Part shown: positions 1 through 64,000 of the stretch, piece by piece
Numbering within the stretch: the stretch's first letter is position 1
Layout of the letters: each line of letters starts with the position of its first letter
Source: Catenulispora sp. MAP5-51
GTDB taxonomy: Bacteria; Actinomycetota; Actinomycetes; Streptomycetales; Catenulisporaceae
DNA: 64,000 bases
Reading direction: 5' to 3'
Assembly (NCBI RefSeq): GCF_041261205.1
Contig: NZ_JBGCCH010000015.1
Location: 1 to 64,000, forward strand
Position numbers and translations under genes: made by a program
The notes under the pieces: generated by a model
Told to the model about the DNA's origin: nothing
The model's input: the letters and a program-made list of their open reading frames with translations, nothing else
The model's database searches: none

Positions 1-231
1 GCCGCGCAGGCGCCGCCGGAGGCGCTCTTCAGGCTCTTGACTGTGGCTCTTGCCCTTGACTGTCGCAGTAGAGCCGACCACCTGCCCACACCACCACCGC
101 CCCGCGAAACCAGCTCCACCCTCGAACCGCGCCACCAACGGATCCCGCCAACCATGCGCGAAGCCGTCAAGAAACGCCTGCAAGCCCCCACCCCAGCCAC
201 ACCCACACGAAGAACTCACCCACACAATAGG
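1..231. other. Unassigned left edge
   Basis: No gene can be assigned here with confidence. The minus strand is open from a TTG at 183 to the window edge and the plus strand is open in frame 1 to a stop at 244-246. Neither translation resembles a family I recognise, and both could be chance openness in GC-rich DNA. It lies downstream of the hydrolase gene that stops at 232. Confidence 0.15.
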
Positions 232-1200
232 TCAGGAGCGCCCTAAATCCCGCCCGAGTCCGGCCCGCACCGCGGCGAACACCGTGGCGCGGGTCTGCTC
301 GGCGGTCGGGTGCGGCATGTTCAGGAAGCCGTGGAACATGCCCTCGACCTGGATGTGGTCTACGGTGACGCCGGCCGCGGCGAGCTTGGCGGCGTAGGCG
401 TCGCCCTCGTCCCGCAGCGGGTCGTGCTCCGCGGTGACGACGCACGCACGCGGCAGGCCGCTGTGGTCCGGCGCGTTGATCGGCGACATGTGCGGATCGG
501 AGACGTCGGCGCCCCGCACGTACTGCTCGTGGAACCACGTCATGTGCTGCGTGGTGAGGAAGAAGCCGGTGCCGTTCTCCTCCCGCGAGGGATAGCCGTC
601 CTCGGCGAGGTCGACCGAGGGATAGACGAGCAGCTGGTAGGCGATCGCAGGGCTCGGATGCCCCTGGGCCGCGCGGTCCCGGGCCATCAGCGACACCACC
701 GCCGCGAAGTTGCCGCCGGCGCTGTCCCCGGCGACGGCCAGGCGTGCGGGGTCCACACCGAGCTCCGCGGCGTGCGCCGAGACCCACGTGGTGGCCGCGT
801 AGGCGTCTTGAAGCCCGCCGGGGTACGGCGTCTCCGGCGCGAGCCGGTACTCCACCGAGACCACCGTCGCGCCGGCGGTCTGGGCGAGTTCGCGGCAGAA
901 GTTGTCGTACAGGGCGACGTTGCAGATGGTGAAGCCGCCGCCGTGGAAGAACACGACGACCGGCGTCACAATGTCCTGATCCGCGACCGGCCGATATATC
1001 CGGACGGGGATCTCCGGCGCGCCCTCGGGACCGGGGATGGCCCTGTCCACGACCGACGGCAGTTCCACCACGACCGGCAGATCCGGGGCCAGAGCGAGGA
1101 TCTCGCGCGCCTCGACCGGGTCCGTGACGCTGCCGCCGAGGTCCGGGAAGACCAGGGTGAGCGCGTCCACGATGGCACGGGCATAGGGATCGAGCGTCAT
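232..1200 (-). CDS. Alpha/beta hydrolase, HSL-like esterase/lipase
   Basis: A 322-residue carboxylester hydrolase of the hormone-sensitive-lipase type, predicted cytosolic. It shows the oxyanion motif HGGG at residues 86-89, the nucleophile elbow GDSAGG at 158-163 (Ser160), and Asp260 and His290 in the right order for the catalytic triad. The open frame continues upstream to 1959, but the ATG at 1198-1200 overlaps the stop of the flavin monooxygenase gene by ATGA and gives the normal family length, so I use it. It is the second gene of a two-gene operon with that oxidoreductase. The pair may act in sequence on an ester or lactone substrate, which is inferred from context only; the substrate is unknown. 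Confidence 0.88.
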   Translation of the reverse strand: MTLDPYARAIVDALTLVFPDLGGSVTDPVEAREILALAPDLPVVVELPSVVDRAIPGPEGAPEIPVRIYRPVADQDIVTPVVVFFHGGGFTICNVALYDNFCRELAQTAGATVVSVEYRLAPETPYPGGLQDAYAATTWVSAHAAELGVDPARLAVAGDSAGGNFAAVVSLMARDRAAQGHPSPAIAYQLLVYPSVDLAEDGYPSREENGTGFFLTTQHMTWFHEQYVRGADVSDPHMSPINAPDHSGLPRACVVTAEHDPLRDEGDAYAAKLAAAGVTVDHIQVEGMFHGFLNMPHPTAEQTRATVFAAVRAGLGRDLGRS

Positions 1201-2321
1201 CGGCTCTCGTCCTTCCGGAAGCGGGGGATCACGTGGGCGCCCCACTGGCGGATGGTCTCCATCGCGGCGCCATGCGGGACGGTACCCATCTGGATCAGGC
1301 AGATCACCTCGTCGACGCCGATGTCCGCCAGGTGCTCCACGTATTCGACGGCCCGCGCCGCCGTGCCGTAGGCGTGGTCCACGTTGTAGGTGCCGGTGGA
1401 GCTCGGGCGGACCGGGATGTTCGCCTCGTGCAGCTTGGCGACGGCGGCTTCCTTCTCCGAGCGGAGTACGGCCGCGTTGTCGTCGTCCTCGGTGTCCTCC
1501 GACGGTTCGGGGCCGCCGCCGTACCAGTGCAGGATCGACTCGGCGAAGAACCGCTGGCCCCGCGCGCCGATCCGGAAGGCCAGATCGCCGTCGTCGGCCA
1601 CGATCGTCGGGCACAGCGCGGCGAAGTGGTCGTTGCGGACCGCCGAGACGAACCTCTCGCCGGTGCGCTCGGCGATCGCCGCGTCGTAGACCTTCCGCAT
1701 CGCGGCGATCTCCTGTGCGCCGGCGAAGCCCAGGACGAGCGCGCCGATGCCGTAGTCGGCCGCGGTGCGCAGGGTCGCAGCCTTCGAGCACGCCATGAAC
1801 AGCGGCGGATGCGGCGTCTGGACCGGCCGGGGCAGCACCTGACCCGGGCCGATGTCGAGCAGTCCGTGCCACTGGAACTGCTCGGTGGTCCAGCAGTTCC
1901 CTATGATCCGCAAGGCTTCCTCGACCTGTGTGGAGGTCGAGTCGGGGTCCACGCCGCACATCGCCATCTCCTGCCGGGTCGCGCCCCGGCCCGCGCCGAG
2001 GTCCAGCCGGCCGCCGGAGAGCACGTCGAGCATCGCGGCGCGCTCGGCCACGCGGATCGGATGGCCGTAGCCGAAGGGGAGGCAGACGACGCCGTGGCCG
2101 AGGCGGATGCGGCTGGTCTTGGCCGCGACGTGGGCCAGGAAGACATCGGGTGCTGACATGTGGGCGTAGCGCAGCAGGGAGTGGTGCTCGACGGCCCAGA
2201 CCCGGTCGAAGCCTGCGGCCTCGGCGGCCACGGCCTGTTCGACGCAGTCGGCCAGGGTGGCGCGTTCGCGCTCGGGGGTGGGGTCGGCGAGCTGGGCCTC
2301 GAAGATCACGGAGAACTGCAC
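1197..2321 (-). CDS. LLM-class flavin-dependent oxidoreductase
   Basis: A 374-residue luciferase-like monooxygenase (bacterial luciferase fold, FMNH2 or F420 dependent). The start of the protein (FSVIFEAQLADP), the AVEHH segment and the later GAGRGA and GTVPHGAA segments are typical of the family. I chose the GTG at 2321 over the ATG at 2357 because GGGAGG lies 4 nt before it and the family begins here. The ATGA overlap with the downstream esterase gene implies translational coupling. It is transcribed away from the PadR gene, with a dyad symmetric site in the shared intergenic region. Substrate unknown. Confidence 0.88.
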   Translation of the reverse strand: MQFSVIFEAQLADPTPERERATLADCVEQAVAAEAAGFDRVWAVEHHSLLRYAHMSAPDVFLAHVAAKTSRIRLGHGVVCLPFGYGHPIRVAERAAMLDVLSGGRLDLGAGRGATRQEMAMCGVDPDSTSTQVEEALRIIGNCWTTEQFQWHGLLDIGPGQVLPRPVQTPHPPLFMACSKAATLRTAADYGIGALVLGFAGAQEIAAMRKVYDAAIAERTGERFVSAVRNDHFAALCPTIVADDGDLAFRIGARGQRFFAESILHWYGGGPEPSEDTEDDDNAAVLRSEKEAAVAKLHEANIPVRPSSTGTYNVDHAYGTAARAVEYVEHLADIGVDEVICLIQMGTVPHGAAMETIRQWGAHVIPRFRKDESR

Positions 2322-2354
2322 AGCGCCTCCCAGTGTCCTTATTCCTATTAGAAA

Positions 2355-2372
2355 CATGCTGCGTATCGCATG
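2355..2372. promoter_or_regulatory. Candidate PadR operator (CATGC-N8-GCATG)
   Basis: A perfect 5-bp inverted repeat, CATGC and GCATG separated by 8 nt, in the intergenic region between the divergent monooxygenase operon and the PadR gene. PadR proteins are known to bind ATGT-N8-ACAT-like dyads, so spacing and position fit. Assignment is inferred. Confidence 0.4.
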
Positions 2373-2428
2373 GAAGCCCAGCGCGCGCGAGGAGTCAAGG
2401 GCGGTCGGGAACGGCTACTGTTGCCGTC

Positions 2429-3070
2429 GTGGCCCCTCAATCACAGGACGAACCGGTGGAGACCGGGACCGACACCGCCGATCCCCGGCTGCCGGCGACC
2501 AGCTGGGCGGTGCTCGGCATGCTGTCGTTCGAGCAGGAACTGTCCGGCTACGACATCAAGAAGTGGGCCGACTCCTCGCTGCGGCTCTTCTACTGGTCGC
2601 CGTCGTTCAGCCAGATCTACAGCGAGCTCAAGCGGTTGGAGAAGCACGGGTATGTGACGTCGCGGACCGTGATGCAGGACGAGGTACGCGGCAAGCGCGT
2701 GTACTCGATCACGGACTCCGGGCGCGAGGCGGTACAGACCTGGGCCCAGACCGCGCCGGTCGAAGTGCCGGTGCTGAAGCACGGGGTGCTTCTCCGAGTC
2801 TGGCTGGGGCATCTGACGGAGCCCGAGCGGCTGCGCGAGATCGTGGCGGAGCACCGCGACAACTCCGAGCGGCGGCGGGCCGAGGCCGCGGTGGACGTCG
2901 AAGCCGCGCACGACGAGACGGCGTGGGCGTATCCCGAGATCGCGTTGAAGTGGGCCCAGCGGTATCACGCGGCGGAGCGGGATCTGGCCGAGCAGATGCT
3001 GCGCGACCTCGACGAACTGGAGGCCTCCGGGCGTGCCACGAAACCGGTGAGAACCGAACAGCGTCCGTGA
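2429..3070 (+). CDS. PadR-family transcriptional regulator
   Basis: A 213-residue regulator with the PadR winged-helix N-terminus: WAVLGMLSFEQELSGYDI is the start of the domain, followed by FYWSPSFSQIYSELKRLEK as recognition region and RGKRVYSITDSG as the wing. A C-terminal helical Vir-type dimerisation region follows, ending about residue 200. The GTG at 2429 has TACTGT exactly 7 nt upstream, the layout of a leaderless transcript, and no convincing Shine-Dalgarno. It is divergent from the flavin monooxygenase/esterase operon and probably represses it and itself. Confidence 0.88.
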   Translation: MAPQSQDEPVETGTDTADPRLPATSWAVLGMLSFEQELSGYDIKKWADSSLRLFYWSPSFSQIYSELKRLEKHGYVTSRTVMQDEVRGKRVYSITDSGREAVQTWAQTAPVEVPVLKHGVLLRVWLGHLTEPERLREIVAEHRDNSERRRAEAAVDVEAAHDETAWAYPEIALKWAQRYHAAERDLAEQMLRDLDELEASGRATKPVRTEQRP

Positions 3071-3129
3071 TCTGTCCATGATCTGAAACATCGTTGCTCA
3101 GTATGCGGGCACGGGTGGACACTCGGAGC

Positions 3130-3705
3130 ATGGTCAACGTGCACGAGGTGATCGACGACAAGCTCCGCAATTTCATCGAGGCACAGCCGCTGTTCTTCGT
3201 GGCGACCGCGCCGCTGGCCGCCGACGGCCACGTCAACCTCTCGCCGAAGGGCACCCGCGGCTCGCTGGCGGTCCTCGGCCCGGACCGGCTGGCGTACCTG
3301 GACCTCACCGGCAGCGGCGCGGAGAGCCTGGCGCACCTGCGGGAGAACGGCCGCATCACGGTCATGTGGGCGGCGTTCGAGGGGCCGCCGAACATCGTGC
3401 GCGTGCACGGCACCGGCGAGGTGCTGTGGCGCGACGACCCGCGCTGGGCGGAGTACGTCGGGCTGTTCCCGGCCGCGTCCGACCCCGGCGCGCGGGCCAT
3501 CGTCCTGGTCCGGGCCAAGCGGGTCAGCGACTCGTGCGGCTACGCGGTGCCGTTCATGGAGTACCAGGGCGAGCGGCGGCTGCTCGCCGAGTACTTCGGG
3601 CGGCGCGACGAGGGGTTCCACGTCGACTACGTGGCGCGCAAGAACGCGACGAGCATCGACGGGCTGCCGGCGGTGCCGGTGGAGACGCTGCGCGCTTCGC
3701 AGTAG
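3130..3705 (+). CDS. Pyridoxamine 5'-phosphate oxidase-family (PPOX) protein
   Basis: A 191-residue split-barrel flavin-type protein. The segments FIEAQPLFFVATAP, VNLSPKGTRGSLAVLG and GRITVMWAAFEGPPN match the PPOX-like family found in many actinobacteria. It is likely an FMN- or F420-binding oxidoreductase rather than the true PdxH enzyme of vitamin B6 synthesis, which is longer and has other phosphate contacts. Earlier starts at 3094 and 3103 are possible; the ATG at 3130 gives the usual N-terminus. It stands alone between PadR and an acyl-CoA dehydrogenase. Confidence 0.8.
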   Translation: MVNVHEVIDDKLRNFIEAQPLFFVATAPLAADGHVNLSPKGTRGSLAVLGPDRLAYLDLTGSGAESLAHLRENGRITVMWAAFEGPPNIVRVHGTGEVLWRDDPRWAEYVGLFPAASDPGARAIVLVRAKRVSDSCGYAVPFMEYQGERRLLAEYFGRRDEGFHVDYVARKNATSIDGLPAVPVETLRASQ

Positions 3706-3794
3706 GCGGCTCTGGCGAGGTAGACCTCGCCGGCCGAACGGCTATGGTCAGGCCGCTCTGGCGGGTTGGCACGAAGCGGGCTACGGTCCGCGGC

Positions 3795-4904
3795 ATGCGC
3801 TTCGACCCCGAACAGGAAGAACTCCGGCGGACGGTGCGGACGCTGCTGGAGCGGGCCGCCGGCGGCGACGTGTGGCGGTTGCTCGCCGAGCAGGTCGGAG
3901 CGCTCGGCCTCGCGGTCCCCGAGGAGTACGGCGGCGCCGGCTTCTCGGTGCTGGAGACGCACGTGGTGCTCGAGGAGCTCGGGGCGGCCCTGGCGGCGCC
4001 CGGGTTCTTGAGCACCACGCTGGCCGCGCAGGCGATCCTGGCCGGGGACTCGGCGGCGCCGGACGTGGAACTCGCGGCCAAGGCGGAACTGCTGCCGAGG
4101 ATCGCCTGCGGCCGGACGCGCGCGACGGTCGTGTGGGGCGGCGCGGTCGGGACTCCGGGCGAGGCCACGGTCGCGGCATCGGCCGAGATCTCAGCCGGGA
4201 CTCCGGGCAGCGGCGGCGGTTGGCGGCTGACCGGAGCGGGAGAACATGTGCTGGATGCCGGGGATTCGGACCTGTTCGTGGTTCGGGCACGGGTACCCGG
4301 CCATGGCGAGGCCGGCCGACAGCCGGCCGCGACCGGCTTGTTCGTCGTCGCCGCCGCCGATGCGGCGGTCGATGTGGTCGAGACCGTTGATCCGGGGCGC
4401 CCGCAGGCACGCGTCGAGTTCGAGCACTCCCCCGCGACACTGCTCAGTACCCAGGCTCCATGGGACCGGATCCTCGACCTCGCCTGCGTCGCGCTCTCGG
4501 CCGAGCAGGTCGGCGCGGCGCAGCGTGCCTTCGATCTGACGCTCGCCTATGCCAAGCAGCGCGTGCAGTTCGGACGGCCGATCGGCTCGTTCCAAGCGGT
4601 GAAGCACCGTCTCGCCGACATGTTCGCCCTGCTGGAGTCCGCACGTTCCGCCTCCTATGCCGCTGCTTTCGCCGCCGCGTCAGGACACGAACTCACTGTC
4701 GCCGCCTCGCGGGCCAAGGCCTACTGCTCCGAGGCGTTCTCGACCATCGCCGGCGAGGCGATCCAGCTCCACGGCGGCATCGGCATCACGTGGGAGCATC
4801 CGATCCATCTCTACTTCAAGCGCGCGCACGTCACCTCGCAGCTCTTCGGCAGTCCTGCCTGGCACCGAAGTCGTTACGCACGGGCCGTGGGGATAGCCGC
4901 CTGA
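3795..4904 (+). CDS. Acyl-CoA dehydrogenase family protein
   Basis: A 369-residue FAD-dependent acyl-CoA dehydrogenase. N-terminal helices include LGLAVPEEYGGAGFS, the mid beta domain is shortened and variable, and the C-terminal four-helix domain carries YAKQRVQFGRPIGSFQAVKH and IQLHGGIGITWEHP. No obvious catalytic Glu of the straight-chain type is placed with certainty; the C-terminal IGITWEHP form is common in the short actinobacterial ACADs for steroid or branched substrates. The ATG at 3795 is preceded by TACGGT with a 7-nt gap, suggesting a leaderless mRNA. It ends at a bidirectional terminator. Confidence 0.88.
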   Translation: MRFDPEQEELRRTVRTLLERAAGGDVWRLLAEQVGALGLAVPEEYGGAGFSVLETHVVLEELGAALAAPGFLSTTLAAQAILAGDSAAPDVELAAKAELLPRIACGRTRATVVWGGAVGTPGEATVAASAEISAGTPGSGGGWRLTGAGEHVLDAGDSDLFVVRARVPGHGEAGRQPAATGLFVVAAADAAVDVVETVDPGRPQARVEFEHSPATLLSTQAPWDRILDLACVALSAEQVGAAQRAFDLTLAYAKQRVQFGRPIGSFQAVKHRLADMFALLESARSASYAAAFAAASGHELTVAASRAKAYCSEAFSTIAGEAIQLHGGIGITWEHPIHLYFKRAHVTSQLFGSPAWHRSRYARAVGIAA

Positions 4905-4912
4905 AAACGAGA

Positions 4913-4941
4913 ATCCCCGGGCCGCCCGAAGGCCCGGGGAT
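4913..4941. terminator. Bidirectional terminator hairpin
   Basis: An 11-bp perfect stem (ATCCCCGGGCC / GGCCCGGGGAT) with a 7-nt loop, between the convergent ACAD gene and symporter operon. Confidence 0.75.
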
Positions 4942-4955
4942 CGGAGTATCCGGTG

Positions 4956-6680
4956 CTAAGCGGATTGCTGCAGCTCCGCGAGTGCCGGCTCGGCCTCGAT
5001 CAGGTCCGGCAGGTCCGCGTCGCCCTCGTCGGCGGTGTAGTCGGCGCTCTGCGTCTCGTCGACGCCGTCGGCGACCTTCAGGGCGCGGAACACGAAGGTC
5101 AGCACGACCGCGACGAGCAGGTTCAGCACCAGTGCGGTGATGGCGATGTACGCGTACAGATGCGTGCCCGGGACCTTCGCGATCTGGTTGCCGAAGTGCT
5201 GCTGCGTCACCACCGTCGTGCTGCCGGCGGCGAACTTCTTCTGCTGCCAGGCCACCACGACGCCGTAGATCACGCCGGTCCAGAGTCCGATGACCAGCGC
5301 CCAGCGGTGGAACCAGCGGTTGAACAGGCCGATCACGATCGCCGGGAAGGTCTGCAGGATCAGCACGCCGCCGAGCAGCTGGAAGTTGATCGCGCTGGTC
5401 GCGTCCAGGCCCAGGACGAAGGCCAGAGCGCCGAACTTCACCAGCAGCGACACCGTCTTGGACACCTGCGCCTGCTGGTGCGGGGTCGCGTCGGGCTTGA
5501 TGAAGTCCACGAAGATGTTGCGGGTGAACAGGTTCGCCGCCGCGATCGACATGATCGCCGCCGGGACCAGGGCCCCGATCGCCACCGCCGCGAAGGCGAC
5601 GCCGGCGAACCAGGACGGGAAGACCGCGTCGAACAGCGCCGGGACCGCGCGCTGCGCGTTGCCGCCGAGGTGGCCCTTCGCGGTGCCGTTGAACCCGACC
5701 GCCAGAGCCATGTAGCCGAGCAGCGCGATGAAGCCCAGCACCAGCGAGTACAGCGACAGGCCCGCGAGGTTCTTGCGGACCGTGTTGCGGCTCTTGGTGG
5801 ACAGCACGCCGATCTGCGCGTGCGGGTACATGAACAGCGCCATCGCCGAGCCGAGCGCGAGCGTGGCATACGGGAAGGCGTTGGTCTTGCCATTGGCGTC
5901 GTTCAGGGACAGGAAGCCGGGCTTGGTCTTGCCGGTGGGTCCGGAGGAGGCCAGGTGGAAGATGCCGTGCCAGCCGCCGGTGATGCGGGTCGGGATGTAG
6001 ATGACCGCGACGATGATGACCAGGTAGATCAGGAAGTCCTTGACGAACGCGATCACCGCCGGGGCGCGCAGGCCCGAGGTGTAGGTGAACGCCGCCAGCA
6101 CCGCGAAGGCGATGAACAGCGGGAGGTCCTTGGTGAAGGTCGAGGAGCCCTTGCCGCCGATGCCGATCACGTCCAGGCAGGCCTGGATGCCGACCAGCTG
6201 CAGCGCGATGTACGGCATCGTCGCCACCACGCCGACGATCGCGACCGCCAGGCCCAGGGACTTGGATCCGTAGCGCCCGCGGGCGAAGTCGGCCGGGGTG
6301 ACGTAGCCGCGCTTGCGCGAGACCGACCACAGCCGGGGCAGGAACAGGAAGACCAGCGGCCACACGATGATCGTGTACGGCACGGCGAAGAAGCCGAACG
6401 CGCCGGCGGTGAGCGCCGCGGGCACCGCGACGAACGTGTACGCGGTGTACAGGTCGCCGCCGAGCAGGAACCAGGTGATCCAGCCGCCGAAGCTGCGGCC
6501 GCCCAGGCCCCACTCCTCCAGGTGGTTGGCCTCGCGGGCCTTGCGCCAGCGCGCGGCCAGGAAGCCGAGCACGGAGACCAGCAGGAAGAAGAAGACGACG
6601 ACGGCCAGTTCGGTCTTGTTGATGCCGTGCGTGCCGACGTCGGGGGTCGGGACCTTCGAGGCGGTCAGGCGGGGCGTCAT
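4956..6680 (-). CDS. Sodium:solute symporter (SSS), monocarboxylate permease type
   Basis: A 574-residue polytopic transporter of the SSS family. Hydrophobic segments run through most of the chain, and the early GLGGRSFGGWITWFLLGGDLY and GYVTPADFARGRYGS segments are typical of the MctP/ActP-like branch that imports short monocarboxylates such as lactate, pyruvate or acetate. The C-terminal tail is acidic and cytosolic. Its ATG overlaps the stop of the DUF3311 gene by 4 bp; this small-subunit plus SSS pairing recurs for monocarboxylate permeases. The precise substrate cannot be told from sequence. Confidence 0.88.
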   Translation of the reverse strand: MTPRLTASKVPTPDVGTHGINKTELAVVVFFFLLVSVLGFLAARWRKAREANHLEEWGLGGRSFGGWITWFLLGGDLYTAYTFVAVPAALTAGAFGFFAVPYTIIVWPLVFLFLPRLWSVSRKRGYVTPADFARGRYGSKSLGLAVAIVGVVATMPYIALQLVGIQACLDVIGIGGKGSSTFTKDLPLFIAFAVLAAFTYTSGLRAPAVIAFVKDFLIYLVIIVAVIYIPTRITGGWHGIFHLASSGPTGKTKPGFLSLNDANGKTNAFPYATLALGSAMALFMYPHAQIGVLSTKSRNTVRKNLAGLSLYSLVLGFIALLGYMALAVGFNGTAKGHLGGNAQRAVPALFDAVFPSWFAGVAFAAVAIGALVPAAIMSIAAANLFTRNIFVDFIKPDATPHQQAQVSKTVSLLVKFGALAFVLGLDATSAINFQLLGGVLILQTFPAIVIGLFNRWFHRWALVIGLWTGVIYGVVVAWQQKKFAAGSTTVVTQQHFGNQIAKVPGTHLYAYIAITALVLNLLVAVVLTFVFRALKVADGVDETQSADYTADEGDADLPDLIEAEPALAELQQSA

Positions 6681-7030
6681 ACCGAGTCCCCTTCCTCGGG
6701 CTGGTTCTCGGACGGGCTCTCGGGCCGGTTCTCGGACATCTCAGCGGCCGCGATCTGGTCGATCTGGTCGACCACCGCGGCGGGCACCGGCTTGCGGGCC
6801 AGTTCCTCGCGGCGTACGACGACGTATGCCAGGGCCATGAGGGCGGCCGTCACCGCGACCCACAGCAACTGCCACCAGAAGAAGAACGGAAAGCCCGCGA
6901 CCTCCGGCTTGTCCTTGTCGAAGATCGGCACCCACAACACCGCGACGAAGGGCACGATGACGCAGACCGCCGCGATGAGGCGGGCCGGTGTCACCACCGG
7001 CCCTCTAGTACTCAGCTCGTTCTCTGACAT
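6677..7030 (-). CDS. DUF3311 small membrane protein
   Basis: A 117-residue protein with two hydrophobic helices, around residues 15-35 and 50-70, and an acidic C-terminal tail. The segment VPFVAVLWVPIFDKDKPE followed by FPFFFWWQLLWV is characteristic of DUF3311, a partner encoded with SSS symporters. The ATG at 7030 has GGGAGGGG 8 nt upstream; the frame extends to 7084 but without a better start. It is the first gene of the symporter operon. Confidence 0.82.
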   Translation of the reverse strand: MSENELSTRGPVVTPARLIAAVCVIVPFVAVLWVPIFDKDKPEVAGFPFFFWWQLLWVAVTAALMALAYVVVRREELARKPVPAAVVDQIDQIAAAEMSENRPESPSENQPEEGDSV

Positions 7031-7071
7031 GAGACGAGACCCCTCCCGTTTACGTAGGGAAACTGCGCCGA

Positions 7072-7100
7072 AATCTAATCGCAAGGCGCGCGTCCGATCA
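7072..7100 (-). promoter_or_regulatory. Candidate promoter of the symporter operon
   Basis: On the minus strand TGATCG and TAGATT are separated by 17 nt, about 40 nt before the DUF3311 start. Spacing fits sigma-70-type promoters; the -35 box is weak. Confidence 0.35.
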
Positions 7101-7159
7101 GGGGCTCGTTGACAACGACTCGGTAACGGATGCTACGTGTCTCATCCATTGATCTGTAT

Positions 7160-7924
7160 TCATCCAACAACCAGTGTGAACTGCTGAAGCGCGTGTCGGA
7201 AGGCTGTCGGCTCGATGCTCAACGGTTCGGAGTAAGGCTGAGACAAGCCGATGACGATCAGGATCCCCAGACCCACCATCGCCCCGAGGCCGGACAACAC
7301 GATCACGTTACGGCCGTTGGCCGTCAGTCCGACCAGCGGCGGGTACGCGACCAGCAGGATCGCGGCGATCACCATCGCGATGTACAGCAGCGAGGGCATG
7401 GAGTAGTTGACGTCGGCGGCGCGGATCAGCCGCTTGGAGTAGACGTCGTCCAGGGCGGCGGCGACGTCGGCCCGGTCCTTCTCGTCGGCGGCGGTGGCCG
7501 GGCGGATCGCGCCGACCGCGACGCGCAGGCCGTCCAGCGCGGCGGCGGCGGTGTCCGAGGTCTGATGGCGGCCCATCGCCGGCCAGTCGTCGGCCACGAC
7601 CTCGTTCGCGTACATGGTCAGGCCCGCGCGCACCCGGTCGCGGTCGGCCGGCTGGAGTTTGCCGGCCAGCCAGTACGCGGTGGTCACGGACCGGGCCTCG
7701 TCGTACGTGTGCTGACGGTCGGTGTTGTAGGTCGACCAGGTGCTGGCGATGAGGAACGCGGTCAGCAGGATGAACGAGGACAGCAGGGCACTGCCGACGA
7801 CCGACAGGGCCTGCGGATTGTGCGAACCGGACACCGCGCGCTCGGAGCGCCCGAGCAGCCGGGCCAGCCCGACCGCGACGATCACGCCGACGCCGAGGGC
7901 GACGATCGCCCAGAACTCCATCAT
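7160..7924 (-). CDS. DUF4239 (bestrophin-like) membrane protein
   Basis: A 254-residue membrane protein with four hydrophobic segments: one at the N-terminus (FWAIVALGVGVIVAVGLA), one near residues 45-62 and two near the C-terminus. The soluble middle part contains HTYDEARSVTTAYWLA, seen in the DUF4239 family of bestrophin-like proteins. Two ATGs occur in tandem; the first, 7922-7924, lies 6 nt after AGGAGG and overlaps the upstream stop. Function is not established for the family. It forms an operon with the Pro-rich protein. Confidence 0.75.
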   Translation of the reverse strand: MMEFWAIVALGVGVIVAVGLARLLGRSERAVSGSHNPQALSVVGSALLSSFILLTAFLIASTWSTYNTDRQHTYDEARSVTTAYWLAGKLQPADRDRVRAGLTMYANEVVADDWPAMGRHQTSDTAAAALDGLRVAVGAIRPATAADEKDRADVAAALDDVYSKRLIRAADVNYSMPSLLYIAMVIAAILLVAYPPLVGLTANGRNVIVLSGLGAMVGLGILIVIGLSQPYSEPLSIEPTAFRHALQQFTLVVG

Positions 7925-8580
7925 GGTCTGCCTCCTGTCGCCGGCCCCGAAGGACCGGAGGGTCCGCCGACGGCCCCGCCGGCCGCGGCGGCCGCCGCGA
8001 TGGTCGCGGGGACCATCAGGGCGACGAGTGTGGTCAGGCCCCAGTCGGGGTCCGGGTCCGGCCGGTCCGGCGGCGGCGCCGCGGCGGCCGGCGCGATCGC
8101 GGGGATCGCAGGCTTCCGCGGAGGCGGCGACGGCGGCACGGCGCGGTGCACCGGGGCCGGCGGCACCGGCCGGGGAGGCGGCGTGGGGCGCGGGGGCGGC
8201 TTCGGTGTGGGCTTCGGGGGCGGCGGCGGTGTCGGCCGCGGAGATGGAGCCGGGGCCGGAGTCGAAGGCGGTGGCGCCGGTGGCGTGGTGGTGGGATGCG
8301 GCAGCGGGAGGTGCTGGTGGAACGAGGGCCCGAAGGGGAGGCCCGGTTCCACCGGCAGCTCGGAGGACGGCGGTGATGGCTGCCCTCCCGTCGGAGTGGG
8401 GAGCGGGGGCGACGGCGGTGACGGATCGTCGGCGGGCTGCCCCACGAGCGAAGAACTCGCGAATCTCGGGGACGGGTGTATCCCGGCCAGGCCGAGCCCC
8501 AGTCCCGCCCCCACCCCGATCCCGAGCACCGCGACCTGGACGGACACCGCGACCCCGGCGCCGAGTCTGCTGCGAACCAC
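7921..8580 (-). CDS. Pro-rich anchored protein, hypothetical
   Basis: A 219-residue protein with an N-terminal hydrophobic helix (residues about 8-33), a long Pro/Ser/Thr linker of about 120 residues containing many PxP and PPP runs, and a second hydrophobic, Ala/Gly-rich segment near the C-terminus. This would hold an extended proline-rich segment between two membrane helices. GTG start at 8580 with GGAGG about 10 nt upstream. The stop overlaps the DUF4239 start by ATGA, which supports translation. I do not recognise a family. Confidence 0.6.
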   Translation of the reverse strand: MVRSRLGAGVAVSVQVAVLGIGVGAGLGLGLAGIHPSPRFASSSLVGQPADDPSPPSPPLPTPTGGQPSPPSSELPVEPGLPFGPSFHQHLPLPHPTTTPPAPPPSTPAPAPSPRPTPPPPPKPTPKPPPRPTPPPRPVPPAPVHRAVPPSPPPRKPAIPAIAPAAAAPPPDRPDPDPDWGLTTLVALMVPATIAAAAAAGGAVGGPSGPSGPATGGRP

Positions 8581-8660
8581 GGCTGTACCGCCTCCGTTCC
8601 CCCACCAGGGTCCTGATACCGAAAGGGCCCGGCCGGCGGCGCACTCTCCCGCGCTCCCCC

Positions 8661-8701
8661 GACGCTCCCCGACACTCCCCAGACACTCCCCGACACTCCC
8701 C
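8661..8701. repeat. 10-bp tandem repeat, four units
   Basis: Four copies of GACACTCCCC (first copy GACGCTCCCC), with one extra A between units two and three. It lies in the 358-bp divergent gap between the Pro-rich protein and the spermidine-synthase-like gene. Confidence 0.7.
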
Positions 8702-8720
8702 CGCGAACCCGTCCGGCCTC

Positions 8721-8761
8721 GGCGTCGTGGACCACGGCCGGAGCACGCGGTCCACGACGCC
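8721..8761. promoter_or_regulatory. Perfect 13-bp inverted repeat, 15-nt spacer
   Basis: GGCGTCGTGGACC and its exact complement are separated by 15 nt. There is no T-run, and both neighbours are transcribed away from it, so an operator or a structured element is more likely than a terminator. Nothing else is recognised in the 8581-8925 gap. Confidence 0.45.
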
Positions 8762-8925
8762 GTCCCCGCCTGCCCCGCTGACTGCTACTGACCGCGGCTG
8801 ACTGCGATGGCCGGACCTGTCGTTTCTGTGATAGCCGAATTGGGCGGCCAGTACCGAAAAGTCCCTCTATCGAGTGGCGCAATGCCGCGGGGGCGCACCA
8901 ACGCCGTCAAAAGCCGCCGGGCGCT

Positions 8926-8931
8926 TAGACT
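8926..8931 (+). promoter_or_regulatory. -10 element of a likely leaderless transcript
   Basis: TAGACT ends 7 nt before the ATG at 8939, placing transcription start at the start codon. No clear -35 box and no Shine-Dalgarno. Confidence 0.5.
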
Positions 8932-8938
8932 CTCGGGC

Positions 8939-9793
8939 ATGTCGCGCTCCAAGACTCCGAAGGAACCCCCTGCCGAACCCCACGATCAGGACGACTGGGA
9001 GCTGCTCCGCGATCTGGACCGCCGCAACGCCTTCCAGCTCCTGGTCGGCGGGACCCCGCATTCGCACGTCGACCTCGACGACCCGACGTACCTGGAGTAC
9101 GAGTACGTCCGGCAGATCGCGCACCTGGTGGACCTGGCGGCCGAGGAGCGTGCGCCGCTTCGGGTCCTGCACCTGGGCGGCGGCGGTCTGACGCTGCCCC
9201 GCTACATCGCCGTCACGCGTCCGGGCTCGGGCCAGCAGGTGGTGGAGATCGAGGGCAAGCTGCTGGACTTCGTCCGCACCGAGCTGCCGCTGCCGCGCAA
9301 CGCCCGCGTGCGGCTGCGGACCGGCGACGCGCGGGACGTGCTGAGCCGGGTCCCGGAGGGCGCCTTCGACCTGACGGTCAGCGACGTGTTCGCCGCCGCG
9401 CGCATCCCGCGGCACCTGACGTCCGTGGAGTACTACGGCCTGGCCAAGCGCGCGCTGCGGCCGACCGGCGTGCACGCTGTGAACCTCGCCGACGGCGACA
9501 GCGGCGGCCTGATGTTCACCCGGCGCCAGGTCGCCAACGCCAAGCAGCACTTCGCGCACGTCGTGCTGATCGCCGACCCCGGCATCCTGCGCGGCCGCAA
9601 GTTCGGCAACCTCATCCTGCTGGCCTCCGACGTCCCGCTGCCGGTGGACGGCCTCATCCGGCGCGCCGCCTCCGACCCGTTCCCGAGCCGCGTGGTGCGC
9701 GGCCAGGACCTGGTCGACTTCCAGGGCGGCGCCAAGCCGGTGCCGGACGACGAGGCGCACCCCTCGCCCGCGCCGCCGGCCGACGCGTTCTGA
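8939..9793 (+). CDS. Spermidine synthase-like methyltransferase-fold protein
   Basis: A 284-residue protein of the spermidine synthase-like superfamily. VLHLGGGGLTLPRY is the cofactor-binding loop, VVEIEG the acidic end of beta strand 2, RLRTGDARD the next strand, and FDLTVSDVF the motif at strand 4. The usual polyamine-site Asp residues are not convincingly present, so an aminopropyl transferase role is uncertain. The N-terminus is charged. I prefer the ATG at 8939 over the upstream 8807 start because of the leaderless -10 element. Confidence 0.75.
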   Translation: MSRSKTPKEPPAEPHDQDDWELLRDLDRRNAFQLLVGGTPHSHVDLDDPTYLEYEYVRQIAHLVDLAAEERAPLRVLHLGGGGLTLPRYIAVTRPGSGQQVVEIEGKLLDFVRTELPLPRNARVRLRTGDARDVLSRVPEGAFDLTVSDVFAAARIPRHLTSVEYYGLAKRALRPTGVHAVNLADGDSGGLMFTRRQVANAKQHFAHVVLIADPGILRGRKFGNLILLASDVPLPVDGLIRRAASDPFPSRVVRGQDLVDFQGGAKPVPDDEAHPSPAPPADAF

Positions 9794-9843
9794 GGGTGCG
9801 CAGGCCCATGGCGCTTTGCCATACCCACCGGTAACTTGGCGCC

Positions 9844-11001
9844 ATGCGCCGCACCGTCTACACCGAGGACCACGAAGCCTTCCGCGCCATGCTGCGCGAC
9901 TTCATCGCCAAGGAGGTCGTGCCGGTCTACCCCGAGTGGGAGAAGGCCGGCCACCCGCCGCGCGAGTTCTACCACCGGCTCGGGGAGCTCGGCGTGTTCG
10001 GGATCGAGGTGCCCGAGGAGTACGGCGGGGCGGGGCTGAGTACCTTCAAGTACCAGGCGATCGTGATCGAGGAGACCACGCGCGCCGGTGTGACGTTCGG
10101 CACCACGACCGTGCACGTCGGGCTGATCCTGCCCTACCTGCTGGCCTACGCCACCGAGGAGCAGAAGGCGCGGTGGCTGCCCGGGTTCCTGTCCGGGGAG
10201 ATGATGACGGCCATCGCGATGACCGAGCCCGGGACCGGTTCGGACCTGGCCGGGATCCAGACCACCGCGAAGCTGTCCGAGGACGGCCGGCACTACGTCC
10301 TGAACGGCGCGAAGACGTTCATCACCGGCGGCGCGCTGGCGGACATGGTGCTGGTGGTGGCGCGCACCGCGCCGGCGACGCCGGAGGACCGGCGCGGCGG
10401 CCTGTCGATCCTGTGCGTGGACACCAAGGCGGCCGGGTACGCGGTCGGGCGCAAGCTGGACAAGATCGGGTTGAAGACCTCTGACACCGCCGAGCTGTCG
10501 TTCACCGACGTGCTGGTCCCGGTGGAGGATCTGCTCGGCGAGCCGGGCAAGGGCTTCTCGTACCTGACCCACAACCTGCCGCAGGAGCGGCTGGCGATCG
10601 CGGTCGGCGGCTACGCCTCGGCATCGGCGGCGTTGCAGTTCGCGCTGGACTACGTCCGCGAGCGCACTGTGTTCGGCACCTCGGTGGCCTCGTTCCAGAA
10701 CACCAAGTTCGTGCTGGCCGAGTGCGCTACGGAGGTCGAGGCGGCGCAGTGCATGGTGGACCGGGCGCTGGAGCTGCACGAGGCCGGCGAGCTGTCGGTC
10801 GCCGACGCCGCGAAGGTCAAGCTGTTCTGCACGGAGGCCGCCGGGCGCGTCATCGACAAGTGCCTGCAACTGCACGGCGGCTACGGCTACATCACCGAGT
10901 TCCCGATCGCGCGGCTGTACGCGGACACCCGCGTGTCCCGGATCTACGGCGGTACCAGCGAGGTGATGAAGACCATCATCGCCAAGTCGCTGGGGTTGTA
11001 G
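9844..11001 (+). CDS. Acyl-CoA dehydrogenase
   Basis: A 385-residue FAD acyl-CoA dehydrogenase of full family length. It shows FGIEVPEEYGGAGLS, AIAMTEPGTGSDLAG (acyl-CoA and flavin contacts), YVLNGAKTFITGG, and the C-terminal CLQLHGGYGYITEFPIARLY with RIYGGTSEVMK. It catalyses alpha,beta-dehydrogenation of an acyl-CoA thioester with electrons passed to ETF. TAACTT 6 nt before the ATG points to a leaderless mRNA. The stop codon lies in a 14-bp tandem duplication. It is convergent with kynureninase. Confidence 0.9.
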   Translation: MRRTVYTEDHEAFRAMLRDFIAKEVVPVYPEWEKAGHPPREFYHRLGELGVFGIEVPEEYGGAGLSTFKYQAIVIEETTRAGVTFGTTTVHVGLILPYLLAYATEEQKARWLPGFLSGEMMTAIAMTEPGTGSDLAGIQTTAKLSEDGRHYVLNGAKTFITGGALADMVLVVARTAPATPEDRRGGLSILCVDTKAAGYAVGRKLDKIGLKTSDTAELSFTDVLVPVEDLLGEPGKGFSYLTHNLPQERLAIAVGGYASASAALQFALDYVRERTVFGTSVASFQNTKFVLAECATEVEAAQCMVDRALELHEAGELSVADAAKVKLFCTEAAGRVIDKCLQLHGGYGYITEFPIARLYADTRVSRIYGGTSEVMKTIIAKSLGL

Positions 11002-11021
11002 GGCTCAGGTTGTAGGGCTCA
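10994..11021. repeat. 14-bp tandem duplication across two stop codons
   Basis: GGTTGTAGGGCTCA occurs twice head to tail. The first copy contains the ACAD stop codon and the second reaches the kynureninase stop on the other strand. Confidence 0.8.
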
Positions 11022-12290
11022 CGTCACGTCGGTGCGCGTCGCGTCGATCTGTTCGTAGGCCTTGGTCTCGACGATTCGCCGCATCGCGTCGAACGCGTCC
11101 CACACGTCAACGAACCGCGTCGTGGCCGGGGCCATGCCCAGGCGCACCCGGTCCGGGTTCCGGAAGTCGGGGATGACGTTGTGCTCCTCGATCAGCGCAC
11201 GGCAGATGCGGTAGGCCTCCGGGTGCCGCACTGAGACGTGGCTGCCGCGCACCGCGAAGTCGCGCGGGCTGCCCAGTGTGAAGCCGAGGGGGGCCAGCCA
11301 GGCGTCGAACAGCTCGATGGCGAACTCGGTGAGCGCGACGCCCTTGTCCCGCAACGGCTTGATGCCGACCTCGGCGAGCACCTGGGCTCCGGCGTCCACC
11401 AGCGAGACGCCGACGACCTGCGGGGTGCCGACCAGGAAGCGGGTCGCCGAGGGCACCGGGTCGTAGCCCTGGCCCATCGCGAACTGGTCGCGCTGGCCGT
11501 ACCAGCCCCAGATCGGCTGGCGGACGGAGTCGATGAGCGAGGCGCTGGCGTACAGGAAGGCCGGGGATCCGGGTCCGCCGTTCAGGTACTTGTAGGTGCA
11601 GCCGACGGCGAAGTCGGTCCCGCTGGCGTCCAGCTCGATCGGGACCGAGCCCGCCGAGTGGCACAGGTCCCACAGCACCAGCGCGCCGGCCTCGTGCACG
11701 ACCTGGTTCACCGCGGTCAGGTCGGCCAGCGCCGAGGAGCGGTAATCCACCTGCGACAGCGAGACCAGCGCGGTGCGCTCGTCCACGACCGCGCGGAGCT
11801 GGTCGGCGGTGGGGCCGAGGAGCTCGTCGAACTCGACCAGCTTCAGCTCCAGGCCGCGGGCCTGGGCCAGCCCTTCCAGGACATAGCGGTCGGTCGGGAA
11901 GTTGTGCAGGTCGCTGATGATCACGTCGCGGCCGGGACGAGCGTCGAGCGCGGCGGAGGCGAGCTTGTAGAGGTTCACCGACGTGGAGTCGGAGACGACG
12001 ACCTGCCCGGGGGCGGCGCCGAGGAAGTGCTCGCCGAGGAAGTCCCCGACGGTCTGCGGCAGCGTCTGCCACCGTTCGTTCCAAGACCGGATCAGCCGGT
12101 CGCCCCACTCGCCGGCCACGACTTCCTGGACTCGCTCCAAGGATGCCTTGGAGAGCCGGCCGAGGGAGTTGCCGTCGAGGTAGACGAGCGTTTCGTCGGG
12201 GATCACGAAGCGGGTGCGCAGAGGAGCCAAAGGATCGGTCGCGTCACGGTGCTCCGCGTCATTGCGGGAGTGAGCTGTGGTGTCGGGCAC
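11019..12290 (-). CDS. kynU: Kynureninase
   Basis: A 423-residue PLP enzyme that cleaves L-kynurenine or 3-hydroxykynurenine to (hydroxy)anthranilate and alanine in tryptophan breakdown. It has VYLDGNSLGRL near the N-terminus, LWDLCHSAGSVP, the PLP-lysine segment CTYKYLNGGPGSPAF and the C-terminal RHPEAYRICRAL. Length is normal. The GTG start lies 9 nt after the response-regulator stop, with no Shine-Dalgarno; TAATCT, which includes that stop codon, lies 6 nt upstream and could be an internal leaderless promoter. No other kynurenine-pathway gene is in the window. Confidence 0.92.
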   Translation of the reverse strand: MPDTTAHSRNDAEHRDATDPLAPLRTRFVIPDETLVYLDGNSLGRLSKASLERVQEVVAGEWGDRLIRSWNERWQTLPQTVGDFLGEHFLGAAPGQVVVSDSTSVNLYKLASAALDARPGRDVIISDLHNFPTDRYVLEGLAQARGLELKLVEFDELLGPTADQLRAVVDERTALVSLSQVDYRSSALADLTAVNQVVHEAGALVLWDLCHSAGSVPIELDASGTDFAVGCTYKYLNGGPGSPAFLYASASLIDSVRQPIWGWYGQRDQFAMGQGYDPVPSATRFLVGTPQVVGVSLVDAGAQVLAEVGIKPLRDKGVALTEFAIELFDAWLAPLGFTLGSPRDFAVRGSHVSVRHPEAYRICRALIEEHNVIPDFRNPDRVRLGMAPATTRFVDVWDAFDAMRRIVETKAYEQIDATRTDVT

Positions 12291-12299
12291 GTGATCAGA

Positions 12300-13145
12300 T
12301 TAGGCGAGGCCCGGCCCGGGCGGCCAGATCTCCACCAGGTCCCCCGGCGCGAGCCCCAGCGAGCGCTCGATGTCGCCGGGCGCGGTCTCCCGCAGGTGGC
12401 GGGCCACGGTCTCGGTGAGTTCGCGCCAGTAGCCGCGCAGCGTGGACTCCGACAGATGCAGGGCGTGGCTCATCTCGGCATAGGTCTGACCCCGCGCGCG
12501 GCCGGCCAGGACCTGGCACTGCCGGGGCGACAAGATGGTCAGCGATCCTCGCCGGACCAGCAGCTCGGTGAGGGCGATCATCGCCTGCGGGATCACGACC
12601 CGGCCGGCGGCGACCTGGACGATGGCCGCGGCGGCCTCCGGGAGTGGGGCGGACTTGCGGATCAGGCCGCGAGCGCCGGCGGCGAGGCAGGCGGCCAGGA
12701 CGAACCGGCGTTCCTCCTGGGTGTAGAGGCAGACGCGGTAGCCGGATTCGGCGAGCGCGGCGACGGCCGGGACGCCCTGGAGCGCGTCGCGCTGGTGGTC
12801 GTTGACCAGGTGGAGGTCGAGCACGACGACGTCGGCGCCGGGCCGGGCCCGCAACAGGTCTTCCACGCGCGCGAAGGTCGCGACGAACTCGATGGCGGGC
12901 AGGAGGGCGGGCAGGCCGAGGCGGATGGCGGTCGCGTCCTCGACCAGGATCGCGGTCGGTACGCCGGGCCCGGCCTGCGGCTCGGCGGCAGGCTCGGCGG
13001 CAGGCGCGACGGCGGGGGATTCAGCGGTCGACGCGACGGCGGGTGCGGCGGCAGGCTCGGCGGCAAGCGCGGCGGCAGGCGCGATGGCGGGCTCGGCGGC
13101 AGGCGCGGCGGCGGGCGATTCAGCGGTCGGCGTCGTGCCGGTCAT
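12300..13145 (-). CDS. LuxR/NarL-type response regulator with Ala/Pro-rich N-terminus
   Basis: A 281-residue regulator. Residues 1-62 are an unusual low-complexity Ala/Pro/Glu stretch built of AEPAAAP-like units. A receiver domain follows (TAILVEDATAIR; phosphoacceptor in VVLDLHLVND), then a GerE-type HTH (LTILSPRQCQVLAGRARGQ and SESTLRGYW). The ATG at 13145 overlaps the kinase stop by ATGA and has GGGGAG 8 nt upstream; the ATG 6 nt earlier is less well placed. With the kinase it forms a two-component system that may govern the downstream kynureninase gene. Confidence 0.82.
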   Translation of the reverse strand: MTGTTPTAESPAAAPAAEPAIAPAAALAAEPAAAPAVASTAESPAVAPAAEPAAEPQAGPGVPTAILVEDATAIRLGLPALLPAIEFVATFARVEDLLRARPGADVVVLDLHLVNDHQRDALQGVPAVAALAESGYRVCLYTQEERRFVLAACLAAGARGLIRKSAPLPEAAAAIVQVAAGRVVIPQAMIALTELLVRRGSLTILSPRQCQVLAGRARGQTYAEMSHALHLSESTLRGYWRELTETVARHLRETAPGDIERSLGLAPGDLVEIWPPGPGLA

Positions 13146-14446
13146 CCCCATGACTCCCCCTCGATCTCGATCCTCGTTCCGAGCCCCGGCGTCGAGGCGA
13201 TCCGCGCGGCCAGGCCGTGCCGCCGCGTCTCGGCCAGCACCTGGCGCCGCAGCCCGGTTCCGAGCCGGACGCTCGCCGGGTCGAATCCGACGCCGTCGTC
13301 GCGGATCGTGACGATCCAGCGTCCCGCCATGGCACCGACGTTGGCGTCGGCATCGGCGTGCACGACCACCATGCTCGCGCGCGCATGGCTGCGGACGTTG
13401 TGCAGAGCCCCTGTGACGGCCCCGCGCACCGCTTCGCCCTCGGCGATGCCGACCGTCACTCCCTCCGCGAGGTCGAGCGCCGGCTCGAGTCCGAGATCGG
13501 CGAACCCGGTCATCGCGGTTCGCAGGACATCGCACAGCAGGACCCTGTCATCGGCGACTTCCATCGTCCCGGCTCTGCCGGCTCCCGGCCCGCCGAGGTA
13601 GGCCCGCATCCGCCGCACCTCCGCGTTCGCCTGCTCCCGCAGCTGGTCGCGGGTCGCGGGCGGCACCGTCGCGTCGGCGAGCAGCTGCATGATCGTGACG
13701 GCGTCGTGCATCGTCAGCCGCGCGCGGTGTTCCTCCTCAAGCCGTGCCAGTTCCGCGACCCGTGCCCGGGCCTCGTCGGCGTCGGCGGCCAGCTTGGTGA
13801 CGTATCGCAGCACCACCCGCGCGACCGCCCCGAAGACCAGCAGGCTCAGCGTGTCGCTGGCGATGGTCGTCCGGTTGCCGGCCGTGGCGGAGTCGACGAC
13901 GAAGAACAGGTAGGCCGCGGTGAGGGCGCCGACGGCGCTCAGCCAGGCCGCGATCCGCAGACCGCCCAGCGACAGCACCACGGCCAGCGTGTAGCCGGGC
14001 GCCCAGCCGACCCACGACCCGACGCGGTCCTCGGCGGGGACGGCCGCCACGCCGAGCACCAGGAACACGACGGCCATCGCCACGTCGGCCGCCGCCGCGC
14101 GTGGGCCCAGCGGGCGGCGGATCGAGAAAGTGCAGACAGCCGCGACGCCGCCGGCGGCCACCGCTCCGGTCACCCACAGCACGGCGTACAGGTGCGGCCG
14201 GGGGCTGAGCGCCAGACCGGTCGGCAGCGCCGGGATCATCTGCAGCACCGTCGCCACCCGAGCCCCTGACATGGCCAGCGCCACAACGAAGGCGACGCCC
14301 TCGGCCGAGGTCGGGGCCGCGGCCGGACGGCGGATCAAGCGCCGGGCCGCGGCTGGACAGCGGATCAGGCGCCGGGCCGTGGCCGAACGGCGGATCAGCT
14401 GTCGGGCCGAGGCCGGTCGCCGGGCCGCCCGCTCACCAACCGCCAT
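13142..14446 (-). CDS. NarL-family-like sensor histidine kinase
   Basis: A 434-residue membrane kinase. The N-terminus (residues 14-43) carries three 10-residue repeats of the form ARRLIRRPAA, strongly basic. Several membrane helices follow between about residues 50 and 200. A coiled segment leads to RLTMHDAVTIMQLLAD, whose His is the candidate phosphoacceptor, and a HATPase domain with HNVRSHA as N-box and IRDDGVGFDP as G1 box. The H-box differs from the usual HDxLG form, so activity needs confirmation. The ATG at 14446 is preceded by CAAGAT at 6 nt and lacks a Shine-Dalgarno. Confidence 0.8.
   Translation of the reverse strand: MAVGERAARRPASARQLIRRSATARRLIRCPAAARRLIRRPAAAPTSAEGVAFVVALAMSGARVATVLQMIPALPTGLALSPRPHLYAVLWVTGAVAAGGVAAVCTFSIRRPLGPRAAAADVAMAVVFLVLGVAAVPAEDRVGSWVGWAPGYTLAVVLSLGGLRIAAWLSAVGALTAAYLFFVVDSATAGNRTTIASDTLSLLVFGAVARVVLRYVTKLAADADEARARVAELARLEEEHRARLTMHDAVTIMQLLADATVPPATRDQLREQANAEVRRMRAYLGGPGAGRAGTMEVADDRVLLCDVLRTAMTGFADLGLEPALDLAEGVTVGIAEGEAVRGAVTGALHNVRSHARASMVVVHADADANVGAMAGRWIVTIRDDGVGFDPASVRLGTGLRRQVLAETRRHGLAARIASTPGLGTRIEIEGESWG
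14318..14407 (-). repeat. 3 x 30-bp repeat in the kinase N-terminus
   Basis: Three in-frame units encode ARQLIRRSAT, ARRLIRCPAA and ARRLIRRPAA, giving a basic tract just before the first membrane helix. Confidence 0.75.
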
Positions 14447-14621
14447 GCCAGCATCTTGACTCAGTCCGACCCCGGCGAACAATGGGCCGATCGCGGCAGC
14501 GGGGCCGAAGGCGCGTGCGGGCCGCGAATACCGCGATTTCGTTGGGTTGTCGGGCCCTGGCCGGCGGTCTTTGATGACCTCGATCGCTTATCAGTCCTCG
14601 CATTCACGCCGGAAGGCCCCC

Positions 14622-15359
14622 ATGAAGCACCGACTCCTCAGGATCCTGCTCAGCTGCGCGTTGCTCACCTTCGGTGTGACCGCCGCCTCGGCCGCCGCCG
14701 GCGCTCCGGCGAGCGCTTCGTCCTGCTACACCTGGGGCCGCACCCTGTCCCAGGGCAGCAGCGGCTCCGACGTGGCCCAGCTCCAGATCCGCGTGGCCGG
14801 ATGGTCCGGGTACGACAACGTCATCGCCGTCGACGGCGTGTTCGGCCCGGCCACCAAAGCCGCGGTCGAGCGGTTCCAGGCCGCCTACGGACTCGGCGTC
14901 GACGGCATCGCCGGACCGCAGACCTTCGGCGAGATCTACGCCCTGCAGAAGTCCGACTGCACGCCGCTGCACTTCGCCTACAGCGAGATGAACCAGTGCA
15001 ACACCACCTGGTCCGGCGGCGCGGTGTCGGCGGCCACGGCCAAGGCCGACGCGTTCCAGATCATGTGGAAGCTCGAAGCGCTGCGGCACGCGCTGGGCGA
15101 CCACCCGATCACCGTCACCTCCGGGTTCCGCTCCTACGGCTGCAACTCCGCCGACGGCGGCGTCGCGGACAGCCGCCACCTCTACGGAGACGCGGCCGAC
15201 CTGGTGCCGAGCGCCTACTCGCTGTGCACCCTGGCCCGCGAGGCCCGCTACCACGGCTTCAGCCAGATCTTCGGGCCCGGATTCCCCGGCCACGACAACC
15301 ACGTCCACGTCGACTACGCGCCGACGCACGACTGGTCCGCTCCCACCTGCGGCATCTGA
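14622..15359 (+). CDS. Secreted peptidoglycan-binding M15 zinc D,D-peptidase
   Basis: A 245-residue secreted enzyme. A Sec signal peptide (residues 1-33, ending in an Ala-rich cleavage region) is followed by a peptidoglycan-binding domain (GSDVAQLQIRVAGW, VDGVFGPATKAAVERFQ, VDGIAGPQT). The peptidase M15A domain has SRHLYGDAADL and DNHVHVDY, the His and Asp zinc ligands. The architecture matches zinc D-Ala-D-Ala carboxypeptidases acting on the cell wall. The ATG at 14622 has GGAAGG 6 nt upstream. The next gene starts 8 nt after the stop, so the two are translated from one mRNA. Confidence 0.9.
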   Translation: MKHRLLRILLSCALLTFGVTAASAAAGAPASASSCYTWGRTLSQGSSGSDVAQLQIRVAGWSGYDNVIAVDGVFGPATKAAVERFQAAYGLGVDGIAGPQTFGEIYALQKSDCTPLHFAYSEMNQCNTTWSGGAVSAATAKADAFQIMWKLEALRHALGDHPITVTSGFRSYGCNSADGGVADSRHLYGDAADLVPSAYSLCTLAREARYHGFSQIFGPGFPGHDNHVHVDYAPTHDWSAPTCGI

Positions 15360-15367
15360 GGAGCTTC

Positions 15368-16278
15368 GTGGACACCGATCTCCAGCAGCCCGGCGGGCTC
15401 TCGCGCCGCTCGGTGCTGACGGCCGGCCTCGGGGGTGCGGCGGCTGCCTTCGCGGGCCTGACCGTCCTGGCCGCGCGCCCGGCGCAGGCGGCCGCGTCGA
15501 CCCCCCTGAGTCCGTTCGCCTCGCTGACGGCGACCGGCATTGACTACTCGTGGGGACGGCCCGCGCCCGGCGTGACGGCGAGTCTCGGCTACTCCTTCGT
15601 CTGCCGAGCTATGACACGTCGGGCAAGAACCTGACCGCCGGGGAGGCGCGGGCGCTGATCGCGGCGGGCCTGGACATCGTCCTGGTCTGGGAGGACTCGC
15701 CGACCGGGGCGCTCGGCGGGTACGCCGCAGGCGCCCAGCACGCGCGCGATGCCCAAAGCATGGCGCTGGCCTGCGGCATGCCCGCCGGCCGGCCGATCTA
15801 CTTCGCCGTCGACTTCGACGCCACCCCGGGCCAGCAGACCGCGATCAACGCCTACTTCGACGGCGCGGCCTCGGTCCTGGGCTACGGCCGCACCGGCGCG
15901 TACGGCGGCTACTACCCGGTCCAGCGGCTGTTCGACGCCGGGAAGATCACCTGGGGCTGGCAGACCTACGCGTGGTCCGGCGGCCAGTGGGAGTCCCGGA
16001 CCCAGCTGCGCCAGGTCCAGAACGGCATCACGGTCGACGGCGCGGACTGCGACCAGGACCAGGCCTGGGCCGCGGACTACGGCCAGTGGGGCGCGCGGGC
16101 GGCGGCGCGGCAGAGCCAGGTCGTGGCGATCGGCGGCCAGGGCGGGACGCAGTCCCAGGTCGCGGCCATCGGCCTGGACGGCGCGGTCTACCACGACATC
16201 CGGGCCGCGAACGGGGTCTGGCAGGGCTGGTATCCGTTGGGCGGCTACGACGGCGCCGGCGTGTTCCAGTGCGCGTGA
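15368..16278 (+). pseudogene. Frameshifted Tat-secreted DUF1906 glycoside hydrolase-like gene
   Basis: The GTG at 15368, with GAGGAG at the previous stop, begins a frame encoding a Tat signal (SRRSVLTAGLGG) and the start of a DUF1906/Rv2525c-like domain (GIDYSWGRPAPG, LGYSFVCR). The rest of the domain, from SYDTSGKNLTAGEAR to the end, lies in another frame from 15607. The family normally reads FVCRYLSYDTSGKN, so about 7 nt (the end of Arg, Tyr and Leu) are missing at 15605-15607; a 7-nt loss produces exactly the observed frame change. The first frame stops at 15632-15634. Restored, the protein would be near 305 residues, with a GWYPLGGY lectin-like tail. A sequencing error cannot be excluded. 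Confidence 0.8.
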
Positions 16279-16301
16279 GGTCGTAGCGCTCTACGAAGCA
16301 T

Positions 16302-16331
16302 GGCGGGTCCGGTCACGGGGCCGGACCCGCC
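16302..16331. terminator. Terminator hairpin between convergent genes
   Basis: An 11-bp perfect stem (GGCGGGTCCGG / CCGGACCCGCC) with an 8-nt loop, between the DUF1906 gene and proline iminopeptidase. Confidence 0.7.
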
Positions 16332-16352
16332 ACTCCGGCGTCCGCAGCGTGA

Positions 16353-17312
16353 TCACCGCTTCGAGAAGTCCTCCGTCGCCTGGTTCAGCGCCTGTCCCAT
16401 CGCCTCGCTGCCGGTGTGCCCGGAGTCCTCGATGACCACCAGCTTCGCGTCCGGCCAGGCCTGTGCCAGCTCCCACGCGGTGTACACCGGGCTGCCGAGG
16501 TCGTGGCGGCCGTGGACCAGGACCGCCGGGATCCCGTGCAGCTTGTGCATGTCGCGCAGAACCTGGCCGGGCTCCAGCCACGCGTCATTGCCGAAGTAGT
16601 GCGCGCAGATGCGGACGAAGGCCAGCCGGTCGTCGTCGACACGCTTGCTGTACGAACCCGGGGTGCCGTTGGTCTCCCCCGAGATCAGGACGTCCTCCCA
16701 CCGCACCCACTCGGCCGCCGCCGCTTCGCGCACCGCGCGGTCCGGGTTCTCCATCAGGCGGCCGTACGCCTGGACCAGGTTCCCGTCACGCTCGCCCTCC
16801 GGCACGTGGTTGCGGAAACGGTCCCAGGCCTCGGGGAACAGCCTGCGCGCCCCGTGGTAGAGCCAGTCGGTCTCCTCCGGGCGGGTCGAGGTGACCGCCG
16901 GGATGATCATCTCTGTGACCCGCTCCGGGTGCGTCTGCGCGTAGACCAGAGCCAGGCTGGCGCCCCATGAGGCACCCTTCACCAGCCACTTCTCAATGCC
17001 CAGATGCTCGCGCAGGAGCTCGATGTCGCGGACCAGGTGCCATGTGGTGTTGACGGACATGTCCGTCGCGGGGTCGGACGCGTGCGGCGTACTGCGCCCG
17101 CAGCCGCGCTGGTCGAAGCGGATGACGCGCCACTTCTCGGGGTCCCAGGCCTTCGTCGGGCCTTGCATCGAGCCGGCACCGGGACCGCCGTGCAGGTTCA
17201 CCGCGGGCTTGCCGTCCGGGTTGCCGAGCTCTTCGTAGTAAATCCGATTCCCGTCGCCGACGTCGAGAAATCCGGTGGCGTAAGGACCCATTGGCGGGTA
17301 GACAATAGACAT
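16353..17312 (-). CDS. pip: Proline iminopeptidase (S33)
   Basis: A 319-residue alpha/beta hydrolase that removes N-terminal proline from peptides. It has the family hallmarks NLHGGPGAGSM (oxyanion hole), FDQRGCGRSTPHA, the nucleophile GASWGASLAL, and VHGRHDLGSP with a C-terminal EDSGHTGSE His. Cytosolic. The ATG at 17310-17312 overlaps the ATG of the divergent methyltransferase gene by two bases. TACGAT on the minus strand, 7 nt upstream, suggests a leaderless transcript whose promoter lies inside the other gene. An alternative ATG at 17291 would still keep the domain intact. Confidence 0.9.
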   Translation of the reverse strand: MSIVYPPMGPYATGFLDVGDGNRIYYEELGNPDGKPAVNLHGGPGAGSMQGPTKAWDPEKWRVIRFDQRGCGRSTPHASDPATDMSVNTTWHLVRDIELLREHLGIEKWLVKGASWGASLALVYAQTHPERVTEMIIPAVTSTRPEETDWLYHGARRLFPEAWDRFRNHVPEGERDGNLVQAYGRLMENPDRAVREAAAAEWVRWEDVLISGETNGTPGSYSKRVDDDRLAFVRICAHYFGNDAWLEPGQVLRDMHKLHGIPAVLVHGRHDLGSPVYTAWELAQAWPDAKLVVIEDSGHTGSEAMGQALNQATEDFSKR

Positions 17313-18000
17313 GGACGCGATCGTAGCCCCCGACAGCGAAAGCACGCCCGAATTACGGGACTGGAAGACGTGGTTCGCGGCCTATGACGACCCGGAATCA
17401 CCGCTGGTCAAGCGGCTGGCCGTGGTGCAGCAGGGCATTCGGCGGGCGCTGGACGAAGCCCCCGCCGGGACCATCAACGTCCTGTCTCTGTGTGCCGGCG
17501 AGGGCCGGGATCTGATCCCGGTGCTCGCCGGGCATCCGCGCCGCGCCGACGTCCGCGCCCGCCTCATCGAGTTCGACCCGGTAATCGCGCAGGTCGCGCG
17601 GGACGCCGCGGCAGCTGCCGGCCTCAATGGCGTCGGTCTCGGCGCAGTCGACGTGGTGACCGGCGACGCGGCCGACCAAGCGCTCTACGGCGACTACGCG
17701 CCGGCGGACCTGCTTCTGCTGTGCGGCATCTTCGGCAACATCTCCGAGGCCGACATCCACACCACCGTCGCGCACGCCGCGCACCTGACCGCCCGCGGCG
17801 GCACCGCGATCTGGACCCGCCACCGCCAGGACCCGGCCGTGGTCCCGCGGATCCACGGCTGGTTCGCCGAAGCGGGATTCACCGATCTGTGGCAATCGGG
17901 TCCGGAATTGCCGACGGTGATCTACGTCGCCGCGAATCGGCAGGAGCGGGAACCCGCTCCGTCGCCGGGCGACGGGAAACTATTCACTTTCATCAAGTAG
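17311..18000 (+). CDS. Class I SAM-dependent methyltransferase
   Basis: A 229-residue Rossmann-type methyltransferase. INVLSLCAGEGRDLIPVLA is the glycine-rich SAM loop, RLIEFDP the acidic strand 2 end, and DYAPADLLLLCGIFGNIS the strand 4 region. The substrate is not predictable. The start codon overlaps that of the divergent pip gene. The PARG-like gene begins 8 nt after the stop, so the two are probably co-transcribed. Confidence 0.8.
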   Translation: MDAIVAPDSESTPELRDWKTWFAAYDDPESPLVKRLAVVQQGIRRALDEAPAGTINVLSLCAGEGRDLIPVLAGHPRRADVRARLIEFDPVIAQVARDAAAAAGLNGVGLGAVDVVTGDAADQALYGDYAPADLLLLCGIFGNISEADIHTTVAHAAHLTARGGTAIWTRHRQDPAVVPRIHGWFAEAGFTDLWQSGPELPTVIYVAANRQEREPAPSPGDGKLFTFIK

Positions 18001-18008
18001 AAAAACCT

Positions 18009-18878
18009 ATGGGGATATACAAAAGTCTCGCTCTGGAGAACGAGAAAATCATCGACGCCGGATACTACGTCAATCTGCGTGGTACCCGTGTGGATCTGGC
18101 CGCCGATGTGGCCGCGGCCTGTCAGGGCACCCGGTCCTACAGCCCCGACCAGACGCGGAGCCTGTTCGACGAACAGTCCTGCGACGCCACCGCGACGCGG
18201 CACGAGACAGCCTTCGAAGTCACCGGCGAGACCAGTACTCACGCCGGTCAGCGGCTGGTGCGCAGTGAAGGCGCGACGGACGTCGCGATCCTGAGCTTCG
18301 CCTCGGCCCGCAACCCCGGCGGCGGCTATCTGGGCGGCGCGCGGGCGCAGGAGGAAGACCTGTGCCGCAGCTCCGCGCTGTACACGACGCTGCTCGAAGC
18401 GCGTGACTACTATGACGCGCACCGTGCGGACCGCGACACGCGGTACAGCCACCGCGTGATCTTCTCGCCGGGCGTGCCGGTCTACCGCGACAGCGCCACG
18501 CGGCTGCTCGACGCGCCGTATCAGATCTCTTATCTGACCTCGCCGGCGCCGAACGCCGGAGCACTGGCCAGGCACGAACCGTCGGCGCTGACTGAGATCG
18601 AGGGCCTGCTGACCGAGCGCGCCGGACGGGTGCTCGCCGTCGCGGCACGGCACGGCGTGCGGACGCTGGTGCTCGGCGCGTGGGGCTGCGGCGTGTTCCG
18701 CAACGATCCCGCGACCGTGGCACGGGTGTTCCGCGCACACCTCGCCGACGGAGGTGCCTTCGAGGGCCGGTTCGCGCGCGTGCTGTTCGCGGTGTACGAC
18801 ACGTCGGCCGCGAAGACGACGCTCGCGGCGTTCCAGGAGACGTTCGGGGTCCTGACGCGCGAGCGTTCCGGGATCTGA
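18009..18878 (+). CDS. Bacterial-type poly(ADP-ribose) glycohydrolase-like (TIGR02452-type)
   Basis: A 289-residue macrodomain-fold protein. The catalytic signature is present: FASARNPGGGYLGGARAQEE contains the GGG loop followed by the QEE acidic pair, then LCRSSALY. Upstream is the family helix region ending FEVTGETSTHAGQRL and downstream VLGAWGCGVFRNDP. Family members hydrolyse ADP-ribose linkages and are found in DNA-repair and toxin-reversal contexts. No Shine-Dalgarno is seen before the ATG at 18009, so coupling to the upstream methyltransferase is likely. The 3' end carries a 23-bp tandem duplication that includes the stop. Confidence 0.85.
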   Translation: MGIYKSLALENEKIIDAGYYVNLRGTRVDLAADVAAACQGTRSYSPDQTRSLFDEQSCDATATRHETAFEVTGETSTHAGQRLVRSEGATDVAILSFASARNPGGGYLGGARAQEEDLCRSSALYTTLLEARDYYDAHRADRDTRYSHRVIFSPGVPVYRDSATRLLDAPYQISYLTSPAPNAGALARHEPSALTEIEGLLTERAGRVLAVAARHGVRTLVLGAWGCGVFRNDPATVARVFRAHLADGGAFEGRFARVLFAVYDTSAAKTTLAAFQETFGVLTRERSGI

Positions 18879-18902
18879 CCCGCGAACGTTCCGGGATCTG
18901 AC
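18852..18902. repeat. 23-bp tandem duplication at the PARG stop codon
   Basis: Two 23-bp units (18852-18874 and 18875-18897) differ at two positions and are followed by a partial third CTGAC. The stop codon falls at the start of the second unit. Confidence 0.85.
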
Positions 18903-18926
18903 ACCGGCCTGTGCGACGCTGGCGCC

Positions 18927-19310
18927 ATGGACTTCAAACTCGAGCTGATCCCGATCCCGGTGACCGACGTGGACCGCGCCAGGGACTTCTACGAGCGCCA
19001 GGCGGGCTTCAACGTCGACCACGACTTCGCGTTCGGCGACGAGTTCCGGATCGTGCAGCTTACGCCGCCGGGGTCGGCGTGCTCGATCGCCTTCGGCAAG
19101 GGGATGCCCGGCGGCGCGCCGGGGTCCGTGCAGATGCTGCACCTGGTGGTCGACGACATCCAGGCCGCGCGCGCCGAATTGGTCGGGCGCGGCATGGAGG
19201 TCGCCGAGGTCGAGGCGATGTCCGCCGAGGGCAAGCCCGACGTGTTCTACGCGCGGTTCGCCGACCCCGACGGCAACACCTGGACGCTGCAGCAGATCTC
19301 GGCGTCCTAG
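18927..19310 (+). CDS. VOC-family (glyoxalase/bleomycin resistance) protein
   Basis: A 127-residue single-module vicinal-oxygen-chelate protein. ELIPIPVTDVDRARDFYE opens the first beta-alpha-beta unit, MLHLVVDDIQAARAELVGRG the second, and FADPDGNTWTLQQI is the usual C-terminal metal-ligand strand. Related proteins act as dioxygenases, isomerases or drug-binding proteins; the role here is unknown. It is convergent with the GH1 gene, stops 12 nt apart. Confidence 0.88.
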   Translation: MDFKLELIPIPVTDVDRARDFYERQAGFNVDHDFAFGDEFRIVQLTPPGSACSIAFGKGMPGGAPGSVQMLHLVVDDIQAARAELVGRGMEVAEVEAMSAEGKPDVFYARFADPDGNTWTLQQISAS

Positions 19311-19322
19311 GACGGGACCGGT

Positions 19323-20693
19323 CTAGTACGACAGCTCCGCGAGCCGGTCGCGCAGCCAGTAGTACGAGTCCTTCGGCGTGCGCGTCTGGGTCCGGTGGTC
19401 GACGTGCACCAGCCCGAAGCGCTGGTGGAAGCCCTCGGCCCACTCGAAGTTGTCCATCAGGGTCCAGGTCAGGTAGCCGCGGACGTCGACGCCCTCGGCC
19501 ATCGCCTGGGACAGGGCCCTGATGTGGCCGTCGAGGAAGGCGATGCGCTCGGGGTCGGCGACCCGGCCGTCCACGGCCTTGTCGTCGACCGAGGTGCCGT
19601 TCTCGGTGATGTAGACCGGCGGGAGGGCGTCGCCGTAGCGGTCGGCCAGGCCCACGAGGAGTTCGCGCAGGCCGTCGGGGACGACCGGCCAGTCGAACGC
19701 GCTGCGCGGGAAGCCTTCGATCGGCACGTCCTGGAACGGCAGGCCGTGCTCGGGGCCGGGGGCGGCGATGCGGGTCGGGTTGTAGTAGTTGACGCCGAGG
19801 CCCTCCAGGGGCGCGGCGATGGTGGCGAGGTCGCCGTCGCGGACCACGCCGCCCAGGTCCGGGCCGGTGCCGTAGGCCGACAGGTCCGGGTAGCGGCCCA
19901 GCAGGATCGGGTCGTTGAACAGGCGGTTGTGGAGCGTGTCGTAGGCCTCTGCGGCCGCCCTGTCCTCCGCGGAGTCGCTCGCGGACCAGACCGGGGTGCA
20001 GTTGTTGGCGATCATCACCTTGCCCGCGCCGGCCGACCGCAGGGCCCCGACCGCCAGGCCGTGGGCCAGGAGTTGGTGGTGCGCGACCGGGATGGCCTCG
20101 GTCATCAGCGTGCGGCCCGGGGCGTGGACGCCGAAGGCGTAGCCGTACGCGAGGTGGATGAAGGGCTCGTTGAGCGTGATCCAGTGCTCGACGCGGTCGG
20201 CGAGGCGGTCGGCCACGAGCGCGGCGTAGTCGGCGAAGCGGTGCGCGGTGTCACGGGCCAGCCAGCCGTCGCGGTCCTCCAGGGCCTGCGGGAGGTCCCA
20301 GTGGAAGAGGGTGGGGAACGGGGTGATCCCCTTTTCCAGCAAGGCGTCCACGAGCCGCTCGTAGTACGCCAGGCCGGCCGGGTTGGCGGGTCCGGAGCCG
20401 TCGGGCTGGACGCGGGTCCAGGCGATCGAGAAGCGGTAGGCGTTGACCCCCAGGTCCGCCATCAGCGCCACGTCCTCGCCGGCGCGGTGGTAGTGGTCGC
20501 AGGCCACGTCGCCGGTCTGGCCGTCGCGCACGGCGTCGGGCCGGCGCACGAAGGTGTCCCAGATCGAGACGCCCTTCCCGTCCTCGGCCGGGGCACCCTC
20601 GATCTGATAGGCGGAGGTGGACGTTCCCCAATAGAAGGACGCGGGGAACGAAGGGAGCGGGGCATGGACGGCATGGACGGCATGGACGGTCAC
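19323..20693 (-). CDS. GH1 beta-glucosidase
   Basis: A 456-residue glycoside hydrolase family 1 enzyme, cytosolic. FYWGTSTSAYQIEGA is the N-terminal signature, WITLNEPF contains the acid/base Glu, PPVYITENG the nucleophile Glu, and GYLTWTLMDNFEWAEGF the aglycone-side loop. Length is normal. I use the GTG at 20693, which has GGAGGTG 7 nt upstream, instead of the 20729 start; it opens with a VHAVHAVHA tract from a 9-bp tandem repeat. It is divergent from a TetR regulator with a strong palindrome between them, so it is probably repressed by that protein. Confidence 0.92.
   Translation of the reverse strand: MTVHAVHAVHAPLPSFPASFYWGTSTSAYQIEGAPAEDGKGVSIWDTFVRRPDAVRDGQTGDVACDHYHRAGEDVALMADLGVNAYRFSIAWTRVQPDGSGPANPAGLAYYERLVDALLEKGITPFPTLFHWDLPQALEDRDGWLARDTAHRFADYAALVADRLADRVEHWITLNEPFIHLAYGYAFGVHAPGRTLMTEAIPVAHHQLLAHGLAVGALRSAGAGKVMIANNCTPVWSASDSAEDRAAAEAYDTLHNRLFNDPILLGRYPDLSAYGTGPDLGGVVRDGDLATIAAPLEGLGVNYYNPTRIAAPGPEHGLPFQDVPIEGFPRSAFDWPVVPDGLRELLVGLADRYGDALPPVYITENGTSVDDKAVDGRVADPERIAFLDGHIRALSQAMAEGVDVRGYLTWTLMDNFEWAEGFHQRFGLVHVDHRTQTRTPKDSYYWLRDRLAELSY
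20661..20687. repeat. 9-bp tandem repeat in the GH1 N-terminus
   Basis: Three copies of GGCATGGAC encode Val-His-Ala triplets at the extreme N-terminus, where the length may vary among strains without harming the fold. Confidence 0.75.
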
Positions 20694-20715
20694 TGCGGGC
20701 CACCTCCGGAAGGGA

Positions 20716-20740
20716 CTAACATGAGTCATCCTCAGGTTAG
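20716..20740. promoter_or_regulatory. TetR operator candidate
   Basis: CTAACATGAG and CTCAGGTTAG form an inverted repeat of 10-bp arms (one mismatch) with a 5-nt centre, in the 68-bp gap between the divergent GH1 and TetR genes. Confidence 0.65.
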
Positions 20741-20761
20741 CGGGCGGAGGAGAATAGGGGA

Positions 20762-21418
20762 ATGGACTCCACGACCGAGAGCGGAGCGGGACTGCGCCGG
20801 CGCCCTATGCAGCGGCGCAGCGCCGAGCGCTACGAGCGGATCCTCAACGTGTGCGCCGAACTGCTGGACGAGGTCGGCTTCGCCGGCCTGACCACCACCG
20901 CGGTCGCCAAGCGCGCCGAGGTCCCGATCGGCACCGTCTACCAGTTCTTCGCCGACAAGAGCGCCCTGGTCCACGCCCTGGCCGCCCGCAACCTCGAGAA
21001 CTACATGGGACGCCTGGAACGCCGCTATGGCGAGGCCGTCCCCCGCTCGGTGGAGGAGGTCGTCGACGTCGCCATCGACGAGTTCGTGGACATGCGCCGG
21101 ACCCTGCCGGGCTTCGGCGTCCTGGACTTCGGGGCGGGCAGCGAGTGGTCGGACGCGGACCCGCGCGACCTGTACCTCCTGGACGAGAACGTCGAGAACA
21201 ACACGGCCGTCGCCAAGCGGCTGCGGATGCTGACACCGTTCCTGGACTCCTCGCGCGCCGGGACCTCGGAGATCGAGCTGGCCCTGCGGGTGACGATGGA
21301 GGCCGCGGACGCGGTGCTCCAGCTGGCGTTCCGGACCGATCCGGAGGGCGACCCGACGCTGATCGCGGAGTGCAAGAAACTGCTGGTGGCCTATCTGGGC
21401 CCGTACTACGTGGGCTGA
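20762..21418 (+). CDS. TetR-family transcriptional regulator
   Basis: A 218-residue repressor. The N-terminal HTH is clear: RSAERYERILNVCAELL, TTTAVAKRAEVPIGTVY, FADKSALVHALAARN. The C-terminal ligand domain is of unassigned type. GGAGGAG and GGGGA precede the ATG at 20762. It likely binds the palindrome at 20716-20740 and controls GH1 and itself. The stop lies within a four-fold 10-bp repeat. Confidence 0.9.
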   Translation: MDSTTESGAGLRRRPMQRRSAERYERILNVCAELLDEVGFAGLTTTAVAKRAEVPIGTVYQFFADKSALVHALAARNLENYMGRLERRYGEAVPRSVEEVVDVAIDEFVDMRRTLPGFGVLDFGAGSEWSDADPRDLYLLDENVENNTAVAKRLRMLTPFLDSSRAGTSEIELALRVTMEAADAVLQLAFRTDPEGDPTLIAECKKLLVAYLGPYYVG

Positions 21419-21452
21419 GAGAGGCCGAGAGAGGCTGAGAGAGGCCGAGGGA
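21413..21452. repeat. 10-bp repeat x4 over the TetR stop codon
   Basis: GGCTGAGAGA, GGCCGAGAGA, GGCTGAGAGA and GGCCGAGGGA run head to tail. The TGA of the TetR gene is in the first unit and an in-phase TGA pattern recurs in the third. Confidence 0.85.
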
Positions 21453-21487
21453 GTCGCTATACCCGTTTCGCCCGGTATCGTGGCGGA

Positions 21488-22264
21488 ATGGATGACAAGC
21501 GGCACCGCTTCGACTGGAGCCTGCTCGGCTGCGCCTTCAGCGGACACGTGCTGTACGCCCCGACAGAGCCGGCGCTGCGTGCGCGGTTGACGGCTTCGTC
21601 GGCGGACTGCGCGACGTGGCGGTGCCTGCGCTGCGCGGATTTCGTGCCGGCCGCCGAGACGCCGCCTTCGGGCCCGGCCGAGGACGCCCCGCTGGTGAAG
21701 CGCGGGGCGGAGATGCGCGACGCGGTCCTGCTGCGGTTCTTCGCGGTGGAGCGGTGGGTACGGGCGCTGCTGTTCGGGGCGGCGGCTTACGTGGTGCACC
21801 GTTTCGCGGGGCGCCAGGACGAACTGCGGCAGGCCTTCGACCAGGCGGCTCCGGTGGTGCGGCAGGTGTTCGGCAGGGCCGGCTTCGACCTGCAGAACTC
21901 GAAGACGCTGGAGCTCCTGCAGAAGGCGGTGGACGCGCGGCCGACGACGCTGGTGTGGATCGTCATGGGCCTGGCCCTGTACGCGGCGGTCGAGGTGGTC
22001 GAGGGCGTGGGCCTGTGGCTGCTCCAGCGATGGGGCGAGTACTTCGCGTTCGTGGCCACGGGCATCTTCCTGCCCCTGGAGGTGTACGAGCTGGCGCACA
22101 AGGTGAGCCCGCTGAAGCTGGTGACCTTCGCGCTGAACCTGGCGCTGGTGCTGTACCTGGTGTGGACGAAGCGGCTGTTCGGGGTGCGCGGCGGGAAGCG
22201 GGCTTATGAGGCCGAGCGGCATGCGGCTTCGCTGCTGGAGGTCGAGCGGGCCGCGACGGACTGA
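21488..22264 (+). CDS. DUF2127 membrane protein
   Basis: A 258-residue protein. The N-terminal part has a small Cys motif (WRCLRCADF) resembling a zinc-ribbon half. The DUF2127 part has RFFAVERWVRALLFGAAAY and three further hydrophobic segments, with a conserved GVGLWLLQRWGEYFAFV region. TATCGT lies 6 nt before the ATG and GGCGGA directly upstream, so either a leaderless or leadered start is possible. Function unknown. Confidence 0.75.
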   Translation: MDDKRHRFDWSLLGCAFSGHVLYAPTEPALRARLTASSADCATWRCLRCADFVPAAETPPSGPAEDAPLVKRGAEMRDAVLLRFFAVERWVRALLFGAAAYVVHRFAGRQDELRQAFDQAAPVVRQVFGRAGFDLQNSKTLELLQKAVDARPTTLVWIVMGLALYAAVEVVEGVGLWLLQRWGEYFAFVATGIFLPLEVYELAHKVSPLKLVTFALNLALVLYLVWTKRLFGVRGGKRAYEAERHAASLLEVERAATD

Positions 22265-22267
22265 CTC

Positions 22268-23092
22268 CTAATGGCGGTGGGTGTTGTCCGCCTGCCCGGG
22301 ATCACCGGGATGCTCGAAGCCGGGCGCGTTGGTGACCAGAGCACTGCGGCGCTCATCAAGCCACCGGTTGAAAGCGGCGAGGCGGGCCGGGTCGGAGGCG
22401 TCTTGCTCGGCGTGCGGCATCGGCTCGTCGGGGCGCGTCTCGGTGGCCGTGACCGTGGCGAAATGCCAGCCGAGGCCGGTTCGCACCGGGCCGACGCGGG
22501 TGCCGGACGGTCGGGCCCGGAGTTCGGCGGCGAGGGTCGCGGGGAGGTCGTCGAGGGTCGTCCAGCCCAGGGAGGTCTCGGGGGCGGTCGCCGCCTCCAG
22601 CGGGGTCGCGGCGACAGAATGGGTGACTCGGTACCAGGTGCGGGTGGCGGTCTGCGGGGCTGCCGCGGGCGTGGGGTCGGTGACCAGGTCGTAGAGCGCT
22701 GACATCGCCGCGGACCTGGCCCACGCCGCCGCGTTGATGGAACCGAGGTGCAGCGACTCGACGTGGGTGAGCGGCCGGGGTGCCGCGTCGGTCGCCGATT
22801 CCGGCCCGAGCCGCGCCAGCTCCACTCGGCACAGCTCCTCCGTCAGCTGCACCTGCGCCGTCCATCGCAGGAACTGCCGATCCTCCTTGCTCCCCACCGC
22901 CGGCAGCCGCCCCGCGAGACGTCCGGTGCGCAGTTCCCGCACCCGCGCGTCCAAGCGCTCGCGCGGGATCGGAGTACCGGCGACCGCGCCGATGACCGTC
23001 GCCTCGCGTTGTGCGCGTGCCGCCTCGGCGGCGTCGCTGTGGTGCGGGTGCGGGTGCGGGTGCGGATCTTGCGGACTGTGGGAGTGCGTCAC
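22268..23092 (-). CDS. His-rich PpiC/parvulin-like protein
   Basis: A 274-residue protein. It begins with a His-rich tail (HSHSPQDPHPHPHPHH), then VIGAVAGTPIPRERLDAR, a helical region like the SurA/PpiC chaperone N-domain, and a C-terminal RVGPVRTGLGWHFATV, which matches the end of parvulin-type prolyl isomerase domains. A fold-maturation role for the neighbouring exported or large enzyme is a guess. The GTG at 23090-23092 overlaps the mannosidase stop by GTGA; the longer upstream frame is a shadow. The His tail could bind metal, perhaps the zinc needed by the GH38 enzyme. Confidence 0.6.
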   Translation of the reverse strand: MTHSHSPQDPHPHPHPHHSDAAEAARAQREATVIGAVAGTPIPRERLDARVRELRTGRLAGRLPAVGSKEDRQFLRWTAQVQLTEELCRVELARLGPESATDAAPRPLTHVESLHLGSINAAAWARSAAMSALYDLVTDPTPAAAPQTATRTWYRVTHSVAATPLEAATAPETSLGWTTLDDLPATLAAELRARPSGTRVGPVRTGLGWHFATVTATETRPDEPMPHAEQDASDPARLAAFNRWLDERRSALVTNAPGFEHPGDPGQADNTHRH

Positions 23093-26000
23093 TGCACCAC
23101 CACGGGAACCGCCGCCGTGTACTGCGCGCGGCCGAACCACATCAGCTTCACCAGCGCCCACCAGTGGCCCGGCTCGGCCGTGGCGGGGACGTCCACCTCG
23201 AACTCGACCGAGCCCTCGGCGCCCGGCTCGACGCTGAACGCCGCCGCGTACGGCCCGATGAAGTCCCACGTCCCCCACGGGCTGACCGGCATCGCCTCGC
23301 CCTCGATGAGTCCGCGCGTGGTGTTGGCCAGGCCGACCCGCAGGGTGCCGCGAGTGCCGCGGGCCAGTGTCAGGCCCGGGGTGATCGAGGTGATCTCCAG
23401 GCCGGTCGGGCGCGCCGTCTCGCTCTTCGTGCCCTGGGTCTGGACGCCGAGCTCGATCTCGGTCTCCGGCGAGGTCGCCGGCGGCGCGTACTCCGGGGCG
23501 TCGATCAGGACGCTGATGACGTCCTCGACCACCGAGTCCGCCACCGCCAGCCGCACCCGGACGAAGTACATCCCCGGCTCCGGGGCCGCTTCCTCCGACG
23601 GCGCCACCGTCAGCGGGAACACCGTGTGCCCGCCGGGCTCCAGCGCCACCGGGCGCGACTCCGGCTCGACGCGCCAGCCCTCGGGCGCCAGCACGGTGAG
23701 CATGCCCTCGAACGTCGTGTCCGTGTACTGACTCGCCACGGCCACCGACACCTCGCCGCCGCCGGTGAGCACCGTCGGGGTGGCGGCGACCGAGACCGGC
23801 AGGAAGCCCATCGGCGCCGGCCCCCGGTTGTGCAGCCAGTAGCGCGAGTACACCGGCTGCGCCGGCTCGGTCGCGCGGCCGAGGACCGGCGAGGAGGCCG
23901 AGGAGCCCGAGCCCTGCGGCGGCACCATGATCGCCGTCGAGATCTGCGAACCGGCCAGCCGCACCGAGCCCGCGGCCCGCACGTCGCAGCGCAGCCCGCA
24001 CTCCTCCAGCAGGTCGGCGCGGTCGCTGGACAGCACGCCGAGCGGGCTGCGCAGCGCGACCGTCTCGCCGGTGCCCGCCGCCTCCACCAGGCGCACCATG
24101 AAGCCCATTTCCGGCGACGCGTCCAGCCCCGAGCCCACCGACTCCGGGTTCCCGGCCGGCTTCACCGCGGTCACCTGCGCGGCGCCCTCCGGCGTGACCG
24201 ACAGCAGCGCGTGCCGGCCGGGCAGCGGGCCGCGGTGCGCGGGCTCCTGCCGGGCCAGCATCGGGGCCGAGAAGGCCGCGCCGGACGCGACCAGCCCCGC
24301 CGCACGCCAGTCCCCCGCGCCGCTCACCAGCGCGTAGTCGAAGTCGTGGGTCCAGTGCTGGAGCTGGAACGCCGAGCCGTCCGGCGCGCGCCGCAGCGGC
24401 GGGTCGAGCCAGACCCCCGACGGCCAGCCGGTGCACGAGCGCATCAACGACAGGTGCAGCGCGCCGGAGGGGTCGACGGCGAAGCCCGGGATGCCGTTGT
24501 TGACCAGCCCGACGGTGTGGTCGTCGAGCAGCGCCGTGTCGGCGGGGTCGACGGTGACGGCGGGCAGCACCGTGTCGGCCGCGAACGCCGCCGCGGCCTC
24601 GCGCACCTGCTGCGCCGTGTCCTCCGGCTGCTCCCCGGCGATGATCAGGACCGGCAGGGCGCGCGCGTCCCGCAGGTCGGCGTTCGGCACCCACGCCTTC
24701 TCCACCGGGACCTCGGCCGGCACGAAGAAGCAGATCCGGCCGCGGTTTTTCAGCAGGCTGTCGAACTCCTGGCGCACCGAGGGGCCGGAGCGCTCCAGGA
24801 CCTCGGCGGTCAGCGCGTTGGTGTCCGGGCCGCCGATCACGATCCGGACGTCCGGCAGGTTGGAGTCGACGTGCAGCCAGCCGTAGCGCGCGCCCTCGGG
24901 GCTCGTGGTGGTCGCGGTGACGCCGACCCGGGCCAGCGCCACCACCAGGTCGCGCACCGGATCGGCGTGCCGGTCCAGGTCGTCGGCCACGACTTCGGCG
25001 ACCGAGATCGCGACCCGGCCGAGGCCGGTGTCATCCAGGTCGCGCAGGTTCAGGGTCGCGGTGCTGCCCAGGGCGAAGAAGGTGTTCGCCGGGTTGTCCA
25101 GCGTCCAGGGCGCCACCGCCACGTCGGATTCCGGCAGCGCGAAGCCGCGGCCGATGACGGCCCCGGCGACCTCCGAGACCGGGCGCGCACCCGGGACGTC
25201 GCACGGGAACGTCACCCGCAAAAGCCGATCGGCGCCGGTGAAGTCCAGAACGCGCGTGCGGAAGTCGATGCGCTCCAGTCCGTGCCAGAGGGTGATGCGC
25301 TGCTCGTACGCGACGTCGCCGACGGTCCCGGTGACGACGTACCGCCGGCCCAGCGGCGACTCCTCGGCGCGCACGGACGTGGCGGCCGCGGCGGCCGATC
25401 CGGTGACGGTGCCGTTGGGCACGAGGTGCCAGGGCCCCTCACCGAACTCGGGATGCTGCGGGTACTCCTCGCTGACGCGCAGCTCGTTGCCGATCCCGCC
25501 GGGCTTGAGCAGCTGACGGCCGGTGGCCAGCTCGACGATGCCGGTCAGGCCGCCCCCGCGCGCCGGGTCGAGCGTGATCTCGAAGTGCTCGTTGGCCAGC
25601 GAGTCCGGGGTTTCGCCGATCTCTTGCCAGACAAGGTTCTGGTGCCGGGCAAGGCTTTCCGCGCTCGTTGTGAACTCCACGTGCCAACTCCGCCAGCCCA
25701 TCCCGGGAACCCCGGCGGCCACGAAGGCGATGTCGACCCGCGTCCCGTCCTTCGCCTCGACGACGAACGGCACCGGGTCCCCGGCCTCGTCCGTCAGCCG
25801 CAGCCCGTCGAACTCGCCGCTCTCGGGCAGCCGCACCGTCGCCCGCACCACGTCGGTCCGCTCGAAGGCCAGGGTGTTGAACACCCCGATCGCCCCGTTG
25901 CCCGCGCCTCCGTAGGTCTCGACGTTCCGGAAGATCGCCTCCAGCGCCGCGTCGCGGGCCTCGGCGGCCAGGTCGTGCGCCTCGCGCCAGCCGGTCACCA

Positions 26001-27462
26001 GGTCGATGTAGACCTGGTCGGACTCCGAGCCGGTGATGGCGTCGTGGTGCGCGCCGTAGGCCAGCTGCCGCCACACCTTGTCCAGCGCGGCGCTCGGGTA
26101 GCGGCCGTAGCCCAGCAGCGAGGCGAACGTCGCCAGCTTCTCGGCGTCGGCGGCCGCGGTCTCGGCGGCGCGCTGGGCCTGCTTGGTGTCGATATACGAC
26201 ACGTCCTTGCCGGTGTAGACCGGGTTCATGTCGCGGGTCTGCGGGCTGGGCCGCACGCCGCGTTCGGCGAGTTCGGCGTGCACCGCGGCGAAGAAGTCGC
26301 GCGGCAGGCCGGTGACGAAGCGCGGCCAGACGTAGCGCGCGTTCCAGTCGCGGTGGATCGCGGTGACCCACTTGTTCGGCGGGGTGTAGTCGGTGCCGAC
26401 CGGCAGCAAAGTGTTGCGGGTGGCGGCGGCCTGCTTGAGCCCGAGGAACAGGTCGTAGACCTTCTCCTCGGCCTCCTCCAGCGTCGCCGAGGAGTCCATC
26501 CACCAGCCGGCCGAGTAGTGGTTCGGCATGTAGTGGGTGACCACGCCCTGCCCGGACGGCGAGATCCACTCGAACTCGGCGGGGAACTGCATGTTCTTCA
26601 CGTCGCCCTGGACCCCGTCGAACTTCGTCAGCATCGGGCCCCACTGGTGGTAGGGGCCGCGTGCCCAGGACGTGGAGCTCAGGCCGGCGTCGGCGACCAG
26701 GCCGGGGAACTGCGGGTCGTGGCCGAAGACGTCCAGCTGCCAGGCGGTCTGGGGGTCGGCGCCCATGATGTCGCGCTGGTAGCCGATGCCGTAGACCAGG
26801 TTGCGGATCGTGGTCTCCAGGCCGGTGAGGTTGGTGTTGGGCTCGTTGTAGGTGCCGCCCATCACTTCCACCCGGCCGGTGGATATCAGTTCGCGCAGAA
26901 GCGCGCGATACTGCGGGTACACGTCCCAGAACGGCTTCAGGTAGTCGACCTCGGCCAGCACGAAGGTGTAGTCGGGGTCGGCGGCGGCGAGATCGAGGTG
27001 CGCTTTGACGAGATGGAACGCGTTGTTCTCCCAGACCGGGCGCGTGGTGCCGTCGTTGCCCTGCAGTTCCCAGGTCTGGGTGTAGCCGGCTTGCGTGTTC
27101 CACCAGACGGGGTCGTAGTGGAAGTGCGACACCAGGTACATCGTCCAGCCGGGCTCGGCCACGGTGATGGTGACCGGCTGCTCAGCGTGGGTCTGGCCGT
27201 CCGCGCCGAGCAGCCGGAGCTCCGCGGCCAGGATTTCGCCGGGCCGCACGTCGGCGTCCATCTCCATGGCCAGATCGATCACGATCTCGCCGTCTCCGGG
27301 GGAGATATCGCAGGCTGCTCGCACCTTCATGGAGAGAAGCGATACAGTCACCGCACCGTCGGTGACGGCCCGCTGGACCACGACCCGGAGGACTTGACGC
27401 GGTTCCCTATCGGTTCCGACGAACAGCTCCATCGAGTCCGCGGACTTGATCTGGACGGCCAC
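23089..27462 (-). CDS. GH38 alpha-mannosidase with C-terminal NEW3 domain
   Basis: A 1457-residue glycoside hydrolase. The catalytic domain begins near residue 108 with LVSHFHYDPVWW (His113 and Asp117 as zinc ligands); QLDVFGHDPQFP places the likely nucleophile at Asp244. The middle (about 620-900) is the mannosidase beta-sandwich region and the C-terminus (about 1200-1450) holds NEW3-like alpha-galactosidase-associated beta domains. Length is well above bacterial GH38 enzymes of about 1000 residues. No signal peptide is seen. GTG at 27462 follows AGGAGG by 4 nt. The LacI gene is divergent; the PpiC-like gene overlaps downstream. Confidence 0.88.
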   Translation of the reverse strand: MAVQIKSADSMELFVGTDREPRQVLRVVVQRAVTDGAVTVSLLSMKVRAACDISPGDGEIVIDLAMEMDADVRPGEILAAELRLLGADGQTHAEQPVTITVAEPGWTMYLVSHFHYDPVWWNTQAGYTQTWELQGNDGTTRPVWENNAFHLVKAHLDLAAADPDYTFVLAEVDYLKPFWDVYPQYRALLRELISTGRVEVMGGTYNEPNTNLTGLETTIRNLVYGIGYQRDIMGADPQTAWQLDVFGHDPQFPGLVADAGLSSTSWARGPYHQWGPMLTKFDGVQGDVKNMQFPAEFEWISPSGQGVVTHYMPNHYSAGWWMDSSATLEEAEEKVYDLFLGLKQAAATRNTLLPVGTDYTPPNKWVTAIHRDWNARYVWPRFVTGLPRDFFAAVHAELAERGVRPSPQTRDMNPVYTGKDVSYIDTKQAQRAAETAAADAEKLATFASLLGYGRYPSAALDKVWRQLAYGAHHDAITGSESDQVYIDLVTGWREAHDLAAEARDAALEAIFRNVETYGGAGNGAIGVFNTLAFERTDVVRATVRLPESGEFDGLRLTDEAGDPVPFVVEAKDGTRVDIAFVAAGVPGMGWRSWHVEFTTSAESLARHQNLVWQEIGETPDSLANEHFEITLDPARGGGLTGIVELATGRQLLKPGGIGNELRVSEEYPQHPEFGEGPWHLVPNGTVTGSAAAAATSVRAEESPLGRRYVVTGTVGDVAYEQRITLWHGLERIDFRTRVLDFTGADRLLRVTFPCDVPGARPVSEVAGAVIGRGFALPESDVAVAPWTLDNPANTFFALGSTATLNLRDLDDTGLGRVAISVAEVVADDLDRHADPVRDLVVALARVGVTATTTSPEGARYGWLHVDSNLPDVRIVIGGPDTNALTAEVLERSGPSVRQEFDSLLKNRGRICFFVPAEVPVEKAWVPNADLRDARALPVLIIAGEQPEDTAQQVREAAAAFAADTVLPAVTVDPADTALLDDHTVGLVNNGIPGFAVDPSGALHLSLMRSCTGWPSGVWLDPPLRRAPDGSAFQLQHWTHDFDYALVSGAGDWRAAGLVASGAAFSAPMLARQEPAHRGPLPGRHALLSVTPEGAAQVTAVKPAGNPESVGSGLDASPEMGFMVRLVEAAGTGETVALRSPLGVLSSDRADLLEECGLRCDVRAAGSVRLAGSQISTAIMVPPQGSGSSASSPVLGRATEPAQPVYSRYWLHNRGPAPMGFLPVSVAATPTVLTGGGEVSVAVASQYTDTTFEGMLTVLAPEGWRVEPESRPVALEPGGHTVFPLTVAPSEEAAPEPGMYFVRVRLAVADSVVEDVISVLIDAPEYAPPATSPETEIELGVQTQGTKSETARPTGLEITSITPGLTLARGTRGTLRVGLANTTRGLIEGEAMPVSPWGTWDFIGPYAAAFSVEPGAEGSVEFEVDVPATAEPGHWWALVKLMWFGRAQYTAAVPVVVQ

Positions 27463-27496
27463 GGCCCCTCCTTGAATCCCCACCCGAACGAGCCAC

Positions 27497-27508
27497 TAAA
27501 GCGCTAAA
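27497..27508. promoter_or_regulatory. Possible LacI operator
   Basis: AGCGCT with AT-rich flanks (TAAAGCGCTAAA) lies midway between divergent GH38 and LacI genes. The CG-centred hexamer fits LacI operators, but the outer arms are not symmetric. Confidence 0.35.
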
Positions 27509-27525
27509 GCAGCTGGGAGTCATTA

Positions 27526-28623
27526 ATGCCCACCTCTGGCAGCGGTGTCAACAAGCCTGGTGCCACCGCGGGTTCCGGACGGGCGGCGGTTGTCGGAAAA
27601 GGCAAGAACCGGCTCACCATCGCCGACATCGCCCGCGAGGTCGGAGTGTCGCCGAGCGCGGTCTCCTTCGCGCTCAACGGACGCCCCGGCGTCAGTGAGG
27701 CTACCCGCGCACGGATCCTCCAAGCCGCCGAACGGATGAACTGGCATCCGCACAGCGCCGCGCGGGCCCTCGGCGGGGCGCCGGCCGGCGCGGTCGGCCT
27801 GGTCCTCGCGCGCCCCACCCGGACCCTCGGCGCCGAACCGTTCTACGCTCAGCTCATCTACGGTATGCAGTCAGTCCTTTCCGCACGGTCAGTGGCGCTG
27901 CTGCTCCAGGTCGTCGACGACACCGACGCCGAGCTCGCCGTCTACCGGCGCTGGGCCGGGGAGCAGCGGGTGGACGGCCTGCTGATCGTGGACCCGCAGA
28001 CCAAGGACCCGCGGATCGCCGCCGTGGAGGCGCTCGGCGTGCCGGCCGTGGTGCTCGGCGGCCACGGCAAGCACGGCGACCTGCCGACGGTCTGGGCCGA
28101 CGACCGGGAGGCGATGCTGGAGACGGTGCGCTACCTGGCGGCCCTGGGCCACACCCGGATCGCGCACGTCGCCGGCACCCCGGCCTTCCAGCACACCCAG
28201 CGGCGCATCAGGGCCCTGAAGGACGCCGCCGGACAGCTGGGCCTGGCCGACACCCAGTCGGTGCCCACGGACTTCAGCGACAGCGAGGGCGCGGCGGTGA
28301 CCCGGCGCCTGCTCTCGCAGACCGACGCGCCGACCGCGATCGTGTACGACAGCGACCTGATGGCGGTCGCCGGGCTCGGGGTGGCGACCGAGATGGGGGT
28401 GCGGGTGCCGGCCGAGCTGTCGATCGTGTCGTTCGACGACTCGGTGCTGACCCGCGTGGTGCACCCGGCGATCACGGCGCTGTCGCGGGACACGCACGCC
28501 TTGGGCGTGCAGGTCGCCGAGGCACTGCTGCGGATCGTGGAGGAGCCCGGGACGGTCGGGGACATAAAGGCGGCGACGCCGCGGCTGACGGTGCGGGAGA
28601 GCACGGCGAAGCCGGGGCGGTGA
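27526..28623 (+). CDS. LacI-family transcriptional regulator
   Basis: A 365-residue repressor with a 28-residue extension before the HTH (LTIADIAREVGVSPSAVSFALNG, hinge AERMNWHPHSAARAL). The periplasmic-binding-protein-like effector domain follows, with a normal C-terminal LSIVSFDDSVLTRVVHPAIT. GGGAG 7 nt before the ATG supports the start. It is divergent from the GH38 gene and probably regulates it in response to a mannoside. Confidence 0.92.
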   Translation: MPTSGSGVNKPGATAGSGRAAVVGKGKNRLTIADIAREVGVSPSAVSFALNGRPGVSEATRARILQAAERMNWHPHSAARALGGAPAGAVGLVLARPTRTLGAEPFYAQLIYGMQSVLSARSVALLLQVVDDTDAELAVYRRWAGEQRVDGLLIVDPQTKDPRIAAVEALGVPAVVLGGHGKHGDLPTVWADDREAMLETVRYLAALGHTRIAHVAGTPAFQHTQRRIRALKDAAGQLGLADTQSVPTDFSDSEGAAVTRRLLSQTDAPTAIVYDSDLMAVAGLGVATEMGVRVPAELSIVSFDDSVLTRVVHPAITALSRDTHALGVQVAEALLRIVEEPGTVGDIKAATPRLTVRESTAKPGR

Positions 28624-28651
28624 GTGACAGCCGGTAGGTGACAGCCGGTAA
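28624..28651. repeat. 14-bp tandem repeat after the LacI stop
   Basis: GTGACAGCCGGTAG and GTGACAGCCGGTAA, then a decayed GTGATAGAG, start directly after the LacI stop codon. Confidence 0.8.
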
Positions 28652-28668
28652 GTGATAGAGAGGTCGAC

Positions 28669-28998
28669 ATGAGTGATCTCGACATCGCGGCGCTGCAACA
28701 ACGGCTGATCGACTTCGCCGAGGCCCGGGAATGGCAGCCGTTTCACACCCCGAAGAACCTCGCGATGGCTTTGTCAGTCGAGGCTTCGGAGCTCGCGGAG
28801 ATCTTCCAGTGGCTCACGCCGGAGGAATCGACGGAGGTGATGTCGGACCCTGACAAAGCCTTCCGGGTCCGCGACGAGATCGCCGACGTCCTGGCGTATC
28901 TGCTGCAGCTGGCTGGGGCCTGCGGGGTGGATGTTCTGCGGGCGCTGGCAGAGAAAATCGAGCGCAACGAGGGTCGTTTCCCGGTCCCGCCGAGGTAG
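28669..28998 (+). CDS. MazG-like nucleotide pyrophosphohydrolase
   Basis: A 109-residue all-alpha NTP pyrophosphatase. LSVEASELAEIFQW supplies the acidic helix motif and RDEIADVLAYLLQLAG the second metal-binding motif. Family members hydrolyse (d)NTPs to NMP and pyrophosphate and are housecleaning enzymes. GAGAGG lies before the ATG at 28669. It stands between the LacI and thioredoxin genes. Confidence 0.88.
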   Translation: MSDLDIAALQQRLIDFAEAREWQPFHTPKNLAMALSVEASELAEIFQWLTPEESTEVMSDPDKAFRVRDEIADVLAYLLQLAGACGVDVLRALAEKIERNEGRFPVPPR

Positions 28999-29046
28999 AA
29001 GCGCAGAAACGGGCACTCTGGACAGTCCACGCGTAGGGTGGTGCGC

Positions 29047-29439
29047 ATGAGCACTGTGGAACTGACCAAGGACACATTCGAGCAGGCGGTCACCTCGGAC
29101 GGGATCGTCCTGGTCGACTTCTGGGCGGAGTGGTGCGGGCCGTGCAAGCAGTTCGCCCCGATCTACGACAAGGTGTCGGAGGCCAACCCGGACATCACCT
29201 TCGCCAAGGTGGACACCGAGGACCAGCCGGAGCTCGCGGGCGCGTTCGACATCCGCTCCATCCCGACGCTGATGATCTTCCGGGACGGCGTGATGGTCTA
29301 CGGCCAGCCCGGCGCGCTGCCCGAGGCCCCGCTCGTGGACCTGATCGGCCAGGCGCGCGAGCTGGACATGGAAGAAGTGCGCAAGCAGATCGCGGCGCAC
29401 CAGAACGGCGGACATGAGGGTGCTGACAACCAGGCGTAA
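29047..29439 (+). CDS. trxA: Thioredoxin
   Basis: A 130-residue thioredoxin with the WCGPC active site in VLVDFWAEWCGPCKQF, the cis-Pro motif SIPTLMIFRDG, and an extra C-terminal helix of about 20 residues. Cytosolic disulfide reductant. The ATG at 29047 has TAGGGT 7 nt upstream, so a leaderless mRNA is possible; the upstream GTGs are less likely starts. Confidence 0.9.
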   Translation: MSTVELTKDTFEQAVTSDGIVLVDFWAEWCGPCKQFAPIYDKVSEANPDITFAKVDTEDQPELAGAFDIRSIPTLMIFRDGVMVYGQPGALPEAPLVDLIGQARELDMEEVRKQIAAHQNGGHEGADNQA

Positions 29440-29470
29440 GCCTCGGCGTCCCCCTTGAGAACTTAAGAGA

Positions 29471-30370
29471 TCAGGCCCGGCCCCGCGCCACCTGAACCAG
29501 CCACCCGGCCGCCTCGCTCAGCTCCCGGCCCCGCGGCCACACCGCGCGCAGCGTCCGGCGCAGCGCGACATCATCGGCGAGCGGCACCTCGACGAGCCGG
29601 CCGGCGGCGATGTCCTCGGCGACCGCCAGCACGCTGAGGACCGCCGGCCCGCTCCCGGCCAGGGCCGCCGAGCGCAGCGGGGCCGTGGCCCCCAGCTCGA
29701 TCAGCGGCACCGCCGGGCCGTCGTGGGCGGCGAGCGCCGCCTCCAGCACCTCGCGCGTCCCGGATCCCGGTTCGCGCAGCAGCAGCGGCTCGGCGGCGAG
29801 TTGGCCGGCCGTCAGCGGTTCCTTGCGCCGCGCCCACGGATGCGCCGGAGCCACCACCACGACCAGGCGGTCCCGCCCGACGACCGCCGAGTGCAGGTCG
29901 CGCGGGACCCACGGCCCCTCCACGAACCCCATCTCCACCTGCCCGGCCCGCAGCGCCGCGACCACCTGGTGGGAGTTCTCCACGGTCAGCCCGACCCGGG
30001 TGGCCGGACGGAGCTGGCGCAGCTCGATGAGCCATTTGGGGACCAGGTGCTCGGCGATGGTCAGGCTCGCGGCCACGGCCAGCCGCTCGTCGGCGTGGGT
30101 GCGCAGCGCCTCGGCCCCCTCCACCAGCGCCTCGGCCTGCTCCAGGACCCGGCGGGCCCAGTCGGTGACCACGGCGCCGTCGCCGGTCAGCCGGGAGCCG
30201 GAGGTGGTGCGCTCCAGCAGCTTGAGGCCGAGCCGGCGCTCCAGGGTGGCCATCCGCGCCGAGGCCGAGGGCTGGCTGATGCCGATACGCGCGGCCGCCT
30301 TGCCGAGCGAGCCGGTGTCGGCGACGGCCACCAGCAGCTGGAGCGCGTCCAGATCCGGGAGTCGGGTCAT
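29471..30370 (-). CDS. LysR-family transcriptional regulator
   Basis: A 299-residue regulator. The HTH is LQLLVAVADTGSLGKAAARIGISQPSASARM and the effector domain follows after a linker helix. TAGGCT lies 6 nt before the ATG at 30370. A perfect dyad that includes its start codon suggests autoregulation. It is divergent from a YeiH-type transporter gene, the usual arrangement for this pair. Confidence 0.92.
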   Translation of the reverse strand: MTRLPDLDALQLLVAVADTGSLGKAAARIGISQPSASARMATLERRLGLKLLERTTSGSRLTGDGAVVTDWARRVLEQAEALVEGAEALRTHADERLAVAASLTIAEHLVPKWLIELRQLRPATRVGLTVENSHQVVAALRAGQVEMGFVEGPWVPRDLHSAVVGRDRLVVVVAPAHPWARRKEPLTAGQLAAEPLLLREPGSGTREVLEAALAAHDGPAVPLIELGATAPLRSAALAGSGPAVLSVLAVAEDIAAGRLVEVPLADDVALRRTLRAVWPRGRELSEAAGWLVQVARGRA

Positions 30371-30385
30371 AGACACAGCCTATGA
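30367..30385. promoter_or_regulatory. LysR-box: TCATAG-N7-CTATGA
   Basis: A perfect 6-bp dyad with a 7-nt centre, containing the T-N11-A core bound by LysR proteins, overlaps the LysR gene start and lies about 57 nt upstream of the yeiH-like start. Confidence 0.6.
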
Positions 30386-30441
30386 GGTCTTCGGCGATCA
30401 CCGGCTACCGGGCCCGCCCGGGGGCGACCAGGCTTGCTGAC

Positions 30442-31602
30442 ATGGGGAAAAGTCCGATTCCGGGCCTGGCGCTGACGGCCGGGGCAGTGGTGGCCGCCTG
30501 GTTCGCGAACCGGATGTGGCCCACGCTGTCGCCGCTGACCGCCGCGGTGGTCCTGGGGGTCCTGGCGGCGAACCTGCTGCCGGCCTCGGTGATGACGGCG
30601 GCGCGGCCCGGGCTGCAGATCGCCGCGAAGCGGGTGATGCGGCTCGGGATCGTGCTGCTGGGGCTGCAACTGGCGCTCGGGGACGTCCTCAAGCTGGGCT
30701 GGCAGATGCTGGTGCTGGTGGTCGCGGTCGTGTTCGCGACGTTCTTCGGCACGCAATGGCTGGGCCGCCGCATGGGCCTGCCCGGCCGGCAGCCGCTCCT
30801 GATCGCGACCGGGTTCGCGATCTGCGGCGCCAGCGCGGTGGCGGCGATGGAGGGCGTGACCCGGCGGCCCGGGGAGTCCGAGGACGACCCGGACCCGGTG
30901 CTGGCGGTCGCCCTGGTCACACTGTGCGGGTCGCTGGCGATCCTGGTGCTGCCGCTGCTGCGCGGACCGCTGGGCCTGCACGACCCGGCGGTGTTCGGGC
31001 ACTGGGTGGGAGCCTCGGTGCACGACGTGGGGCAGGTGGTCGCGGCGTCGAGCTCCGGCGGGGCGACGGCGGTGAACGCCGCGGTCGTGGTGAAGCTGAT
31101 GCGGGTGGCGATGCTGGCGCCGATGGTGGCCGGGACGGCGGTGGCTTGGCGGCGGCGGGTGGCGGGGGCCCAGCCCGATGAAGCGGTCGCAGCGCCGGTG
31201 ACGACGAGCGTGCGCAGCAAGGTGCTCGCCGGAGTCGGCGCCGGCAGCTCAGGCAGCTCAGGCAGCGCGGGCCATGTGGACCAGGCCCCGGCCGCCGGCG
31301 TTGCCGCCGCGGCGACCGACCACCCGAGCAGTTCCGCCAAACACCCCCCGATCGTCCCCCTCTTCGTCGCCGGCTTCCTGGCGATGATCGCGATCCGCAC
31401 CGCCGGCGCCCTCCCGGCCTCCACCCTCGGCGCGGCCAAGCAGCTCCAGGACCTCCTCCTGGCCGGCGGCATGTTCGGCCTGGGGACCGGCGTCCGACTC
31501 CGTGAGCTGGCCCGGACCGGCGCGAAGCCGCTCGCTTTGGGCCTGGCTTCGTGGGCGCTGATCGCGTCAGCGGCCTATATCGGAGTTCGGCTCACTTCCT
31601 GA
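30442..31602 (+). CDS. YeiH/UPF0324 family putative sulfate exporter
   Basis: A 386-residue membrane protein with about ten hydrophobic helices. The family motifs GIVLLGLQLALGDVL, GFAICGASAVAAMEG and ASVHDVGQVVAASSS are present. An insertion of roughly 60 polar, low-complexity residues (about 240-305) separates the last two membrane blocks and is longer than in typical members. The ATG at 30442 begins the usual N-terminus. LysR is divergent. Confidence 0.88.
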   Translation: MGKSPIPGLALTAGAVVAAWFANRMWPTLSPLTAAVVLGVLAANLLPASVMTAARPGLQIAAKRVMRLGIVLLGLQLALGDVLKLGWQMLVLVVAVVFATFFGTQWLGRRMGLPGRQPLLIATGFAICGASAVAAMEGVTRRPGESEDDPDPVLAVALVTLCGSLAILVLPLLRGPLGLHDPAVFGHWVGASVHDVGQVVAASSSGGATAVNAAVVVKLMRVAMLAPMVAGTAVAWRRRVAGAQPDEAVAAPVTTSVRSKVLAGVGAGSSGSSGSAGHVDQAPAAGVAAAATDHPSSSAKHPPIVPLFVAGFLAMIAIRTAGALPASTLGAAKQLQDLLLAGGMFGLGTGVRLRELARTGAKPLALGLASWALIASAAYIGVRLTS

Positions 31603-31674
31603 CCACTAAGAGGGCGCGCGGATCGGTGGCCGGGCGGAAAATCGCCGGAGCTCCGAGCCTGGCCGCACCGGTGC

Positions 31675-31701
31675 CTTGCCGTGCGCTGCGCTTACGGCAA
31701 G
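31675..31701. other. 8-bp inverted repeat in the yeiH-FAH gap
   Basis: CTTGCCGT and ACGGCAAG are separated by 11 nt within the 241-bp gap. It may be a weak terminator of the yeiH-like gene or an operator. A leaderless -10, TAAAAT, sits at 31832-31837; no other features are seen. Confidence 0.4.
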
Positions 31702-31843
31702 CTGGCCGCCCACGACCAACACCGGGTCGAGGGCGGCCATCCGGCACGCCCAGCCTCGTTCCCGACGAGTTTTCCGTGCGCTATGGCGGCGCTGCCGCCT
31801 CGCCAGACCGGCCACCAATCCGCGCACCCCCTAAAATCGCAGG

Positions 31844-32638
31844 ATGCGCATCGCTAGATTCTCCATCGACGACGAGGTGAAGTTCGGGCTCGTGGAGGGC
31901 GAGGGCGAGCAGCCCGAGTCCCTGGAGGTGGCCGAGATCCTGGGCCACCCGTTCGGTCCGGTCCAGGTCACCCAACGGCGCTGGCCCCTGTCGCGGGTGC
32001 GGCTGCTCGCTCCGGTGCTCCCGTCGAAGGTGATCGGCATCGGGCGCAACTACGCCGAGCACGCCGCTGAGCTCGGCAACGAGGCCCCCGGCAAGGACGA
32101 CCCGGCCGTGGTGTTCCTCAAGCCGTCCACCTCCGTGATCGGCCCCTCCGACCCCATCCAGTACCCGCTCGGCGTGTCCTTCGACGTGCAGCACGAGGCG
32201 GAGCTGGCCGTGGTGATCGGGCGGTTGTGCCGGCAGGTGCCGCAGGCCAGGGTGCCCGAGGTGGTGCTGGGCTACACCTGCGGCAACGACGTGACCGCGC
32301 GCGACCTGCAGCGTGCGGAGAAGCAGTGGGGCCGGGCCAAGGGTTTCGACACGTTCTGCCCGCTGGGCCCGTGGATCGAGACCGAGCTGGACCCGGCGGA
32401 CCTGGCGATCACCTGCACGGTGGACGGCGAGCTGCGGCAGGCCGGGCGCACCGCGCAGATGACCCGGTCGGTCGCCGACCTGGTCTCCTACGTCTCCGAG
32501 GCGATGACCCTGCTGCCCGGCGACGTGATCCTCACCGGGACCCCGGCCGGGGTCGGGCCGTTCGCGGTGGGGCAGCAGGTGACGGTCGGCATCGAAGGCA
32601 TTGGCAACTTGACGAACCGGGTGGTGGCTCGTGACTGA
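31844..32638 (+). CDS. Fumarylacetoacetate hydrolase family protein
   Basis: A 264-residue FAH-fold enzyme. KVIGIGRNYAEHAAELG opens the domain; FDVQHEAELAVVIG holds the Glu metal ligands; GYTCGNDVTARDLQ and the C-terminal LLPGDVILTGTPAGVGPF complete it. Members cleave or decarboxylate diketo acids; the exact substrate is unknown. TAAAAT ends 6 nt before the ATG. Its stop overlaps the gltX start by 8 bp, an arrangement common in actinobacteria, so gltX translation is coupled to it. Confidence 0.9.
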   Translation: MRIARFSIDDEVKFGLVEGEGEQPESLEVAEILGHPFGPVQVTQRRWPLSRVRLLAPVLPSKVIGIGRNYAEHAAELGNEAPGKDDPAVVFLKPSTSVIGPSDPIQYPLGVSFDVQHEAELAVVIGRLCRQVPQARVPEVVLGYTCGNDVTARDLQRAEKQWGRAKGFDTFCPLGPWIETELDPADLAITCTVDGELRQAGRTAQMTRSVADLVSYVSEAMTLLPGDVILTGTPAGVGPFAVGQQVTVGIEGIGNLTNRVVARD

Positions 32639-34136
32639 TATCGCAACAACCGTTCCCAATACGGACAAGCCTGTGCGCGTCCGCTTCCCCCCGTCGCCCA
32701 CCGGCGACCCGCACGTCGGCATGGTCCGCTCGGCGCTGTTCAACTACGCCTTCGCGCGGCACTACGGCGGCACCTTCGTCTTCCGCATCGAGGACACCGA
32801 CGCCGCGCGCAACACCGAGGAGTCCTACAACGCGCTCCTGGCGACCATGCGCTGGATGGGCTTCGAGTGGGACGAGGGCCCGGAGGTCGGCGGCGAGTAC
32901 GGCCCCTACCGGCAGTCCGAGCGCATGGACATCTACGCCGACATCGCCGGCAAGCTCCTCGACGGCGGCCACGCCTACCGCTGCTACTGCACGCAGGAGG
33001 AGCTGGACGCGGCCAACGCCAAGGCCAAGGCCGAGAAGCGCGCCCCGGGCTACGCCGGCACCTGCCGCAACCTCACCCCGGAGCAGATCGCGGCGCACGA
33101 GGCCGCCGGCCGCACCAGCGTGCTGCGCTTCCGCATGCCGGAGGGCACGCTGACCTGGAACGACCTGGTCCGCGGCGAGATCTCCTTCGACACCGCGAAC
33201 GTCCCGGACTACGTCCTGGTCCGCGCCGACGGCTCGCCGCTGTACACGCTGGTCAACCCGGTCGACGACGCCCTGATGCGGATCACGCACGTGCTGCGCG
33301 GCGAGGACCTGCTCTCCAGCACCCCGCGCCAGCTGCCGCTGCACGCCGCGCTGATCGAGCTCGGCCTGTCGGAGACCGTGCCGGTGTTCGGGCACCTGCC
33401 CTACGTCATGGGCGAGGGCAACAAGAAGCTGTCGAAGCGCGACCCGGAGGCCTCGTTCTCCTTCTACGTGAAGGAGGGCTACCTGCCCGAGGGCCTGCTG
33501 AACTACCTGGCGCTGCTGGGCTGGTCGCCGGGCGGGGACAAGGAGTTCTTCTCCCCCGCCGAGATGTACGCGGCGTTCGACGGCACCCGCATCAACGCCA
33601 ACGCCGCGCGCTTCGACCTGAAGAAGTGCCAGGCCATCAACGGCGACCACGTGCGCGCGCTGGCGCCGGAGGACCTGGCCCGCCGCATCGTGCCGTTCCT
33701 GGCCGAGCAGGGCCTCCTGTCCGACCCGCCGAGCCCGGAGCAGTCCGCGACGCTGGCCGCCGCGGTGCCGCTGATCCAGGAGCGGATGGTGGTCCTGCGC
33801 GAGTCGGTGGACATGATCGGGTTCCTGTTCGTGCCCGAGCACGCCTTCACCGTGGACCCGGCGGACGCCGCCAAGTCCCTCGGCGAGGACGCCAAACCGG
33901 TCCTCCAGGCCGCCGCCAAGGCCCTGGAGGCGCTCCCGGAGTGGACGACCGCCGCCATCGACGCCGCGCTGCGCGAGAGCCTGATCGAGGGCCTCGGGCT
34001 GAAGCCGAAGAACGCGTTCACCCCGGTCCGGGTAGCCGTGACCGGCCGCCGCATCTCGCCGCCGCTGTTCGAGTCGATCGAGCTGCTCGGGCGCGAGCGG
34101 ACGCTGCGCCGGCTGGACGCCGCACTGAGCGCGTAA
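32631..34136 (+). CDS. gltX: Glutamyl-tRNA synthetase
   Basis: A 501-residue class I aminoacyl-tRNA synthetase. The HIGH-like motif appears as PPSPTGDPHVGM, KMSKS-like as KKLSKRDPE, with RIEDTD and the YRCYCTQEEL zinc-region remnant. In organisms lacking GlnRS it also charges tRNA-Gln with glutamate, and the gatA/gatB genes at the window end would convert that product. GTG at 32631 overlaps the FAH gene by 8 bp with a GGTGG upstream. Confidence 0.95.
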   Translation: MTDIATTVPNTDKPVRVRFPPSPTGDPHVGMVRSALFNYAFARHYGGTFVFRIEDTDAARNTEESYNALLATMRWMGFEWDEGPEVGGEYGPYRQSERMDIYADIAGKLLDGGHAYRCYCTQEELDAANAKAKAEKRAPGYAGTCRNLTPEQIAAHEAAGRTSVLRFRMPEGTLTWNDLVRGEISFDTANVPDYVLVRADGSPLYTLVNPVDDALMRITHVLRGEDLLSSTPRQLPLHAALIELGLSETVPVFGHLPYVMGEGNKKLSKRDPEASFSFYVKEGYLPEGLLNYLALLGWSPGGDKEFFSPAEMYAAFDGTRINANAARFDLKKCQAINGDHVRALAPEDLARRIVPFLAEQGLLSDPPSPEQSATLAAAVPLIQERMVVLRESVDMIGFLFVPEHAFTVDPADAAKSLGEDAKPVLQAAAKALEALPEWTTAAIDAALRESLIEGLGLKPKNAFTPVRVAVTGRRISPPLFESIELLGRERTLRRLDAALSA

Positions 34137-34178
34137 GGCGGCGCTGAGCTGTAGCGGGAGGTCTGCTCTAAAGACGTT

Positions 34179-34207
34179 TTGGCCTAAGGGCGGGCCTCCC
34201 GTATAGT
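34179..34207 (+). promoter_or_regulatory. tRNA-Gln promoter
   Basis: TTGGCC and TATAGT are separated by 17 nt; transcription would start near 34214, about 38 nt before the tRNA. CGGGAGG (34155) and CCTCCCG (34195) flank it as a long-range inverted repeat. Confidence 0.6.
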
Positions 34208-34251
34208 TATCGACGCAACGCCGCACGGCAAGATCAAGGCCGGGTGGACGT

Positions 34252-34323
34252 TGGGGTATGGTGTAATTGGCAACACGGCTGATTCTGGTTCAGTTGTTCT
34301 AGGTTCGAGTCCTGGTACCCCAG
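34252..34323 (+). tRNA. tRNA-Gln (CTG)
   Basis: A 72-nt cloverleaf. The acceptor stem pairs TGGGGTA with TACCCCA, the anticodon loop is TTCTGGT with CTG at 34285-34287, and the T-arm has GGTTCGAGTCC. The CCA end is not encoded. It is the only tRNA-Gln here and the substrate of the GltX/GatCAB route. Confidence 0.95.
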
Positions 34324-34330
34324 CTTTGCG

Positions 34331-34360
34331 AGAGCGGATCCCCAAGGGATCCGCTCTTTT
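34331..34360 (+). terminator. Intrinsic terminator after tRNA-Gln
   Basis: A 12-bp perfect stem (AGAGCGGATCCC) with a 3-nt loop, followed by TTTT. Confidence 0.9.
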
Positions 34361-34480
34361 GCTTTGCCCTCACGGCTGCGTTGCCCCACGACTGCTTCGC
34401 CCCCACGACACTTGCTACTCACGAGTAATTGAGTACTCGCACTCTCCCGCCGATGCCCGCTCCACCGCCATCCTTGAGGC

Positions 34481-35305
34481 ATGAAGAAGCAATGGGAGAC
34501 GTTCTGGGGCCTGGCGTTCCTCGCTGGCCTGGTGGCGCTGGTGGCGCACTTCATGCACGTCCCCGGGCGGACGATGTTGACGGTCGGACTCGGCGCGGTC
34601 AGCCTGTACTGGCTCCTGATCATCACGACGGTGCCGTGGAACCTGTACTTCAAGGCGCGGCGGGTCCGGCACGAGATCGGGGTCTCCCGCGAGCGCGGGA
34701 TCACGGTGCCGGAGGGGCGCGAGGCCGAGGTCCGGCGCTGGGAGCGGCGGCTGCTGCGGCTGGCGCTGGCCGGGCACGCGGTGACGGCGGCGGTGGTGGC
34801 CGGCATCACCTACGCCTCCGGGCACGTCCTGGGCTACTACGTCGCCGCCTTCTACCTGCTCAGCTGCGCGATCCGGCCGGCCGCGGCGTACCTGGCGTAC
34901 GTGAAGGCCCGCATAGCCAGCCTGCTGAAGGAGACCACGCACCCGCGCGACGACGTGTTGGAGCTCACCACGCAGCTGGCAAGCCTGACCGCGCAGTTCG
35001 AGGCCATGCACCTCACGATGCACGAGGGCCAGGAGCGCGCCTTCCGCGAGCTCGACGACGTCCGCGACGGCCTGCGCGCCGCCGACGCCCGGCTGCGCGA
35101 GGACGTGCGCCTGTCCCGCGAGGCCGTGGAGGCCGACCGGGCCGGCCTGCGGACCCGCATCGAGGAGGTCGAACGGCACGTCGCGACGGTCACCCGGCAC
35201 TTCGACCAGGCCGTGGACGGCCTCACCGACCAGCGGGAGCTGCTCGGCGGCATCCGGGCCTTCGTGCGGCTGGTGCGCGCGGACGCGGCCGCGGCCGGCG
35301 AGTAG
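34481..35305 (+). CDS. Membrane protein with C-terminal coiled coil, hypothetical
   Basis: A 274-residue protein. Four hydrophobic segments occur in the N-terminal half (near residues 8-25, 32-52, 86-108 and 112-132). The C-terminal 110 residues are highly charged, with heptad-like Leu/Val spacing (RELDDVRDGLRAADARLRE), typical of a cytosolic coiled coil. I do not recognise a family. CATCCT 6 nt before the ATG and GAGG just upstream are weak start signals. It lies between tRNA-Gln and tRNA-Glu. Confidence 0.65.
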   Translation: MKKQWETFWGLAFLAGLVALVAHFMHVPGRTMLTVGLGAVSLYWLLIITTVPWNLYFKARRVRHEIGVSRERGITVPEGREAEVRRWERRLLRLALAGHAVTAAVVAGITYASGHVLGYYVAAFYLLSCAIRPAAAYLAYVKARIASLLKETTHPRDDVLELTTQLASLTAQFEAMHLTMHEGQERAFRELDDVRDGLRAADARLREDVRLSREAVEADRAGLRTRIEEVERHVATVTRHFDQAVDGLTDQRELLGGIRAFVRLVRADAAAAGE

Positions 35306-35337
35306 GCAGCGAGGCGGCGGCGAGCAGGCGGCTAGGC

Positions 35338-35370
35338 GGCGGCCGGGCGGCGGCCGGGCGGCGGCCGGGG
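35338..35370. repeat. 11-bp tandem repeat x3
   Basis: GGCGGCCGGGC is repeated three times just upstream of the tRNA-Glu promoter, following related GC-rich runs after the preceding stop codon. Confidence 0.75.
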
Positions 35371-35383
35371 CACCGCCCGCGAT

Positions 35384-35412
35384 TTGGGCGAACCCCGTCG
35401 ATCGCCTAAGAT
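35384..35412 (+). promoter_or_regulatory. Promoter of first tRNA-Glu
   Basis: TTGGGC and TAAGAT are separated by 17 nt, about 43 nt before the tRNA. Confidence 0.6.
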
Positions 35413-35454
35413 AGGTCCCGCTGCCGGCGCCTCGGGCGCGGCGGTACTGCTAGG

Positions 35455-35527
35455 GGCCCCGTTGTGTAGCGGCCTAGCACGCTGCCCTCTCAAGGCAGTA
35501 GCGCGGGTTCGAATCCCGTCGGGGCTA
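35455..35527 (+). tRNA. tRNA-Glu (CTC), copy 1
   Basis: A 73-nt cloverleaf. Acceptor GGCCCCG pairs with CGGGGCT (terminal G-U), anticodon loop CTCTCAA with CTC at 35489-35491, T-loop TTCGAAT; no encoded CCA. It is identical to the copy at 37070-37142. Confidence 0.95.
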
Positions 35528-35536
35528 CCTCACGGC

Positions 35537-35566
35537 AAGGGCTCTTACGATCTCGTAAGAGCCCTT
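35537..35566 (+). terminator. Terminator after tRNA-Glu copy 1
   Basis: A 13-bp perfect stem (AAGGGCTCTTACG) with a 4-nt loop. Confidence 0.8.
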
Positions 35567-35641
35567 ACTGCATGTTTGATGGCATATTGGGGCCCGGACT
35601 GCCATCAACGCGTCTCAGTACGCACCGCAGGGGGGACTCAG

Positions 35642-36901
35642 GTGACGACCGACAACTGGACGGCGCCCTCGACCGATGACCAGGGGCTGCTCGCCGCCCG
35701 GGCCGCGGACGATTCGGACGCGTATCTGGCCGTGCTGGCGCGGCTGGACGTGTACGTGCCGCGGCGCGAGCCGGATCAGGGTTCGAAGTTCAGCCTGCGC
35801 CGGTCGGTGGTGAAGCTCAACCAGCTCACCGTCTACGGCCAGCTGAACAACGCGATCCGCGGGACCTCGAAGTCCGCCCTGACGGTCAGCCAGGAATACG
35901 CCACCACCCGGCGCGGGGCGCGGCTGATCCTGCCGGTGTACACCCGGGCGCTGGTGCCGGCCGAGCGGCCCGAGGGCGTGTACTTCGACCGGAACCTGTT
36001 CCCGGCGTGGGTCCAGGAGCTGGCCAAGCAGCGGCAGACGATGCAGCTCGTGATCAATCCGGGGACGCCGGAGGAGCGCGAGTTCAACGTCGGCAAGGCC
36101 GCGCAGTGGATGAAGAAGAACCCGCACTTGGTCGGCAGCTGGAACCAGCTGCACGGCACCGTGCGCACCGTCTACAACGAGCCGACGCAGGGCGAGCTGC
36201 CCCGCGCGCTGGCGTGCGGGGCGCACCTGGCGGCGAGCAACGCCGTGCCGTGGAACTCGATGGGCCACCCGTACCTGAACTACCACGACCAGCTCGACTC
36301 GCTACGCGAGTGGTGGGGCATCGAGGGCCCGGTGCAGTGGCAGAACCAGGTCGACTCACTCCTGGACACCGAGAATCCGCAGCCGGTGGACCTGGTCCTG
36401 GGCATCCGCGCCGAACGCGGCGCCGGCGCGCAGCCCAGCGGCGACCCGGCCCACGACACCCGCGCTCTCACCGAGGGCGTCGAGGCCTGGTGCCGCGACC
36501 GCGGGGCCCCGGAGCGCCTGCGGCAGGAGATGCTCGACATCGCGCAGTGGGTGGTCCGCTGCGAGACCTGGATGCGCAGGGACAACGTCATCAGGCCCGA
36601 CGTCATCGTGACCACCCAGGCCGCCTGGGACTGGGGCCGCTGCGTGAACATGGCCCGCTGGGGCCTGGCATGCGGCTTCTGCGACCGCACCACCGCCGAG
36701 CAGATCGTGCGCCACGCCGGCGGCCTGTGCGCCCGCGCCTACGCCGACTGGGGGCAGCTGTCGGCGGCGTACATCCTCGGCCGGGTGATCAAGATGGGGC
36801 GCCAGGGCAATCCGGAGAACACCTACCGGGACACACTGCAGATCCACCGCGCGCTCGCGCAGGATCCCGCCAGCCCGTTCCTGACCCTGTCGCTGCGCTG
36901 A
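35642..36901 (+). CDS. DUF1266 domain protein
   Basis: A 419-residue predicted cytosolic protein. The N-terminus (LLAARAADDSDAYLAVLARLDVYVP) resembles SseB-like N-domains. The C-terminal part is DUF1266: WDWGRCVNMARWGLACGFC followed by GLCARAYADWGQLSAAYILG. GTG at 35642 has GGGGGG 6 nt upstream. It is the only gene between the two tRNA-Glu copies and has its own terminator-bounded space. DUF1266 proteins are often found near contact-dependent or defence genes, but no activity is established. Confidence 0.75.
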   Translation: MTTDNWTAPSTDDQGLLAARAADDSDAYLAVLARLDVYVPRREPDQGSKFSLRRSVVKLNQLTVYGQLNNAIRGTSKSALTVSQEYATTRRGARLILPVYTRALVPAERPEGVYFDRNLFPAWVQELAKQRQTMQLVINPGTPEEREFNVGKAAQWMKKNPHLVGSWNQLHGTVRTVYNEPTQGELPRALACGAHLAASNAVPWNSMGHPYLNYHDQLDSLREWWGIEGPVQWQNQVDSLLDTENPQPVDLVLGIRAERGAGAQPSGDPAHDTRALTEGVEAWCRDRGAPERLRQEMLDIAQWVVRCETWMRRDNVIRPDVIVTTQAAWDWGRCVNMARWGLACGFCDRTTAEQIVRHAGGLCARAYADWGQLSAAYILGRVIKMGRQGNPENTYRDTLQIHRALAQDPASPFLTLSLR

Positions 36902-36951
36902 GGGCGGGGACGCGCGGGATGCCCGACGGCGGCCCGACCCCCTGATTTCAC

Positions 36952-36975
36952 GGGCCGTGACCCTGGTCACGGCCC
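36952..36975. promoter_or_regulatory. Perfect 11-bp inverted repeat, 2-nt centre
   Basis: GGGCCGTGACC and GGTCACGGCCC flank CT, 50 nt after the DUF1266 stop. There is no T-run; an operator or a short-loop terminator is possible. Confidence 0.45.
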
Positions 36976-37020
36976 ACCCTCCGGCGGGTAAATGCGGGAT
37001 GAGCGCCATCCGAAGTGCGC

Positions 37021-37026
37021 TATGCT
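37021..37026 (+). promoter_or_regulatory. -10 element of second tRNA-Glu
   Basis: TATGCT lies 43 nt before the tRNA, the same distance as in copy 1; the -35 region is weak. Confidence 0.4.
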
Positions 37027-37069
37027 TTCGGGGTCGCCAGGCGCTGCAGAGCGCCGAAGCGGCAGCTGG

Positions 37070-37142
37070 GGCCCCGTTGTGTAGCGGCCTAGCACGCTGC
37101 CCTCTCAAGGCAGTAGCGCGGGTTCGAATCCCGTCGGGGCTA
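37070..37142 (+). tRNA. tRNA-Glu (CTC), copy 2
   Basis: Identical to copy 1, with the CTC anticodon at 37104-37106. The identity extends two bases 5' and three bases 3' of the tRNA, making a 78-bp direct repeat 1.6 kb apart. Confidence 0.95.
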
Positions 37143-37150
37143 CCTTTGCG

Positions 37151-37184
37151 AAAAGGCCGATCGTTTCCGGACGATCGGCCTTTT
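37151..37184 (+). terminator. Terminator after tRNA-Glu copy 2
   Basis: A 14-bp perfect stem (AAAAGGCCGATCGT) with a 6-nt loop, ending in TTTT. Confidence 0.9.
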
Positions 37185-37225
37185 CCCATGCGCGCGCGGC
37201 TGCGTATCCTCACAGGGGAGGGCCA

Positions 37226-39175
37226 ATGACGACGCGCCGCGATGGATCCGCCACACCTCGTATCGCCTCGATGTTGCGGTTGCTGTTCGTCGCCGTGGGC
37301 ATCGTCAGCCTGATCCTCGGCTATGTGGGCCTGGACCGGTACCTCCATCTGCCGGGCCAGACGTACAGCCACACCCCGAGCGACCTGGTCTATTTCGATC
37401 TGGAGCTGTTCCTGGTCCAGGCCACCCCGCTGGCCGCGGGCGGTCCGTTCCCGTGGCAGCTGTCGGTGGCGCGGTTCAGCGCACCGAGCGTCCTGCTGTA
37501 CGCCCTCGCGGAGATCGTGGTCGCGCTGTCCGCGCGAAGGCTGCACCGGGCCTGGCTGCGCCGGTCGCGGGGGCACGCGGTGGTGTTCGGCACGACGCGC
37601 GTCGCCTCGGTGGTGGTCGAGCGGCTGCGGGCCCGAGGAGTACGGGTCCTGGTGGTACGGCCGGACAGCGCCGCCGACCCGGTGCGGTTCGACTCCGTCT
37701 CCGACGACCGCTGGACCATCGTCGGCCGGCCCGCCTCGCCGCGGACCCTCACCGACGCAGGCGTCCGACGGGCCTCGACGGTCTACGCCTGCCTGGACCG
37801 GATCGAGGACAACGCCGAGGTCGCCTACGCGATCGAGGCATGGCGCGGCGAGCAGCGGTACCCCGAGCGCGTCTACGCCTCGATCGACGACCTGGACCTG
37901 TGCACGGCGCTGAAGGCCCGCCGGTGGTCCACGGCCGGCGCGGGGCGTTCGCACGTGGACTTCTTCAACCGCGACGAGCTCGCCGCGCAGACAGCGGTGC
38001 GGCGCGACCGGGCGGCTCTGGAGGGGCCGGGGGCGCCGCACATCGCGATATCGGGGACGGGGGCGTTCGGGCGGTCGGTGTTGGTGGAGTTGGGGCGGCA
38101 GTGGCAGGGATGCGCCGGACGCGCCGGACGCGCCGAGCACAGCGAACGCGCCGTTGGCGGCAGTCGCACCGGTCAGCCGCAACCTGACGGCGGCATCGTC
38201 ACCATCGCGCTCGTCGGCGCCGACGCCGACGCGGTCGGTTCGCGGCTGTGCGAGCAGTACCCGTTCCTGCTCGACGTCTGCGTGATCGAGCCCTGGACCG
38301 ACACGCTGCCGCGGCTGCTGGAAGAGCGGCGCCGGACCGGCGCGCCCCGGCTGCGCCGGCTGTACCTGTGCCACGGCGACGAGCGCGAGGCCCTGTCCGA
38401 CGCCTTGACCTGCGGCTCCTACCTGAGCTCGATGGACGGCGTGGTGGTCCGCCTGGACCGCATGTCGCAGATGGCTGAGATGTTCCACGGCGGCAGCCGC
38501 CCCGGGCCCCTGTTCGACGCCCTCGACGGCCGCCTGGAACTGGTCGACGTCACGGCGCTGGGCTGCGACCCGGACCGGATCGGCGACGACCTGGCCGACA
38601 GCCTCGCGCAGTCCATCCACCGCCGCTACCTGGCCGACCAGCTCGCCGGCGGCCGCGGCTGGCACTCCACCACGGCGATGACCCCCTGGGACGAGCTGCC
38701 GCCGGACGTCCAGCGCGGCAACCGCGAGCAGGCCGAGGACGTGGGCCGCAAGCTGGCCTCCATCCGCTGCCTGCTGACACCGCGCCGCGAGACGGTCGGA
38801 CCGTTCGCCTTCCGCCCCGCCGAGATCGAGACCCTGGCCGAATCCGAACACGCCCGCTGGGCCGACGAACGCCGCCGCAACGGCTGGCGCTACGGCCCGC
38901 GCCGCGACGACACCCGCAGAGTCCACCCCGGGCTGGTGGCCTGGCCGCTGTTGCCGGAGGAGCAGCGGGACAAGGACCGCCTGTTCATCCGGGCCCTGCC
39001 GGCGTTGCTGAGCGGCATGGGACTGGCGATCGTGCGGATCGGGGAAGGCGGCGGGCCCGCCCCGCGCCACACCCCCGCCACCCAGTCCCCAGCCCCGGCA
39101 TCCGGCGCAACGGAATCCAGCGGCACCCGCGACTCGCCCATCCCGGTGACCGCCCTCGGCAGCGATCTGTGCTGA
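37226..39175 (+). CDS. Membrane TrkA-N/Rossmann protein with C-terminal RyR domain
   Basis: A 649-residue protein. Two hydrophobic helices (about 16-36 and 83-101) flank a short segment with a channel-pore-like look. Two Rossmann-type domains follow: the first has a degenerate loop (VVFGTTRVAS), the second an intact GTGAFG (in HIAISGTGAFGRSVL). The last domain, about 530-605, is a ryanodine-receptor (RyR) repeat: LAESEHARWADERRRNGWRYG, RRDDTRRVHPGLVAWP, LPEEQRDKDRL. The Pro/Ser-rich C-terminal tail is disordered. GGGGAGG precedes the ATG. Such TrkA-N/RyR proteins are known from predicted nucleotide-signal systems. The SLOG gene starts 10 nt later. Confidence 0.82.
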   Translation: MTTRRDGSATPRIASMLRLLFVAVGIVSLILGYVGLDRYLHLPGQTYSHTPSDLVYFDLELFLVQATPLAAGGPFPWQLSVARFSAPSVLLYALAEIVVALSARRLHRAWLRRSRGHAVVFGTTRVASVVVERLRARGVRVLVVRPDSAADPVRFDSVSDDRWTIVGRPASPRTLTDAGVRRASTVYACLDRIEDNAEVAYAIEAWRGEQRYPERVYASIDDLDLCTALKARRWSTAGAGRSHVDFFNRDELAAQTAVRRDRAALEGPGAPHIAISGTGAFGRSVLVELGRQWQGCAGRAGRAEHSERAVGGSRTGQPQPDGGIVTIALVGADADAVGSRLCEQYPFLLDVCVIEPWTDTLPRLLEERRRTGAPRLRRLYLCHGDEREALSDALTCGSYLSSMDGVVVRLDRMSQMAEMFHGGSRPGPLFDALDGRLELVDVTALGCDPDRIGDDLADSLAQSIHRRYLADQLAGGRGWHSTTAMTPWDELPPDVQRGNREQAEDVGRKLASIRCLLTPRRETVGPFAFRPAEIETLAESEHARWADERRRNGWRYGPRRDDTRRVHPGLVAWPLLPEEQRDKDRLFIRALPALLSGMGLAIVRIGEGGGPAPRHTPATQSPAPASGATESSGTRDSPIPVTALGSDLC

Positions 39176-39185
39176 GGTCGGCATC

Positions 39186-39677
39186 ATGCAGCGCATCGGA
39201 ATCACCGGCCACCGCCAGTTCGACGAACCGACGACCCGCCTGATCCGCGCGGCCCTGCGCCGTGTCGTCGAGGCCTACCAGGGCTGCGACCTGATCGGCG
39301 TGACCTGTTTGGCCGAGGGCTCCGACACGTTGTTCGCCGAAGCCGTCGCCGACCGCGGCGGCCGGCTCGAGGTGGTCGTCCCCGCCGTCCGCTACCGGGA
39401 GACCCTGCCGGCAACGCATCAGGACGCGTATGACGAATGGCTGGCGCGCGCCACCGAGGTCCACCGGCTCGCCTTCTTCGAGTCCGACGATGCCGCCTAC
39501 CTGGCCGGCGGGGAACAGATGCTGATGGTGATCGACCGGCTGATCGCCGTGTGGGACGGCCTTCCGGCGCGGGGAATCGGAGGCACGGGTGACATTGTGC
39601 AGAATGCATACCGACGCGGCCTGCCCGTGGAAGTAGTATGGCCGGACGGCGCGCTACGAGCAGCAGTGCACGAATAA
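39186..39677 (+). CDS. SLOG-like Rossmann protein (DprA/LOG-related)
   Basis: A 163-residue protein. It begins IGITGHRQFDE with a GxTGHR loop, then LIGVTCLAEGSDTLFAEAVA and LEVVVPAVRY, matching the SLOG superfamily of nucleotide-binding Rossmann domains. QNAYRRGLPVEVVWP ends the fold. Predicted to bind or process a nucleotide-derived ligand; the activity is not known. GAGG 8 nt before the ATG and a 10-nt gap after the RyR gene indicate an operon of these two. fxsA follows 131 bp later. Confidence 0.7.
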   Translation: MQRIGITGHRQFDEPTTRLIRAALRRVVEAYQGCDLIGVTCLAEGSDTLFAEAVADRGGRLEVVVPAVRYRETLPATHQDAYDEWLARATEVHRLAFFESDDAAYLAGGEQMLMVIDRLIAVWDGLPARGIGGTGDIVQNAYRRGLPVEVVWPDGALRAAVHE

Positions 39678-39721
39678 ACGTTCCATGCGACGCGCACGTA
39701 AACATGCTTTCACCAGCGCTT

Positions 39722-39758
39722 ACACATTCATGTGTTCGCTCATTCCGCACGATAGACT
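39722..39758 (+). promoter_or_regulatory. Palindrome and -10 element upstream of fxsA
   Basis: ACACAT and ATGTGT flank TC (39722-39735), and TAGACT follows at 39753-39758. The right half-site falls where the -35 box would be, so the dyad is a likely activator or repressor site. Transcription would start near 39765. Confidence 0.5.
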
Positions 39759-39808
39759 GCTGACGGCCGGGACCGCCGGCCATCCGACCGCACAGACAAG
39801 GGGACTCC

Positions 39809-39952
39809 GTGGGCTTCGAGGGCGAACTCCTGGTGTCCGACATTCCGGTGGTGGACGACGTACCGCTGTCCATGCTCGCCGCTGACGGAGACCTGCTGAC
39901 AAGGAGCGACGACACCGACGTCCCGGTCGCCGAGTTCCAGTCGTCGGTCTGA
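39809..39952 (+). CDS. fxsA: FxSxx-COOH precursor peptide FxsA
   Basis: A 47-residue acidic peptide. It begins VGFEGELLVSD and ends PVAEFQSSV, so the C-terminus is F43-Q44-S45-S46-V47, an exact FxSxx-COOH ending. AAGGGGA lies 5 nt before the GTG at 39809. In the FXS system the partner radical SAM enzyme FxsB installs a three-residue cyclophane from the Phe ring to residue i+2 (Ser). The gene is 38 nt before fxsB. A chance FxSxx terminus directly before an fxsB-like gene is unlikely. Bioactivity is unknown. Confidence 0.88.
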   Translation: MGFEGELLVSDIPVVDDVPLSMLAADGDLLTRSDDTDVPVAEFQSSV

Positions 39953-39990
39953 ATCCGCGGTCCGCGGGCGGACCGGAGAGAGCCGGCATC

Positions 39991-42228
39991 GTGTTCCGTC
40001 AGTTCGTCGTCAAGATCGCCAGCCGTTGCGATCTCGCTTGCGATCATTGCTACGTCTACGAGCACGCCGACCAGTCGTGGCGCGGGCGTCCTCGCGTCAT
40101 GCCCGCGGATGTCATGGAATCGGCCGTGGCCCGCATCGCAGAACACGCGGCCGCCCATCATCTGCCCCGGGTGACCGTCGTCCTGCACGGCGGAGAGCCT
40201 TTGCTGGCCGGCGTCGAGCGCATCAGAACCCTCGCCAGGGGGCTGCGGGAGGCGCTACCGACGGGCTGCAAGGCCGGCATCCGTATCCAGACCAACGGAC
40301 TACAGCTCAACGACGCGTTTTGTGAGATGTTCCGGCAGGAGGACATCGGCGTCGGGATCAGCATCGACGGCGACCGCATCGCGAACGACCGGCACCGCCG
40401 GCACGCGAACGGCCGCACCAGCTACCCGGAGTTGGTGCGGGCGATCCAGCTCGTCGGCTCGGAACAGTACCGGTCGATCTTCAACGGCCTGCTGTGCACC
40501 GTCGACGTCGAGAACGACCCGGTCGCCGTCTTCGACGCACTCGCCGCGTTCACTCCCCCGCGGATCGAGTTCCTGCTCCCCCACGCGACATGGGTCGAGC
40601 CGCCGCCCGGCGCGCAGCCCGGGCAGGCCCGCTATGCGGCGTGGTTGCTGGCCGTCCATCAACGCTGGACCGAATGCGGCAGACCCATGGATGTCCGCTT
40701 GTTCCGCTCGGTCTCGGATCTCCTGGCCGGAAGGTCGAGCAGGACCGAGGCCATCGGGCTCGAACCGGCGGACATCGTCGTCGTGGAGACCGACGGCACG
40801 ATCGAACAGGCGGACTCGCTCAAAACCGCCTTCGACGGCGCGCCGGCGACCGGCTTCGACGTCGTCCGCCACAGCTTCGACGAGGCCGCCGCCCACCCCG
40901 GATTCGACGGCCGCCGTGCCGGGGCCGAGTCGTTGAGCCCGATCTGCCAGCGGTGTCCCGCGGTCCGGATCTGCGGGGGCGGACTGTACGCGCATCGCTT
41001 TGACGGCACCGGATTCTCCAATCCGTCCGTCTACTGCCGGGACCTCTACACGTTCATCACCGGATTGACCGGCCAGACCCGGCAGACATCGCCCATCTCC
41101 CGGCACCGGATGAGTCCTGCCGACTTCAGCGCGCTGGGCCGCGGCGAGGGATCCGAGAGCGGCGTCGCGGCGTTGAAGGCCGCTCAGGTGAGCAAAGCAC
41201 GGATGAGGCTGGCACAACTCGCCAAGCCTTTGCAGGCCGAGCGCAGTTGGACTCTGGTCCGGCAGTTCGACGCCGCCGACCGGAACCAGCTGAACCGGGT
41301 TCTGGCCGATCCGTTCCTGATGCCGGCGGACGGCACCGCGGCGCGCGGACCGGGTGGAACACTCACCAGAATCGCTCTCGGCTGCGCGGTCCTGAGCTCC
41401 GAACCAGTCGAAGCCGACCTCGCAGTGGCCGAGGACGTGCTTTCGTTACCGGGCGTCGGCGCGTTACCGGTGACGGCGGGGCCGGTTCACGTCAGAGTCG
41501 CGGAAACGTCGGCGATCACTGTCAACGGCGTCAGTGCCGAGGCAGCGCGCCACACAGTCTGTATGGGCCCGGTGCGAATCCGCATCGAGGATCACGACCC
41601 GGCGCGGGACCGGTTCGGGCATCCGGTGACCGGACCGTTGACCTCGGCCGAGCTCGACGCATGGCGGGACGGACTCGACGCGACCGCGGTGGTGCTCGCG
41701 AAACGTCATCCCGAGGCCCTGGCCGAGATGGCCGAGGGCCTGACGACCATCGTCCCCTTACAGCCGCAGCCAGGGCGTCAGCGCAGCGCGACGGCCAGGA
41801 ACGCGTTCGGCGCACTGGGAATCGCCTTGCCCGCGCCGACCGACGGTGACGTCGGCGAAGCCCTCGCCTGCCTCGTGCTGCACGAGTTCCAGCACTTGAA
41901 GCTCGGTGCCGTCCTGGACATGTTCGATCTCCACGACAGGACCGAGGACGCCGAGACGGCCGGCTATCGCGTCGCGTGGCGGCCGGGTCCGCGTTCGTTG
42001 GAGGCCGTGCTCCAAGGCGCGTACGCGCATATCAGCGTGGTCGAGTACTGGCGCAGGCGTGCGCAAGCCACTCAAGGGCCGCACAGCCGGGAGTACGCAA
42101 GGCGTTCGGAAGACCTCGCCGGACAGGTCGAGGACGCGTTGTCGCAGATCACGACGAGCGTCGCGCTGACCCGGCTGGGCCGGCGCTGGGTCGCTGACAT
42201 GGCCGCGACAGTGGCCGGGTGGCGCTGA
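39991..42228 (+). CDS. fxsB: Radical SAM/SPASM maturase FxsB with HExxH extension
   Basis: A 745-residue enzyme. The radical SAM cluster motif is C13-x3-C17-x2-C20 (CDLACDHCY), near the N-terminus as in FxsB. The SPASM region has C319, C322, C328 and C349 (CQRCPAVRICGGG and YC). A long C-terminal extension ends with LHEFQHLK, giving His631-Glu632-...-His635, an intact HExxH. The named FxsB family is described as carrying an inactivated metallohydrolase extension, so this copy may be catalytically intact. GTG at 39991 follows GGAGAGA. It should modify FxsA at the FQSSV core. Confidence 0.9.
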   Translation: MFRQFVVKIASRCDLACDHCYVYEHADQSWRGRPRVMPADVMESAVARIAEHAAAHHLPRVTVVLHGGEPLLAGVERIRTLARGLREALPTGCKAGIRIQTNGLQLNDAFCEMFRQEDIGVGISIDGDRIANDRHRRHANGRTSYPELVRAIQLVGSEQYRSIFNGLLCTVDVENDPVAVFDALAAFTPPRIEFLLPHATWVEPPPGAQPGQARYAAWLLAVHQRWTECGRPMDVRLFRSVSDLLAGRSSRTEAIGLEPADIVVVETDGTIEQADSLKTAFDGAPATGFDVVRHSFDEAAAHPGFDGRRAGAESLSPICQRCPAVRICGGGLYAHRFDGTGFSNPSVYCRDLYTFITGLTGQTRQTSPISRHRMSPADFSALGRGEGSESGVAALKAAQVSKARMRLAQLAKPLQAERSWTLVRQFDAADRNQLNRVLADPFLMPADGTAARGPGGTLTRIALGCAVLSSEPVEADLAVAEDVLSLPGVGALPVTAGPVHVRVAETSAITVNGVSAEAARHTVCMGPVRIRIEDHDPARDRFGHPVTGPLTSAELDAWRDGLDATAVVLAKRHPEALAEMAEGLTTIVPLQPQPGRQRSATARNAFGALGIALPAPTDGDVGEALACLVLHEFQHLKLGAVLDMFDLHDRTEDAETAGYRVAWRPGPRSLEAVLQGAYAHISVVEYWRRRAQATQGPHSREYARRSEDLAGQVEDALSQITTSVALTRLGRRWVADMAATVAGWR

Positions 42229-42344
42229 AGCGTCTGTGGCCCCGCCCTCGCGCCATTCCGCCCGCGCGAACCGGTGAAAGCATCGCAGTATTCGGATACG
42301 CTCGGCGATGATGGCAGCTTGCCGAAGGCGCCGAGGAGAGTGCT

Positions 42345-42953
42345 TTGCCAGCCCGTCCGAATCCGCCGTACCCCGTCTTCTTCAGCTACGCCCATATCAC
42401 CGGCGGGGACTTCGACGAGAATCCGAACCTGGCCTTCCACCAGTTCTTCGACGACATCGGCAAGATGCTCTACCACCTGACCACCTTCCGGATGGATGTC
42501 GCATTCGCCGATGTCTCGCTGCGCACCGGCGATGCTTTCCAGTCGGTCCTTTTCGAACGACTGGCCCACTTCCAGGTCTTCGTGCCGGTGCTGTCCGTGC
42601 GCTACTTCGACAGCGTTTGGTGCGGCCGGGAATGGGCTTCGTTCGAGAAACGCTGCGAACAAATGGGCAAGTCCTCGTATCCGCCGATCGTCCCCATTCT
42701 GTGGAACGGCCTGGACGACCTGAGCCTGCCGGAGTGGTTCACCGACCGGCACCTGTTCGACGACTCGACCCACGACGCCCTCTACCGTCAGCACGGGTTG
42801 TTCGGCCTGCAGATCCTGCACCGGGCCGAATACCAGGCCACGGTCTACGACCTGGCCCGGCGGATCGGCGGCGTGACGAAATCGGCTGACCTGCCCGACG
42901 GCGACCCCGAAGAGCTTCACAGCCTGCCCCCGCGGTTCGGAGGTTCACCATGA
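42345..42953 (+). CDS. TIR-like protein, short FxsC paralogue
   Basis: A 202-residue TIR-domain protein. VFFSYAHITGG is box 1 and VWCGREWASFEKR carries the candidate catalytic Glu96, as in NADase-type TIRs. It resembles the FxsC N-domain but lacks the FxsC C-terminal domain. It starts with TTG (AGGAGAG about 5 nt upstream). Its stop overlaps the fxsC start by ATGA. The role may be NAD+ cleavage or signalling; no activity is proven. Confidence 0.8.
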   Translation: MPARPNPPYPVFFSYAHITGGDFDENPNLAFHQFFDDIGKMLYHLTTFRMDVAFADVSLRTGDAFQSVLFERLAHFQVFVPVLSVRYFDSVWCGREWASFEKRCEQMGKSSYPPIVPILWNGLDDLSLPEWFTDRHLFDDSTHDALYRQHGLFGLQILHRAEYQATVYDLARRIGGVTKSADLPDGDPEELHSLPPRFGGSP

Positions 42954-44152
42954 CCGACAACACACCCAAGCCGGCGGGCACCGGTCCGGTCTTCTTCCTC
43001 AGCTACGCCCGGCCCAGCGCGGCCGAACGTGTCCAGGGCGACCCGGACCGGGACTACGCGGCCTTCTACTACGACCTGTGCGCCGCGCTCACACGGTTCG
43101 CACCGTTGGACCGCCTCCACAACCTCGGAGCGGTCAGCGCGGCGTGGAACCCCTCGGGCATCCCCGCTGAGCGGGATGTGGCGCTGGACATCGCCGAATG
43201 CGACGTCTTCATCCCGCTGCACCAGGAACGGTATTTCCAGAACGAGCAGTGCGGCCGGGAACTGGCCGCCTTCGAAGCCAGGATGCGGCTGGCCACCACG
43301 CCGCGCTCCGACGCGATCCTGCCCGTCGTGTGGGCTCCGGTCCCGCCGCAGTGGGCCGCGTCCCAGCCCTCGCCCTACCAGACCGGGCAGCCGGACATCG
43401 ACGAGGAGTACCAGTTCAAGGGCCTGTTCTGGCTGCAGAGCGCGCATCCGGCCCGCTACCACGAGGTCGTGACGAGTCTGGCCCGGCGCATCGCGGAGAT
43501 CGCCGCCGGACGCACCGTCGGCCGCGTCGACGCCGCCGAACTGGCCAACCTGCCGAGCTCGCTGCGCCAGGCCGAGCGCCAGCCCCTGGTGGTCGTCCTG
43601 CTGGCCCCGACGCGCGGGCGGCCGCCCGGCGCCACCGGGCCGCAGTACGGCGCGGAGTCCACCGACTGGGCACCGTTCGCCTCCGAGACGCCCGTACCGC
43701 TGGCCGACACCCTGGTCACGCTGGCCCGCGACAAGGGCTGGGAGCCGGAGGTGGTGCCGTTCACCACCGACGAGCGGCGGCTGTTCGGCGCCGACGAGCC
43801 CGAATCCCAGGTGGTGCTGGTCGTCGACCCGCACGCGCTGGACGATCTGCGCTGGCGCGGCGCGCTGGAGCGGTTCGACCGGATCGACAAGCCGTGGGTC
43901 GGCATCGTCGCCGCCCTGGATCCGGCCCACACGCCGGCGAACGAGCAAGTCCGGCTCAGGGAGCAGCTGCGCCGAGTCCTCAACCGGAAGTTCGCCCGCC
44001 GCAGTCCCTCCCTCCGGCTCAACGCCCCGATCGCGACCTCGCTGCAGAACTTCGACCTGGCCCTGGACGCGACGGCCAACAACACCCGGATCCAGCTGGC
44101 GAACCACCTGCACCGCGTCGGACACGCCGCCGAGGAAGAGGGCACCGCATGA
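42950..44152 (+). CDS. fxsC: TIR-like protein FxsC
   Basis: A 400-residue protein with an N-terminal TIR-like domain (VFFLSYARPS; EQCGRELAAFEA with Glu104) and a C-terminal region (about 205-400) with LVVVLLAPTRGRPPG, VVLVVDPHALDD and a final IATSLQNFDLAL helix, the FxsC C-terminal domain type. GGAGG lies 6 nt before the ATG. It overlaps both neighbours by ATGA, so fxsC, the short TIR gene and fxsT are one translational unit. Probably cytosolic; partner of FxsT. Confidence 0.87.
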   Translation: MTDNTPKPAGTGPVFFLSYARPSAAERVQGDPDRDYAAFYYDLCAALTRFAPLDRLHNLGAVSAAWNPSGIPAERDVALDIAECDVFIPLHQERYFQNEQCGRELAAFEARMRLATTPRSDAILPVVWAPVPPQWAASQPSPYQTGQPDIDEEYQFKGLFWLQSAHPARYHEVVTSLARRIAEIAAGRTVGRVDAAELANLPSSLRQAERQPLVVVLLAPTRGRPPGATGPQYGAESTDWAPFASETPVPLADTLVTLARDKGWEPEVVPFTTDERRLFGADEPESQVVLVVDPHALDDLRWRGALERFDRIDKPWVGIVAALDPAHTPANEQVRLREQLRRVLNRKFARRSPSLRLNAPIATSLQNFDLALDATANNTRIQLANHLHRVGHAAEEEGTA

Positions 44153-47100
44153 CCCAGCAGCCAGGCCGCATCATCACCTTCTACTCGTACAAGGGCGGCT
44201 GCGGACGGACGATGGCGGTGGCGAACACCGCCTGGATCCTGGCCGCCAACGGGAAGCGGGTGCTGACGGTCGACTGGGACCTGGAGGCTCCGGGGCTGGA
44301 CAAGTTCTACCGGCCGTTCATCGACCAGAGCGCCCTGAGCGAGCACCTGGGGGTGAGCTACCTCGTCACGAACTACGAATTCGCCGTCAGGGACTGGTCC
44401 GTCGCCAACCATTCCCGCAGCGTGCGCCGCACCCCGCCAAGCGTCATCGCGAGCCAGTACACCCGGCTGCAGGACCACGTCATCCCGGTCCGCTGGGACT
44501 TCCCTTCAGGCGGCCGGCTCGACTTCCTGCCGGCCGGCGCCAGCAATCGCGATTACGGCACCGGCATGTCCGGCTTCGAGTGGGACCGGTTCGTCCAGGA
44601 CTACCACGGTGACGAGTTCATCGAGGCGCTGCGGTCGGCGATGCGCCGGGACTACGACTACACCCTCATCGACAGCCGCACCGGGATGAACGACGTCGGC
44701 GACCTGTGCACGGCGCTGATGCCCGACACTCTCGTGATCGGGTTCGCGCTGAACGACCAGAGCATGGAAGGCGCCTCGGACGTGGCCCAGCGCGTCAGTG
44801 GCTACGACGATGGCATAAGGATCATGCCGATCCCGATGCGGATCGAGGACGCGGAGTCGGACAAGAAGGATGCCGGGCTGGCCAAGGCCCATTCACTCTT
44901 CCAGCACTACGTGACCGCCGAGCGCCCGCACGAGTACTGGGGCAAGGTACAGATCCCCTACAAGGCCTTCTACGCCTATGAGGAAGTCCTGGCAGGCTTC
45001 GGCGACCGTCCCGGACAGCCTGGCTCGCTGCTCGCCGCCTTCGAGCGGCTGACCGACGAGATCAGCGGAGGGGCAGTCCTCTCGCTGCCTCCGTTGCCGG
45101 AGGTGGAACGGACCAACTTTCTGCGGACGATGTTCACCAGACGCAGGCCCGAGGCACCCGCGGAAATCCTCCTCAGCTTCGTCTCCGAGGACCGGCCCTG
45201 GGCGGAATGGGTCGCGTTCGTCCTTGAGCATTCGGGACTGCGTGTCAGGACTCATCGCGAAGCCGAGTCCACCATTGTGCCCAACGCGCTGAGCCTGGCG
45301 TTGCGATCGACGAAACGCACCATAGCGTTGGTCTCGGAGGCGTACCGCACCTCGCCGGAGTGCGAGGCGTTGCTGAACGCACTGCACGAGGCAGACCCGG
45401 CCAAGACGCGCGGACTGGTGGTGCCGTGCCGGGTGGACGCGTCGTCGATCGAGCAGATCTTCCCGACCCGGATACTCGTCGAGCTCGATCAGCTCGACCA
45501 GGTGGCGGCGATCCGACATCTGGCTCAGATTCTGGAGACCCCGCTGCAGGCACCTGAGGGAACGCGCTATCCGGGGGCGAAGCCGGAGATCTGGCTGGTC
45601 CCGGAGAGAAATCCGGACTTCACAGGCCGCGTCCAGCTCATGGACAAGCTGCGCGAGCAGATGCGGGCGGGACGGACGACGTCGCTGCGAGCCCTGCACG
45701 CCGCCGGAGGGTTCGGCAAGACCCAGATAGCCGTCGAATACGCCGACCGGTTCAAGTCAAGCTACGACATCGTTTGGTGGATCCGCAGCGAGGACCCCCA
45801 TCGCGCCGTGGAGGCGATGGCCCAGCTCGGCGAACGCCTCGGGCTGCGGGCCTCGAACGACGTGGCGACCGTCGAACTGGTCAAGGACGCGCTGCGCCGC
45901 GGCGAGCCGCACAAGCGGGCATTGCTGATCTTCGACAACGTGCCCCGTGCGGAGACCATCGCGGGCCTGCTCCCGGGAGGAGGCAACACGCACATCCTGA
46001 TCACCACCCGGGACCGCGAGGTCGCCGCTGACCGGGGAACGACACTGGACGTCAGCACCTTCGTCCGCGAAGAGAGCATCGCGCTGCTGCACCGGTACGT
46101 CCCGGAGATGGCGTGGCCGGACGCGGACCGTCTCGCCGCGGCTCTGGGCGACGTGCCGATCGACATCGACGCGGCCGGCAAGTACATCCAACTGACCGCT
46201 GTGACGGTCGAGGACTACCTGGCCCGGGTACCCACGTCGGTCCGCGGCTCGGTCTGGCTCGCGGCGATCCAGCAGGTCGAGAACATGTCGCCGGCCGCGA
46301 CCCGCATGATGGAGCTGTTCGCGTTCTTCGGCAGCGACCCGGTCGACCGCGCCATCCTCTACAGCGATCAGTTCGCGCGGGTTCTCGCCGCATACGATCC
46401 GGCGCTGTCCGTCGACCGGGCTCTTCTGGGGGACTACGCCGCCGTCCTGAACCGGTTCGGTCTCGTGCGCATCGACCGGGTCCACGGATTCACGATGCAC
46501 CGCGCGTTGCAGGAGTTCCTACGCCCCAGGCTGGTCGAGCAAGGCGTCGCCGACAACGCCCGGCGTTCGGTCCAGCAGATCCTGGCACAGTCCCGTCCGA
46601 CCAGCGGCGACACCGACGACCCCGAGAACCGCGCCGCCTTCGCGCGGATCTGGCCGCATCTGTCGGCGTGCCACGCCGAGACCAGTACCGACGCGCATGT
46701 GCGTCAGCTGTTGATCGACCGGGTGCGGCACCTGTGGCTCACCGGCCAACTCGCCGAGGCCGAGCAGATCGCCCGGGACCTGATCGCGGTCTGGACCGAG
46801 CAGTCCGGCGACGACGACCGGTCGGTGCTTCGATTGCGGTTCCTGCTGGGCAACGTGCTGCGCAATGTCGGCCGGGCCCAGGAGGCGCACGAGATCGACT
46901 CCGATGTCGCCGAACGCCAACGCGCCATCCTGCCCGAGAACCATCCCGAACGGCTCAACACCTTGGCCAGTCTCGGCGCGGATCTGCGCGCCCTGGGCCG
47001 GTTCAGGGATGCCAGAGACGTGGACCGCTTCTGCTACGAGGTGACGCGGAAGTCTGTGGAACACGGCCGGGCGGCGCTGCGCGCCGCGCACAACTACGCG

Positions 47101-48015
47101 TTCTCCCTTGCGGTGACCGGCGACTGCTATGCGGCCCGCGACCTGGACCGGCAGCTGTACAACGACGAGAAGATGATCTTCGGCTACGAACACCCGTGGT
47201 CGCTGAACACCGCGATCAACCTGGGTCGTGACCTCCGCGACTGCGGAGACTTCGCGGGCTCTCTCCGCCTGAACGAAGCGGTACTGCGTCGATGCAGCGC
47301 CAAGCGCGGCGAATACGACCCCTACACCCTGGAATCCGCGAAGGGGCTGGCCGTCGCGTTGCGCAAGGCCGGCCGTTTTGAAGAGGGCCTGGCCCAAACC
47401 GAGGTGCTGGCGAAGGCGTTCGAGGCGGTGTTCGGCCCCAACGGAGCGGAAACCCTTGCGTGCAAGCTCAACCTCGCCTGTGACCTTTCCGCGGCCAACC
47501 AGCATGAGCACGCACTCGAGGCGGCCGTGGAGACGCGGAACCGCTACGAGAAACTGCTGGGAAGCACACATCCGCACACGTTGGCCAGCGCCAACAACGT
47601 GGCGATCTATCTGCGGACGACCGACAAGCCCGAGGACTCCCGCAAACTCGCCACCGCCACGCACTCCGGGCTCACCGACAGACTCGGTGAGGATCACCCG
47701 TTCACGTTGTACTGCGCCGTCAATCTCACCAACGCCCTGGTGGACTGCGGATTCCTCGAACGGGCGGCAAGACTGCTCACCAAGACGCTGGACCGGCTTC
47801 AGGCCGTCCTGCGATCCGATCACCCCAGTACGCAGATCGCCAGAGCGAACCGCGCTGCGCTGCAGCACCGCATGGGCCTCAAAACCGAAGCCGAAGCCTC
47901 CAGGACATCCGCCCTGGAGATGCTGAGGCCGGCACTCGGCGCGGACCACCAGATCATCAGGGCCTTCATGGAATGGCAGCCCGCAGACTTCGACCTGGAG
48001 CCCTACCGCACCTGA
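44149..48015 (+). CDS. fxsT: FxSxx-COOH system TPR/STAND protein FxsT
   Basis: A 1288-residue multidomain protein. Residues about 7-280 are a MinD/ParA-type ATPase (KGGCGRT at 15-21; LTVDWDLEAPGLDK). Residues about 338-465 are a TIR domain (AEILLSFVSEDRPWAEW). An NB-ARC/STAND NTPase follows (GGFGKT near 521; RALLIFDN as Walker B; HILITTRDRE). The C-terminal part, about 830-1280, is kinesin-light-chain-like TPR repeats (HPHTLASANNVAIYLRTTDK). Overlapping fxsC at the start, it also overlaps the next convergent gene by 13 bp. The domain set is that of sensor/effector immunity proteins. Confidence 0.9.
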   Translation: MTQQPGRIITFYSYKGGCGRTMAVANTAWILAANGKRVLTVDWDLEAPGLDKFYRPFIDQSALSEHLGVSYLVTNYEFAVRDWSVANHSRSVRRTPPSVIASQYTRLQDHVIPVRWDFPSGGRLDFLPAGASNRDYGTGMSGFEWDRFVQDYHGDEFIEALRSAMRRDYDYTLIDSRTGMNDVGDLCTALMPDTLVIGFALNDQSMEGASDVAQRVSGYDDGIRIMPIPMRIEDAESDKKDAGLAKAHSLFQHYVTAERPHEYWGKVQIPYKAFYAYEEVLAGFGDRPGQPGSLLAAFERLTDEISGGAVLSLPPLPEVERTNFLRTMFTRRRPEAPAEILLSFVSEDRPWAEWVAFVLEHSGLRVRTHREAESTIVPNALSLALRSTKRTIALVSEAYRTSPECEALLNALHEADPAKTRGLVVPCRVDASSIEQIFPTRILVELDQLDQVAAIRHLAQILETPLQAPEGTRYPGAKPEIWLVPERNPDFTGRVQLMDKLREQMRAGRTTSLRALHAAGGFGKTQIAVEYADRFKSSYDIVWWIRSEDPHRAVEAMAQLGERLGLRASNDVATVELVKDALRRGEPHKRALLIFDNVPRAETIAGLLPGGGNTHILITTRDREVAADRGTTLDVSTFVREESIALLHRYVPEMAWPDADRLAAALGDVPIDIDAAGKYIQLTAVTVEDYLARVPTSVRGSVWLAAIQQVENMSPAATRMMELFAFFGSDPVDRAILYSDQFARVLAAYDPALSVDRALLGDYAAVLNRFGLVRIDRVHGFTMHRALQEFLRPRLVEQGVADNARRSVQQILAQSRPTSGDTDDPENRAAFARIWPHLSACHAETSTDAHVRQLLIDRVRHLWLTGQLAEAEQIARDLIAVWTEQSGDDDRSVLRLRFLLGNVLRNVGRAQEAHEIDSDVAERQRAILPENHPERLNTLASLGADLRALGRFRDARDVDRFCYEVTRKSVEHGRAALRAAHNYAFSLAVTGDCYAARDLDRQLYNDEKMIFGYEHPWSLNTAINLGRDLRDCGDFAGSLRLNEAVLRRCSAKRGEYDPYTLESAKGLAVALRKAGRFEEGLAQTEVLAKAFEAVFGPNGAETLACKLNLACDLSAANQHEHALEAAVETRNRYEKLLGSTHPHTLASANNVAIYLRTTDKPEDSRKLATATHSGLTDRLGEDHPFTLYCAVNLTNALVDCGFLERAARLLTKTLDRLQAVLRSDHPSTQIARANRAALQHRMGLKTEAEASRTSALEMLRPALGADHQIIRAFMEWQPADFDLEPYRT

Positions 48016-48953
48016 CCGGCTGCCTTGACCATCCAGGCCAACAGCGCGGGAAAGCACCGCAGCGCACCGAAGTGGCCCTCGGCCGGATCGAGATCCAGCA
48101 CCGAGCGCGGGATCCGGGCGGCGAGCCAGCGGGAATGGCTCGGCGGCGAATACACGTCGGCTTCGCCGTGCCACAGGAGGGTCGGGCAGCCGATGTCCGC
48201 GGGGTCGAATCCCCACGGGGAGCAGAAGGCGATGTGATCGTCGAACTGCCCGGCCAGATAGGTCCGGTCCGAGTCGTCCGCGTCCACCGCGATCAGGTTG
48301 TCGCGGTTCGTCACGGCGTTGCGGAATCCGTCCAGGAGCAGACACCTGATCCGCGTGTCCGAGATGATGCGGCGATCGGCGGCCGGGAGTTCGGGGTAGA
48401 GCCGCTCGGCGATGAAGTCGGTGGCCAGCGCACCGGTGTCGAGGGCCAGGCTGTGCTTCACAGCGGGCATCAGAGCCGGGTCGGCCAGCGCGGCGCTGGT
48501 CAGTTTGTAGGCGGCGACGTTCGAAGCGGTCATGCCCGCGTACCAGTCCAGGCCCGGGGCGTCGAACGGCGCGATCCCGACCAGGGCGACGACCGACTGC
48601 ACCCGGTCGCGCAGCAGTGCGCCGCAGGCCAGCGCGTGGGGGCCGCCTCCGGAACGTCCCGCGACGGAGAACCGGGCGACGCCCAGCTCGTCCGCGACCG
48701 CGATCACGTCCTCGACGACGGAGGCCACGTCGCGGCCCTCGCGGCGGTCAGACATGCCATAGCCGGGACGGTCGATGACGATGAGCCGCACGTTCCGGCG
48801 GTACAGCTCGAAAGGCCGCGGGAGAACGCCGATCCGGCTGCCGGGCGTGCCGTGGAGGAAGAAGACGGGGTGGCCGTCGGCGGGCCCGGACTCCGCGAAC
48901 GCCACCCTGCCGCCGTCCGCTCTCCTGGCGAAGTATTCGGTGAATCGAGTCAT
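48003..48953 (-). CDS. Alpha/beta hydrolase
   Basis: A 316-residue hydrolase of the epoxide hydrolase/lipase-like class. VFFLHGTPGSRIG is the oxyanion loop, VAGRSGGGPHAL the nucleophile elbow (GRSGG), and EGHFGAL the catalytic His region. The substrate is unknown. GAGG lies 7 nt before the ATG at 48953. It is convergent with fxsT and their 3' ends overlap by 13 bp, so it is not part of the fxs transcript. Confidence 0.85.
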   Translation of the reverse strand: MTRFTEYFARRADGGRVAFAESGPADGHPVFFLHGTPGSRIGVLPRPFELYRRNVRLIVIDRPGYGMSDRREGRDVASVVEDVIAVADELGVARFSVAGRSGGGPHALACGALLRDRVQSVVALVGIAPFDAPGLDWYAGMTASNVAAYKLTSAALADPALMPAVKHSLALDTGALATDFIAERLYPELPAADRRIISDTRIRCLLLDGFRNAVTNRDNLIAVDADDSDRTYLAGQFDDHIAFCSPWGFDPADIGCPTLLWHGEADVYSPPSHSRWLAARIPRSVLDLDPAEGHFGALRCFPALLAWMVKAAGQVR

Positions 48954-49097
48954 CGGGTGCCTCTGATCGGGGCCGGATTTACTCAAGCAGGGTTTACCCA
49001 ATGCCGATCGGCGACAACAGAGAACGTCCTGCGACTTTCGTCGAATGACTCAGAGTTCTGATCCGCGCCGCACCTCACCCCACCGCGGCGCCTCACC

Positions 49098-50144
49098 TCA
49101 CCCCACCGGCACCGGACCCGTACTCCCCCGCACAATCAGCTCCGTAGCCAGCTCAAGATGCAAGGCGTCAAGAGCCTGTCGCTCCATCAACCGCACCAGC
49201 ATCGTCACCGCGATCCGTCCCATCTCGTCCAGGGGCTGGCGGACGGTGGTCAGCATCGGGGCGGTGGCGCGGCTGATCTCGCTGTCGTCGAAGCCTGTCA
49301 CCGACAGGTGCGTCGGGACGGTGAGTCCGCGTTCGGCCGCTGCCTGGCAGACGCCGACGGCGACCTTGTCGTTGAAGCAGGCGATGGCGGTGGGGCGGTC
49401 GGGGAGGTCGAGGAGTTCGCGGCCGGCTCGAAGGCCTGTGTGGATCGCGGGTTCGCCGTGGCGGACCAGGGCTGGGTCGCCCAGCAGGCCTGCTTCGGAC
49501 AGGGCTGCCAGGTGGCCGGCGATGCGGTCGGAGCCGGAGAGCCAGTCCTCGAAGCCGGAGATCACGCCGATGCGGCGGTGGCCTAGGTCCAGGAGGTGGC
49601 CGGTGACGGCTCGGGCTCCGGCGGTGTGGGCCGAGGCGATCGAGACCACGCCGCGGGGGACGGGGGTGCGGGGGTCCACCACGACCAGGGGGTGGCGGCG
49701 GGACTGGAGGAGGCGGAGGTCCTCGGCGGGTTCCGGGGGGAGGATCAGGATCGCGCCGGAGGTGGTGCGGGAGGTGGGCAGGGCTCGGAGGACCGGGACG
49801 TCCACGCGGGAGTCGCCGACGTCGAGCAGGACCTGGCGGCCGGTGGCGGCCAGGGCCTCGGCGACGGCGGTCACCAGGGCGCCGAAGTAGTCGCTGAGCC
49901 GGTACGGGCAGCGCACCAGGACCGGCAGTTCGGTCTTGGGCAGGCGGGGGCGGGGCGCCGGCGCGCGGCCGCCGAGGCCCTCGATGGCCTCCTGCACGCG
50001 GCGGCGGGTGTCCTCGGAGACCTGACCCTGGGCGTTGATGACGCGGGACACGGTCGCGATCGACAGACCGGTCTCGGCGGCGATCGCGCGGACGGTGGTC
50101 CGTTGGCTGGTCGACGCACGTCCCGAAACATCATCTTGTTCCAC
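49098..50144 (-). CDS. LacI-family transcriptional regulator
   Basis: A 348-residue repressor. TTVRAIAAETGLSIATVSRV opens the HTH and the effector domain ends with VTGFDDSEISRATAPMLTTV. The region between HTH and sensor is Pro/Arg-rich. I place the start at the GTG at 50144, where TATCCT lies 6 nt upstream (leaderless); an upstream TTG at 50174 is possible. It is divergent from the GH18-RICIN gene and is likely its regulator. Confidence 0.88.
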   Translation of the reverse strand: MEQDDVSGRASTSQRTTVRAIAAETGLSIATVSRVINAQGQVSEDTRRRVQEAIEGLGGRAPAPRPRLPKTELPVLVRCPYRLSDYFGALVTAVAEALAATGRQVLLDVGDSRVDVPVLRALPTSRTTSGAILILPPEPAEDLRLLQSRRHPLVVVDPRTPVPRGVVSIASAHTAGARAVTGHLLDLGHRRIGVISGFEDWLSGSDRIAGHLAALSEAGLLGDPALVRHGEPAIHTGLRAGRELLDLPDRPTAIACFNDKVAVGVCQAAAERGLTVPTHLSVTGFDDSEISRATAPMLTTVRQPLDEMGRIAVTMLVRLMERQALDALHLELATELIVRGSTGPVPVG

Positions 50145-50181
50145 CGGGGCAGGATAGCGCGCGCCGCTCGGCAAAGCCCTG

Positions 50182-50200
50182 GTAAACCCTCTTTATTTAC
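50182..50200. promoter_or_regulatory. Candidate operator GTAAA-N9-TTTAC
   Basis: An imperfectly extended inverted repeat in the 182-bp gap between divergent LacI and GH18-RICIN genes, followed by TTGACG at 50204-50209, a good -35 box. Confidence 0.4.
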
Positions 50201-50326
50201 GCCTTGACGGAAGTAGGGCGCGATGCTTCACTCCTCATCGGCCAACAGTGTTACGGAGCTGTTTCTGTAACAACTCGGGTCGGTTCAGCTGCATGCCATC
50301 TCCACCCCCCACAAAGGAGCAGCACA

Positions 50327-51691
50327 GTGATCCCACCTCTCAACCGGCTCAGACCCCTTCACGCCGCTCTGGCAGGGGCCTGCGTCCTGGGCTTCGTGGC
50401 GACCGCCGCGGTCAGCACCACCGCGAACGCCGCGACGGTCCACCCCGCCGCGATCCCCGCCCACTACGCGGCTCCCTACCTGGAGCTCAGCAACAGCTCG
50501 GCAGGCGACATGGCCGCCGACATGAGCGCCTCGGGCGACGCCCGCTACACGCTGGCGTTCCTGATCCCGCAGTCCGGCTGCACCCCGATGTGGGAGGCCG
50601 GCAACTACTCGGTCGGCTCGTTCACCTCGCAGATCAACGCCCTGAAGGCGGCCGGCGGCGACGTCATCGTCTCCTTCGGCGGCGCGCAGGGCGGCGAGCT
50701 GGCGCAGACCTGCACCAACGTGTCGTCGCTGACCGCGGCGTACAAGAACATCGTCGACACCTACGGCGTCACGCGGCTCGACTTCGACATCGAGGGCGGG
50801 GTGCTCAGCGACACCGGGGCCACGAGCCGCCGGGACCAGGCGCTGGCCGCGCTCCAGCAGGAGGAGCCGGCCGTCCAGGTCGACTTCACCCTGGCCGTGG
50901 ACCCCACCGGCCTGCCGGGCGACCAGATCAACCTGCTGCAGGACGCGAAGAACCAGGGCGTGAACGTCAATATCGTCAACCTGATGACGATGGACTACTA
51001 CGACGGCCAGCCGGTCATCAACGACGCCCTGTCCTCCGCGCAGGCCGCCGCCGGCCAGATCGCGAGCCTGTACGGCATCTCGACGTCCGCCGCCTACGGC
51101 AAGGAGGGCCTGACCCCGATCGCCGGCAAGAACGACGACGGCGCGATGTTCTCCCAGTCCGACGCGCAGACCCTGGAGACCTTCGCGGCGAACAACGGCG
51201 TCGCAGAGCTCTCCTTCTGGGAGGTCGACAGCTACGACAAGGCGACCGGCTACGCCTACTCCCGGATCTTCAACGCCATCACCGGCGGCAGCGGCGGCAA
51301 CCCCCCGCCCACCGGGACCGGCCAGATCACCGGCTACCAGGGCCTGTGCCTGGACGACCGCTCGGCCTCGACGGCGAACTTCAACCCGGTCCAGGTCTAC
51401 ACGTGCAACGGCAGCAACGCGCAGAAGTGGACCGTGACCTCCAGCAACACCCTGCAGGTCCTGGGCAAGTGCCTGGACGTGAACGCGGCCGGCACCGCCA
51501 ACGGGACCACCGTCGACCTCTACGACTGCAACGGCACCGGCGCCCAGACCTGGGTCCCGCAGTCCAACGGCGAACTCCTGAACCCGAACTCCGGCAAGTG
51601 CCTGGACGACACCGGCTTCGGTGGCTCCGGCACCCAGGCGCAGATCTGGAGCTGCGCCGCATCCTCGAACCAGAAGTGGAACCTGCCTTGA
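50327..51691 (+). CDS. Secreted GH18-like chitinase with RICIN lectin domain
   Basis: A 454-residue secreted protein. A Sec signal (LHAALAGACVLGFVATAAV) ends near residue 35. The GH18-like barrel has DVIVSFGGAQGG and LDFDIEGG, the DxxDxDxE-type motif with catalytic Glu, and NLMTMDYYDG. After a short Gly/Pro linker, a RICIN beta-trefoil (residues about 334-454) binds carbohydrate. AAGGAG 7 nt before the GTG at 50327 fixes the start. The TGA overlaps the TTG of the next gene. Confidence 0.9.
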   Translation: MIPPLNRLRPLHAALAGACVLGFVATAAVSTTANAATVHPAAIPAHYAAPYLELSNSSAGDMAADMSASGDARYTLAFLIPQSGCTPMWEAGNYSVGSFTSQINALKAAGGDVIVSFGGAQGGELAQTCTNVSSLTAAYKNIVDTYGVTRLDFDIEGGVLSDTGATSRRDQALAALQQEEPAVQVDFTLAVDPTGLPGDQINLLQDAKNQGVNVNIVNLMTMDYYDGQPVINDALSSAQAAAGQIASLYGISTSAAYGKEGLTPIAGKNDDGAMFSQSDAQTLETFAANNGVAELSFWEVDSYDKATGYAYSRIFNAITGGSGGNPPPTGTGQITGYQGLCLDDRSASTANFNPVQVYTCNGSNAQKWTVTSSNTLQVLGKCLDVNAAGTANGTTVDLYDCNGTGAQTWVPQSNGELLNPNSGKCLDDTGFGGSGTQAQIWSCAASSNQKWNLP

Positions 51692-52200
51692 GGAACCGCA
51701 TACTCACCGCCGGATTCGGCGCGCTCGTCCTGACCGCGGGCCTGGTGACCTTCGGCCAGATGGCGATGGCGACGACGCCGGCGGCAACGAACGCAACGAC
51801 AACACCCAAGGCGGCGGCCGCGGACCCGGTCGGCCCGATCACCGGTTATCAGGGCCTGTGTTTGGACGACCGCTCGGCCTCGTCGGCGAACTTCAACCCG
51901 GTGCAGGTCTACACGTGCAACGGCTCCAGCGCGCAGAGCTGGACCGTGGACAGCGCCACGAACACGCTCCAGGTCCTCGGCAAGTGCCTGGACGTCAACG
52001 CCGCCGGCACGGCCAACGGCACCACGGTCGACCTCTACGACTGTAACGGGACCAGCGCTCAGGTCTGGGTCCCGCAGTCCAACGGCGAACTGCTGAACCC
52101 CAACTCCGGCAAGTGCCTGGACGACACCGGCTTCGGCGGCTCCGGCACCCAGGCGCAGATCTGGAGCTGCGCCGACTCCTCGAACCAGCAGTGGACGCTC
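51326..52200 (+). repeat. Duplicated RICIN module in adjacent genes
   Basis: 51326-51688 and 51838-52200 encode two RICIN domains that differ at about a dozen of some 120 residues and are also nearly identical in DNA, indicating recent duplication or gene conversion. Confidence 0.85.
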
Positions 52201-53898
52201 CCGACCGGCGGAGGTGGCGGCGGAGGCGGCTTCCCGCATCCGGACTTCGGGCCGAACGTCACGTTCTTCGATCCGTCGATGCCGGCCTCGACCATCCAGG
52301 CCGACATCAACAACGTCTACAACGCTCAGGTCAACAACGAGTTCGGCACGCAGCGCAACGCCCTGCTGTTCGCGCCGGGCTCGTACAACGTCGACGTCCC
52401 GGTCGGCTACAACACCGAGGTCGCAGGGCTCGGGCTGTCCCCGGACCAGGTGAACATCACCGGCGGCACGGTGCACGTGTTCGGCCACACCGCCGACGGC
52501 AACGCCACCCAGAACTTCTGGCGCGACGCCGAGAACATGGAAGTCAGCCCGCCGTCCGGCAGCACGATGTGGGCGGTCTCCCAGGCCGACCCGTTCCGCC
52601 GCATGGACGTCAACGGCGGCATGCTGCTGTACGACAACGTGCACGGCAGCGGCGGCAACTGGTCCAGCGGCGGCTACGTCGGCGACTCGCGCATCAGCGG
52701 GCAGATCAACTCCGGCACCCAGCAGCAGTTCCTGACCCAGGACACGGCGATGAACGGCGGCTGGACCGGCTCGAACTGGAACATGGTCTTCGTCGGCGAC
52801 ACCAACGCCCCGTCGAACTCGTTCCCGAGCCCGCCGGACACCACCGTCGCGCAGTCGCCGACGAACCGCGAGAAGCCGTTCGTCTACGTCGACTCCAGCG
52901 GCACCTGGCAGGTGTTCGTCCCCGCGCTCCGGACGAACGCCCAGGGCCCGGACTGGACCTCCGGCACGCCGGCCGGCACGTCCATCCCGGTCAGCCAGTT
53001 CTACATCGTCAAGCCGGGCGACACCTCGGCCACGATCAACGCCGCGCTGGCGGCGGGCAAGAGCCTGATCGTGACGCCGGGCGTCTACCACCTGGCCTCG
53101 GCGCTGACCATCACGGCGCCGAACACGGTGGTGCTGGGCCTGGGCATGGCGACGCTGGTCCCGGACAACGGGAACGCCGCGATCACCACCGCCGACGTGG
53201 ACGGCATCGACATCGCCGGCCTGCTGATCAGCGCCAACTCCACCAACTCCGCGGTGCTGATGCAGATCGGCCCCAGCGGTTCGTCGGCGAGCCACGCGGC
53301 CGACCCGACCGAGCTGCAGGACGTCTTCTTCCGCATCGGCGGCGACCAGGCCGCGCGGGCCTCGCAGGCGCTGGTGGTGAACAGCGACAACGTGATCGGC
53401 GACGACCTGTGGCTCTGGCGCGCCGACCACACCAACGGCGTCGGGTGGACGGTCAACCCGGCGAACAACGGGCTCGTGGTCTACGGGAACAACGTGACCA
53501 TGTACGGGCTCGCGGTCGAGCACTTCGAGCAGTACCAGACCGAGTGGTTCGGCAACGGCGGGCGGACGTACTTCTACCAGAGTGAGTGTCCGTACGACGT
53601 TCCGGACCAGGGCAGCTGGGTTCCGCCGAACGGGGACACGGGATACGCCTCGTACCTGGTCGGTCCTTCCGTCACCTCGCATCAGGCGTGGGGGCTGGGG
53701 ATCTACGCGTACTTCCGCGACAACCCCTCGGTGGTGCTCGACCACGCGATCGAGACGCCGAACACCTCCGGCGTCGCGTTCCACGACATGGTCACGACGG
53801 TGCTCGGCGGGGACGGGACGATCAACCACCAGGTCAACGAGACCGGCGGGCAGGTCACACCCAGCCACAATGTCAGCTATCTGACGAACTACCCGTAA
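51688..53898 (+). CDS. Secreted RICIN plus beta-helix protein
   Basis: A 736-residue secreted protein. It starts with a signal peptide (ILTAGFGALVLTAGLVTF), a RICIN domain at about 50-171 and a Gly-rich linker, then a large region (FPHPDFGPNVTFFDPSM onward) of the type labelled coagulation factor 5/8 or adenylyl-cyclase-like in Streptomyces genomes. The recurrent VVLGLGMATLVPDNG and NVTMYGLAVEHFEQ segments suggest a beta-helix that acts on polysaccharide. TTG at 51688 overlaps the preceding stop (TTGA) without a Shine-Dalgarno, so reinitiation is likely. Confidence 0.82.
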   Translation: MRNRILTAGFGALVLTAGLVTFGQMAMATTPAATNATTTPKAAAADPVGPITGYQGLCLDDRSASSANFNPVQVYTCNGSSAQSWTVDSATNTLQVLGKCLDVNAAGTANGTTVDLYDCNGTSAQVWVPQSNGELLNPNSGKCLDDTGFGGSGTQAQIWSCADSSNQQWTLPTGGGGGGGGFPHPDFGPNVTFFDPSMPASTIQADINNVYNAQVNNEFGTQRNALLFAPGSYNVDVPVGYNTEVAGLGLSPDQVNITGGTVHVFGHTADGNATQNFWRDAENMEVSPPSGSTMWAVSQADPFRRMDVNGGMLLYDNVHGSGGNWSSGGYVGDSRISGQINSGTQQQFLTQDTAMNGGWTGSNWNMVFVGDTNAPSNSFPSPPDTTVAQSPTNREKPFVYVDSSGTWQVFVPALRTNAQGPDWTSGTPAGTSIPVSQFYIVKPGDTSATINAALAAGKSLIVTPGVYHLASALTITAPNTVVLGLGMATLVPDNGNAAITTADVDGIDIAGLLISANSTNSAVLMQIGPSGSSASHAADPTELQDVFFRIGGDQAARASQALVVNSDNVIGDDLWLWRADHTNGVGWTVNPANNGLVVYGNNVTMYGLAVEHFEQYQTEWFGNGGRTYFYQSECPYDVPDQGSWVPPNGDTGYASYLVGPSVTSHQAWGLGIYAYFRDNPSVVLDHAIETPNTSGVAFHDMVTTVLGGDGTINHQVNETGGQVTPSHNVSYLTNYP

Positions 53899-53927
53899 AC
53901 CTTCCGACGCACCACTCCCCCACAGGG

Positions 53928-53957
53928 AAGGCCGACCGCGATTCCGCGGTCGGCCTT
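53928..53957. terminator. Terminator after the beta-helix gene
   Basis: A 13-bp perfect stem (AAGGCCGACCGCG) with loop ATTC, followed by TTTTC. Confidence 0.85.
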
Positions 53958-53966
53958 TTCGCTTGC

Positions 53967-54002
53967 CGGGCCGGTCATCGGGCCGGCTATCGGGCCGGTC
54001 AT
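53967..54002. repeat. 12-bp repeat x3 over the SDR stop codon
   Basis: CGGGCCGGTCAT, CGGGCCGGCTAT and CGGGCCGGTCAT run in tandem, with a decayed fourth unit inside the SDR gene; the stop codon lies in the third unit. Confidence 0.8.
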
Positions 54003-54877
54003 CGGGCCGCGTAGCCGCCGTCCACGAGGTGGTAGCTGCCGGTGATGAACGACGCCCGGTCCGACAGCAGGAACGCGACCAGGTCGGCGACCTCTTCGGC
54101 CTGCCCCAGCCGTCCCATCGGATGCAGGGACACCAGAAGTTCGCGCGCGGCGGCGTCCGCACCGGACAGGAGCGGGGTCTCGATGAATCCGGGGCCGACG
54201 GCGTTCACCCGAATGCCGTGCGCCGCGTACTCCAGGGCCGCGCTCTTGGTCAGGCCGACCACGCCGTGCTTGGCCGCGCTGTAGGCGGGGGCGCCGGCGA
54301 ATCCGTTGGTCCCGAGGATGGAGGCCATGTTGACGATGGCGCCGCCGCCCGCGGCGAGCATCGCGGGGATCTCGTAGCGCATCGAGTAGAAGACGCCGTC
54401 GAGGTTGGTGGCGATGACGCGGCGCCAGTCCTCGACCGGGTAGTCGCCGGTGGGGGCGGCGGTGCCGGCGATGCCCGCGTTGTTGACGGCCAGCCGCAGC
54501 GGCCCCAGGCCCGCGACGGCCGCGGCCACGGCGGCCTCGACCGAGGCCGGATCGGTCACGTCCAGGCGGACGGCCAGGGCCGGCACGCCGGTCTCGGCCA
54601 GCTCGGTCGCGGCCCGCTCGGCGCCGTCGAGGTCGTGGTCGGCCAGCGCCACCGCGGCCCCGCCGTCGGCCAGCCGGCGCGCCGTCGCCAGGCCGATGCC
54701 GGAGGCCGCACCGGTGACCAGCGCGGTCAGATCGGCGAACTCGGCGCCCGCGGGGTCGAAGTCGAGGGCCTCCATGGCGGTCGCGGTGCCCTCGCCGGCG
54801 AGGATGGTCTCCTCGGCTCCGGCACCGAGGTCCGGCACGACGGTCGGCGCCTCGGGGGTGGCCATATCGCGGTCCAT
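53999..54877 (-). CDS. Short-chain dehydrogenase/reductase
   Basis: A 292-residue SDR. VTGAASGIGLATARRL is the NAD(P) loop, VNNAGI follows, and YSAAKHG is the catalytic YxxxK motif; the C-terminus is IRVNAVGPGFIETPLL and SYHLVDGGY. About 45 acidic residues precede the Rossmann fold, longer than usual, so the ATG at 54775 is an alternative start. The enzyme is a general alcohol/ketone oxidoreductase with unknown substrate. Its stop lies within a tandem repeat. Confidence 0.85.
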   Translation of the reverse strand: MDRDMATPEAPTVVPDLGAGAEETILAGEGTATAMEALDFDPAGAEFADLTALVTGAASGIGLATARRLADGGAAVALADHDLDGAERAATELAETGVPALAVRLDVTDPASVEAAVAAAVAGLGPLRLAVNNAGIAGTAAPTGDYPVEDWRRVIATNLDGVFYSMRYEIPAMLAAGGGAIVNMASILGTNGFAGAPAYSAAKHGVVGLTKSAALEYAAHGIRVNAVGPGFIETPLLSGADAAARELLVSLHPMGRLGQAEEVADLVAFLLSDRASFITGSYHLVDGGYAAR

Positions 54878-54925
54878 GATCCGATGCTGCGGGCCGGACG
54901 GCGCGGCGGCAACCCGAACAGCAAG

Positions 54926-54958
54926 GGGCCGGCCGGCGGTTGTGCCGCCGACCGGCCC
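54926..54958. terminator. Terminator of the cyclophilin gene
   Basis: GGGCCGG and CGGCGG pair with CCGCCG and CCGGCCC around one mismatch, with a 5-nt loop, 23 nt after the stop. Confidence 0.65.
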
Positions 54959-54980
54959 GCTCCAAGCGTGGTCCCGGGTC

Positions 54981-55742
54981 CTAGCGCCCGGCGCGGATCC
55001 CCACGTGGTGGAACAGCACGTAGTCGTTCGGGTAGCCGTCGCCGGGCCCGTTCTGGTCGTCCTCGCCGGCCGCGGCGATCTTCTGCAGCACGTCCATGCC
55101 CTTGGTCACGACGCCGAAGGGGGTGTAGTCGGGCTGGAGCTTGGTGTCCTTCCAGGTGAAGAAGAACTGGCTGCCGTTGGTGTTCGGGCCGGCGTTGGCC
55201 ATCGCGACGGTGCCGGCCGGGTAGGTGGCGCCGGTCAGGTTCTCGTCGTTGAACGAGTAGCCGGGGCCGCCGCTGCCGGTGCCGGTCGGGTCGCCGCACT
55301 GCAGCACCCACAGGCGCTGGGTGGTGAGGCGGTGGCAGTGGGTGCCGTCGTAGTAGTCGTGGTCGATCAGGAAGCGGAAGGAGTACGTGGTGCAGGGCGC
55401 GGCCGATGTCAGGGCCTTGACGGTGATGTCGCCCTGGCTGGTGTGGAAGACCACCGAGTACGGCTGCGCCGCCTTCGCGGCGTCGAACTGCGGGATGCCC
55501 TTGAAATCGTCGGCGGGCACGGACGGGACGTAGCCGCAGGGGTCGGCGGCGGTCGTGGTGGCGGCGTGCACGGCGGCCGGGGCGGCGTCGCCGGCGGCGA
55601 CGACCGTGGCGTGGCCGGGGCGCACCGGTGCGGCGCCGCCGGAGGCTCCGGCGCCCGACGCGGCGACGACGCTGACGCCGAGCAGCAGGGCCGCCGCCGC
55701 GACGAAGCGGCCGGACCGGCTGGTGAGGCGGGGTTTCCGCAT
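54981..55742 (-). CDS. Secreted cyclophilin-type peptidylprolyl isomerase
   Basis: A 253-residue protein with a Sec signal peptide (residues 1-33), a low-complexity Ala segment, and a cyclophilin domain (DITVKALTSAAP, YYDGTHCHRL, NAGPNTNGSQFFFT). NTNGSQFF is the usual active-site strand. GGAG 7 nt before the ATG. It assists folding of exported proteins. The C-terminal DYTPFGVVTKGMDVL is typical of bacterial forms. Confidence 0.92.
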   Translation of the reverse strand: MRKPRLTSRSGRFVAAAALLLGVSVVAASGAGASGGAAPVRPGHATVVAAGDAAPAAVHAATTTAADPCGYVPSVPADDFKGIPQFDAAKAAQPYSVVFHTSQGDITVKALTSAAPCTTYSFRFLIDHDYYDGTHCHRLTTQRLWVLQCGDPTGTGSGGPGYSFNDENLTGATYPAGTVAMANAGPNTNGSQFFFTWKDTKLQPDYTPFGVVTKGMDVLQKIAAAGEDDQNGPGDGYPNDYVLFHHVGIRAGR

Positions 55743-55895
55743 GTTTCAGCTCCCTGAGAGGTTGGCCAGGACGCTTGGAGCCTTTCCCAGGCGTGTGTCG
55801 GCTGTAAACCCCTGATGAGCTTTACGGACCGGCGAATGCTGACCAACCGGGTCGAACCTGTCTTCGGGCTCTGACTCAGTGCCGGCCGCGACGGG

Positions 55896-56732
55896 CTACT
55901 CCCCTTCGAGCACCGGGAGGTCGGCCACCACCGTGCAGGATCCGGGCGCGATCTCGGTGAAGCCCGCGTCGCGCACCAGCGGCCGCCCGGAGTCGGCGAG
56001 CGCCGGCCACGCCTGCTTCGGCGCGATCCGCACCGCGAGCGGGAAGCCCGTGTCGGCCCACTCCTTGCGCTGGGCGTCGGTCAGCCGCCACCACGCGATC
56101 TGCGCGGCGTGCCCGACCTGGGCCATGGCCTTGCCGGCGGTCATCTCCAGCTCGGGGTTGAGCCACAGCACCGGCTGCGAGCCCGCCTCGACCGGCGCGG
56201 GCGGCGAGGTGTCCTCGAGGTCGGTGCCGGAGACCTGGAGGCGCGCCAGGTCCTTGGGCCACGCGTCGAGCGGGACCGGCGGGTAGACGCGGACCTGCGC
56301 CGGGTCGGTCTCCGCGGTGCCGGTGACGGTGATGCCGGGCAGCGCCTCGGCGCGCGTCCATTCGGCGCCTCGGGCCCGGCGCACGACCTTGCGGATGCGG
56401 CCGTCGGTCCAGGCGTGCACCAGGGCCGTCCACTCCCCGTCGGGCTCGGTGGAGCGCGGGTCTGCCAGAAACGTCAGGACGGCGCGGGCCGACGTCTCCA
56501 GCGCGTCAGTGCGCTGCGGGGGTGCCGCGCGCTCGATGCGGACCACCAGGGGCAGCACGTACTGCGGATTCGCGTCACGCGCCGCCGCTTCGGCCTCCGT
56601 GGACGCCGCCACGGCTGGGGCGGTCAGGGCGGCGGGGACGGTAGGGACGGTAGGGACGGTAGGGACCGCCGGGTCGACCGCGACGGTCGGCGGGGCGAAG
56701 GGGTCGCCGGGTTCCTTGATCGAGCCACTCAC
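55896..56732 (-). CDS. Peptidyl-tRNA hydrolase 2 (Pth2)-like protein
   Basis: A 278-residue protein. The C-terminal part has the Pth2 signature LEMTAGKAMAQVGHAAQIA, where Lys, Gln and His are in the expected places, and GSCTVVADLPVL at the end. The N-terminal 150 residues, including a PTVPTVPTVP tract, are unlike Pth2 and have no family I recognise. A role in peptidyl-tRNA or related ester cleavage is likely by homology. GTG start at 56732; a weak GGGG lies directly upstream. Confidence 0.7.
   Translation of the reverse strand: MSGSIKEPGDPFAPPTVAVDPAVPTVPTVPTVPAALTAPAVAASTEAEAAARDANPQYVLPLVVRIERAAPPQRTDALETSARAVLTFLADPRSTEPDGEWTALVHAWTDGRIRKVVRRARGAEWTRAEALPGITVTGTAETDPAQVRVYPPVPLDAWPKDLARLQVSGTDLEDTSPPAPVEAGSQPVLWLNPELEMTAGKAMAQVGHAAQIAWWRLTDAQRKEWADTGFPLAVRIAPKQAWPALADSGRPLVRDAGFTEIAPGSCTVVADLPVLEGE
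56635..56661. repeat. 9-bp tandem repeat in the Pth2-like N-terminus
   Basis: Three copies of GGGACGGTA encode Val-Pro-Thr units (VPTVPTVP) near the N-terminus. Confidence 0.75.
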
Positions 56733-56748
56733 CCCAGCAGAATATGCG

Positions 56749-57789
56749 TCAGCCGTTGGGCACGATGACCGCCCGCCCCCGGACCTGGCCGGCGTGCAGC
56801 CGCTCGTAGGCCTTCGGCGCCTCGTCCAGGCTGTAGGTCTCGACGTGGACCGCCACCGATCCGTCGCGCGCCAGGTCGAGCACCTCGATCAGCTCGGCCC
56901 GCGTGCCCCAGTACGGCGCGCGGAAGGCCGCGTCGTACGGCGTGACGCCGAAGCCGACCTGCGCGCTGCCGCCGCCGATGCCGACGATCGTCACGTCGGA
57001 CTCCACGCCGGCGCAGGCCGAGGCCAGGGCGACGGTCGGGGGCGCGCCGACGAAGTCGAAGACGGCCTCGGCGCCGCGGCCGGCGGTCAGCTCCTTCACC
57101 GCGATCGCGGCCTTCTCGTCGGACATCAGCGCCTCGTGGGCGCCGACTTCCCTGGCCAGCTCCAGCTTCTCCGGCGCGACGTCCAGCGCGACGACGCGGG
57201 CCGGGCTCAGCGCGCGCAGCAGCTGGATCGCGACGTGGCCCAGGCCCCCGGTGCCGATCACCACGGCGGTGCTGCCGCCGACGAGCTTGGGCAGCGAGGT
57301 CTTGATGGCGTGGTACGGGGTCAGGCCGGCGTCGGTCAGCGGGACGTTGCGCACCGGGTCCAGGCCGTCGAGCGGGACGAGGTGCCGGGTGGAGTCGACG
57401 AGCAGGTACTGGGCGATCGCGCCGGGCGCGCCGAGTCCGGGCGGGAAGATCTGGAGTTCGGCGGCGCGCAGGCAGTAGTTCTCCTTGCCCTGCGCGCACA
57501 TGTGGCACATGCCGCAGCCCCAGGGCCCGTACACGGCCACGTTGTCGCCGACGGCGAAGCCGGTCGCGCCGTCGCCGAGCGCCTCGACCGTCCCGGCGCC
57601 CTCGTGCCCCAGGGTCAGCGGCAGCGGGAAGCGCAGCGCGGCGGCGGGCATGCTCATCACCGCGATGTCGGAGTGGCACACGCCGGCGGCGGTGACCTTC
57701 AGCAGCACCTGGCCTGGGCCGGGCTCGGGGTCCGGGACGTCGGCGACCACCGGGGCGGCGCCGACCGCCGGGTACTGGAGGGCCTTCAT
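56749..57789 (-). CDS. Zinc-dependent alcohol dehydrogenase
   Basis: A 346-residue MDR-type dehydrogenase. GVCHSD and GHEGAG provide the catalytic zinc ligands, CGMCHMCAQGKENYC the structural zinc cysteines, and IGTGGLGHVAIQLL the NAD(P) loop. The C-terminus VRGRAVIVPNG is usual. It oxidises alcohols to aldehydes or ketones with NAD(P)+. GGAAGGCGG precedes the ATG. Confidence 0.92.
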   Translation of the reverse strand: MKALQYPAVGAAPVVADVPDPEPGPGQVLLKVTAAGVCHSDIAVMSMPAAALRFPLPLTLGHEGAGTVEALGDGATGFAVGDNVAVYGPWGCGMCHMCAQGKENYCLRAAELQIFPPGLGAPGAIAQYLLVDSTRHLVPLDGLDPVRNVPLTDAGLTPYHAIKTSLPKLVGGSTAVVIGTGGLGHVAIQLLRALSPARVVALDVAPEKLELAREVGAHEALMSDEKAAIAVKELTAGRGAEAVFDFVGAPPTVALASACAGVESDVTIVGIGGGSAQVGFGVTPYDAAFRAPYWGTRAELIEVLDLARDGSVAVHVETYSLDEAPKAYERLHAGQVRGRAVIVPNG

Positions 57790-57973
57790 CGCGGGACCGC
57801 CTTCCGGGACGGGCTTCGAGGCCGGGCTCAGGGTTCACCTTGACGCGCCGCAGCTCGGGCCGCAATCCGGCCGGCGTCCCGCGGCTGGTTGGGGCGCCGC
57901 CGATCGGTCGACGCGGCGAAGGTCGCGGCTGGCTGATCTCGGGGTGCGAATCGTGGCCGAACCGTGATCTCAA

Positions 57974-58861
57974 ATGAGGTTTTCCGAACATCCTCACGAC
58001 TGGGAAGATCCTCCTCTCGTCGATTCTTGGGTTCAGGGGTGCACGTTGCCAGGAGTGGGTTCTCCGGGCGCCGGTCGCAGACGTGCGATCGTCGCGGCGT
58101 TCTCTGTCGGATGGGTACTGATCGCGGGTGGAACCGCCGGGGCCGTGGTGGCCGTCGGGCGGGGCCACTCCTCGGACGGTTCCGGCAAGTCCGCTCTGGC
58201 GCAGACCGCTGCGCTGTCGCCTTCGAGTTCTGATTCGGCCTCGGGTGGCGGCGCTTCGCCGAGCACGACGCCGAGTCCCACCATGACTTCTTCGTCCTCG
58301 TCGGCGCCGCCCGCGCCGCCGTCCAGCCCGACGCCGTCCTCGACGGTGACCGGGAAGGTCTCGAACGGCGTGCACACCGGCGACCTGCGTTTCTTCCTGC
58401 TGCCGGTGCCGTCCGACGGCTCGGCGGTGGGCGCGCCGGACGGCGACACGCTGACCGCCGCGAACGTGGCGGCGTTCTACTCGAACAGCTCCGAGGCCCT
58501 GAAAGCCCTGCAGCAGCTGGATTTCAAGGGCGGCGCGACCCGCACCTACCAGACCGGTGACGCGAAGTACCACGTCGACGTCCGCCTGCTGCACTTCGCC
58601 TCGGCGGAGAACGCGCGCGCCTGGGCCGCCGGCGACAAGCCGATGGCGAGCTGGAAGGCGTTCAGCGTGCCGGGCTACCCGGACGAGAAGGCGTACGACA
58701 TCCCGCTGGACGCCTCGCTGGGAGAGGCGCGGCTGCGCGCGGTGGGCTTCCGCGGCGACGTGTTCTTCGAGATCGACGTCTTCGGCCAGCCGCCGGTGGA
58801 CCACGCGGTGCTGATCGACCGGGTGCGCAAGCAGATCGCCCGCCTGGACTCGGGGAAGTGA
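57974..58861 (+). CDS. Anchored DLRxxLLPxP protein, paralogue 1
   Basis: A 295-residue protein with a cytosolic N-terminus, a membrane helix near residues 39-62, a Ser/Pro-rich linker (about 70-130) and an extracytoplasmic domain that begins GVHTGDLRFFLLPVP. It shares with the next three genes the DLRxxLLPxP block, a TRTYQTGDAKYHVDVRLLHF block and a VPGYPDEKAYD block. No family is known to me. It is the first of an operon of four paralogues joined by GTGA overlaps. Confidence 0.65.
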   Translation: MRFSEHPHDWEDPPLVDSWVQGCTLPGVGSPGAGRRRAIVAAFSVGWVLIAGGTAGAVVAVGRGHSSDGSGKSALAQTAALSPSSSDSASGGGASPSTTPSPTMTSSSSSAPPAPPSSPTPSSTVTGKVSNGVHTGDLRFFLLPVPSDGSAVGAPDGDTLTAANVAAFYSNSSEALKALQQLDFKGGATRTYQTGDAKYHVDVRLLHFASAENARAWAAGDKPMASWKAFSVPGYPDEKAYDIPLDASLGEARLRAVGFRGDVFFEIDVFGQPPVDHAVLIDRVRKQIARLDSGK

Positions 58862-59538
58862 GGGACGTGAAGCGACGCACCGGATTGCTGTTCTCCTCGG
58901 CGGTGGCCCTCGGACTGGCCGGCGGCGCCGTCGGCGGCTTCCTGATCCAGCAGGCCCGCCCGGCCACGCCGCTGCCGCCGATCCAGCAGACGCTGGCCGC
59001 CGCGGCGGCGCCCGTGGCCGCGGACCCGCGCGACCCGCAGACGGACGACGCCGCGAAGCTCGACGGCGACCTGCGCTCGGTGTTGCTGACCAAGCCCGCC
59101 GGCGCGACCGACGAACCGGACACGCCGGTCCGCGACTGGGTCACCATCGGGGACCTGGCCGAGTACTTCCAGGACCCGTCCACCGCACTGGAGCAGCTGA
59201 ACAGCCTCGGCTTCCGGCGCGCCGTCCGCACCGGCTGGACGACGGCGGACGGGGCCGACGTCGAGGTTGACCTGGTGCAGTTCCGGAACAGCGACAACGC
59301 GACGGGGTACTGCACGATGACGCATACCCCCGTGGACACGTCCGAGCCCGCCTTCCCGGAGTCCGCGGACGGAGCCGTGGGCATCCCCAATCGCAAGGAC
59401 TCCGACGGGCGGTACACGGCTTACGGGCTGGTACAGCACGGGAACGTGGTGGAACAGGTGTTCGTGAGCCGGGCGCAGAACAGGCCGACGACGAACGACA
59501 TCGTGTCGGTGACGAGGGATCAGGCGGATCTGCTGTGA
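58858..59538 (+). CDS. Anchored DLR-type protein, paralogue 2
   Basis: A 226-residue protein. A signal-anchor helix lies at about residues 10-28, followed by LDGDLRSVLL, the divergent form of the DLRxxLLP block, and VRTGWTTADGADVEVDLVQF, the middle block also found in the fourth paralogue. The Cys in GYCTMTHTP is not shared. GTG at 58858 overlaps the previous stop; the GTG at 58867 is an alternative. Confidence 0.65.
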   Translation: MRDVKRRTGLLFSSAVALGLAGGAVGGFLIQQARPATPLPPIQQTLAAAAAPVAADPRDPQTDDAAKLDGDLRSVLLTKPAGATDEPDTPVRDWVTIGDLAEYFQDPSTALEQLNSLGFRRAVRTGWTTADGADVEVDLVQFRNSDNATGYCTMTHTPVDTSEPAFPESADGAVGIPNRKDSDGRYTAYGLVQHGNVVEQVFVSRAQNRPTTNDIVSVTRDQADLL

Positions 59539-60581
59539 GCGGTGAGGTGCGCCTCGGTGAGGGTGGGGCTGAGGTCGCGGTCGAGGGGGTCGGCGACGCG
59601 GCGGCAGAAAGTGAGGCGGCTGCGGGCGGCGACAAGGCGGTAGCCGGCGAGGAGTCGGCGGCTGGTCCTGCGGAACCGGCGGCCGGCAAGGAGTCGGCGG
59701 CTAGTCCTGCGGAACCGGCGGTCGACGACGAGACGGCGGCTGTTCCTGGGGAACCGGCGGCCGACGAGGAGTCGGCGGCTGGTCCTGAGGAGCTGGCGGC
59801 CGACGCGATGGCGGCTGACACTACTACCCACGTGCCGACCGGGAATCCGACCCGCCGCCGTGGCTTGTTCGTCGCCGGGTGGCTGGTGTCGGCGTTGGCC
59901 GTCGGGGCCGTTGCCGGCTTCGGGATCCTGGCCGCGATCGGGCCGTCCAAGGACACTGCGACGGCGAGTGTGCCCGTCGCGCCGCCGACGACGCCGAGTC
60001 CGAGCGTGACCTCCGGCGTGCGGCCGGACGGCACGCACTATGGCAGCGTCAGGGACTTCCTGCTGCCGGTGCCCGACGGCTACAAGCCCGGACCGGACGA
60101 GGGCGGCCTCGGCAACGACGCCGCCATCCCGCCGGACCAGGCCGACCCGACGGTGGCGCTGCTGTTCGGCGCGCTGCCGGCCTCCGATATGACGAGCGCG
60201 CAGGGCGCGATCACCAACGGCCACATGAGCGACGGCGCCGTGCGCACCTACCAGAACGAGGCCGGGACCCTGGACGTGGCGGTGACCGTGCTGCGCCTGG
60301 ACCCGGCCCAGTCGGCGGAGAGCTCCAGCGAGTTCGAGCGCGTGGTGAAGCAGTCGCGCGCCTTCCGCACCGGACCGCAGGTGCCGGGCCACCCGGACGC
60401 CCTGTGCGTGCTGCCGGTGACGCACGTCGGCGACCCGCTGGACAGCATGACGTGCCTGGCGACCGTCGGCGACACCCTCGCCATCGTGAACGCCGAGGGC
60501 ACGGTGCCGCTGGACACGAACGCCGTGACCGAGCTGTTCGGACGGCAGCTGGACACGCTGAAGGGCGGGCTGGGAACGTGA
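59535..60581 (+). CDS. Anchored DLR-type protein, paralogue 3, with 13-residue repeats
   Basis: A 348-residue protein. Residues 39-90 are four 13-residue repeats (EESAAGPAEPAAG and variants) in a strongly acidic cytosolic tail, then RRRGLFVAGWLVSALAV is the membrane helix, near 107-133. The extracytoplasmic domain has THYGSVRDFLLPVPDGY and VRTYQNEAGTLDVAVTVLRL, with VPGHPDALCVLP. GTGA overlaps link it to both neighbours. Confidence 0.65.
   Translation: MSGEVRLGEGGAEVAVEGVGDAAAESEAAAGGDKAVAGEESAAGPAEPAAGKESAASPAEPAVDDETAAVPGEPAADEESAAGPEELAADAMAADTTTHVPTGNPTRRRGLFVAGWLVSALAVGAVAGFGILAAIGPSKDTATASVPVAPPTTPSPSVTSGVRPDGTHYGSVRDFLLPVPDGYKPGPDEGGLGNDAAIPPDQADPTVALLFGALPASDMTSAQGAITNGHMSDGAVRTYQNEAGTLDVAVTVLRLDPAQSAESSSEFERVVKQSRAFRTGPQVPGHPDALCVLPVTHVGDPLDSMTCLATVGDTLAIVNAEGTVPLDTNAVTELFGRQLDTLKGGLGT
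59649..59804 (+). repeat. 4 x 39-bp in-frame repeat
   Basis: Four contiguous 13-codon units in the N-terminal tail of paralogue 3, each with an E/K-ESAA core; the DNA copies have diverged slightly. Confidence 0.8.
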
Positions 60582-61825
60582 GCGCGCAGGACGATGTGCT
60601 GGCGGCCTTCGGGGAACCGCCGAGCTGGCCCCGGACGCAGGACGAGGCGGCCGGTGATGAGGCGAGCGGCGATGAGGCGACCGGCGATGGCGAGGTGGCG
60701 GTCGAGGAGCAGACCGACAACGGCCACGCTGAAGCCGACACAAGCGAGCAGCCGGCGGAAGACAACGGCGCCGGCGAGGTAACCGCAAACGAGCAGCCGG
60801 CGGAAGACAACGATCCCGGCGAGGTAGCCGAGGCAACCGCAAACGAGAAGTCGGCCGAAGACGACGGTGCCGGCAAGGTAGCCGAGGCAACCGCAAGCAA
60901 GCAGCCAGCAGAAGCCAGCGATGCCGACGCCCCAGCCGAACCACCCGCCGGCGCCCCCGAGTCCATCGCCCCGGCCCCGATCCCGACCGCAACCACCCAA
61001 ACCCCAGCCCTGGCCGAAGCCCCCACCCCCACCCAGCCCTACCTCGACCCCGCAGCCTTCTTCGCCCAGCTGCAAGCCGAGGCCGCGCCCAAGCCGAAGC
61101 CCCGCTGGCCGCGTCTCGTCCTGCGCTACGGCTCGGCGCTCGTCGTGGCGGGGGCCGTCGGGGCTGGGACCGCTTACGCCGTCACCATTCCCCGGCGTAC
61201 CGATGTGCCCTTCCTCGCCACGGCCAGCGATGGCCGCTACAGCTTCCTGAATGTCACGCATCCCGTGCCGCCGGCCGGGGAGCCCGCACCCGGGGCCGAC
61301 AGCAACCAGACTCAGACGCACTACGGCGATCTGCGTCAGTACCTTGTGCCCGCGCCGGTCGGTGTGGTGCCCAAGGAGAGCGGGTGGGAGGCTGTCGCGG
61401 ACTTTGAGAACTCGCTGTCCGGGAGCGATGTCTCCGGCCACCTCTACGACGCCGGCATCAGCCGCGTCGCGTGGCGCGGGTGGACCGCTCCCGATGGTCA
61501 GCACACGGTGGTCGAGCTGGTGCAGTTTCCCGACCACGAGGCTGCGTTCTCGGTGGCGAAGCTGCTGGACAACGCCGCGTTGGCGAAGGCCAGTCGGCCG
61601 GAGAGTGTCGTGCCGGAGCTGACGGTGCCGGGGTTCGGCGACGACACGTCCGCCGCCGTCATTCGCAGGTTCGACCAGGTGGTCGGGTTGCCGGGGCAGG
61701 TGGAGCGGCGGGTCGTGTTCCAGAGTGGGGATGTGGTCGCGATCGTCACGTCCACCGCTCCCGCCAAGGTCTCGGATACGCCGACCGTGCAGGTCGCGTT
61801 GTTGGAAGCCGGCATGCTGCGCTGA
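60578..61825 (+). CDS. Anchored DLR-type protein, paralogue 4, with acidic repeats
   Basis: A 415-residue protein. The N-terminal about 165 residues are a highly acidic tail with EQPAEDN-type repeats followed by a Pro/Thr segment. A membrane helix (about 190-210, VVAGAVGAGTAYAV) follows a basic KPKPRWPR stretch. The exported domain has THYGDLRQYLVPAP, VAWRGWTAPDGQHTVVELVQF and VPGFGDDT. It ends at a bidirectional terminator facing gatB. Confidence 0.65.
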   Translation: MSAQDDVLAAFGEPPSWPRTQDEAAGDEASGDEATGDGEVAVEEQTDNGHAEADTSEQPAEDNGAGEVTANEQPAEDNDPGEVAEATANEKSAEDDGAGKVAEATASKQPAEASDADAPAEPPAGAPESIAPAPIPTATTQTPALAEAPTPTQPYLDPAAFFAQLQAEAAPKPKPRWPRLVLRYGSALVVAGAVGAGTAYAVTIPRRTDVPFLATASDGRYSFLNVTHPVPPAGEPAPGADSNQTQTHYGDLRQYLVPAPVGVVPKESGWEAVADFENSLSGSDVSGHLYDAGISRVAWRGWTAPDGQHTVVELVQFPDHEAAFSVAKLLDNAALAKASRPESVVPELTVPGFGDDTSAAVIRRFDQVVGLPGQVERRVVFQSGDVVAIVTSTAPAKVSDTPTVQVALLEAGMLR

Positions 61826-61836
61826 GGGACAACGCG

Positions 61837-61875
61837 AAGCGGGGCCGCCCCCATTGTGTGGGAGCGGCCCCGCTT
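61837..61875. terminator. Bidirectional terminator before gatB
   Basis: AAGCGGGGCCGC and GCGGCCCCGCTT form a 12-bp stem with a 15-nt loop, between the convergent paralogue operon and gatB. Confidence 0.75.
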
Positions 61876-61895
61876 TCGCGTATCAGGACCGTGCG

Positions 61896-63401
61896 TCAGC
61901 CCGAGAGGCGTTCCAGCAGCAGCTCGCGGACGCGGGCGGCGTCCGCCTGGCCGCGGGTCGCCTTCATCACGGCGCCGATCAGTTGGCCGGCCGGGCCCTG
62001 GTTGCCGCCGCGGACCTTCTCGGCGGCGTCCGGGAACTTCGCGATGGCCTCGTCGATCGCCGTCAGGAGCGCGCCGTCGTCGCTGACGACCGCCAGGCCG
62101 CGCTTGGCCACGACCTGCTCCGGGGAGCCCTCGCCGGCCAGGACGCCCTCGATCACCTGGCGGGCCAGCTTGTCGTTGAGGGTGCCGGCGGTGGTGAGCG
62201 CGACCACCTCGGCGACCTGGGCCGGGGTGATCGGGAGGGCGGCCAGGTCGGTGCCGTCCTCGTTGGCGCGGCGGGCCAGCTCGCCCATCCACCACTTGCG
62301 GGCCTGGTCGGCCGCTGCGCCCAGGGAGACCGTCTCGACGATCAGGTCCACCGCGCCGGCGTTCAGGATCGACTGCATGTCGTGGTCGGTGACGCCCCAA
62401 TCGGCCTGCAGGCGGTTGCGGCGGGCGCCGGGGAGTTCCGGGAGGGTGCCGCGCAGTTCCTCGACCCAGGCGCGGGCCGGGGCCACCGGGACCAGGTCCG
62501 GCTCGGGGAAGTAGCGGTAGTCCTCCGCTTCCTCCTTCACCCGGCCCGGGGAGGTGGTGCCGTCGTTCTCGTGGAAGTGGCGGGTCTCCTGGATCACCGT
62601 GTCGCCGGCGTTCAGGACGGCGGCGTGGCGGCGGATCTCGAAGTTCACCGCGCGCTCGACCGAGCGCAGGGAGTTGACGTTCTTGGTCTCCGAGCGGGTG
62701 CCGAACTTCTCGCGGCCGATCGGGCGCAGCGAGACGTTGGCGTCGCAGCGCATCTGGCCCAGTTCCATGCGGGCCTCGGAGACGCCGAGCGCCTTGATGA
62801 GCTCGCGCAGTTCGGCGACGTAGGCCTTGGCCACTTCCGGGGCGTGCTCGCCGGTGCCGGTGATCGGCTTGGTGACGATCTCGATCAGCGGGATGCCGGC
62901 CCGGTTGTAGTCGACCAGCGAGTAGTCCGCGCCGTGGATGCGGCCGGTGGCGCCGCCCACGTGGGTCGACTTGCCGGTGTCCTCCTCCATGTGCGCGCGC
63001 TCGATCTCGATGCGCCAGGTCTTGCCCGCGGCCTCGACGTCCAGGTAGCCGCCGAAGGCGATCGGCTCGTCGTACTGCGACGTCTGGAAGTTCTTCGGCA
63101 TGTCCGGGTAGAAGTAGTTCTTCCGCGCGAAGCGGCACCACTCGGCGATCTCGCAGTTCAGCGCCAGGCCGATGCGGATGGCCGACTCGATCGCGGTGGC
63201 GTTGACCACCGGCAGCGAGCCGGGCAGGCCCAGACACGTCGGGCAGGTCTGGGTGTTCGGGTCGGCGCCGAAGCCGGTCGGGCAGCCGCAGAACATCTTG
63301 GTCGCGGTGCCCAGCTCGACGTGCACCTCCAGACCCATGACCGGGTCGTAGACGGCGAGCGCGTCCTCGTAGGAAGGCAGGTTCACAGTGCTCGTGCTCA
63401 T
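61896..63401 (-). CDS. gatB: Asp-tRNA(Asn)/Glu-tRNA(Gln) amidotransferase subunit B
   Basis: A 501-residue protein. [22 protein letters not shown] is the N-terminal cradle with CxC and CPTCLG zinc-type cysteines; [29 protein letters not shown] and [11 protein letters not shown] are strongly conserved GatB segments; the C-terminal YqeY-like tail binds tRNA. It phosphorylates Glu-tRNA-Gln and receives ammonia from GatA. The ATG at 63401 lies 1 nt after the small gene's stop. Confidence 0.97.
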
Positions 63402-63402
63402 A

Positions 63403-63642
63403 TCAGGATTCCGCCTTTCCGGCGCCGGAGGACTTGCGGGCCCGCAGAACCTTGAGCACGCCCACGGTCAGCGCCGCCACCGACACCGTGACGTCGGCGA
63501 TCGCGAGCTTGTCGCCCTTGGCGCGCGCGTCCTTGAAACGCCGCGCCAGGACCGGGGCCAGGGTCACGGAGCTGCCGACCGCGAACAGGGTGCCGAGGTT
63601 GCCGCGCGGCTTGACGCCGTTCTTGTCCTTCTTCTTGCTCAC
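63403..63642 (-). CDS. Small protein between gatA and gatB
   Basis: A 79-residue protein with a basic N-terminus ([13 protein letters not shown]), two short hydrophobic segments ([15 protein letters not shown] and [16 protein letters not shown]) and a basic tail. GGAGGTG lies 8 nt before the GTG at 63642, which overlaps the gatA stop by GTGA. The gene sits inside the amidotransferase operon with no spare sequence. Family not recognised. Confidence 0.65.
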
Positions 63643-64000
63643 AGCGAGGGCACCTCCTCGATCAGCGGACGGCCCCACTTGGTGTTCATCGCGGCCTCGA
63701 CCGCGGCGCCGACCCGGTAGAGCCGGTCGTCGGCCATCGCCGGGGCGATGATCTGCAGGCCGACCGGAAGGCCGTCCTCGGGGGCCAGGCCCACCGGGAC
63801 CGACATGCCGGCGTTGCCCGCCAGGTTGGTCGGGATGGTGCACAGGTCGGCCAGGTACATCGCCATCGGGTCGTCGGCGCGCTCGCCGATCTTGAAGGCG
63901 GTGGTCGGGGTGGTCGGGGAGACCAGCACGTCCACGTCGGCGAAGGCGCGGTCGAAGTCGCGCATGATCAGCGTGCGGACCTGCTGCGCCGAGCCGTAGT
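63639..64000 (-). CDS. gatA: Glu-tRNA(Gln) amidotransferase subunit A, C-terminal part
   Basis: The 3' 120 codons of gatA, continuing beyond the window edge. [19 protein letters not shown] and [17 protein letters not shown], then [14 protein letters not shown] and [18 protein letters not shown], are conserved GatA C-terminal segments. The amidase Ser/Lys triad lies outside the window. It overlaps the small gene by GTGA. Confidence 0.95.

What the first reader, a model, noticed from the sequence alone, without database searches (positions are those of the whole stretch)
39809..39952. Unannotatable-size RiPP precursor ending FQSSV
A 47-codon gene with a good Shine-Dalgarno encodes an acidic leader and an exact FxSxx terminus, 38 nt before the maturase. 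The predicted product has a cyclophane between Phe43 and Ser45.
Basis: partly seen in the sequence, partly recalled or inferred. Interest (0 to 1): 0.8.

Follow-up and report, generated by a model that had tools for sequence, protein, structure and literature searches.

The report
Ring-forming peptide gene beside its enzyme
A tiny gene that a standard gene-family model misses encodes a peptide whose tail is very probably tied into a small ring by the enzyme encoded next door, as in a known family of bacterial peptides; the enzyme also has a second, oxygen-using half, and comparison with relatives suggests which residues that half reads or changes.

Summary
Window 39809-39952 is a 47-codon GTG-started ORF ending F43-Q-S45-S-V, 38 nt before fxsB. 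It is real: two Catenulispora orthologues keep the start, the spacing and the last 11 residues, with only synonymous changes there. A profile of other precursors ranks it first of 1053 window ORFs, though weakly (E 0.1), and NCBIfam's FxSxx-COOH model misses it. The neighbour is an FxsB radical SAM/SPASM maturase (530 bits, cut-off 370). If that domain acts, about +14 Da is expected, not -2 Da. New here: precursors beside an intact HExxH domain mostly carry V-A-A/x just before the Phe (Ala at -1 in 35 of 52), while those beside fused but inactivated domains never have that Ala (0 of 69), over about five separate losses. This suggests the HExxH half reads or modifies residues 40-42; the phylogenetic test is too small for significance. 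TIR and TIR/NB-ARC/TPR genes follow. New member of a known kind.

The parts
39798..39803 (+). Shine-Dalgarno-like aagggg, 5 nt before the GTG
   Evidence: read from the sequence
39809..39952 (+). fxsA: 47-aa precursor ending FQSSV
   Evidence: orthologues in L005 and L006, codon-level conservation, rank 1 of 1053 ORFs with a profile of other precursors, E 0.1
39926..39934 (+). V40-A41-E42, tripeptide before the ring Phe; proposed to be read or modified by the HExxH half
   Evidence: co-occurrence with an intact HExxH domain
39935..39949 (+). FQSSV; Phe43-Ser45 predicted cyclophane
   Evidence: MscB precedent in PMC11002830
39991..42228 (+). fxsB: fused radical SAM/SPASM cyclophane maturase and aKG-HExxH domain, 745 aa
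   Evidence: TIGR04269 530.2 bits, TIGR04267 122.1 bits; model matches 9gm3 (Z 42.4) and 22ob SjiH (Z 43.9)
40027..40050 (+). CxxxCxxC of the radical SAM cluster (C13, C17, C20)
41881..41895 (+). HEFQH (H631-H635) of the HExxH domain, intact
42345..42953 (+). TIR-like protein (FxsC N-terminal type, below cut-off)
   Evidence: NF040588 111.4 bits against cut-off 130; Pfam TIR_2 34.7 bits, cut-off 28
42950..44152 (+). FxsC-like TIR protein
   Evidence: TIGR04276 88 bits, cut-off 55; NF040588 122.1 bits, below its cut-off of 130
44149..48015 (+). FxSxx-system protein: MinD/ParA-like P-loop, TIR, NB-ARC, TPR
   Evidence: NF040586 792.6 bits, cut-off 300; AAA_KGGVGR 130.3 bits; TIR_2, NB-ARC and TPR_12

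Best explanation
This is the precursor gene (fxsA) of a standalone FxSxx-type triceptide system in a Catenulispora. A probable leader motif (VPL in DDVPLSML) helps FxsB bind the peptide. The radical SAM/SPASM half of FxsB joins the ring of Phe43 to the C-beta of Ser45, closing a three-residue cyclophane (-2 Da). The fused aKG-HExxH half then oxidises a residue near the ring, most likely within V40-A41-E42 (+16 Da per oxygen). The C-terminal peptide is then released or displayed and acts as signal or effector for the co-encoded TIR and TIR/NB-ARC/TPR proteins. Shown here: the gene, its conservation, the domains and the co-occurrence of V-A-x with an intact HExxH domain. Inferred from characterised relatives: the cyclophane and the oxygenase activity. 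Inferred from comparison alone: the leader motif and the oxidation site. Published prediction, untested here: the link to the TIR/NB-ARC module.
For: Orthologues with the same start, spacing and C-terminus and only synonymous changes in the last 11 codons. fxsB above curated cut-offs for TIGR04269 and TIGR04267; radical SAM and HExxH residues intact; fold matches to ChlB and SjiH. FxSxx-like precursors upstream of 121 of 133 fused homologues. MscB makes a Phe-Ser cyclophane (PMC11002830); a fused radical SAM/HExxH enzyme hydroxylates after cyclophane formation (PMC12636437). [V/I/L/A/T/M/S]PL motif in 56 of 124 precursor C-terminal 40-mers against 13.2 expected by shuffling. Ala at -1 in 35 of 52 precursors beside an intact domain, 0 of 69 beside an inactivated one.
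Against: TIGR04268 does not match the peptide, and the home-made profile match is weak (E 0.1). No chemistry was tested. The V-A-x link rests on about five losses, and the formal test has only four supported pairs and cannot reach significance; intact-domain exceptions exist (ASYGF, TGISF).
Confidence: 0.8

Rival explanations
1. The ORF is a chance reading frame or an untranslated stretch; the true substrate of FxsB lies elsewhere.
For: Not matched by TIGR04268; weak profile score.
Against: Conserved start, spacing and C-terminus in two orthologues, dN/dS 0.42, no amino-acid change in the last 11 codons; only 0.24% of ORFs end FxSxx.
Confidence: 0.03
2. Only the cyclophane is made (-2 Da); the HExxH half does not act on this peptide.
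For: 74 of 133 fused homologues in this sample lack the HExxH residues yet mostly keep FxSxx-like precursors, so the ring alone is evidently useful.
Against: Here the HExxH residues are intact and V-A-x is kept in all three Catenulispora orthologues.
Confidence: 0.15
3. The HExxH half is a zincin-like peptidase that hydrolyses the precursor to free the C-terminal peptide, as first predicted for these systems.
For: Predicted in PMC7159879, citing Haft and Basu 2011; PflC shows proteolytic activity when the leader is absent (PMC12636437).
Against: The fused HExxH protein that was characterised is an aKG-dependent oxygenase, contrary to its earlier annotation as a metallopeptidase (PMC12636437); the window domain has the same fold (8s5f Z 27.1, 22ob Z 43.9).
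Confidence: 0.08
4. The V-A-x pattern is only a docking or spacing preference of the active fused enzymes, or an accident of shared ancestry, and the oxidised residue is Phe43, Gln44 or another.
For: Relatedness inflates the counts; four supported independent pairs only. Known aKG-HExxH enzymes hydroxylate His, Asp, Phe, Gln and Pro (PMC13060819), none of which is in V-A-E, although Phe and Gln are in FQSSV.
Against: About five separate losses all lack Ala at -1; the ring's middle residue shows no such link. The same co-occurrence logic pointed to the correct Pro in the pes cluster (PMC13060819).
Confidence: 0.4

Closest known systems
FxsB-family triceptide maturases with FxSxx-COOH precursors (TIGR04269 / TIGR04268; MscB in PMC11002830; Phan and Morinaka 2022, cited but not readable here)
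   Same: Radical SAM/SPASM enzyme next to a short precursor ending FxSxx; Phe-x-Ser target.
   Different: The precursor escapes TIGR04268; this FxsB carries an intact aKG-HExxH domain, which is absent or inactivated in many relatives.
ChlB (PDB 9gm3, 8s5f), fused radical SAM/aKG-HExxH enzyme
   Same: Both domains in one protein in the same order; radical SAM half Z 42.4, HExxH half Z 27.1.
   Different: 38% (radical SAM half) and 15% (HExxH half) identity; ChlB is described as a multiple cyclophane synthase, and its HExxH half hydroxylates Asp and His (PMC12636437); here there is a single C-terminal FxS motif.
SjiH (PDB 22ob, 22nu)
   Same: Closest solved relative of the HExxH half: Z 43.9, 34% identity over 360 residues. 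Its nearest relatives among the fetched loci mostly have VAAF-type precursors.
   Different: No paper on SjiH was found; its reaction is not known to me.
Standalone peptide-processing conflict systems of Kaur et al. 2020 (PMC7159879)
   Same: FxSxx peptide, radical SAM-SPASM enzyme, HExxH domain and AP-ATPase with MinD/ParA-like and TPR domains.
   Different: There the HExxH protein is called a metallopeptidase; sequence and fold point to an aKG oxygenase.
PosC / PflC (free aKG-HExxH enzymes, PMC12636437)
   Same: Same enzyme class; act near the C-terminus of a RiPP precursor and need an Ala (or Gly) for oxidative backbone cleavage.

Membership tests
FxSxx-COOH precursor (TIGR04268) | Score at or above the curated cut-off of the family model (28 bits) | tested here: not met
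   no match with hmmscan at E up to 10 nor in the genome search; so not filed under this model as such
FxSxx-type precursor next to FxsB (by motif and place) | C-terminus F-x-S-x-x, short ORF directly upstream of an FxsB gene, motif conserved in orthologues | tested here: met
FxsB (TIGR04269) | Score above 370 bits; radical SAM CxxxCxxC and SPASM cysteines | tested here: met
   530.2 bits; C13, C17, C20, C319, C322, C328, C349 invariant in 23 homologues
aKG-HExxH peptide beta-hydroxylase domain (TIGR04267) | Score above 40 bits, HExxH present, fold of the solved domains | tested here: met
   122.1 bits; HEFQH; 22ob Z 43.9 and 8s5f Z 27.1
aKG-HExxH peptide beta-hydroxylase domain (TIGR04267) | aKG- and iron-dependent hydroxylation | not testable with these tools
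   needs enzyme assay
Triceptides | Three-residue cyclophane, aromatic carbon joined to C-beta at i+2, -2 Da | not testable with these tools
   needs mass spectrometry and NMR; target Phe43-x-Ser45 is present
FxsC (TIGR04276 / NF040588) | C-terminal domain above 55 bits (TIGR04276) | tested here: met
   88 bits for 42950-44152
FxsC (TIGR04276 / NF040588) | N-terminal TIR-like domain above 130 bits (NF040588) | tested here: not met
   111.4 and 122.1 bits for the two TIR genes
FxSxx-COOH system TPR protein (NF040586) | Score above 300 bits | tested here: met
   792.6 bits
Standalone peptide-processing conflict system (PMC7159879) | FxSxx peptide, radical SAM-SPASM, HExxH, AP-ATPase with MinD/ParA-like domain and TPRs | tested here: met
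Standalone peptide-processing conflict system (PMC7159879) | Role in biological conflict (defence or toxin) | not testable with these tools
   PADLOC shows no specific defence system

The most novel reading that the evidence does not exclude
FxsB is a crosslink-and-cut enzyme: after the Phe43-Ser45 ring is closed, the aKG-HExxH half oxidises the V40-A41 segment and breaks the backbone at the conserved Ala, as PosC and PflC do at theirs, releasing a five- or six-residue cyclophane peptide that switches the TIR/NB-ARC/TPR protein. This would reconcile the older peptidase prediction with the newer oxygenase finding.
Probability: 0.12. Interest if true: 0.75.

Novelty: new member of a known kind. 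Interest (0 to 1): 0.4.

Why it matters
FxSxx systems recur in actinobacteria, but from what could be read the role of the peptide is unknown, and I found no statement of the residue changed by the HExxH half in FxsB-type enzymes. The comparison over 121 precursor-enzyme pairs gives a cheap, direct prediction: the V-A-x tripeptide before the ring is what the HExxH half reads or changes. It also shows that real precursors escape the family model but can be found by place, C-terminal motif and codon-level conservation, and that a search for a 2-Da loss alone would probably miss the final product.

Tried and rejected
Chance ORF: rejected by conservation and codon changes. Middle ring residue (x2) as the HExxH target: not supported; N, Q, D and S occur beside intact and inactivated domains alike, and independent pairs show no link. 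Plasmid or viral origin: no plasmid match to the peptide and no viral relative of FxsB in a pattern-based scan. PADLOC: only a weak viperin-type match to FxsB and PDC-M28B matches to the P-loop of the TPR protein, so no named defence system. Haft and Basu 2011, Nguyen 2020, Phan and Morinaka 2022, Morishita 2024 and Ruel 2025 are not held; their content is taken from papers that describe them, or marked as memory. Paper searches for FxsB, TIGR04269 and SjiH/SjiB gave nothing useful. A precursor-FxsB complex was not modelled: the structure tool takes single proteins and the two genes are in different frames.

Full report
What is there. Window 39809-39952 (+) is a 47-codon ORF that starts with GTG and ends FQSSV-stop; Phe is residue 43 and Ser residue 45. 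A Shine-Dalgarno-like aagggg lies 5 nt before the start, and the next gene, at 39991, begins exactly 38 nt after the stop.

Is it real? The genome is probably a Catenulispora: the closest named loci are C. pinistramenti and C. pinisilvae, with FxsB 71% identical, in genomes that the genome search places in the same genus. Both carry a 46-aa orthologue with ATG at the homologous start, the same 38-nt spacing and an identical last 11 residues, DVPVAEFQSSV. Against C. pinistramenti, dN/dS is 0.42 over 45 codons, and the last 11 codons have two synonymous and no amino-acid changes, while the DNA upstream of the gene has diverged. A profile made from 32 precursors of other loci, with the window and its two orthologues left out, ranks this ORF first among 1053 window ORFs, though with a weak E-value of 0.1. 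Only 0.24% of six-frame ORFs end FxSxx. The ORF is under selection as a protein.

What it sits next to. FxsB (39991-42228, 745 aa) matches TIGR04269 with 530.2 bits (cut-off 370) and, in its second half, TIGR04267, the aKG-HExxH peptide beta-hydroxylase, with 122.1 bits (cut-off 40). An AlphaFold model from 23 homologues (mean pLDDT 82.5, pTM 0.58) aligns over residues 1-370 with the ChlB radical SAM domain solved with its leader peptide (9gm3, Z 42.4, rmsd 2.4 A, 38% identity), and over 374-745 with SjiH (22ob, Z 43.9, rmsd 2.1 A, 34%) and the ChlB HExxH domain (8s5f, Z 27.1). H631, E632, Q634 and H635 are intact. Downstream are two TIR-like proteins, the second with the FxsC C-terminal domain, and a 1288-aa protein with a MinD/ParA-like P-loop, TIR, NB-ARC and TPRs that matches NF040586 with 792.6 bits. 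This is the standalone peptide-processing arrangement described by Kaur et al. 2020 (PMC7159879).

Most likely chemistry. The review PMC11002830 states that MscB, listed under IPR026335, joins C4 of Phe to C-beta of Ser; that IPR026335 is the FxsB family is from memory. A fused radical SAM/HExxH protein was shown to be an aKG-dependent oxygenase that beta-hydroxylates Asp and His once the cyclophane is in place (described in PMC12636437); other members act on Phe, Gln and Pro (PMC13060819). So the window's FxsB should do two steps, and the expected mass change is about -2 +16 = +14 Da, not -2 Da.

A new comparative result. FxsB homologues were collected in several rounds and the fused ones sorted by whether the HExxH residues are intact: 59 intact, 74 inactivated. 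The first set suggested that precursors of intact enzymes carry Ala just before the ring Phe (Ala at -1 or -2 in 17 of 17 distinct tails, against 3 of 28). The enlarged set, which contains the first, gives Ala at -1 in 35 of 52 precursors of intact enzymes and 0 of 69 of inactivated ones; Ala at -2 in 44 of 52 against 7 of 69; Val at -3 in 35 of 52 against 6 of 69. Beside inactivated domains position -1 is mostly Thr (51 of 69). The ring's middle residue does not follow this pattern. On a tree of the radical SAM half alone, the inactivated state needs at least six changes. Inactivated lineages with a known precursor end TSAGF/ASAGF, EGPGF/RGSGF/PDITF/SDSGF, PGSSF, PEGSF, and RISTF, KPITF, QAPIF and others in the large Streptomyces clade; a further lineage (L104, L210, L211) has no precursor found. 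L010 and L011, which lack the extension, end WPVTF and WPATF.

How far this goes. The formal independent-pairs test has only four supported pairs: Ala at -1 goes the same way in 3.1 of 4 on average and never the other way, but four pairs cannot reach significance. The raw counts are inflated by relatedness and must not be read as a p-value; the Fisher value printed is likewise not valid evidence. Exceptions with an intact domain are ASYGF and TGISF, and PAAKF, PVARF and the window's own PVAEF lack Ala at -1 while keeping it at -2. The pattern was noticed in the data, not predicted beforehand.

How it may work. The same logic, a residue present only when an HExxH enzyme is encoded, pointed correctly to the hydroxylated Pro in the pes cluster (PMC13060819). 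By analogy, residues 40-42 are the best candidates for what the HExxH half reads or changes. Since PosC and PflC cut the backbone oxidatively at an Ala (PMC12636437), oxidative release of the ring peptide at Ala41 is a possible but unproven extension. A hydrophobic-P-L motif occurs in 56 of 124 precursor C-terminal 40-mers against 13.2 expected by shuffling, and the window peptide has it (VPL, residues 18-20); it may be the leader recognition site. The role of the finished peptide, toxin or signal for the TIR/NB-ARC module, is the published prediction of PMC7159879 and was not tested here.

Verdict. It is a new member of a known kind, with one useful new lead: the V-A-x tripeptide and the likely +14 Da product.

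Noticed in passing
window 37226-39175 (+): 649-aa protein with TrkA-N and RyR domains, apparently a channel-like regulator; its gene lies upstream of fxsA in both Catenulispora orthologous loci but was found in none of the other 57 named loci.
   Followed up: partly
window 39186-39677 (+): 163-aa protein with no NCBIfam, Pfam or PDB sequence match, 131 nt before fxsA and conserved (70%) in the two Catenulispora loci; a 39% match lies in L057.
   Followed up: partly
own genome, contigs C4 and C2 (L002, L003): Two further FxsB paralogues with intact HExxH; their precursors end VAASFNSAL and VAAFDASI.
   Followed up: partly
L003, L009, L072, L073, L078, L111, L117: Precursors ending F-[D/N]-A-x-x, with Ala in place of the ring Ser; Ala as a crosslink partner is known for His-Ala triceptides (PMC11002830), so the ring may still form at Ala C-beta.
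   Followed up: no
L007, L033, L054: Fused FxsB with intact HExxH but no FxSxx-type ORF found upstream; the substrate may be of another type or lie elsewhere.
   Followed up: no
window 34252-34324, 35455-35529, 37070-37144 (+): tRNA-Gln(ctg) and two tRNA-Glu(ctc) genes a few kilobases upstream of the fxs genes.
   Followed up: no
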